NCBI GenBank assembly: GCA_030698575.1
Contig: JAUYMQ010000290.1
Coordinates: forward strand, 1 to 31,038
Source: Deltaproteobacteria bacterium
GTDB lineage: Bacteria > JAUYMQ01
Direction: 5' to 3'
Length of the DNA stretch: 31,038 nucleotides
Position 1 is the first letter of the stretch, and every line of letters starts with the position of its first letter. The notes beneath the pieces are model-generated. The model saw only the letters and a program-made list of their open reading frames with translations, searched no databases and was not told the origin of the DNA. The position numbers and the translations under genes are program-made. Positions 1-31,038 of this stretch are shown here, piece after piece.

Positions 1-133
1 GTCGGCCCGCGGTTTCGCTCCCCGCTTCTTTCAGCGACGGCCTCGCGACCTCCGCCTTACGGTTTGCTTGGGTCCCCGCGACCAGGTTCCCGGAGGACTT
101 GCACCTCCAAGTCGAAGCCCATGCTGGGCACAC
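1..133 (-). mobile_element. 5' end (domain I) of a group IIC-type intron, truncated by window edge
   Basis: Read on the minus strand, the sequence starts GTGTGCCCAGCATGGGC at 133, matching the GTGYGCCC-GCATGGG opening of bacterial class C group II introns. It continues with a hairpin-forming GGAGGTGCAAGTCCTCC (plus 92-108), an AACCGTAAGG element and a GCTGAAAGAAGCGG...GCGAAACC segment (plus 9-34). As I recall the Geobacillus GsI-IIC intron, the same elements occur in the same order. Class C introns insert just after terminator hairpins, and here a perfect 13-bp stem (140-170) ends 6 nt before the intron start. Only domain I is visible; the reverse-transcriptase ORF and the 3' end would lie left of the window. 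The call rests on recalled similarity, not on a covariance search. Confidence 0.75.
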
Positions 134-139
134 AAATGA

Positions 140-176
140 AACAGGGCAGCGGCCCGTCCGCTGCCCTGTTTTTTAT
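140..176 (+). terminator. Perfect terminator hairpin with T-run, intron target site
   Basis: A 13-bp perfect stem (140-152 with 158-170, loop 153-157) is followed on the plus strand by a T-rich tail, so it is a textbook factor-independent terminator on that strand. On the minus strand the tail is TCATTT, weaker but usable, so it may act in both directions. The group II intron begins 6 nt past the stem on the minus strand. No plus-strand gene ending here is visible in the window. It may once have ended the minus-strand operon that now stops at 942, before the repeat island separated them (inference). Confidence 0.85.
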
Positions 177-182
177 CACCCG

Positions 183-290
183 CATGTCATTGCGAGGAGC
201 CCCTTCTCGCATGTCATTGCGTAGAGCCCCTCCCCGCATGTCATTGCGAGGAGCCCCTTCTCGCATGTCATTGCGAGGAGCCCCTTCCCG
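183..290. repeat. Tandem array, four 27-bp units
   Basis: Units begin at 183, 210, 237 and 264, exactly 27 bp apart. Each starts CATGTCATTGCGAGGAGC followed by a short C/T-rich stretch; the second unit has GTAGAG in place of GAGGAG. The array runs directly into a full-length copy of the dispersed repeat at 291. Because 27 is a multiple of three, long open frames run through the array on both strands and encode low-complexity MSLRGAPSR-like peptides. These are artefacts of the repeat, not genes. Confidence 0.9.
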
Positions 291-329
291 CATGTCATTG
301 CGAGGAGCGCAGCGACGAAGCAATCCCCC
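291..329 (+). repeat. Dispersed palindromic repeat, direct copy 1
   Basis: A full-length copy: CATGTCATTGCGAGGAG, then GCGCAGCGACGAAGCAATC and a C run. It pairs with the inverted copy at 355-401, so the two can form a long hairpin around a 25-bp spacer. This repeat type (ATTGCGAGGAGCGNAGCGACGAAGCAATC in parts) is, from memory, scattered through intergenic DNA of many unrelated bacterial genomes. Confidence 0.9.
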
Positions 330-354
330 GGCTGACGCCCCTGCTGGCAAGCGC

Positions 355-401
355 GGGGGGGATTGCTTCGGCACCCCTCCGGGGCGCCTCGCAATGACAT
401 G
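355..401 (-). repeat. Dispersed palindromic repeat, inverted copy
   Basis: Begins GGGGGGATTGCTTCGGC and ends CGCCTCGCAATGACATG, the reverse complement of the unit at 291-329, with a different central portion (CACCCCTCCGGGG). Conservation of the two ends with a variable middle suggests a stem-loop element whose arms are maintained while the loop drifts. Confidence 0.9.
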
Positions 402-420
402 CGACTCGCTGTCCCACCCG

Positions 421-484
421 CATGTCATTGCGAGGAGGCCCCTCCCGCATGTCATTGCGAGGAGCGGAGCGACGAAGCAATCCC
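421..484 (+). repeat. One 27-bp unit plus a full direct repeat copy
   Basis: A 27-bp partial unit (421-447) is followed immediately by a full copy (448-484) ending in GACGAAGCAATCCC. This repeats the arrangement seen at 264-329. The full copy lies 20 bp upstream of the GIY-YIG start codon and forms the left arm of the inverted pair that brackets that gene. Confidence 0.9.
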
Positions 485-504
485 ATCGAACGAGACCCCA
501 CCCC

Positions 505-792
505 ATGCCCAAGACCTACTACGTCTACATCATGACCAACACCCACAACACCACCCTCTACGTGGGCGTCACGGGTGATCTGCGACGGCGGGTCTACGAA
601 CACATCAACGGAACTGCCGGCGGATTCACAAAGAAATACAACCTCAAGAAGCTCGTGCATTTTGAGATGACCGGGGACATCCAGAGCGCGATCGCGAGAG
701 AAAAGCAATTGAAGGGGGGCTCGAGGCAACGGAAGCTCGTTCTGATCGGTTCCAGCAATCCGGACTGGCGGGATCTCAGCGACGACCTCTGA
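505..792 (+). CDS. GIY-YIG (UvrC/URI-like) small endonuclease
   Basis: This 95-residue protein is the only plus-strand gene I accept. It has the single-domain GIY-YIG layout: YYVYIMTN at residues 5-12, YVGVT near 19-23 (standing for the GIY and YIG strands), the catalytic-region Arg in DLRRRVYEH, and a helix with the conserved Glu in AREKQLKG. The family makes single- or double-strand DNA cuts. Stand-alone members of about 90-100 residues are common and mostly uncharacterised. The start at 505 is chosen because YYVYI then sits at the usual distance from the N terminus; the frame stays open upstream only because it runs through the 27-bp repeats. Copies of the dispersed repeat face inward on both sides (448-484 and 829-873). 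That suggests the nuclease gene and repeats travel together or that the nuclease acts on the repeats, which is inference. Confidence 0.88.
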   Translation: MPKTYYVYIMTNTHNTTLYVGVTGDLRRRVYEHINGTAGGFTKKYNLKKLVHFEMTGDIQSAIAREKQLKGGSRQRKLVLIGSSNPDWRDLSDDL

Positions 793-828
793 CGGCGGCG
801 GTGCCAAGCGCGGGGGTGCCGAGCGCCG

Positions 829-873
829 GGGGGATTGCTTCGTCGGGCCTCCGGCCCTCCTCGCAATGACATG
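829..873 (-). repeat. Dispersed palindromic repeat, inverted copy downstream of the GIY-YIG gene
   Basis: Starts GGGGATTGCTTCG, ends CCTCGCAATGACATG; reverse complement of the copy at 448-484. It lies 36 bp after the GIY-YIG stop codon and completes the inverted pair around that gene. Confidence 0.9.
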
Positions 874-880
874 CGAAATA

Positions 881-918
881 ATGTCATTGCGAGGAGCGAA
901 GCGACGAAGCAATCCCCC
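881..918 (+). repeat. Dispersed palindromic repeat, direct copy
   Basis: ATGTCATTGCGAGGAGCGAA followed by GCGACGAAGCAATC and a C run. Only 7 bp separate it from the inverted copy at 829-873, so the pair forms a near-continuous palindrome. It ends 23 bp before the stop codon of the minus-strand gene at 942. Confidence 0.9.
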
Positions 919-941
919 GGCGGCTGTGATCGACTGACCTG

Positions 942-2861
942 TTACTCCGAATGGCTCTTCTGCCCCGCCTCGAGGTCCGCCAGCAGCCGCCTCAGCGACG
1001 GGGCATCGGCCCCCTCGGGGCGCAGCGCCAGGGCCTTCTCCAGCTCGTAGCGGGCCTCTTCCGGGCCCGCGCCGCCCCGGAGGGCGGCCAGCCCCGCCTC
1101 GCGGTGGGCCTCGTAAAATCCCTCCTTCACCGACGCCGCGCCCCGGAAGGCCCGGAACGCTTCGGCCTGCCTCCCCTGCCCCGCAAGCGCCAGCCCCAGG
1201 TTGAACTCAGCCTCGGGAAACACGGGGCGGTAGCCGAGTGAACGCCGGTAGCGCGACTCGGCCTCGGCCAGCTTCCCTTCGGCGGCCTCCTGCACGGCGA
1301 TGTAAAAGTGGATGAAGCCGTAGGACTCCCGCACGCCCGGATTCCAGATCGGCGGCTCGGGCGAAACGGCGAGCCCTTTCCGGAAAACCTCCGCCGCCTC
1401 TGCCAGCGCCCCCTCGCGGACCCGGATGAAGCCGATGTTGAAGAACCCCCGCCCGTAGCGTGGCTCGAGCGCCACCGCCTTCTCGTAGGCTTCCAGCGCC
1501 TTCGGGTAGTTTCCCTCCCCGAAGTAGGTCTCCCCCAGGCTTCCCCAGGCGATGTGCGAGCGGGGGGCCTTCGCCACCGAGTCGGTCCAGAGAGCCCGAT
1601 CGCTCCCCCAGACCGGGACCCGGTGCCAGGTGAGGAGCGCCATGCAGAGAGCCACGGCGGCCACCGCGAACGCCCCCTGACGCGATTGCCATCCGCTCTC
1701 CCTCCCCACGCGCTCCCCTCTCTCCCCCGCCGGGGGCCTGAGCGCGGCGGCGAGGATGCCTCCCAGAGCGAGGCTCGGCAGGTAGAGATAGCGGTCGGCC
1801 TTCAGCACGGTGAGCGGCAGGAGGTTCGACACCGGGCCCAGCGAGACGAAGAACCAGAGCGACCAGAAGGCCAGGCGCGGCGCCCGCCGGACGGCCAGGG
1901 CCGTCGCCCCGAGCACGGCGGCGAGCAGCAGCAGCGCCGCGAGAAAGCCGCCTTCGAGCGGTGATCCGACCATTTCGGGGAAGTAGAGGTTGTTCAGGTT
2001 CAGGGGGAGAAAGAGCATCCGCAGGTAGTCCGCGAAGACGACGACCATCGTGAGGAGTACGCCCGCGCCCTGCCGCTCGACGTGGACGGCGCCGGCGCCG
2101 TGCTGCGCCCAGATGGTGGCCGCCCCGAGCCCGAGCGCCAGCAGGAAAAAGGGGACGATCTCGGCGATGCGCCCGCTCCGCCGCGGGCGGGGGTCGAGGA
2201 GGTATTCGTGGAGCAGCAGGAGGACGGGAAGCACGACCCCCATCCCCTTGGACAGCAGCGAGAGCAGGTAAAAGAGGAGCGCGCCGAGATATGACACCGT
2301 GGGCCACCGCCCCCGCGTGCCGGCCGGCGAACGATCGCGGTGCCGGAGGAAGAGCAGCAGCGCGGGAAGCAGAAAGAACATCGCAAGCGTGCTCTTCCGC
2401 TGGCTGGCCCACGCGACCGACTCGACCTGCACCGGGTGAAACGCGAAGAGGGCCGCGGCCAGCAGCGCCGGGAGGCCCGGCCCCGCCAGGCGGCGGAAGA
2501 GCAGGAGCGCGAAGACCGCGGAGCCCGCGTGCAACACGGCGTCGGTCAGGTGGAAGCCGCCGGCCACCGGGCCGCCGCGCAGCGCGTACTCGACGGCGTA
2601 GCTCCCGAGGTGCAGCGGCGCGTAGTTCCCGAAGTAGGCCCCGGTCCACCACGCCTTGAAGTTCTCCGGGGTCAGCTCGCGGATGAGGGGATTCTCGAGC
2701 AGGTAAAAGTTGTCGTCCCAGTTCAGGAAGGGATGGGACAGGACGCCGTGCCCGGCGCCCTGCAGGGAGGTGTAGAGCAGGAGCGTCAACGCAAACAGAG
2801 CCGCCGCTTCGCCCAGCCGCCTGGCGCGGCGCCGGGCCTCTCCGGCCGCGGGAGCGCTCAC
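942..2861 (-). CDS. TMTC-like membrane glycosyltransferase with C-terminal TPRs
   Basis: This 639-residue protein has an N-terminal multi-pass membrane region (about residues 18-420) and a TPR tail (about 430-630). The membrane part carries the GT-C-like signatures NWDD (47-50), FHPVQVESVAW (about 141-151) and DRYLYLPS (mid 350s). Eukaryotic TMTC O-mannosyltransferases share these, and their bacterial relatives are usually annotated only as TPR proteins. The first luminal/periplasmic loop with the acidic NWDD is the expected lipid-linked-sugar or catalytic loop. The gene starts with GTG at 2861, and a GTGA 4-bp overlap with the methyltransferase stop implies translational coupling. It is last in its unit; the repeat island follows. 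A role in glycosylating exported proteins or polysaccharide is inferred from the family. A paralogue with a VanZ fusion lies at 18972-21362. Confidence 0.8.
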   Translation of the reverse strand: MSAPAAGEARRRARRLGEAAALFALTLLLYTSLQGAGHGVLSHPFLNWDDNFYLLENPLIRELTPENFKAWWTGAYFGNYAPLHLGSYAVEYALRGGPVAGGFHLTDAVLHAGSAVFALLLFRRLAGPGLPALLAAALFAFHPVQVESVAWASQRKSTLAMFFLLPALLLFLRHRDRSPAGTRGRWPTVSYLGALLFYLLSLLSKGMGVVLPVLLLLHEYLLDPRPRRSGRIAEIVPFFLLALGLGAATIWAQHGAGAVHVERQGAGVLLTMVVVFADYLRMLFLPLNLNNLYFPEMVGSPLEGGFLAALLLLAAVLGATALAVRRAPRLAFWSLWFFVSLGPVSNLLPLTVLKADRYLYLPSLALGGILAAALRPPAGERGERVGRESGWQSRQGAFAVAAVALCMALLTWHRVPVWGSDRALWTDSVAKAPRSHIAWGSLGETYFGEGNYPKALEAYEKAVALEPRYGRGFFNIGFIRVREGALAEAAEVFRKGLAVSPEPPIWNPGVRESYGFIHFYIAVQEAAEGKLAEAESRYRRSLGYRPVFPEAEFNLGLALAGQGRQAEAFRAFRGAASVKEGFYEAHREAGLAALRGGAGPEEARYELEKALALRPEGADAPSLRRLLADLEAGQKSHSE

Positions 2862-3844
2862 CGGGCCTCCTGCCGATCGGCGGGAGCGTCTCCGGCCCGC
2901 TCGGCCCAGGCCTCGATGGTCCCCCCGCGGCGGACGAGCGATTCGAGCGTCGCGAGGAGTGTTGCCGGCGGCATGCCGAGCCAGTAGGCGGCCCGGGCGG
3001 CCAGCCGCCCGGCCGCCCTGGCCCCCGCCGTGTTCCCCTTCAGCGTCTCGTAGAGGCGGTTCACCGGCGCGCCTCCGCCCCCCAGGCGATTGAGCGCGCT
3101 CTGAAGAATGCCGAAGGGGTTCTGTTCGAAAGAGAAGTGGCCTACGTGCTCGACCCGGAACCCGGCACGGGAGAGAAGTGCGGTGAGCGAGCCGGGCGTG
3201 AAGTGGAACAGGTGGCGCGGCAGATCCAGATGAAACCAGGATCGGCCCGTCCAGCGCGCCTGGAAGCTGTCGAGATTGGGGACCGCCACCACGAGCCGGC
3301 CGCCGGGGCGGAGCACGCGGGCGGCTTCCTGAAGGGAGGCGAGGGGGTCGTGGAGATGCTCCAGCACGTGCCAGAAAACGCCGAGATCGAACTGCCCCGG
3401 TTCGAGGCCGGTAGTGGTGAGATCGCCGGCCAGCACCTCGATGTCCGATTGCGAGGTGAGGGCCCGCGGGCGGCGCCCTGCCCGCTCGGTGCCCACCCCC
3501 CGGAAGCCGAGCGCGGCGAAGGCCTCGAGGAGCCTCCCGTCACCGCACCCCACGTCGAGCACCCGCGCGCCCGGCGGGAGCCCCCGTGCCAGTCGCCGCG
3601 CCCTTCGCTTCGCCATGGCCGATCGCATGCGCTCGACCGTCGCGACGAACTTCGTCCCGGAGCCGCCGTAGTACTCGCTGGCGTAGAACGGAGCAATCTC
3701 GTCAGGCTCGGGTTGGGGATCGAGATACCCCATCCCGCAGCGCGCGCAGCGTACCAGCCGGACCTTGCCGAGGCCCGGCACGTCTGTCTCGATGACGGCG
3801 GCGCCCCCCTGCCGGTCACAGGCGGGGCAGGAAACGCTTCTCAT
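2858..3844 (-). CDS. SAM-dependent methyltransferase with N-terminal zinc ribbon
   Basis: A class I methyltransferase of 328 residues. Residues 6-36 carry CPAC...CARC, a four-cysteine zinc-ribbon-like knuckle, followed by the YLDPQPEPDEIAPFYASEYY region typical of this subfamily. Motif I is VLDVGCGDG (95-103), and FWHVLEHL marks the later strand/post-I region. Family members methylate sugars, lipids or small metabolites, so sugar methylation within the envelope locus is plausible but unproven. I place the start at ATG 3844. An in-frame TTG at 3859 would add five residues, but it lies at the foot of a strong hairpin (3862-3892). The 3' end overlaps the next gene by 4 bp. Confidence 0.85.
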   Translation of the reverse strand: MRSVSCPACDRQGGAAVIETDVPGLGKVRLVRCARCGMGYLDPQPEPDEIAPFYASEYYGGSGTKFVATVERMRSAMAKRRARRLARGLPPGARVLDVGCGDGRLLEAFAALGFRGVGTERAGRRPRALTSQSDIEVLAGDLTTTGLEPGQFDLGVFWHVLEHLHDPLASLQEAARVLRPGGRLVVAVPNLDSFQARWTGRSWFHLDLPRHLFHFTPGSLTALLSRAGFRVEHVGHFSFEQNPFGILQSALNRLGGGGAPVNRLYETLKGNTAGARAAGRLAARAAYWLGMPPATLLATLESLVRRGGTIEAWAERAGDAPADRQEAR

Positions 3845-3861
3845 GAAGACTCTGTTCAAGG

Positions 3862-3892
3862 CAAGGCCCGCCCCGGATGGGGGCGGGCCTTG
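3862..3892 (-). terminator. Strong hairpin after the giant repeat-protein gene
   Basis: A perfect 13-bp GC-rich stem (3862-3874 with 3880-3892, 5-nt loop). It lies 68 bp past the stop codon of the giant gene and 18 bp before the methyltransferase ATG. No T-run follows on either strand, so it is either a weak or assisted terminator, or an mRNA 3'-end stabiliser that separates the two expression units. Confidence 0.55.
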
Positions 3893-3959
3893 CGCTTCTC
3901 TGCCGGTATCGGAACGAGCGGGCCTGGCCGCGCCTTCCGGAGACCGTGCCTTGTTTTTT

Positions 3960-6900
3960 CTACTTCTTCGCCTTCGCCGCCTTCGCCGCCAGCTTGGCGA
4001 GCTGCTTCAGCAGGCGATCCTGCTCGTAGGTCCTGCCGGGCGTCTGAACAATCTGCCGTCCGATGATCACCGAACCGACGAAGGCGTTGTTCACCGGCGC
4101 AAGGGAAGCGTCGAGGAACAGGAGTGAGACAGCCGGCAGCGAGGAGTTACGGTCCACCCCTCGTCCGAACACGATTCCCGTCGTGTTGTCGATGAAGGCC
4201 GTGAGCGAGATGTCGCGAACGGTGAAGTCGATCTCGCCGGTCGGCGACTCCATGCTCGGGCCGAAGAAGCTCGAGCTGTTCGGGAAGACGGCATCCACCG
4301 CCGCGTCGAGGGCATTGGCCGTGAGCCCGCCGTTGATATCCACGACGCCCGAGTTCACGCCGGTGCCGTTGATGGCGGCGAAGGCGTAGGGCATGCTCGC
4401 CGTCTCGAGGGATTCGATCGGCCGGCTGAAAGCGAAGACGTCCAGATCGGTGATGCCGATGGGCGTCAGCCGGACAGCCTGGTCCCCGGGCGCTGGCGGC
4501 GTCTGGAGAATTTCGTCGGGGCCCGGCTGAATGACGATCTGGAGCGGCACACCGCCGTCCAGCACGTCGTCGCCGCCGGGAGAGGTCTGCATGAATTCGT
4601 CCTTCCCGGGGGCCACAACGGACGCCATGCTCGCGAGCCCGGTTGTGCCGGGCGCGATGAGCTGCTCGTCATCCGAGGCAATGCCGGAGTTCACGATGCC
4701 GTTGCCACCCGTGCAGATCGAGTTCGCCGGGCAGGCAGCCGTGGGAACGGTGCAGCCGATCCCTAACGGGCGATAGTCCGTCGGGCAACTGGCGACGTTG
4801 GCCACCACGAGGGGGCAGAGCGCCATGATACCCGCCGTGCCCGTGCCCACCGTGTCGTCTCCCTGGGGACAGGTCTCGAGAACACCGTTGACCCCGGCCG
4901 ACACCCCGACGACATTCTTCGTCCATTTCTTGTAGGGAACGAAGTTGCTCGTCAGATCGGGCGTGCTGAAGGTCTGGCCGACGGCGACGACCTGCACGTC
5001 GTCGCCTCCCAGACCGCTCTCGGCCACGCCGTTCGCTCCGGCGTAGATGTTCATGCCGCGGATTCCCGAGAACACCCGATCACCCGCGAGCGTGAGCTGG
5101 ATGTCGTCGCAGCCCGGAATGGGCGTGCTGTCGGGCATCTGGCACGCCGTGGTCTGGACGACCAGGTCGTCTCCCGCGATGATCGCATTGTTGTTCTTCG
5201 GGTAGAGCCCGACGTTGATCTGAATGTTCCCCGAGATGAAGTTGTAGAGGTCCGTCGTGGGGTCGTCGTTCAGGATGTTATCGGTGGGAGTGTTCAGCGT
5301 GTTGACGCTGAACGATCCGGCCGGCGAGAACTTCGACCGCGAGCCGAGCGAGTAGATGTTGCCGCCCGATCCGTCCACGGAGATCTCGTTCGGCTCCGAC
5401 AGCGCGTTGAAGGAGATGTTGGTGGGGTCGGTGAGCAGCGCCGGGTTGTCGAAATGCTGATCATCCGGCGTGCCGATGTACTGGTCGGGCCCGGGGTAGA
5501 AATCCTGCGCGACGTGCGTCAAGCCAGTGACAAGGGTTGTCGGCGGGAGCGGGATCGGGACCTGGCTGGGGTCGAGCTTTGTGCTGAGCGTGTCATTCAG
5601 ATCGGTGAAGATCTGCAGCGTGGCCGCCAGCGACTTGCTGTTGTCGTTGAGGGTGGGATCGAAGGAGACCACCGCCCCGCCGAAGTCCGTCGTGGTGACC
5701 AGCACCTGCCACCCCTCGCCGTTGATATAGTCGCCCACGCCGATGCCGGTGATCTCGTTCAGCTTGAGATCGAAGATGCGCGGCGGGCCCGTGTGGGTGA
5801 ACGGATCGAAGCCGTTGAGATCCATCCAGACAACCGTCCCGCCGCGATTGGCGACCATGAGCGTCGGACTGTCGACGACCGTGTCGTCCCCGACGGGGAC
5901 TGAGTCGAGGAGGCCGTTGGGGCCTGCTTCAATCGACCGCGCGAAGGGCTCGCCCCGGCCGACGGGAATGTTCTGGATGTCGGTGCAGGTTCCAGGCGCC
6001 GCGGGATTACAAACGGGCGTTTCGGCGATGCCGTTGGGCCCGGTGGTGATCGTGTCGGGCGGGTTCGAGCCCGGAAGCTGCGGGTTCTCAGGGCTGGTGC
6101 CGCCGCCGATGATCACATCGTCGCCCAGGGGCGTCGTCATCAGGAAGAAGCCGGGCGGCTGCATGGGCGCGGGCGGAAGCAGCGCCGCGTCGATCATGCG
6201 TCCATTGGGGAACCCCTGGCCCACCGGCACCACGAGAATGTCGTCGCCGGCGACGGGTGTTTCGGAGATTCCGTTCTTGCCGGTGGTGATCCGCCCCAGA
6301 TGGGGCACCGGGAAGGGCGTGAGCGCCACCAGGGCCACCGGATCGGACACCAGCTCGGGCGTCAGGAACTCGATGCCCGCGGTGTTGGCGACGACCCGCG
6401 TGTTTGGAAGACCGACTCCCGTCGTCCGGCAAGCCGAGGGGCTTCCGCCGCCGCAGTTCGCGCCGCTGGGCTGCAGCCCGGTCAGCACGTCGCAGAAAGC
6501 GCCCTGAAACGACTCGTTGTTCGGCGGCGTGTTGAGGGGAACTTTCGTCGTCTGGACGCAGAGACCGAAGTCGGAGGTGGTGTTCATAATCTCGAGGGGC
6601 ACCTTGGCGATACGCCCCGTGTTCGACTCGATCACGTACAGCCGCCCCGCAGCCGTCCCGGGCGGATCCTGGTCCCCGCAATTGGCGGCGAGACCCGCCC
6701 CGGGCACGCAGCTGCCGGCGCCTGCGCCCGTGCAGCAGCTGAAGGGGATACCAGAAGCGGTGCAATTCGCATTGCTCTGGAAGTTGAGCCCGATGCACAG
6801 GGTTCGCGCGGGTCCGACATAGGCGAGGCCCGTGGGGTCGTCAATGAAACCCGGCTGCATGACGTCGCTCACCCGTTGGCGCCGGTACGAAATGGCCACG

Positions 6901-8759
6901 ATCCCGCCGTCTTTCCGGGTGGCGTAATAGACGTTGTCCTTCAGGTCGGGCGGAAGGGCCGGATTTGCCAGGCGCTTGAACGAGAGGTCGGTCCAGCCGA
7001 AGCCGCCGTACACGAAGCCGGCCAGCCCCGTCTTGAGGCCCTTCACGCTCTGCGCGGCGCCTTCCAGGCCCGAGATCACCCCGAGGCGGTTCGGCCCCGG
7101 CGTGGCGAAGCCCACGCCCAGCAGCTTGAGATCACCTTTCGGCAGGTTGTCGCCGTTCGACCCGATCGAGAAGCTCCCGTTGGAAAGGAAAGCCACCGAG
7201 CCCGAGACTTCGGGCAATCCCACCGGATCGACCATGTTGGCGACCGCCGGGTACATGGTGACCACCGCCTCGATGCCGATGGGCGCGCTTACCGTGGGCG
7301 CGTTCACGTTGGGCGAGAGAAGCGATGGAATGACTATTGCCACGTCATCATTCTCACGGGGGCCCGACTCGTTGGTCCGGTTGGCGCCGGCCTGGATGCC
7401 GGTGCCGTCGAAGCTCGCCTGGTCGCGATCGCCGGTGAAAGCATTGATGACACGGGGGAGCGACTGGAGGATGTTGTCGTCCCCGGGCCCGACGATCGGC
7501 GTGTCGATGGTGAGGCCACCCGTAAACTGATCGACGAGCTGCACATCGTCGCAGGGCGTGGTGAGGGGCACGCCCGCGGCGTTCTGGCACTTCGCGGTGT
7601 CGGCGTCGAGATCAGTTCCGGCGCGAACGTAGGATCGCGGCGGGGTCTGAAGGATGTTGTCGAGCCCGGGCCCGACCACGGCGATATTCGCATTGGCGAC
7701 GATCGTTCCCACGGCGACCAACTGCACGTCGTCGCAGGGGGCAATGGGAACACCCGTGGGAGACTGGCAGGCCGTGGTGTCTGAGTCGAAGTTCACCCCG
7801 ACGCCGGTTCCGGCGTCGCCACCCGAAAGGATCACGGGCACGTCGTCGCCGCCGACCGGGCTCTCGAGGAGCCGGTTGCCGGTGGCCTGGCTGGTCAGGC
7901 CGCCGCCGTTCAGAACGATGTTGGTCGGCTGCAGGAAACGCGCCACGCAGGGAAGCGCCTGCACGTCGTCGCCCGCGCGGCCGCTCTGGGACTGCTGGTT
8001 CGGCCCGGCGCAGATATTGTTCAGCGCGCATCCGCCGTTGGGGCCCACCAGGTCGTCGCAGAAGAAGGTGGTGCAGGGGTTGGTCTCGAGAATGCCGTTG
8101 GCGCCGGGACCCACGATCGGCGTTGTGGCGGCGGCCGTCGCGTTGCCCACGTTCACGAGTTGCACGTCGTCGCCGCAGCGGCCTGATTCAGCAATGCCGT
8201 TTACGCCCACGACGACCGTTTGGCCCGACTGGACGTCGTCCCCGGCCTTCTGGGTCTCGAGAACGGTGTTATTGCCGGGGGTGATGACCGTCGGATCGTT
8301 GCCGAGCAGGAAGTTCGCGTTGTTCTCCGAGTAGATCGTCACGTTGTCGGAGAGGCCGTCGCCGTTGTTGTCGGGGGGCGGATTCTGCGAATTGGGGAAC
8401 GTCGGGCGCTGGACGCGAACGACAGCACCCGGAGGGAAGCCGGGAACCGGCGGCAGGCCGCTCAAGTTGTTGTTCGTCGTCACCAGGAGGTCGGTCCGGT
8501 TGAGCACCTCGATCAGGGGCACCGTCGGGTTCGAGTACATGCTGAACCGGGGAATGACCTGGTTCACCATGCTGACGTCAGTCGGGGTACCGAGGCCGCC
8601 CGCCAGGATGCGGTAGTTGTACAGCTTCTCCGCCTTGACCCGGCTGCCCGCAACGGCCTCACCGTCGCCGATCGATCCCGGGTGGCTTGCGAGCACCAGA
8701 CAGGCCGCCGCGCCCGCGGTCAGAAAGACGATTTCGCGCCAACTGTGCTTCCCGATCAT
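3960..8759 (-). CDS. Giant secreted protein with ~17 acidic GPGxNGILET...GDDVQ repeats
   Basis: I do not recognise the family. The ATG at 8759 gives 1,599 residues, a GGGGG Shine-Dalgarno and a signal peptide (positive N end, hydrophobic 11-25, likely cut after AVA near 37). The frame is open for 27 more codons upstream, but those lack signal character. A short module recurs about 17 times: G-x-N-G-[IL]-x-[EQ]-[TS]-x(4-8)-G-D-D-[VI]-Q. Clear copies are at residues 162-176, 185-200, 217-236, 827-841, 946-960, 1241-1256, 1288-1302 and 1384-1399. A Cys-bearing variant, CQ-x(6-8)-PCDDVQ, occurs near 331-345, 391-406 and 1206-1221. A Ca-site-like DNNGDG lies at 130-135, and Cys-rich knots at 655-694 and 1325-1349. 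Regions about 500-820 and 965-1180 (for example GRLYVIESNTGRI) look propeller-like. The C terminus is Lys/Ala-rich with no PEP-CTERM or LPXTG signal. It is likely a surface or extracellular protein. Confidence 0.8.
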   Translation of the reverse strand: MIGKHSWREIVFLTAGAAACLVLASHPGSIGDGEAVAGSRVKAEKLYNYRILAGGLGTPTDVSMVNQVIPRFSMYSNPTVPLIEVLNRTDLLVTTNNNLSGLPPVPGFPPGAVVRVQRPTFPNSQNPPPDNNGDGLSDNVTIYSENNANFLLGNDPTVITPGNNTVLETQKAGDDVQSGQTVVVGVNGIAESGRCGDDVQLVNVGNATAAATTPIVGPGANGILETNPCTTFFCDDLVGPNGGCALNNICAGPNQQSQSGRAGDDVQALPCVARFLQPTNIVLNGGGLTSQATGNRLLESPVGGDDVPVILSGGDAGTGVGVNFDSDTTACQSPTGVPIAPCDDVQLVAVGTIVANANIAVVGPGLDNILQTPPRSYVRAGTDLDADTAKCQNAAGVPLTTPCDDVQLVDQFTGGLTIDTPIVGPGDDNILQSLPRVINAFTGDRDQASFDGTGIQAGANRTNESGPRENDDVAIVIPSLLSPNVNAPTVSAPIGIEAVVTMYPAVANMVDPVGLPEVSGSVAFLSNGSFSIGSNGDNLPKGDLKLLGVGFATPGPNRLGVISGLEGAAQSVKGLKTGLAGFVYGGFGWTDLSFKRLANPALPPDLKDNVYYATRKDGGIVAISYRRQRVSDVMQPGFIDDPTGLAYVGPARTLCIGLNFQSNANCTASGIPFSCCTGAGAGSCVPGAGLAANCGDQDPPGTAAGRLYVIESNTGRIAKVPLEIMNTTSDFGLCVQTTKVPLNTPPNNESFQGAFCDVLTGLQPSGANCGGGSPSACRTTGVGLPNTRVVANTAGIEFLTPELVSDPVALVALTPFPVPHLGRITTGKNGISETPVAGDDILVVPVGQGFPNGRMIDAALLPPAPMQPPGFFLMTTPLGDDVIIGGGTSPENPQLPGSNPPDTITTGPNGIAETPVCNPAAPGTCTDIQNIPVGRGEPFARSIEAGPNGLLDSVPVGDDTVVDSPTLMVANRGGTVVWMDLNGFDPFTHTGPPRIFDLKLNEITGIGVGDYINGEGWQVLVTTTDFGGAVVSFDPTLNDNSKSLAATLQIFTDLNDTLSTKLDPSQVPIPLPPTTLVTGLTHVAQDFYPGPDQYIGTPDDQHFDNPALLTDPTNISFNALSEPNEISVDGSGGNIYSLGSRSKFSPAGSFSVNTLNTPTDNILNDDPTTDLYNFISGNIQINVGLYPKNNNAIIAGDDLVVQTTACQMPDSTPIPGCDDIQLTLAGDRVFSGIRGMNIYAGANGVAESGLGGDDVQVVAVGQTFSTPDLTSNFVPYKKWTKNVVGVSAGVNGVLETCPQGDDTVGTGTAGIMALCPLVVANVASCPTDYRPLGIGCTVPTAACPANSICTGGNGIVNSGIASDDEQLIAPGTTGLASMASVVAPGKDEFMQTSPGGDDVLDGGVPLQIVIQPGPDEILQTPPAPGDQAVRLTPIGITDLDVFAFSRPIESLETASMPYAFAAINGTGVNSGVVDINGGLTANALDAAVDAVFPNSSSFFGPSMESPTGEIDFTVRDISLTAFIDNTTGIVFGRGVDRNSSLPAVSLLFLDASLAPVNNAFVGSVIIGRQIVQTPGRTYEQDRLLKQLAKLAAKAAKAKK

Positions 8760-8774
8760 GGAACCCCCTGGCTT

Positions 8775-8802
8775 GCCCTGTCGGTTGACCCCGACGCAGG
8801 GC
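8775..8802 (-). promoter_or_regulatory. Leader hairpin just upstream of the giant gene's ribosome binding site
   Basis: In the mRNA sense, two 5-bp helices (8798-8802 with 8775-8779, and 8791-8795 with 8780-8784) stack with a 2-nt bulge and a 6-nt loop. The structure ends about 15 nt before the ATG, abutting the GGGGG Shine-Dalgarno. It could affect initiation or mRNA stability. No known riboswitch consensus fits. Confidence 0.4.
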
Positions 8803-8988
8803 TTTTGTCGAGCAGGTTGCCTTCGGATGGCCGAGGCCAACTGGATAAAGAGAGCGGCGGGTTTTGGTGAGCGGCGTGAGCGTCAGCCTGGATGGCGCCG
8901 GCGCCGGAAGCGCCCTGGCCAGCAGGGCCCCGGAATGCCGGCCGGAGCATTACCCTTCCCGCTTGACCGATGGAGAACGGCGACGGGT

Positions 8989-9017
8989 ATAATAATAGAT
9001 GGCAGAGAGTTATGCAA
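8989..9017 (-). promoter_or_regulatory. Possible sigma-70 promoter of the giant gene
   Basis: TTGCAT (9017-9012) and TATTAT (8994-8989) are 17 bp apart in the gene's orientation. The -35 element coincides with the -12 part of the sigma-54 site, so the two reads compete. I favour sigma-54 because its match is longer, but dual use is possible. Confidence 0.4.
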
Positions 9018-9029
9018 ACCGCGTTCCAA
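9012..9029 (-). promoter_or_regulatory. Near-consensus sigma-54 (-24/-12) promoter
   Basis: The minus strand reads TTGGAACGCGGTTTGCAT. Against TTGGCACG-N4-TTGCA, only one position differs (A for C in GGCAC). GG at 9027-9026 and GC at 9015-9014 are separated by exactly 10 nt, as sigma-54 requires. Transcription would start near 9002 and give a leader of about 240 nt before the giant repeat-protein gene. An NtrC-type activator with an intact GAFTGA loop is encoded at 16173-17606 in the same window, which makes regulation by it plausible. Confidence 0.7.
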
Positions 9030-9059
9030 TTCTGGGGGGTTTTTAAAATCATTGTAAGT

Positions 9060-9165
9060 ATCTGAGTTTATTCAGATTTCTCCTTACCCACCCCGGTCGA
9101 TTGATTCGCGCTGCCGTCACCCCGGAGAAAACATTTTCCCATATTGTGACATCTGCGTTCTCACA
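9060..9165. promoter_or_regulatory. Cluster of inverted repeats upstream of the sigma-54 site (candidate enhancer)
   Basis: Three inverted repeats lie in this AT-richer stretch: ATCTGA-6-TCAGAT (9060-9077), GAAAA-2-TTTTC (9127-9138) and TGTGA-11-TCACA (9145-9165). The last two are about 100-140 bp upstream of the -24 element, the usual distance for NtrC-type activator binding. The half-sites differ from the E. coli NtrC consensus, so binding is only an inference. Confidence 0.35.
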
Positions 9166-9198
9166 GGCGCCGCACCCGCCTCTGCCATGCCGCCCCGC

Positions 9199-10725
9199 CT
9201 AGAACCGCGCCGTATTCGTCAACCAGAGGATCCACTGATCCCCCTCGAGATTGAAGTTTCCGTGAGGGTTGTTGGGATCGACCGTCTTGAACGACGTGGG
9301 CTGGAGCTTGATGAACTGGTAAGTCACGTCGATGGTCGTGGGCAGTTCGAACCACTCGAAGGGGTCGTCCTGCTCGATCCCCATGCCGAGGGACCAGATC
9401 TGCTTGTCGGCATCGGCCGCAGCCGGCTCATCCGTGACGAAACCCAGCAGGTTGCCGTTGACGTCGTTGATGCGCGTCTGCACGCCGGAGTGCGGATCCT
9501 TGACCACGCTCGGAATACGCGCGAAGCCGGCGCGGATGCGCCACACACGCTTCAGCTGGTACTGGATGCCGTAACGCTGGATCCAGATGTTGCGCATCGC
9601 ATTGTTCGGCTGCGGCAGGAAATTGACCGTCCCGGTCCCCGTGGGGCCCTGGTTCGGCGGGACGACGAAGGACTGAATTCCCTGGAAGGTCCCATTCAGC
9701 GTGTTGCCGCGGTACCTCGACCACTGCTGCCAGCCCACCTCGGCCGCGACGCTCAGGCGATCATTCACGTCGTAGGCCAGGCCGAAGGTCGCCTCCTGCG
9801 GCTGGAAGAAGGTGTCGACGGAGAGGCGCCCCTGGACGGGAATGACGATCGAGAGCGCGCCGGTCGTCGGGAGACCGGTCCGCGAGTTGAGGTTCTGGCG
9901 GAAGGTGGTGCGCGCCTCTTCCTTCCAGCTGGCACCAATCTTGAGCCCCTTCTGGGTGTCGATGAGCGCCCCGATGATCCAGCCAAAGGTCGGGGAGGCA
10001 TCGATCTGACCGAGGAACTGCCCGTCGCCCGGAGGTGACGGGGCCAGCGAGCCGGCCCCCGTGGAGTTCATCGTAAAATCCACGTTGACGTCGCCCTTGA
10101 TATTCAGGTTGCCGCGAAGGCCCACCCCCACGTAGAGATAGTCGTTGAGGCGCAAGCCCAGCCCGGCGACGAAATCGAGGTGCTGCTGCTGCTCGTTGCC
10201 GAGCCAGACCGACTGGGGGATGCGGGTGGGAATGCGCAGGTTCACGCCCCGGCCACCGGGCGACGCGAGGCCCCCGCAGTTACCGGTTATCCCACCGGAG
10301 CAGCCGCCGGCGAAATCAAAGTTCGCGCTCTCGATGCGCGCGATGCGGGTCCCGTCCTTCGGCCAGAAGTTGTACAGGCCGAAGGACGCCTTCATGCCCA
10401 GGACTTCAAAGGGGAAGACATTGCCCAGAACCGGGCCGCTGACATTCGTCTGATAGTTGTCGCCGCGACCCGAGATCAGCACGGAAGACTCGCCGAAGAG
10501 CCAGCCCGACACCGCCTCGCGGTGCTTTACCGTGGCCAGACCCGCGGGGTTGTAGTAGGACGCGCTGAAATCATCGGCGATGGCGGTGAACGCGCCGCCC
10601 ATGCTCGTGGCCTTCGCGCCGGCGCCCATCGTGTTCGAGAGCGATGCGAGCGCCTCGCCCGCGGCGCCACCCACGAGCAGGGCGGCCGCAAAGGCCAGGA
10701 TCGTCCGTTTCGTCGCCGTCCTCAT
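9199..10725 (-). CDS. FadL/OmpP1/TodX-family outer-membrane transporter
   Basis: A 508-residue precursor with a signal peptide (cut likely after EALA near residue 27). The mature N terminus, GAGAKATSMGGAFTAIADD followed by NPAGL, is the FadL/OmpP1 hallmark (plug/hatch start). The rest is alternating beta-strand sequence ending in a C-terminal Phe (LTNTARF), the usual signal for BAM assembly. The family makes 14-strand barrels that let hydrophobic compounds such as fatty acids or aromatic hydrocarbons cross the outer membrane. The substrate here cannot be read from sequence. The start ATG 10725 has a GGAGGAG Shine-Dalgarno. It lies 96 bp after a paralogue (10822-12297) with no clear promoter between, so the two are probably co-transcribed. 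Confidence 0.88.
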   Translation of the reverse strand: MRTATKRTILAFAAALLVGGAAGEALASLSNTMGAGAKATSMGGAFTAIADDFSASYYNPAGLATVKHREAVSGWLFGESSVLISGRGDNYQTNVSGPVLGNVFPFEVLGMKASFGLYNFWPKDGTRIARIESANFDFAGGCSGGITGNCGGLASPGGRGVNLRIPTRIPQSVWLGNEQQQHLDFVAGLGLRLNDYLYVGVGLRGNLNIKGDVNVDFTMNSTGAGSLAPSPPGDGQFLGQIDASPTFGWIIGALIDTQKGLKIGASWKEEARTTFRQNLNSRTGLPTTGALSIVIPVQGRLSVDTFFQPQEATFGLAYDVNDRLSVAAEVGWQQWSRYRGNTLNGTFQGIQSFVVPPNQGPTGTGTVNFLPQPNNAMRNIWIQRYGIQYQLKRVWRIRAGFARIPSVVKDPHSGVQTRINDVNGNLLGFVTDEPAAADADKQIWSLGMGIEQDDPFEWFELPTTIDVTYQFIKLQPTSFKTVDPNNPHGNFNLEGDQWILWLTNTARF

Positions 10726-10821
10726 CTCGTCTCCTCCTCGGTCGGGACGATCGCCCGCGCCGGTTCCCCATGAAAGTCCGGAACTCTTCCTAACCCATGC
10801 CGCCCGCCTGCCCAGCGCGGA

Positions 10822-12297
10822 CTAGAACTTCGCCGTGAAGAACGCCCCGGCCGCCGAGATGTTGCCGTTCACCCTCAGCTTATTGCCGAACTGCGTGAAC
10901 TCACCGTACTGGGGCGGGATGTTGGTGAAAACCTGATTCGTGAACGTGTCGGTACGCAGTATCTGCTGCTGCCACCAGAAGTCGAACTGCCACTTCTCCG
11001 CCCAGCCGATGGGGTCGTCGATGGTGATCCCGAGTCCCACGCTCACGATGTGCCGTCCGGCGTCGACGAAGTTGGTCCCGCTCGAGCGGACGATCGCGAC
11101 CTCGCTGTTTCCCTGAATCTCTGAAACCACCATCAGGGTGCCGGTCTGGTTGTCCTCGTAGGGGCTCGGCCGGTAGGCGTATCCGCCGCGGATCTGGAAA
11201 TCGACGGGCCCCAGCGGCCCTTTCTTCGTCTTCGGGCGCCACTCGAAGCCGAACCGCGGCACCCAGATGTTCTTCGGCTTGGGGTTGATGAAGCGCCGGA
11301 AGCCGATGTTGAGCGGGCTGTTGGCCCCCAGAACGAACTGGAAAGGCTCGAAGTTCCGCCCTTCGATGCGGCCATCGCTAGCCGAGCTCCACCCTTCCCA
11401 CACGAGATCGGCCGAGAGCGTCAACCGGGGCGACGGATCGTAGGCGATGCCCACGGCCACCTGATGAGGGGAGTAGAACTGCGTCCCCCTGAACTCACCG
11501 ATGATGGCGGCGTCCTGGTTGAGCAGCGTGTTGACGAAAGCGACGGGGTTGGAGCTGACGGTGGTCGTGCTGGCCGTGTTCTCGATGCTGAACTTCTGCT
11601 GCTGGAAGTATCGATAGGTCGCGCCGATCTTGAGGTTCTCGTAGGGCCGCCAGAGGATGCCGACGTTCGGGGAGATACGGTTCTCGGCCTCGACCACGAG
11701 CTGCCCCGCGCCGACCGGCAGCAGATCGCCAGTGCCTCCCAGCGCCGCCCCGTTGAAGGCGATGGGGAGGAAGAGGTTCAGCTTGGTGCTCTGGTTCGAC
11801 AGCAATCGGAAGCCCGCGCCGATCGACCACTTCGAATTGATGTCGAACCCGAGCGCCGGACTCAGATCGAAGATCTGATGAGCGTTCTCGATGAGCCCGA
11901 ACTGGGGCTCCGCGGGATTGACGAACTGGTTCCTCTGAAGGAGATCGAGCGGGTAGTAACCCCAGACGCCCAGGCCGCCGCGTCCGTGGAACAGCGGCAC
12001 GATGAGGCCGACGTACGCGCCGCCCGTGGATTCAATGGGGCGCGGATGACCGTCGATGTTGAGATCGAAATTGATGAAGAGAAGGCCGGCGCTGAGCTGG
12101 ATGCTGGAGGGCTGGGTGACGCCGGCGGGATTGTACCAGGTGGCTGAGAAGTCATCGGCGATCGCCGTGAAGGCGCCGCCCATGGCGACCGCCTTCCCGC
12201 CCACGCCGACGGTGTCGGCCACCGTCGCCCGGGCAGTACCCTGCGCAATCAGAATGAAGGAGAAGGCCAGCACCGCCGCGATCACATGCTTTTTCAA
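10822..12297 (-). CDS. FadL/OmpP1-family outer-membrane transporter, paralogue
   Basis: This 491-residue precursor has a short basic N end and hydrophobic core with cleavage near ARA (about residue 24). GVGGKAVAMGGAFTAIADD and NPAGV follow, then beta-barrel sequence ending in AFFTAKF with terminal Phe. It shares the N-terminal signature with its downstream neighbour but differs widely in the body, so the duplication is old or the two were recruited separately. The start is TTG at 12297; the next Met is too far inside to leave a signal peptide. The Shine-Dalgarno is poor (G-rich only). A candidate sigma-70 promoter about 340 bp upstream implies a long leader. Confidence 0.87.
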   Translation of the reverse strand: MKKHVIAAVLAFSFILIAQGTARATVADTVGVGGKAVAMGGAFTAIADDFSATWYNPAGVTQPSSIQLSAGLLFINFDLNIDGHPRPIESTGGAYVGLIVPLFHGRGGLGVWGYYPLDLLQRNQFVNPAEPQFGLIENAHQIFDLSPALGFDINSKWSIGAGFRLLSNQSTKLNLFLPIAFNGAALGGTGDLLPVGAGQLVVEAENRISPNVGILWRPYENLKIGATYRYFQQQKFSIENTASTTTVSSNPVAFVNTLLNQDAAIIGEFRGTQFYSPHQVAVGIAYDPSPRLTLSADLVWEGWSSASDGRIEGRNFEPFQFVLGANSPLNIGFRRFINPKPKNIWVPRFGFEWRPKTKKGPLGPVDFQIRGGYAYRPSPYEDNQTGTLMVVSEIQGNSEVAIVRSSGTNFVDAGRHIVSVGLGITIDDPIGWAEKWQFDFWWQQQILRTDTFTNQVFTNIPPQYGEFTQFGNKLRVNGNISAAGAFFTAKF

Positions 12298-12724
12298 ACC
12301 CGCCCCCCATCGAGTCTGACGCGTTCCGTAGCGTAGAGCGACCGAAACGGCGTTCAGCGCGCGAAGTTCTGCATGCGTGTCACACGAACGAGAGGCGCGG
12401 AATGAGGCGTGCCGCCGCCGTTCCGTGAGCGGTAGCCATCGGCGAACCGGGCACCGCGCGTGTTGAGCGTGCTCGCATGCTTTCCGTTATGGCGAAATCG
12501 AGGAACTTTTTTGAATTTACGGTGACGATCAAAAGGCAGGCCGAGCGTCCGCCCCCCCGGCATCGTGTCGTCGCCACCGCCCTCCGACACTCTTTCCTGT
12601 CGGAGCCCATACATAGCTTCCTGAAATAGTGCCCCTTTTTAGTCGAAGGACCACGCCATGTCAAGCAAGATAGCTGAGAAAAACAGACGGAAATCAGGGA
12701 CCTGCGCCGTCCTGGAGGTCAGCC
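12298..12724. other. 427-bp intergenic region between the FadL pair and the GT2 gene
   Basis: I see no convincing gene here. It holds a candidate minus-strand promoter (12636-12664), an 8-bp perfect hairpin with an 8-nt loop (12582-12589 with 12598-12605), and an AT-rich patch (about 12507-12535). Minus-strand open frames of 86-94 codons in 12354-12664 have no domain signature and I do not accept them. Confidence 0.6.
12636..12664 (-). promoter_or_regulatory. Candidate sigma-70 promoter for the FadL pair
   Basis: A perfect TTGACA -35 (12664-12659), a 17-bp spacer and TAAAAA as -10 (12641-12636), pointing at the FadL gene that starts at 12297. The -10 matches four of six positions. The leader would be about 330 nt and includes the hairpin at 12582-12605. 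Confidence 0.4.
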
Positions 12725-13480
12725 TCAGTCGAAGAGTGAATCGTGGCGAATTCCCTTCACGTGCAACAGATATTTGACGAGCGTTCCGAGGATGCCGAGA
12801 CCGTAGACGCAGCTCCTCCAGAACCCGACCGAAGAACTGTCGTGGTGGTACCGGGTCGGCACGGGAATTTCCTTGAAGCTCATCCCCTTCACCACGAGCT
12901 GGACCAGGATTTCGTTGTCGAAAACGAAATCGTCGGAATTGGCGAAGTAGTTGACCTGCTCGAGGGCCTCCCGGCTAAATGCCCGATATCCCGTATGAAA
13001 TTCAGAGAACCGCGTTCCCAGAACGACGTTCTCGACGCCGGTGAGCACCTTGTTCGCCACGAACTTGTAGAGCGGCATGCCGCCGCGGATGGGAGAGCCG
13101 AGCATGCGTGAAGCGAGCACAACTTCCGCTTCGCCGCGGGCGATGGGGGCGACCAGATCGGGCACGATAGAGGGATCGTACTGATTGTCGGGGTGGAGCA
13201 TCACGATGATGTCGGCCCCTTCCCTGAGGGCGCGCGTGTAGCAGGTCTTCTGGTTGCCCCCGTAACCCCGGTTGATCGGGTGTTCCTCCACGATGAGATT
13301 CAGATTCCGGGCGATGCGCACCGTGTCGTCCGCGCTCGCATCGTCGGTCAGGATGATAGCGTCGTAGGAGCCCTCGGGGATCTCCCGGTAGGTCTTCTCG
13401 AGAGTCAGCGCCGCGTTGTAGGCGGGCATGACGACGATGACCTTCCCGCGGGGCGCGGGAACTGGCTTCACCGCCTTCAC
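12725..13480 (-). CDS. GT2 glycosyltransferase (polyprenyl-phosphate sugar transferase-like)
   Basis: A 251-residue GT-A fold enzyme: VVMPAYNAALTL at the N terminus, a DD pair at 46-47 for nucleotide binding, RGYGGNQKT near 71-79, and the metal-site segment MLHPDNQYDP around 94-103. The C terminus has no trans-membrane pair, so this is the soluble, DPM1-like class that commonly loads a sugar onto undecaprenyl phosphate. It may supply lipid-linked sugar to the TMTC/GT39 membrane transferases encoded nearby (inference). The start is GTG at 13480, with a GTGA 4-bp overlap with the TPR lipoprotein gene. Confidence 0.85.
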   Translation of the reverse strand: MKAVKPVPAPRGKVIVVMPAYNAALTLEKTYREIPEGSYDAIILTDDASADDTVRIARNLNLIVEEHPINRGYGGNQKTCYTRALREGADIIVMLHPDNQYDPSIVPDLVAPIARGEAEVVLASRMLGSPIRGGMPLYKFVANKVLTGVENVVLGTRFSEFHTGYRAFSREALEQVNYFANSDDFVFDNEILVQLVVKGMSFKEIPVPTRYHHDSSSVGFWRSCVYGLGILGTLVKYLLHVKGIRHDSLFD

Positions 13481-15900
13481 CCCCCCTGCTGCTTCAGCGA
13501 TTCGAGCTCACCGCGCGCCTCGTCGGCCTCGGGGAAATCGGGGCTCATCTCGAGGGCCCGTGTCAGCGACTGCCGCGCGTTCTGCGTATCGCCGGCTTTC
13601 TTGTAGGCCAGGGCCAGATGGTAGTGAAGGGTCGCGTTCTTCGGCTCCTTCGCGATCGCGTCGCTGAACAGCTCGATGGCCGTCTCGGTGATGTTCTTCT
13701 TGTAGTAGATCCAGCCCAGCGTGTCGGTGATGCTTGCATTGTCGGGGAATTGCTCCTTGGCCGACTGTGCAAGCTCCAGTGCCCGGTCGATGTTGCCGCC
13801 GTGCTCCGCCAGGGTGTAGGCAAGGTTGTTCTTCGCCACCGCCGAGTCCGCATTGAGTCCGACGGCCTTCTCGTAGTGCTTGATGGCCTCGTCGTAGCGC
13901 TCCTGCCCCTCGTACAGGCTGGCCAGGAACATCTGCGCCTCGAAGGAGGCAGGGTCCTTCTCGATCGCCTTCTTGTACCACTTCTCGGCCTCGTCCTTCT
14001 TATCCTGCAGCAGGAACGCGTTCCCCATGTTCAGGTGCGTGATGACGAGATCCGGATCCTTCTCGAGGGCCGCTGCAATGGCCTTTTCCGCCTCCTCGAA
14101 CCGTTTGGATTTGATGAGGGTCTCGCCCAGAATGTTCCGGATGATCGCGTTCTCGGGGGCGGCTTCCACGGCGGCCTGGAGGCGGGTTACGGCCCCGTCG
14201 AGATTCTTCTCGAAGATATAGATGTTCGTGAGGTTGGTCAGGGCCTCCGAATATTCAGGGTTGAGTTCGAGGGCCTTTTCGAAGTTGGCCTTTGCCGTCT
14301 TCATGTCATTCCGCGTGCCGGCTATGATCGCCAGGTTGAACCACGCCTTGTCGGAATTGGGCTGTTGTTCGAGAAGTTTTTTGAAGTACTTCTCGGCCTC
14401 GTCGTAGTTGTTCTCGAGCAGGTAGGCCGTCCCCACGGCCTGAAGCGCCGAGGCGTTGTTCGGATCGGCCTTCAGGGCCGCCTCCGCCTGCTCCTTCGCG
14501 CCCTCCAAATCCCGCGTGCGGAGCGCCACTTCGGCCAGCGCCACGTGCGCCTGCTGGAACTTCGGGTTGTACTTCAGGGCCGCGTAGAGCTCGGTCTTGG
14601 CCTGTTCGAACTCGCCATTGCGATGATGGGAGATTCCCAGGAAGTAATGCGCCTGCGCGCTCACCGGGTTGTCGCGGACCACCTTTCGGAAGGCCTGGAT
14701 CGCCTCGGGGATGTTTCCGTTAATGAGGGCGAGGCGCCCCTTGAGGAACGTCCCCATGAGGTTGTTCGGATTTTCCTTGAGCATGGCCGTGACACGCGCC
14801 TCGGCGGTGTCGAGGTCGCCTTTGTTTATATAAGTCTCGGCGATCTTGACCTCCGCGGCCTCGTTCCCCTCGTCGACCTCCGCCGCCTTCTGGAACGCCG
14901 TGATCGCCTTCTCGAACTGCTGGTTCGCCGAGTAGAAGCCGCCGAGGACAATCCAGGGGTTGGGCTCCTTGGGATCGATCTCGGCAGTCTGCTTCAGGAC
15001 CGCCTCGGCCTCTTCCTTCCGCTTGCTGGTCGCGTAGAAATTCGCCAGGGCGAAGCGGAGGTTCATGTCCTTGGGAAGGTCCTCGATGGCCTTCTTGACC
15101 GCAGCTTCCGCCTTGTCCGGCATCTCGTTGGTCGTGTAGAAGTTGCCGAGCAGCAGCCGGAGGTTGGAGTCCTCAGGAAAATCTTTTACGGCGTCGATGT
15201 ACTCCGCCTCGGCCTTCTCAAGATCCTTCGTCTCCTGGTAGAAGCTCGCCAGGGAGATGCGGTTCCGGAGATCCTTGGGCTGCTTCTCCTTGATGAGCAG
15301 GAAGTATTTCTCGGCCCGCGGGAAATCGCGCTTGACGAAGAACATGTTTCCCAGGTTGTTGTAAGCGACGACGTTTTCCGGATCGAGTTCGATGACCTTC
15401 TCGTATTCGGCCACCGCCGCGTCGAAATCCTTCTCGCCCGCAAGCGAGCCTCCGAGGAGTAAATGTCCCTCGATGTGCTCGGGTTCGGCCTCGAGGACAA
15501 GCTCCGCTTTCTCCTTCGCAGACTTGAAGTCCTGGCTCAGAAGGAAGATCTTGCCGAGCTGGAGCTGCGCATCCATCAGCTTCGGATCGATCCGGACAGC
15601 CTCCTTCATCTCCCAGAAAGTCTTGTTGAGATCATTGGTCTGCAGGTAGGCCAGTCCCAGGTGATGGTGGGCCTCGGCGTTGTTCGGCTGGAGCTGGACC
15701 GCGTTCCGGTACTCGATGACGGCCTCGGCGAACTTCTTCTCCTCCATGTACGACTCGCCGCGGCTCATATGGTCCGCGAATTTTTCCTCGGCGCTCTTGC
15801 ACGCTCCCACCGCGAGAGCGACCATCGCCACCAGAAGCAGGCGGACGACCCAGGCGTGAGACCGATGATCCGCCCCACGACCCAAACTCGGGACAAACAT
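13477..15900 (-). CDS. PrsT-like TPR-repeat lipoprotein
   Basis: An 807-residue lipoprotein. The N terminus carries Arg/His-rich sequence, a hydrophobic segment (20-31) and a lipobox VGAC with Cys at 34. The remainder is about twenty TPR units, with typical spacing and motifs such as NNLGNMFF, AEKYFKKLLE and DTLGWIYYKK. Length, lipobox and location beside an exosortase and a sigma-54 regulator fit the PEP-CTERM-system TPR lipoprotein family (PrsT); that assignment rests on architecture and context. It probably scaffolds export or assembly of polysaccharide or surface protein at a membrane. I chose the ATG at 15900 because GGAGGT precedes it directly and the signal peptide follows; the open frame extends 68 codons upstream without such features. 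Confidence 0.8.
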   Translation of the reverse strand: MFVPSLGRGADHRSHAWVVRLLLVAMVALAVGACKSAEEKFADHMSRGESYMEEKKFAEAVIEYRNAVQLQPNNAEAHHHLGLAYLQTNDLNKTFWEMKEAVRIDPKLMDAQLQLGKIFLLSQDFKSAKEKAELVLEAEPEHIEGHLLLGGSLAGEKDFDAAVAEYEKVIELDPENVVAYNNLGNMFFVKRDFPRAEKYFLLIKEKQPKDLRNRISLASFYQETKDLEKAEAEYIDAVKDFPEDSNLRLLLGNFYTTNEMPDKAEAAVKKAIEDLPKDMNLRFALANFYATSKRKEEAEAVLKQTAEIDPKEPNPWIVLGGFYSANQQFEKAITAFQKAAEVDEGNEAAEVKIAETYINKGDLDTAEARVTAMLKENPNNLMGTFLKGRLALINGNIPEAIQAFRKVVRDNPVSAQAHYFLGISHHRNGEFEQAKTELYAALKYNPKFQQAHVALAEVALRTRDLEGAKEQAEAALKADPNNASALQAVGTAYLLENNYDEAEKYFKKLLEQQPNSDKAWFNLAIIAGTRNDMKTAKANFEKALELNPEYSEALTNLTNIYIFEKNLDGAVTRLQAAVEAAPENAIIRNILGETLIKSKRFEEAEKAIAAALEKDPDLVITHLNMGNAFLLQDKKDEAEKWYKKAIEKDPASFEAQMFLASLYEGQERYDEAIKHYEKAVGLNADSAVAKNNLAYTLAEHGGNIDRALELAQSAKEQFPDNASITDTLGWIYYKKNITETAIELFSDAIAKEPKNATLHYHLALAYKKAGDTQNARQSLTRALEMSPDFPEADEARGELESLKQQGG

Positions 15901-16020
15901 GAAACCTCCCCATCTAAAGGCCCGCCGCTCGTGCCGCGGGCGCTGGTAACCCTGGTGGCGTCCCTCGTGCGGGGCTCCCGGGTGGTTCTCCATGGAGACC
16001 CCGCCGCCAGGAAGACCGGC

Positions 16021-16049
16021 ATTATCGAGAAAAATCCCTCTGTTATCAA
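16021..16049 (-). promoter_or_regulatory. Strong sigma-70-like promoter for the TPR lipoprotein gene
   Basis: TTGATA (16049-16044) and GATAAT (16026-16021) are exactly 17 bp apart, each five of six to consensus. Transcription would start near 16014, about 115 nt before the ATG at 15900. It would let the lipoprotein and GT2 genes be expressed apart from the regulator gene upstream. Confidence 0.6.
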
Positions 16050-16172
16050 GGCGGTGTGATGACTTTTCCGCCCCCGGCCACAGGGGGGCCGGGAGAGCAG
16101 GCAATGTGCCGCCGCGGGCGGCCTGATTTCCTGCAAATTGGGCGGGGGGATAGCGGTAAGCGGACCGGCCCG

Positions 16173-17606
16173 TCAGCCGGGCTGCCCGGGGCCGGCCCCG
16201 TCGGGCGATCCGTCGTCAGGGGGGATCTTGCGGTTCTTGCGCCACTTGTCGCTCGTGATTCCGAGCTTCTGGATCTTGTAGTGAATGACCCGCCGGCTCA
16301 TTCCGAGAAACCGCGCCGCATCCTTCTGCACCCAGTTATTCATGCGGAGCGCCTCGAGGATGAGCTGCTTCTCCATCTCCTGGAAATCCACGCCGGTCGG
16401 AGGCAAGCGCAGTATCCCGGCCGCAGGCGCTGCGCGGCCCCCGTCATCCGGGAGAGAGAGGTCACGCGTCTGGACGGTTCTCCCCTCGGCCATGAGCGCC
16501 GCGCGTTCGAGGGCGTTCTTCAGCTCCCGCACGTTTCCAGGCCAGGGATAGTTCCGGAGAAGGGCCCGCGCGTCGTTCGAGAATCCGTCGATCCGCTTGC
16601 TCAGCTCCGTGGCGTACCGCTGCAGGTAGAACTCGGCGATAGCCTCGATGTCTTCGCGCCGCTCCCTGAGGGGCGGTATGTGGACTGAAACGACGTTCAG
16701 CCGGTAGTAGAGATCCTCGCGGAACTCACCCTTCTCGATCGCCTCCTGCAGATCCTTGTTCGTCGCGGCGATGACGCGCACGTCGACCTTGAGCGTCCGG
16801 GTGCTCCCCAATCGCTCGAACTCTTCCTCCTGGAGCACGCGGAGCACCTTCGCCTGGGTGCTGCCGCTCATGTCGCCGACCTCGTCGAGGAATATGGTCC
16901 CCTCGTGGGCCTGCTCGAAGCGCCCGATGCGCTGCCGGTCGGCGCCGGTGAATGCGCCCTTCTCATGACCGAAAAGCTCGCTCTCGAGGAGGTTCTCCTG
17001 GAGGGCCGCGCAATTGACCTTGACGAAGTGCTTCTGGCGGCGATGGGAGCTGGCGTGAATCATCCCGGCAATCAGCTCCTTGCCGGTCCCCGTCTCGCCC
17101 GTGATGAGAATCGTCGCCTTGCTCGGCGCGACCTTTCGCGTGAGGTCCATGACCTCGCGCATCCTCTGGCTCTGCCCGACCACCTTCTCCCAGCTGTAAT
17201 CCTTCTGGCGCTCGCTTCGAAGAAACTCGACCTCTCCCACCAGGCGGCGATGGGCCAGCGCCTTGTTCACCTTCAGCTCCATCTCTTCGATGTTGAAGGG
17301 TTTCTGGATGAAGTCGTAGGCCCCCTCCTTCATCGCCTCGACGGCGGTCGAGATCGTCCCGTAGGCGGTCATGACGATCACCGTTGTGCCGCCGTCCTTC
17401 CGTATCGCGGCACGCAGCACTTCGAGGCCGGAGCGCTTCGGCAGCTTCAGATCGGTAATGATGACGTCGTAGGCTGCCGCGCCCAGGCGTTCGACGGCGA
17501 CCCCACCGTCGGCCAGCTCGTCCACTTCGTGCCCGGCGTCCCGGAAGGCCTGGGCGACGCCGCGCCGGAGCGTGTCGTTGTCTTCCACCACGAGAATCTT
17601 CGTCAT
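16173..17606 (-). CDS. NtrC-type sigma-54-dependent response regulator
   Basis: 477 residues in three domains. The receiver (1-120) has Asp 52 as phospho-acceptor and acidic residues near 8-11. The AAA+ domain (about 143-370) has Walker A GETGTGKE (170-177), the sigma-54-contact loop GAFTGA (217-222) and Walker B with D241-E242. A Fis-type helix-turn-helix spans about 410-450 (KDAARFLGMSRRVIHYKI). All key residues are intact, so it should drive sigma-54 open-complex formation when phosphorylated. PrsR, the PEP-CTERM-box regulator of exosortase systems, has this same architecture; whether this is a true PrsR orthologue cannot be decided here. The gene overlaps the sensor-kinase stop by 4 bp (ATGA). 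A likely target is the sigma-54 promoter at 9012-9029. Confidence 0.92.
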   Translation of the reverse strand: MTKILVVEDNDTLRRGVAQAFRDAGHEVDELADGGVAVERLGAAAYDVIITDLKLPKRSGLEVLRAAIRKDGGTTVIVMTAYGTISTAVEAMKEGAYDFIQKPFNIEEMELKVNKALAHRRLVGEVEFLRSERQKDYSWEKVVGQSQRMREVMDLTRKVAPSKATILITGETGTGKELIAGMIHASSHRRQKHFVKVNCAALQENLLESELFGHEKGAFTGADRQRIGRFEQAHEGTIFLDEVGDMSGSTQAKVLRVLQEEEFERLGSTRTLKVDVRVIAATNKDLQEAIEKGEFREDLYYRLNVVSVHIPPLRERREDIEAIAEFYLQRYATELSKRIDGFSNDARALLRNYPWPGNVRELKNALERAALMAEGRTVQTRDLSLPDDGGRAAPAAGILRLPPTGVDFQEMEKQLILEALRMNNWVQKDAARFLGMSRRVIHYKIQKLGITSDKWRKNRKIPPDDGSPDGAGPGQPG

Positions 17607-18853
17607 TCGAAACTCTCTTGCGTAACCGTGTTCGCCGGAATGGGGGCTTCGCCGGGATTGCCGGCGAAAAGCGCCTCACGCTGCGCCGTGCGCGCCCACT
17701 GGGGCTCGGGCGGCCGGAGGGGAATCTTCAGGGTGAAGGTGGCGCCGCGGCCGGGCTCGCTCTCGACCTCCAGAAGCCCCCGGTGCTCATCCACCACCTT
17801 CTGCGCAACCGCCAGGCCGATGCCCGAGCCGGTCTCCTTCGTCGTGAAGAACGGGTAGAAAATCTTGTCGAGGGTCGCGGCATCCATGCCGCAGCCGTTG
17901 TCCTCGATTTCGAGTTGAACGGACTCCTCGTGCTCCCGCGGAATATCCGCCAGGCGGACCCTGCCCGCGGTGAGCTGCACCGTCCGTGCGTCGGGATCGA
18001 TGCTGACGACCCGGACGCGGACCCGCACAACGCCCTCCTCCGCTCCCTCGCCCAGCGACGCCTGCACGGCGTCGCCCGCGTTCAGGAGAAGATTGAGCAG
18101 CGCCTGGCGCACCTTCTGGGGATCCACCATGACCGGAGGAAGATTTTCCTCGTAGGCCCGCTCCACCCGGATCCCGGCCTCACTCCAGGCCGGCTCCAGG
18201 GTCCCGAGGGTTTCGTCCAGCACCGACTCAATCCGTGTAGGGGCCAGGTTCAGCGAGAGCGGTCGAACGAAGTCGAGGCAGTTCGTCACGATCTCGTTCA
18301 GCTTCCAGACCTCCGAGAGGATGGCGTCGATCTGCCCCACGTCCTCGGGAACCGCGAGCAGCCGGCGGCGCAGAAGGCCCGCGGTGACTTCGATGCCGGC
18401 AAGCGGATTGCGGATCTCGTGGGCCAGCCCTGCCGCCATCTGGCCCAGCGCGGCAAGCCGCTTGCGGAGGCGCTGGCCCTCTTCGTGCTGTTCGATCTGT
18501 GTCAGGTCCTTGAAGAAGATCGCCGAGCCGATCACATCGCCGGCGTCGTCGGTCACCAGAGAGAGACTGAAGCCGATGTTCTTCCCTTCGCGGCCGCTCC
18601 CCCGGATAACCATCTCGGCGCGGTTCGGAAGCCGGCGGCTCTTGAAAGCCTCGAGCAGCAGCTGCCAGACGTAGGCGTGCTCCCGGAGGACCTCCGGCGC
18701 CGGCTTTCCGACGATATCGGCGGGCGCACCGGCGATCTCGAGGATCCGCAGCGCGTTCTCGTTGATCGAGGTGATTTCCCCCTCGCGATCCATGGTGATG
18801 ACGCCGCTGCGCATCGACTCGATCACGTAGCGGTGAAAGCTCGCATCCGTCAT
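17603..18853 (-). CDS. Cytoplasmic PAS sensor histidine kinase (NtrB-like)
   Basis: 416 residues: a PAS domain (about 5-115), then HisKA with the phospho-His in LAHEIRNPLAG (His 145), and an HATPase with N-box Asn 258, DNGCGMD (318-324) and GSGIGLA (342-348). A roughly 50-residue stretch between the N box and DNG is longer than usual. No trans-membrane segment is seen, so the signal is cytoplasmic. This differs from PrsK, which as I recall it carries membrane and GAF regions. I use ATG 18853, 6 nt after a GGAGG; a TTG three bases upstream is possible. It is the cognate kinase of the regulator that it overlaps by 4 bp. Confidence 0.9.
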   Translation of the reverse strand: MTDASFHRYVIESMRSGVITMDREGEITSINENALRILEIAGAPADIVGKPAPEVLREHAYVWQLLLEAFKSRRLPNRAEMVIRGSGREGKNIGFSLSLVTDDAGDVIGSAIFFKDLTQIEQHEEGQRLRKRLAALGQMAAGLAHEIRNPLAGIEVTAGLLRRRLLAVPEDVGQIDAILSEVWKLNEIVTNCLDFVRPLSLNLAPTRIESVLDETLGTLEPAWSEAGIRVERAYEENLPPVMVDPQKVRQALLNLLLNAGDAVQASLGEGAEEGVVRVRVRVVSIDPDARTVQLTAGRVRLADIPREHEESVQLEIEDNGCGMDAATLDKIFYPFFTTKETGSGIGLAVAQKVVDEHRGLLEVESEPGRGATFTLKIPLRPPEPQWARTAQREALFAGNPGEAPIPANTVTQESFE

Positions 18854-18971
18854 CAACCGCCTCCTCTGAAAGTGCCCTCTCCCCGCGGCAGCCCCCCGGG
18901 GCCGCGCCGGTGCGGACCGGGCCGCGCTTCGCGCCCGCGCGGGCGGCGGGAAAAGTCGCGCCTTCCGGGAC

Positions 18972-21362
18972 TTATCGGGCGCTGGAGGGGCTGGCTTGAT
19001 GGGTGGCGTAAAGTGGAGGGATTTTACCCCGATCGAGGACTTCTCGGGCGACCAGGAGGTGTCTGCGCTGGAGCCCCGGGGAGGTGACCGAGAGGGCGGT
19101 TTCGACGTCGGCGCGGGCGGCCGGAAAGTTGCCGAGCGCCGCGGCCACCCGGGCCCGCTCGTAGAGGGCTTCCGGCGGCGGGTCGCCGGCGGCGACGAGG
19201 GCGTCCAGGCGGGCGAGGGCCTCCCCCAGCCGCCCCTCGTCGGCTTCGAGGCCGGCTCGGGTTATCTCGGCCTCGAGGTTGTCAGGATCGAGCGCCCACG
19301 CCCGATCGAGCCGGCGGCGTGCGGCCTCGACCCGCCCCAGCCGCCGCAGGCTGCGCGCCAGGGCGATATGCGCCGGCGCGTGCGCGGGATCGATCACGAG
19401 CGCGGCCTGGTAGGCCTCCATGGCCTCCGCGCTGCGCCCCAGCTCCGAGAGGACCATCCCCAGCCCCATCGCCGCCCTCACCCGATCCTCCTTCCGCTCC
19501 GCGGTCTGCGCCATCCCCCGGCGGAACAGCGACTGCGCGCGCCCCAGATCCCCCACCTCGGCGCTGGCGTTGCCGAACCAGTTGAGCGTCAGGATCCAGT
19601 CCGGGTCGGCGGCCAGGGCCCGCTCGTAGTGGGGAATCGCCCGCTCGACCGCTCCCGATTCCTCGAGAGCGCGCGCGTAGGTCAAATGGCTTCGAAAATG
19701 AACGGGTGGCCGCTGAAGGGTCGCCTCCCAGAGCGTGATGGAACTCTGCCAGATCTTCTGACGCTCCCAGGAGAGCGAGGTGAATGCAAAGAAGACGCAG
19801 AGGAGCGCGGTGGCTGCGATCGCCCGCCGTGCTGCAGACCGGAGCCGCAGCAGCAGATGGCCCCCTCCCAGCCCCACGCCCACCGCCAGCCCCGCCAGGG
19901 GGACGTGAAGATAGCGATCAGCCATCCGGATCCAGAAGGGGACGATCTGCGCCACGGTCAGGAAGCCGAGCCAGAAGAGCCCCATCCACCAGAGCGAGCG
20001 GCGATGGCGCAACCAGGCCCGGAGAAACCCGGCGGCGCCCGCCAGGAGAAAGGCATAACCGGCGGCGGACCAGGGTGCTATGCGGGCAGTCGCAACGGGC
20101 GGATCGTACAGGATCGAAAGCTCGGTCGGAAAAAGAATAATCCGCGTGTAGCGCCCGAAGAGCGACGCAATGGTCGCGAGATGAAACGACAGCCCTCCGC
20201 CGAGGACCTCCCGCGTGACCACGTTGAGCTCGGCCTGGTACCTGTAATTCAGCAGCGCAAAGAAGATCGCCGCGGCGGCGAAGGGGATCTTCTCCCGGAT
20301 GTAAACCAGGACCCCTTCCCGCCTGAAGCCCAGATCGTAGAGAAACAGCACGCCCGGAAGCACGACGACGCTCAGCTTCGACAGGAGCGCCGCCACGTAG
20401 AAGAGAAGGCACCCGAGGAGCGCCTTCCGCGAGGCCGGCGCCTCGCGCGTGCCGCGCACGTATACGATGAGCGAGAGCAGCATGAAGACCATCGCAAGAA
20501 GGGACTTTCGCTCGGCGATCCAGGCGACGGACTCCACCTGCGCGGGGTGGATGATGAAGAGCCCGGCCGCGATGGCCGCGCAGAGCGGGGGCGCGCGGAG
20601 GGCAAGGATCAATACGGCGAGCAGCGCCCCGGCCAGGCCGTGGAGGATGACGTTCCCAAGGTGGTGACCAAACGGATCCAGCCCCCAGATCCCGTGGTCG
20701 AGGGCATGGCTCGCCAGCGTGAGCGGCGCGTAATTTCCATGGAGAGGCTCGGTCCACCACCCCCGCAGGTTCTCCCAGGAGAGGGCCTGGACGCGGGGGT
20801 TCTTGTACACGTAGTCGTCGTCGTCCCAGTTCGTGAAGCCGTTGCCGAGGGACGGGAGATAGAGGAGCACGGCCAGCAGGAAGACCGAGATCGCGACCAG
20901 AAGATCCGCGCGCGCGTAGCCGGCAGCCTGCGGCGCGTGGCCGCGGCGGCGCCCGGCCCCCCGCCGGGAAAGCGCCTGGAGCGCCGCAATCGCGACGACG
21001 GCGCCCGAAAGATCCAGCGCGAGATCCCAGACGGTCGCCGTGCGCCCCGGCACGAAGCGCTGGTGAAACTCGTCGGAGAGCGCGTAGGTCGCCACCGCCC
21101 CGAAGGTCCACAACGTGGGCCAGACGCTGTCCCGGACGGCGGAAAGCCTGCCGGCGAAGGCCAGGAGCACCAGCGCGCTGAGCCCCGCGTAGAGCGGGGC
21201 GTGGGCAAGATTGAAAACCCAGGCGGGAAGCCCGACGGCGCTCAGGGTGTCGCCGGGGGTGTCGGAGAGGGCGAAGATGAGGCCCGCGTAGAGCGCGGCC
21301 AGGACGCTCCAGTGCGCATGCCGGAACGGCTCCCGGCCGGGCTCGGAACGCCGGGCGGGCAT
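18972..21362 (-). CDS. VanZ - TMTC-like glycosyltransferase - TPR fusion protein
   Basis: 796 residues in three parts. Residues about 18-128 form a VanZ-like four-helix membrane domain, with LSDTPG early and ALSDEFHQRFVPGR near 94-107 as hallmark. Residues about 150-540 are a TMTC-like GT-C module with NWDDDD (178-183), IHPAQVESVAW (271-281) and ADRYLHVP (481-488). TPRs fill about 560-790. VanZ proteins stand alone in many exosortase loci; here one is fused to the membrane glycosyltransferase. The C-terminal TPRs may recruit the protein to be glycosylated (inference). The start ATG 21362 overlaps the epimerase stop by one base (TGATG). 115 bp of very GC-rich, hairpin-prone sequence separate it from the sensor kinase. 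Confidence 0.82.
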   Translation of the reverse strand: MPARRSEPGREPFRHAHWSVLAALYAGLIFALSDTPGDTLSAVGLPAWVFNLAHAPLYAGLSALVLLAFAGRLSAVRDSVWPTLWTFGAVATYALSDEFHQRFVPGRTATVWDLALDLSGAVVAIAALQALSRRGAGRRRGHAPQAAGYARADLLVAISVFLLAVLLYLPSLGNGFTNWDDDDYVYKNPRVQALSWENLRGWWTEPLHGNYAPLTLASHALDHGIWGLDPFGHHLGNVILHGLAGALLAVLILALRAPPLCAAIAAGLFIIHPAQVESVAWIAERKSLLAMVFMLLSLIVYVRGTREAPASRKALLGCLLFYVAALLSKLSVVVLPGVLFLYDLGFRREGVLVYIREKIPFAAAAIFFALLNYRYQAELNVVTREVLGGGLSFHLATIASLFGRYTRIILFPTELSILYDPPVATARIAPWSAAGYAFLLAGAAGFLRAWLRHRRSLWWMGLFWLGFLTVAQIVPFWIRMADRYLHVPLAGLAVGVGLGGGHLLLRLRSAARRAIAATALLCVFFAFTSLSWERQKIWQSSITLWEATLQRPPVHFRSHLTYARALEESGAVERAIPHYERALAADPDWILTLNWFGNASAEVGDLGRAQSLFRRGMAQTAERKEDRVRAAMGLGMVLSELGRSAEAMEAYQAALVIDPAHAPAHIALARSLRRLGRVEAARRRLDRAWALDPDNLEAEITRAGLEADEGRLGEALARLDALVAAGDPPPEALYERARVAAALGNFPAARADVETALSVTSPGLQRRHLLVAREVLDRGKIPPLYATHQASPSSAR

Positions 21363-22300
21363 CAGGCCTTTCGCGCGGGGTGGAAGAAGGCCACCGTTCG
21401 CTCGAGCCCCTCGCGCAGCCCGATCTTCGGCTCGTAGCCCAGAAGCGCGCGGGCCTTCCCGATGTCCGCCAGCGAGTGCCGCACGTCACCCGCGCGGGGG
21501 GGGCCGTGCAGGGCCGCTGTGTCCACGCCCAGGATCTTCCGCAATTCATCGAGCAGCGCGTTCAGTGTGATGCGCGCGCCGCAGGCCACGTTGATCACCT
21601 CGCCCGGGGCGCCGGGCCGCTCGGCCGCCAGGAGGTTGGCGTCGACCACGTTGTCGATATAGGTGAAGTCCCGTGACTGCTCGCCGTCCCCGTGGACGGT
21701 CGGCTGCTCGCCGGCAGCGAGCCTGGTGATGAAGTTCGGGATAACCGCGGAATAGAAGCTCGTCGGATCCTGTCTCGGCCCGAATACGTTGAAGTACCTG
21801 AGGGCCACGGTATCGAGTCCGTAAAGACGCGTGAACATGACGCAGTACTGCTCGCCTGCGAACTTCTGAAGCGCGTAGGGCGAGAGCGGCGATGCGGGCA
21901 TCGTCTCGATCTTCGGAAGCGTGGGGGTGTCGCCATAGGCGGAGCTGGACGCGGCATAGACGACCCGCCCTACCACAGCGTCGCGCGCCGCCGTGAGCAC
22001 ATTGAGCGTCCCTTCGACGTTCACCGCGTTCGTCGTCACAGGGTCTTCCACCGAACGGGCCACGGACGCAAGCGCCGCCTGGTGGAACACCCGGTCGATC
22101 CCCTCCATCGCCGCACGGACGGCGCCGGCGTCCCGAAGATCCCCTTCACGAAGGTCGATCCGGCCCGACGCTTCCGCGAGGTTCTCCTTCCGGCCGGTCG
22201 AGAAATTGTCGAGGACCCGCACCTCGTGCCCGAGCGAGAGCAGGCGCGTGACGAGATGGGATCCGATGAAACCGCCGCCGCCGGTGACCAGAGCCTTCAC
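21362..22300 (-). CDS. NAD-dependent sugar-nucleotide epimerase/dehydratase (WbpP/Gne-like)
   Basis: 312 residues of the extended short-chain dehydrogenase fold. The Rossmann motif GGGGFIG (7-13) is followed by ASSSAYG (about 117-123) and the catalytic YALQK (Tyr 142, Lys 146). The FGPRQDPTSFYSAVIPNFI segment resembles UDP-hexose and UDP-GlcNAc 4-epimerases of the WbpP/Gne type. The exact sugar cannot be fixed from sequence. It starts at GTG 22300 with a GTGA overlap with galE. Two adjacent epimerases suggest that both a neutral and an N-acetylated or acidic hexose are made for the polymer (inference). Confidence 0.85.
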   Translation of the reverse strand: MKALVTGGGGFIGSHLVTRLLSLGHEVRVLDNFSTGRKENLAEASGRIDLREGDLRDAGAVRAAMEGIDRVFHQAALASVARSVEDPVTTNAVNVEGTLNVLTAARDAVVGRVVYAASSSAYGDTPTLPKIETMPASPLSPYALQKFAGEQYCVMFTRLYGLDTVALRYFNVFGPRQDPTSFYSAVIPNFITRLAAGEQPTVHGDGEQSRDFTYIDNVVDANLLAAERPGAPGEVINVACGARITLNALLDELRKILGVDTAALHGPPRAGDVRHSLADIGKARALLGYEPKIGLREGLERTVAFFHPARKA

Positions 22301-23310
22301 GCTCCCCCCTCCGCGGGCCCCGGCCCTGCCGGCCCGTAGCCCCCGGGGTGGGTCTCCATCCAGGCGGCTGCGCTCGCGATGATCTCCCGGATGGCGGCGA
22401 AGCGCGGGCGCCAGCCGAGATCCTCCCGCGCCTTCTCCGACCCTGCCACCAGGGTGCCCGGATCGCCGGGGCGCCGGGGCGCCTCCCGGACGGGCACCCG
22501 CCTGCCGGTCACGTCCTCAACCGTCTCGATCACCTCTCGCACCGAGAAGCCCCGGCCGTTTCCCAGGTTGAGCGCGCCGCCCGGGTAGCCCGCCTCGAGC
22601 GCCTCGAGGGCGAGGACGTGGGCGTCGGCCAGATCCGAGACGTGGACGTAGTCGCGCACACAGGTGCCGTCACGGGTGGGGTAGTCGGTGCCGTACAGGT
22701 CAAGCTCGCCGCCCTCGCCGCGGGCGGCCCGCAGCGCGAGGGGAACAAGGTGCGTCTCTGGCCGGTGATCTTCGCCGTGGGAGGATGTGGCGCCGGCGGC
22801 GTTGAAGTAACGAAGCGAGACGGCGCGCATGCCGTAGGCGCTTGAGAAGTCCGCCAGGGCGCGCTCGACCGCGGCTTTCGTGGCCCCGTAGGGATTGCCC
22901 GGCGCCAGGGGGGACTTCTCGGAGAGCGCCGTCCCCTCTCCCCCCTCGTAGACGGCGGCGCTGGAGGAAAAAATGAAGTGCCGAATGCCCGGCTCCCTCA
23001 GTGCCCCGAGAAGCGCAAGGGTCTCATCGACGTTGATGCGCCAGTAGAGCGCGGGATCGGCCACGCTCTCGGCGACGATCGACCGGGCGGCGAAGTGCAT
23101 GACCGAGGTGATCTCGCGGCGCCGCAGAAGATCACCCAGCAAGGCGGCGTTTCCCGCCGATCCCCGCAGGAAGCTAACGCCGTCCGGCACGGCCGCGCGA
23201 TGGCCCGTACTGAGATCATCGAGAACGACGACCTCGCGGCCCCGCGCGCGCAGCGCCTCGGCGGTCACGCTGCCGATGTATCCAGCCCCGCCTGTGACGA
23301 GCACGCTCAC
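22297..23310 (-). CDS. galE: UDP-glucose 4-epimerase
   Basis: 337 residues, the usual GalE length, with NAD motif GGAGYIG (7-13), SSSAAVY (115-121) and catalytic YGATK (Tyr 141, Lys 145). RYFNAAGA and the DGTCVRDYVHVSDLADAH block are characteristic of GalE. It interconverts UDP-glucose and UDP-galactose in the cytoplasm for surface polysaccharide. It starts at GTG 23310, 7 bp after the GT2 stop, in an operon with glycosyltransferases. Confidence 0.92.
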   Translation of the reverse strand: MSVLVTGGAGYIGSVTAEALRARGREVVVLDDLSTGHRAAVPDGVSFLRGSAGNAALLGDLLRRREITSVMHFAARSIVAESVADPALYWRINVDETLALLGALREPGIRHFIFSSSAAVYEGGEGTALSEKSPLAPGNPYGATKAAVERALADFSSAYGMRAVSLRYFNAAGATSSHGEDHRPETHLVPLALRAARGEGGELDLYGTDYPTRDGTCVRDYVHVSDLADAHVLALEALEAGYPGGALNLGNGRGFSVREVIETVEDVTGRRVPVREAPRRPGDPGTLVAGSEKAREDLGWRPRFAAIREIIASAAAWMETHPGGYGPAGPGPAEGGA

Positions 23311-23317
23311 GGATCGT

Positions 23318-24007
23318 TTACCTGGCGAAGAGTCCGTACTTCACGATGCACCAGATCGCCACAAAGCCGTCCCTCCAGCCGATCTTCTTCCCCTGGGCGT
23401 AGTCGCGGCCGCTGTAGCCGATTCCGACCTCGTAGATGCGGCAACCGAGGCGGGCCACCTTGGCGGTCACCTCCGGCTCGAAGCCGAAGCGATCCTGCTC
23501 GAGGCGGATGCGGCGGAGGACGTCGGTCCGGAACATCTTGTAGCAGGTCTCCATGTCGGTGAGATTCAGGTTCGTGAAGCAGTTCGAGAGCAGGGTGAGA
23601 AAGCGGTTGCCGATGCTGTGCCAGAACAGGAGCACACGGTGCGCCTTCCCGGACACAAACCGCGACCCGTAGACGACGTCTGCCTTGTCGGACTCTATGA
23701 GCTTCAGGAGTTCCGGGAGCTCGATGGGATCGTACTCCAGGTCGGCATCCTGTATGACGACGACGTCGCCCGTGACACGCTCCAGGCCGGCCCGGATCGC
23801 CGCGCCCTTGCCCCGGTTCACGTCCTGGTAGACAACCTCCGCCAGCTTTCCCTCGATCTCGTTCTTCAGGATGTCGCGGGTGCCGTCGGTGGAGCCGTCA
23901 TCGACGAGAACGATTTCGAGATCGATCGGAAGCGCGCGAACGCGGTCGACGATCTCGCGGATCGTGGCCGTCTCGTTGAAAACGGGCATGATGACAGAGA
24001 GCTTCAT
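23318..24007 (-). CDS. GT2 glycosyltransferase, DPM1/polyprenyl-phosphate type
   Basis: 229 residues: SVIMPVFNE, a nucleotide-binding DD at 36-37, [11 protein letters not shown] (65-75), the metal motif DAD at 87-89 and the [11 protein letters not shown] signature of bacterial dolichyl-phosphate-mannose-synthase-like enzymes. No C-terminal membrane helices. It likely charges undecaprenyl phosphate with a sugar, or adds one to the repeat unit on the cytoplasmic face. This is the second such enzyme in the window (the other is at 12725-13480). The ATG at 24007 is followed 7 bp after the stop by galE. Confidence 0.88.
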
Positions 24008-24068
24008 GCGCTTGGCTGACCTCTCGGGGGGTGGGTCCGAAACTCGCGGAGGGCGCGACGGCCGTTGC

Positions 24069-24743
24069 TCAGAGCGAGGGCCGTTCGCGCATCTCTATGA
24101 TCTCGCCGAACAGCGGCACCAGATCGGCGGCGAAGCGACGGAGCCTCTCGTCGGCCTCGTCCTCGCTTCCGGGCGTCACCGTCGTCGCGACTTCGATGAA
24201 GCCGTTGCCGCCGCCTTCTCCCCGGATGATCTGTGATTTCAGCGAATCGAGCATCTGCGCCGTCCGGGATGCCGTCTGGTAGTTGCTCGACGAGAACCAC
24301 CAGTAGAGCACCACCTGCGTCGTCTGTCCCTTCCGCGCAAGGAAGCGGTTCGCCGTCACGTCGGTGCCCGGGAGCGTCTCCTCGACGGTGCTGGCGAGCT
24401 GCTGGTACTCGATGCTCCAGCCCTGGGAGGTGAAGCACACCTCCGGCTGGTGGGCACCCCAGCGGTTCGTCCCGTGAAACTGGGCGAACAGGTAAATTCC
24501 GTTCCCTTCCCCGTCCTCGTAGGTGCGCGAAACGTAGGCGTCCGGATTCAGGACATCCAGCACGTACTGCGGCATATCAAGATTGCCCTCGCTCGTCCAG
24601 TCGCCCACGCGCGCCGGAAGGGCATCCAGTTCGGGCGCCGCCTGGGCCTCGGGGTTGCGATACTTCAGGATCCCGGCGTTCGCAAGCGACGTCAGGGCCA
24701 GAAGGATGACAATCACCCAGCCATACTTTCGTGTCTTCGCCAT
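24069..24743 (-). CDS. epsI: EpsI-family exosortase partner (DUF3485)
   Basis: 224 residues with one N-terminal membrane anchor (about 8-24). The diagnostic block [12 protein letters not shown] spans 98-109, with H98 and C103 conserved in EpsI. EpsI proteins occur next to exosortases, either fused to them or as a separate gene as here. Their biochemical role is not settled; the His/Cys pair suggests an envelope function in periplasmic or polymer processing. The start at 24743 lies inside the exosortase gene, a 31-bp overlap. 61 bp separate it from the next gene. Confidence 0.88.
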
Positions 24744-25621
24744 TCCAGAAACCTGCCAATTCCGAAGAGAAGCATGAAGGCCACAACGAAAACGCTGAAG
24801 CCCGACATGTCGTGGATGATCGCGCTCCAGTCCGGCCCGCCGTTCTCGAGCCAGCTGTCTGACGGCAGCGTGGCGTCGACGCCGAACTCATAGCTCATGA
24901 GAGTCAGGAAGGTCACCCGCACGTAGTTCGCGGCGACGGCTATCGGGATTCCCGCCAGAAAGATCGAGATCCGCTCCCAGGTCTTCCCCTGATAGAGATA
25001 GGCGTAGACCGCACCCAGCGCCAGCAGCGCGAAGAGCGAGCGGATGCCGCTGCATGCGTCGGCCACCTCCAGTGCGCCGTTCGGGAGGTAGATCAGCGCC
25101 CCGTCCCGGTAGATCGAGATGCCCATGGCCGCGATGGTCGAGGTCGCGAGACGAGCCGCGACTACTTTCATCGCAAAGGTGATGGGGGTGAGAATGAACG
25201 TGAAGAGCGGGATCATGAAGACGAGAAAGACGATCGGGAACAGGACCAGCCGCAGGACCTTTCCGCCGTAGAGCGCAAGCACGATCCCCGCGATGAGCGT
25301 GATGAGCGAGTAGCAGGCAACCGTCTTGACGGCGCCCAGATTCGCCAGAAGGAGCAGCACCAAGCTCACGCCTGCCAGCCAGATCCCCGCCGCCGACGGC
25401 TGCCGCGGGGCCGCGGCGATGAGATCCTTCCTGCGCCAGACGAGGTAGATCGAGATGAGCGGGATCAGATAGCCGTGAGAGAACTCGGGGAGGCTGTCCC
25501 ACTTCTCCACCAGGTAGCCCGCGAGGGGGTAGTAGAGAAAGAGAACCCCGGCCGCGATCAGCAGAAGTTCGGCGATCGGAAGCGTCGCCATTCGGGACTC
25601 GGAAGTGGTTTCGGAACTCAA
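24713..25621 (-). CDS. Exosortase (XrtA/EpsH-type transpeptidase)
   Basis: A 302-residue polytopic membrane protein with about eight helices. The exosortase catalytic triad is visible: Cys 190 in ADACSGIRSLFALL, Arg 235 in AANYVRVTFL and His 270 in IIHDMSGFSVFV. Exosortases cleave PEP-CTERM-type C-terminal signals and are thought to attach proteins to the envelope. No substrate is apparent in this window. I prefer the TTG at 25621 because AGGAG sits 7 nt upstream; the in-frame ATG at 25591 lacks a Shine-Dalgarno and would remove ten hydrophilic residues. The subtype cannot be set without a search. Confidence 0.92.
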   Translation of the reverse strand: MSSETTSESRMATLPIAELLLIAAGVLFLYYPLAGYLVEKWDSLPEFSHGYLIPLISIYLVWRRKDLIAAAPRQPSAAGIWLAGVSLVLLLLANLGAVKTVACYSLITLIAGIVLALYGGKVLRLVLFPIVFLVFMIPLFTFILTPITFAMKVVAARLATSTIAAMGISIYRDGALIYLPNGALEVADACSGIRSLFALLALGAVYAYLYQGKTWERISIFLAGIPIAVAANYVRVTFLTLMSYEFGVDATLPSDSWLENGGPDWSAIIHDMSGFSVFVVAFMLLFGIGRFLEWRRHESMAG

Positions 25622-25640
25622 CCGCGATCTCCTGCGCCCA

Positions 25641-26912
25641 TCACGCCGGGGAAGCCCTTCTTGCAGCCATGCGCCGCCACGCGCGAGCAGCGGCCACGAC
25701 GGCGAACATCCAGAGATAGGGCGAGACCGCCGAACGAATGCGGGCGTCTCCCCAGAACACGAGCGCGGACAGACAGAAGGTGCCCACCAGGAGATGGAGG
25801 ATGACCTCGGGCCTGTCGCGCCGGAAGGTCATCACCATGCCGGCAAGCATCCAGGGGAGCGCGAGGCCGTAAGTCAGGAGGTAGACGGATTTCTGTCCCC
25901 AGGGCAGATTGGCCCAGGGATTCCAGAATCGGGCCAGCTTGTACATCAGCAACTTCGGCACCTTATCGGGGTTGTTCGCGAGGAAGTTGAACCCCAGGCG
26001 CCAGGCCCGCCTGTCGACCTCGACCTGATCGTAGGCCACCACCCGGAGCTCGTCATAGAACGGGAGCTCTCCGATGAAGACCCACCGGCCCCACCGATCC
26101 CCCTCGAGGACGCGCACGTTGTTGCCGCCCCAGAAGGTCACGCCGCCGCCGGTCGTGACGGGAACCCAGTGACCCGTATGCTTGTGGACCAGGCCGATCC
26201 AAGGCGCCGTCACGATCAGAGCCACGGCAATTATAACAGAAAAGCCGCCGGCGGCCGCCCGGAGGTCCGGCCGCCCGTCGCTCCGGCGATAGGTCCACAA
26301 AACCCACATCAGGAGGAAAGGCGGAAAGAGCAGGAGCACCGGCCGCGTCAGGGTGGCGGAGCCGAGCGCGACGCCGCCGGCGAGGAGCCAGCGCACGCCG
26401 GAAGCCCCTCTGACCCTGGCCTCGGAAGCGCGAACGAGGGCGTAAACCATCGCCCCCAGGAGGGGGATGAAGAGCGTCTCGGTCAGCAATCCGTGGCAGA
26501 AAAAGACATCTGCCGGCGCGACGGCGAAGAGCGCCGCCGCGATGAAGGCCCGGCGCTCGCCGAACAGGCGCCGCCCGATCAGAAAGGCGAGCCAGGCGGA
26601 GAACGCGCCCAGAAGCGCCTGCGCCACACGGACGGCCGGATAGCTCTGCCCCGCCACACGGTAGACGAGGCTCAGGAAGACCGGATAGAGAGGCGGACGG
26701 AAACTGATGAAGTAGCCCTCGATGGCGTACCCCTCGCCCCGGGAGAGGCTCAGCGCGAGCTTGTCGTAGTCGCGATCGTCGGCCACCGGCGGTGCGTTCA
26801 TCCCGAGAAGGGCGCTTCCGGCGAGCCGCGCGATGAGGGCGACGGCCACGAGCGCCATGAGCAGCGCGCGCCGGTGCCGCCCCAGGCCGGCGTCGGGAGT
26901 CTCAGGAGGCAT
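25641..26912 (-). CDS. GT39/ArnT-like membrane glycosyltransferase
   Basis: 423 residues, polytopic. The first periplasmic loop contains DDRDYDK (45-51) with the acidic pair expected at the active site of PMT/ArnT GT-C enzymes, followed by FISFRPPLYPVFLS and TETLF. These enzymes move a sugar from a polyprenyl-phosphate donor to lipid, polymer or protein on the outer face. The two soluble DPM-like GT2 enzymes in the locus could provide that donor (inference). It starts at ATG 26912 inside the previous gene, an 11-bp overlap, and ends 19 bp before the exosortase start. Confidence 0.85.
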   Translation of the reverse strand: MPPETPDAGLGRHRRALLMALVAVALIARLAGSALLGMNAPPVADDRDYDKLALSLSRGEGYAIEGYFISFRPPLYPVFLSLVYRVAGQSYPAVRVAQALLGAFSAWLAFLIGRRLFGERRAFIAAALFAVAPADVFFCHGLLTETLFIPLLGAMVYALVRASEARVRGASGVRWLLAGGVALGSATLTRPVLLLFPPFLLMWVLWTYRRSDGRPDLRAAAGGFSVIIAVALIVTAPWIGLVHKHTGHWVPVTTGGGVTFWGGNNVRVLEGDRWGRWVFIGELPFYDELRVVAYDQVEVDRRAWRLGFNFLANNPDKVPKLLMYKLARFWNPWANLPWGQKSVYLLTYGLALPWMLAGMVMTFRRDRPEVILHLLVGTFCLSALVFWGDARIRSAVSPYLWMFAVVAAARAWRRMAARRASPA

Positions 26913-28365
26913 CGGCGAAGCTCCTCGGCCGGACGACGCCGGTTCCGGGCGGCAGTTCGCCTCCCGGGACGGGCATGGGGCGCGTTTGCGGGTTCACGTA
27001 GACGTCGCCGCGCTCGAAGGCGCGGTGGAAGATGATCTGGTCGGGACGCCCTTCCCCTTCCGGCAGCGCGCGGAAGCTCCCCCGCGCCGGCCCGAGCAGC
27101 ACCTCCATCTCCGGGACGGCCGCCGCCTCGCGAACCCACGACCAGCAGACGTTTGGCGCCGCGACCAGCAGGTAGGACGCGTAGGAGTAGCGCGCCGCCG
27201 CCTCGTCGGGCCGCCCCTCGCCCAGAAGGATCCACTTTCCGCTCCGCGCGGCCTCGCGCACGAGAACGAGATTGGCGGCCACGTTCCTCGGGGGCTGCCC
27301 GACCACGAAGCCTTCCATCATGGCGCCGTCCGCGATCCCGAGCAGCGCCAGCGCATGTTTCGCCTGAAGAAGGTGGAGCCCGTTGAACATGACCACGGTC
27401 CCGGGCTCCTGCTTGAGCGCCTTGATAAGGGCCGTCTCGGCCGCCTCGGCTTGCCCGCGCGTTCGCCATTCGAGGGGGGCGCCGGTCGCCCGGCAGGAAT
27501 CGAGACCACGGATCCGCGCCACGGCTTCCTTCCGCGTCGCCTTCAGCGCCTCGAGCGAGGGAACCGGGAGCCCTTCTTTCGCATGCTGCCAATAGGCGCG
27601 CCCGTCCTCGAGGGTCAAACACCAGGGGGGAAGACGGATCGGATCGCCGCCGGCGTCGTCAACGCCGGGCAGGAACCAGGCGGTCGCCGAAAGATTGTCG
27701 AGAAAGACACCGTTCCCCCCGAGCTTCCGCACCAGCCGGGCGTAGCGGCGGGCGTGCGCGATGAAATCGGCGCCGCCGGGATTGGCGCGCACCGTGTAAG
27801 GCCCGCCGAAAAACTCCAGGATGCCATCCTTGAAACCGTAGGGGCGCGGGTCGCGGATGTCCGGCACCGGGAGAGCCGCCGCGCGCGCCAGGCGAAGATA
27901 CTCGGTGACCGTCAGCGTGCGGGTCCGGAGGTAGGAGGTCGGCCCCGAGGGGGCGGGAAGCGGCTCGTTCGGCGTGGCCACGGCCGGGAATTCACCGGCC
28001 GAGAGGTACTGGAGAACGTCGACGCCCGGATTGAGATCCCGCACGGTCTTGCCGTCCGAGCGTTTGGGGAGCGGGAACCACCACTTCTGGACATTGCCTG
28101 CGTAGATGAGCACTTCGGCCCGCGATTGATCAGTGACGCTTCGATCGAGCGCGGGACGCTCGGTCGGCGGGAAGTCGTAGTTCGCCATGCAGAAGCGCAC
28201 ATCCGGCTGATGGGGAAGCGGCACCCCCGCGGCAACGTGGCCGGCGTCGGCCAGGACGAGTTCCACCGCCGCCATCACCGCTGCCCCCGCCCATAGGCGC
28301 GCAGGGCCGCGGCGGCCCCGGACAGCACCCCCGGCGCGCGGCGTGCCGCGCGGCAGCACCCTCAT
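26902..28365 (-). CDS. Exported glycoside-hydrolase-like protein (GHL15-like TIM barrel)
   Basis: 487 residues from ATG 28365, which overlaps the flippase stop as ATGA. A longer open frame upstream overlaps the flippase gene and is rejected. An N-terminal basic region and hydrophobic stretch (about residues 20-45) suggest export. The body resembles hypothetical glycosyl hydrolase family 15 (GHL15): VLIYAGNVQKWW early, a GVFLDNLSAT strand with Asp, MFNGLHLL, GAMMEGFVV with Glu, and the end motif FERGDVYVNPQT. By analogy it may trim, release or modify the polysaccharide made by the locus. The family call is from recalled motifs; the enzymatic activity is unproven. Confidence 0.6.
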   Translation of the reverse strand: MRVLPRGTPRAGGAVRGRRGPARLWAGAAVMAAVELVLADAGHVAAGVPLPHQPDVRFCMANYDFPPTERPALDRSVTDQSRAEVLIYAGNVQKWWFPLPKRSDGKTVRDLNPGVDVLQYLSAGEFPAVATPNEPLPAPSGPTSYLRTRTLTVTEYLRLARAAALPVPDIRDPRPYGFKDGILEFFGGPYTVRANPGGADFIAHARRYARLVRKLGGNGVFLDNLSATAWFLPGVDDAGGDPIRLPPWCLTLEDGRAYWQHAKEGLPVPSLEALKATRKEAVARIRGLDSCRATGAPLEWRTRGQAEAAETALIKALKQEPGTVVMFNGLHLLQAKHALALLGIADGAMMEGFVVGQPPRNVAANLVLVREAARSGKWILLGEGRPDEAAARYSYASYLLVAAPNVCWSWVREAAAVPEMEVLLGPARGSFRALPEGEGRPDQIIFHRAFERGDVYVNPQTRPMPVPGGELPPGTGVVRPRSFADAS

Positions 28366-29876
28366 GCGCCGCCTCCGGGAAGGCGGCGTCGCAGGGCGTT
28401 CCAGGGAATCCGTGTGACGAGGTCCTGCCAGAGGCCGTACCAACGCAGGAACCAGTACACCGTGGGCGCCGACAGGAGAAGATAAATGGCGGTCTTGCAG
28501 AGGAGACGAAACCCGTCCGCGACGGGCGCGCCGCCCTCGAGCGGCAGCAGCCACTTCAGGCCGAGATAGAAGCCCAGCGAGAGCCCGAAGGGGAGGAGAA
28601 TCCGCCCGAAGAGCCCGAGATAGGGGGCGATCCCGCGTCCGAAGAAGAACGAGTAGACGTAGGTTCCGTACATGGCCAGCAGGATGGCGTATGTGATCGC
28701 CGTGGCGGCTGCGACCCCTTCCAGTCCGTATCCCGCCTTGACGAAGCTCACGTTCAGCCCGAATGCGATCCCGACCGCGACGGCGTAGATGAGTACTGCA
28801 GCCATCTGCCTCCGGACGGCGAGCAGGAAGCTCGACGGCCCCCGGAGAACACCCGTGAAGAAGCTCCCCAGCACCAGGATCTCGAGCGCCGCGAAGCCCG
28901 GTTGGAAGCGCGGAAGCACGTAGAGAACCAGGTACTCGAAGCCGAAGATGGTCAGCACCAGGAGGACCGGAAAGCAGCAGGCGATGGCCATGGTCGGCAG
29001 CTGAACGAAGGGGAAGACCTCGTCGAGCGACTTGGCGCGGCTGTAGCGCTCGATGAGGCTGGGGCTCATGACCTGGGCCACGACGACGGGCGCTTCGCCC
29101 AGCACCGTCATGAGCGTCAGAGCGATGGTGTAGAAACCCATGTCGCTCGGGCTCAGGTATTTCACGATCACGATGCGATCGACCGTGGCGAAGACCGTGT
29201 ACACCAGCCCGATCAGATAGATCGGGAACCCGATCCGCATCAGCTCGACCAGCGGTCGCCTGGGCAGGCTGAGCCGCGGTCGTATCCGCAACCTGAAGGA
29301 CAGATAGGCGACGATGACCAGCAAGTTCAGGACGAAGGCGGCGTAGAGGCCGTAAATACCGTACAGGACCACCAGGAGGATGGTGATCGGAACATTGAAG
29401 GCGGCGTAGGCTACCTCGATCTTGCTCCGGAGGACGAAGCGCTTTTCCGCGCGGAGCACGATCCCGTAGAAAAAGTAGAGCTGCTGCAGTGTCATCCCCG
29501 CCGCAACCACGAACAGCCCATAGTAATAGAGCGGCTCGAGGTGCGCACGGTGCACCAGTGCGTAGGCGAGGATCGCGAATGAGGCCAAAAGCGACGCGTA
29601 GAGATTGAAGCTGAAGGCCAGCTCCTTGGTCGAGCGGGCCCGCGCCTCTTCGCCGCGCTGGGTGTAGTAGGGGATCTCGCGGCCCACCGCTTCGGCCGAC
29701 CCGAGGGGCGCCAGATTGGAGTAGCTGAGGAGAATGCCGAGCGAGCCCCAGACTCCGTAGTCCGCGGGGCCGAGGAACCGGGCGGTCACGATGCCGCGGA
29801 TCATGTAGAAGACGCGGGTCAGGTAGATGCTGGACCCGACTGCGCCCATGTCTTTGAGAAATCGGCTGCGCGTCAC
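28362..29876 (-). CDS. Wzx-type polysaccharide flippase
   Basis: 504 residues with about 12-14 predicted membrane helices in the MATE/polysaccharide-transporter fold. The N terminus (IYLTRVFYMIRGIVTARFLGPADYGVWGS) is typical of Wzx-like oligosaccharide flippases: a helix, then the LGPADYG motif. It should move lipid-linked repeat units across the inner membrane. I choose GTG 29876, where a GTGA 4-bp overlap joins the upstream GT4 gene. The upstream extension of 70 codons is Arg/Pro-rich noise that overlaps that gene. No Wzy polymerase is visible in the window. Confidence 0.85.
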   Translation of the reverse strand: MTRSRFLKDMGAVGSSIYLTRVFYMIRGIVTARFLGPADYGVWGSLGILLSYSNLAPLGSAEAVGREIPYYTQRGEEARARSTKELAFSFNLYASLLASFAILAYALVHRAHLEPLYYYGLFVVAAGMTLQQLYFFYGIVLRAEKRFVLRSKIEVAYAAFNVPITILLVVLYGIYGLYAAFVLNLLVIVAYLSFRLRIRPRLSLPRRPLVELMRIGFPIYLIGLVYTVFATVDRIVIVKYLSPSDMGFYTIALTLMTVLGEAPVVVAQVMSPSLIERYSRAKSLDEVFPFVQLPTMAIACCFPVLLVLTIFGFEYLVLYVLPRFQPGFAALEILVLGSFFTGVLRGPSSFLLAVRRQMAAVLIYAVAVGIAFGLNVSFVKAGYGLEGVAAATAITYAILLAMYGTYVYSFFFGRGIAPYLGLFGRILLPFGLSLGFYLGLKWLLPLEGGAPVADGFRLLCKTAIYLLLSAPTVYWFLRWYGLWQDLVTRIPWNALRRRLPGGGA

Positions 29877-31038
29877 GTCTCGAGCAGTCCCATGTCGGCC
29901 TGGAGACCTCTCGCTATTCTCCGCGCGTCGCGCCCCGCGGCCGCCGTGCGCGCGCCCTCCACCAGCGATCGCCGGAGGGCTTCGTCGGAAAACAACCTTT
30001 GGAGGGCCGCACGGATTGACGACGGGTCGAGCGAGTCGACCACCTCGGCCCACCCGTGCCGGCGCGCGTCGGCCACCGTGTAACACCCGGCCGGCGCCTG
30101 CAGCAGTATAGGCGTGCCACTCACCATGTACTCAACCGCCTTGGTCGGAAAAACCGTGCGCACTTCGTCCTTCCAGGGCGTCTCGAAGGCCAGCGGAATG
30201 TAGAGCAGATCGACCTCCCGCTGGAGCTTCATGGCCGTCTGCGTGTCGACGAAGCCCGTCTCGACCCGCTCACCGGGGACAATTCCCATAGCCGCGAGCC
30301 CCTGTGGGGTATTGGGCGCGAACACGAGCAGCTTCACTTCCCGGCCATCCGGAAGCCGCCCCATCCCCTTCACGGCCTCGATCATACTTACCAGCGCGTC
30401 GCGGTTCATCTTGTATACGCCGCCCGTGAACAGGATGCGTAGCGGCATGCCGGGCCCCCGCTCGCCCCCGCGCTCGGCCGGGGGGGCCTCGTCATCGGGA
30501 CTGACCGCATGCGGGAGCAGCGCGGGCCGGAAGCCGTGCTTCGCCTCATAGTGATCGGCGGCCGCCTCGGTGGGCACGTAGACGCGCGCCGCGTCCCTGA
30601 AGATGCGCCTTTCCAGAAGGTGTGCCGCAACCTCGTCCGCGCGCGAGTCGGTTGTCTCCTCCCAGAGTGAGTTCATATAGACGTAGAGGGGCAGACGCGC
30701 GAGACGGCTCGCCATCCAGGCCGCCAGGAGAAAGTAACCGAAGGGGTAATTCCCGAAGATGGCCTTCACATGATCGCGGCGGGCGATGCGGAAGGCCCGC
30801 CAGGCGACCCAGGGGGCCCACAGATACTCCAGCCAGGCGGGCAGGCCGATGCGGAACGCGCGGCGCCTGAGGAAGTTCGGCATGTCGGCGACCTCGACGT
30901 GCCGGAGCGGCGCGTCCTGGGCCGCCCTGTAGGCCCGGTTGGCGCCCCGGAGGAAGACGAGGGCGTCCTGCGGAAAGGGGGAGAAGAGGTTCCGCATCAT
31001 CTTCGCCGTACCGCCGACCATCGGCGGCAGCGTGGAGG
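29873..31038 (-). CDS. GT4-family glycosyltransferase (N terminus beyond the window)
   Basis: The open frame runs off the right edge, so the N terminus is missing. The first residues visible (STLPPMVGGTAKMM) are the usual nucleotide-sugar-loop start of GT-B enzymes, so probably only a few residues are absent. The C-terminal domain has LRILFTGGVYKMN and FPTKAVEYMVSGTPIL, the region that in GT4 contains the EX7E donor-binding Glu. It probably adds a sugar in repeat-unit assembly. The stop is coupled by 4 bp to the flippase start. Confidence 0.82.
   Translation of the reverse strand, partial: STLPPMVGGTAKMMRNLFSPFPQDALVFLRGANRAYRAAQDAPLRHVEVADMPNFLRRRAFRIGLPAWLEYLWAPWVAWRAFRIARRDHVKAIFGNYPFGYFLLAAWMASRLARLPLYVYMNSLWEETTDSRADEVAAHLLERRIFRDAARVYVPTEAAADHYEAKHGFRPALLPHAVSPDDEAPPAERGGERGPGMPLRILFTGGVYKMNRDALVSMIEAVKGMGRLPDGREVKLLVFAPNTPQGLAAMGIVPGERVETGFVDTQTAMKLQREVDLLYIPLAFETPWKDEVRTVFPTKAVEYMVSGTPILLQAPAGCYTVADARRHGWAEVVDSLDPSSIRAALQRLFSDEALRRSLVEGARTAAAGRDARRIARGLQADMGLLET

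Follow-up and report, generated by a model that had tools for sequence, protein, structure and literature searches.

The window analysed here, a stretch of 31,038 nucleotides from a deltaproteobacterial genome, raises the question of what drives the gene of its giant secreted repeat protein, and whether the control of that gene ties the protein to the exosortase encoded in the same stretch. From the exosortase down to position 942 the minus strand carries a run of genes: the exosortase, a glycosyltransferase, two sugar epimerases and a VanZ/TPR protein; then a PAS histidine kinase, an NtrC-type regulator, a TPR protein over the PrsT cut-off, a glycosyltransferase and two FadL-type outer-membrane proteins; and finally, after a 439-nt gap, the giant protein, a methyltransferase and another TPR protein. 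A search for RNA families and tRNAs found none in the window. The genes on which the argument turns are the following.

24713..25621, minus strand: exosortase of the EpsH family, below the cut-off of every specific subtype
17603..18856, minus strand: PAS histidine kinase, AtoS-like, partner of the regulator
16173..17606, minus strand: NtrC-type response regulator (REC, AAA+ with GAFTGA, Fis HTH), candidate activator of second choice
13477..16104, minus strand: TPR protein over the PrsT cut-off (TIGR02917, 449.4 bits)
3960..8759, minus strand: giant secreted repeat protein of 1599 aa with a signal-peptide-like N-terminus, the gene predicted to be driven
2858-3859, minus strand: methyltransferase, 3' of the giant gene
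942-2861, minus strand: TPR protein, 3' of the methyltransferase

Within the giant protein a G-x-NG-I-x-ET...GDD unit recurs imperfectly about 13 times, and the protein has no Pfam or NCBIfam match. We found no orthologues in 59 sampled genomes or in a scan of GTDB contigs, and the structure predicted for residues 480-1150 had a mean pLDDT of 31 and was unusable. A second protein with repeats of this type (GPDGI/ET...GDD...VGQG), cut by the contig end, is encoded on the minus strand of contig C51 (L085:1-1266).

A -24/-12 site before the giant gene

The DNA ahead of the giant gene contains these elements.

9012..9029, minus strand: probable sigma-54 (-24/-12) promoter TTGGAACGCGGTTTGCAT, a motif match with GG-N10-GC
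9055..9067, minus strand: IHF-like site ACTCAGATACTTA, one mismatch to WATCARNNNNTTR, between dyad and promoter
9060..9077, no strand: inverted repeat ATCTGA-ataaac-TCAGAT, overlapping the IHF-like site
9125..9140 (read 9140-9125), minus strand: putative upstream activator dyad GGGAAAATGTTTTCTC, perfect, 96 bp upstream of the sigma-54 site

A preliminary description had noted a near-perfect sigma-54 motif with exact GG-N10-GC geometry here, leaving its strand unstated. We confirm the motif and place it on the minus strand, reading from 9029 to 9012 with one mismatch to the sigma-54 consensus; the ATG of the 1599-aa protein follows 253 nt downstream. It is the sole match to TGGCACGNNNNTTGCW with 0-1 mismatches within the window. 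On an approximate sigma-54 matrix, whose maximum is 19.4, its score is 18.0 and that of the runner-up in the window 13.4. Looser matches showed no excess, as 32 sites with up to 3 mismatches were found in the window and 38 were expected from shuffles.

Chance similarity has to be weighed, since a single position underlies the claim for the giant gene and many windows were scanned for many motifs. Nevertheless, only 0.016 such sites are expected per window when both strands of first-order Markov sequence are counted, a figure that falls to 6e-4 for the 439-nt intergenic gap at its local composition, and the match lies in that gap, is oriented toward the giant gene and has a recurring dyad 96 bp upstream; we consider it very improbable that the resemblance is accidental. 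The site is thus very probably a real sigma-54 promoter of the giant secreted protein, with transcription predicted from the usual spacing to start near 9002. As the methyltransferase and TPR genes behind the giant gene (942-3859) are on the same strand and the 100-nt gap 3' of the giant gene contains no terminator-like site, the promoter may serve these two genes too, possibly within one transcript.

A sigma-70-like site, TTTGCA-N18-TATTAT (9018-8989), overlaps the sigma-54 site and matches 9 of the 12 consensus positions, 0.3 such sites being expected in the 600-nt stretch scanned. It could mean that the housekeeping sigma factor drives the gene and that the sigma-54 match is secondary, but its -35 is weak, and the dyad and the IHF-like site fit sigma-54. 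We regard this alternative as improbable, although both types of promoter could be present.

The leader downstream of the promoter contains a 64-aa open reading frame (8756-8950, minus strand) with a purine-rich stretch ahead of its ATG. Its stop codon and the start codon of the giant gene overlap as ATGA, which makes translational coupling possible, but the GC3 of the frame, 0.69, is lower than the 0.87 of real genes.

Recurrence of the upstream dyad

The dyad was found by comparing the DNA upstream of the window promoter with that of other sigma-54 promoters. The preliminary description had proposed scanning the full genome for -24/-12 sites, and in the window's genome (4.13 Mb in 653 contigs, 91.6% complete) this gave 21 TGGMACRNNNNTTGCW sites, whereas the reversed pattern occurred 3 times. 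Many of the sites precede plausible genes, which to judge by their translated sequences encode pilins, PilM, an AmtB-type transporter, regulators and secreted proteins. The genome encodes one rpoN. The sigma-54 activator domain is matched 24 times, in some cases partially or weakly, and the activators number about 20. Three secreted-looking SpvB-domain (PF03534) proteins on C15, C312 and C567 (L001, L009, L016), two of them near-identical, are each encoded directly behind a consensus sigma-54 site with no dyad.

The sequence GGGAAAATGTTTTCTC is common, as a dyad, to the window and the promoters at C335:2480 and C634:3604. Searching the genome with at most one mismatch to GGGAAAANNTTTTCYC returned 11 places; with up to two mismatches, 34 and 29 matches were found on the two strands, compared with 14 and 15 in the reversed control. 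A sigma-54 site lies 92-154 bp downstream of the dyad in 8 of the 11 places. The ninth, C335:10745, has a degenerate site, TTGCACGTTTCTTGCA, 191 nt ahead of a PEP-CTERM gene, and the other two are found on C296, apparently inside coding sequence, and on C433, 34 bases from the contig end. At a sigma-54 site density of 1e-4 per base, which exceeds the 2-6e-5 measured in the genome stretches examined, the probability of this co-occurrence is <1e-12, a figure that is flattered because the dyad was derived from three of these loci and those on C61 and C128 are near-identical copies. Without the three discovery loci and with C61 and C128 counted once, a strict site follows in 4 of 7 places, for which hand arithmetic at 4e-5 per base gives a probability of about 6e-8. 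In the genome stretches examined, a composite scan for dyad plus sigma-54 site picked out nine promoters and no other place, which leaves the sigma-54 promoters of pilin, AmtB and further genes outside the dyad set.

A second, weaker dyad is located exactly 21 bp from the first in four promoters and exactly 41 bp in two. Both spacings are close to whole helical turns, as would be expected of enhancer pairs. Most other dyad promoters carry two dyads and the window promoter carries one.

We also looked at the DNA between dyad and promoter. An IHF-like site is present within 95 nt of 6 of the 9 promoters examined, where about 8% is expected for each, an approximate value from single-base shuffles; the inverted repeat at 9060-9077 is absent from the other promoters of the dyad set. 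The genome's best himA match, on C76, scores 115.8 bits with the cut-off at 120.25. Where an enhancer serves a sigma-54 promoter, an IHF site usually lies between the two (PMC7962754), and the window promoter resembles a generic NtrC/NifA-type promoter of this kind in having the enhancer about 100-140 bp off with an IHF-like site between, whereas the dyad sequence and the gene set differ. The word TCAGATACTTA, common to the window and the C80 promoter, was at first taken for an activator site and fits an IHF-like site better. At the C80 locus (L116:3504-5179), which has no dyad, a perfect IHF-like site precedes a consensus sigma-54 site, and a gene with a TonB domain is found about 440 nt downstream of the latter.

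From this arrangement we infer how the giant gene, and perhaps also the two genes behind it, would be expressed from the sigma-54 promoter. The dyad, GGGAAAA-N2-TTTTCYC, some 100 bp ahead of the promoter, would be bound by an NtrC-type activator; IHF would probably bend the DNA that separates the two sites; and the AAA+ domain of the activator would remodel sigma-54 polymerase at 9029-9012, with transcription starting near 9002. The promoter would then belong to a small dyad-defined regulon comprising PEP-CTERM genes, other secreted proteins and the operon of a PrsK-like regulator on C70. Taken as a whole, this combination of sigma-54 promoter, dyad-binding activator, IHF and shared regulon is the best explanation of the locus, and we hold it with considerable confidence.

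Genes behind the dyad and the candidate activators

The genes behind the dyad promoters bear on the tie to the exosortase. The promoter at C335:2480 precedes one PEP-CTERM gene, that at C335:10745 three in a row, and that on C634 a 443-aa secreted protein and then two PEP-CTERM genes. Assuming that the operons are continuous, the dyad promoters would cover 6 of the genome's 19 PEP-CTERM matches (E up to 1). The promoters on C55 and C478 each precede a secreted protein, that on C478 being truncated at the contig end. On C70, a 7TM-GAF-HisKA-HATPase kinase lies on one side of the dyad and sigma-54 site and a REC-AAA-HisKA hybrid on the other, with an NtrC-type regulator after the hybrid. No clear gene was found behind the promoters on C61 (L107:1-330) and C128 (L108:2950-3282), near-identical copies of dyad and sigma-54 site at two contig ends that are possibly a repeated element or strain variants.

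Two exosortases are present in the genome, that of the window and XrtH on C634. The latter is a short exosortase over the XrtH cut-off encoded beside two DsbA-like proteins (L070:1-3100), and the same contig bears two PEP-CTERM paralogues along with its dyad promoter. Most PEP-CTERM genes of the genome have no sigma-54 plus dyad promoter, and we rejected the idea that all exosortase targets are sigma-54 dependent.

Sorting of the giant protein itself by the exosortase finds no support: at E up to 1, contig C317 gave no match to TIGR02595 (PEP-CTERM), and the C-terminus of the protein has no segment with a PEP motif, membrane helix and basic end. Even so, the proposed link between the giant protein and the exosortase/PEP-CTERM programme gains support, by a route other than the one first suggested, as the same dyad and sigma-54 site stand ahead of PEP-CTERM genes (twice on C335, and on C634). 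Surface proteins processed by the exosortase and the giant protein are probably expressed together.

Which regulator acts at the dyad is a separate matter. The window does encode, as described before, an NtrC-type activator with intact GAFTGA (16173-17606) and a kinase (17603-18856), and this pair (16173-18856), in the same locus and orientation as the giant gene, could activate the sigma-54 promoter. The pair is complete and AtoC/AtoS-like. On the other hand, the regulator scores 406.6 bits for PrsR (TIGR02915), below the cut-off of 502.6 that no regulator of the genome passes, and the kinase 68.7 bits for PrsK (TIGR02916), below the cut-off of 300; the operon of the pair has no dyad in front, whereas the dyad does precede the C70 regulator genes; and about 20 activators are available in the genome. 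Activation by the window's own pair therefore appears unlikely. Of the earlier interpretation, sigma-54 control and the exosortase tie find support, while the part assigned to the local regulator does not.

The position of the dyad ahead of the C70 regulator genes suggests that the C70 system controls itself. Self-control is common among such activators, and the position favours the C70 system as activator. Its kinase is the genome's best PrsK match at 176.6 bits, the next reaching 81.6, and is still below the cut-off of 300. The NtrC-type regulator of C70 has GAFTDA in place of GAFTGA in its loop, and its DNA-binding domain lies past the contig end, for which we found no overlapping contig; both features keep the role of C70 conditional. 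The C70 regulator is more likely than the window regulator to activate the dyad promoters, and we lean slightly toward it, other activators of the genome also being possible candidates. Relatives of the C70 kinase at 12 loci are at most 40% identical and thus too distant to serve as a test of the dyad; none has the dyad adjoining a sigma-54 site. The REC-AAA-HisKA hybrid of C70 (L111:2514-4448) matches the sigma-54 activator domain only weakly.

Comparison with known exosortase-associated control

Haft 2006 (PMC1569441) described an activator motif and a sigma-54 site before PEP-CTERM genes in Proteobacteria only, the other PEP-CTERM-bearing phyla then studied being reported without this arrangement. 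The motif 1 of that study is 17 nt long, ends in TTTACA and lies 32-92 nt (about 63) before the sigma-54 site. The promoters described here are similar in having an activator motif upstream of a -24/-12 site at PEP-CTERM genes, in large intergenic regions, and the genome resembles those with the PrsK/PrsR/PrsT system in encoding an NtrC-type regulator and kinase, exosortase genes and a PrsT-like TPR protein. The last (13477-16104) reaches its 449.4 bits for TIGR02917, against a cut-off of 312.2, in five stretches, and the score may partly mirror generic TPR repeats.

There are also differences from that system. GGGAAAA-N2-TTTTCCC takes the place of the 17-nt motif as enhancer, and the TTTACA with which that motif ends is absent from the coding strand of 9030-9198; dyad and promoter are 92-154 bp apart and not about 63; the regulators are below the PrsR and PrsK cut-offs; and the gene set includes secreted proteins without PEP-CTERM. 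Several points count against our explanation of the locus: the 253 nt from the site to the ATG of the giant gene exceed the mean of 71 of the described PEP-CTERM promoters (PMC1569441), the window promoter has a single dyad, a sigma-70-like site overlaps it, and such a promoter is missing from most PEP-CTERM genes of the genome. An experimentally tested case is pepA of the proteobacterium Aquincola tertiaricarbonis, a PEP-CTERM gene whose -24/-12 promoter has been mapped, whose transcription needs rpoN1 and which has an enhancer upstream (PMC9850573); the window gene, unlike pepA, is not a PEP-CTERM gene, and its promoter is predicted. In the literature searched, we did not find the dyad described.

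The dyad promoters may accordingly be read as an undescribed exosortase-associated sigma-54 regulon, a reading to which we give about an even chance. Its enhancer would be GGGAAAA-N2-TTTTCCC, present singly or as tandem copies at 21 or 41 bp, and its control would lie with a PrsK-like 7TM-GAF kinase system that governs its own genes too. PEP-CTERM proteins would thereby be expressed along with very large secreted proteins left unsorted by the exosortase. Such control would follow the same logic as the proteobacterial sigma-54 control of exosortase substrates, using a different enhancer. The dyad directly identifies surface genes that are candidates for co-regulation and points to a testable regulator, and it would assign to a physiological programme a giant secreted protein that otherwise defies classification.
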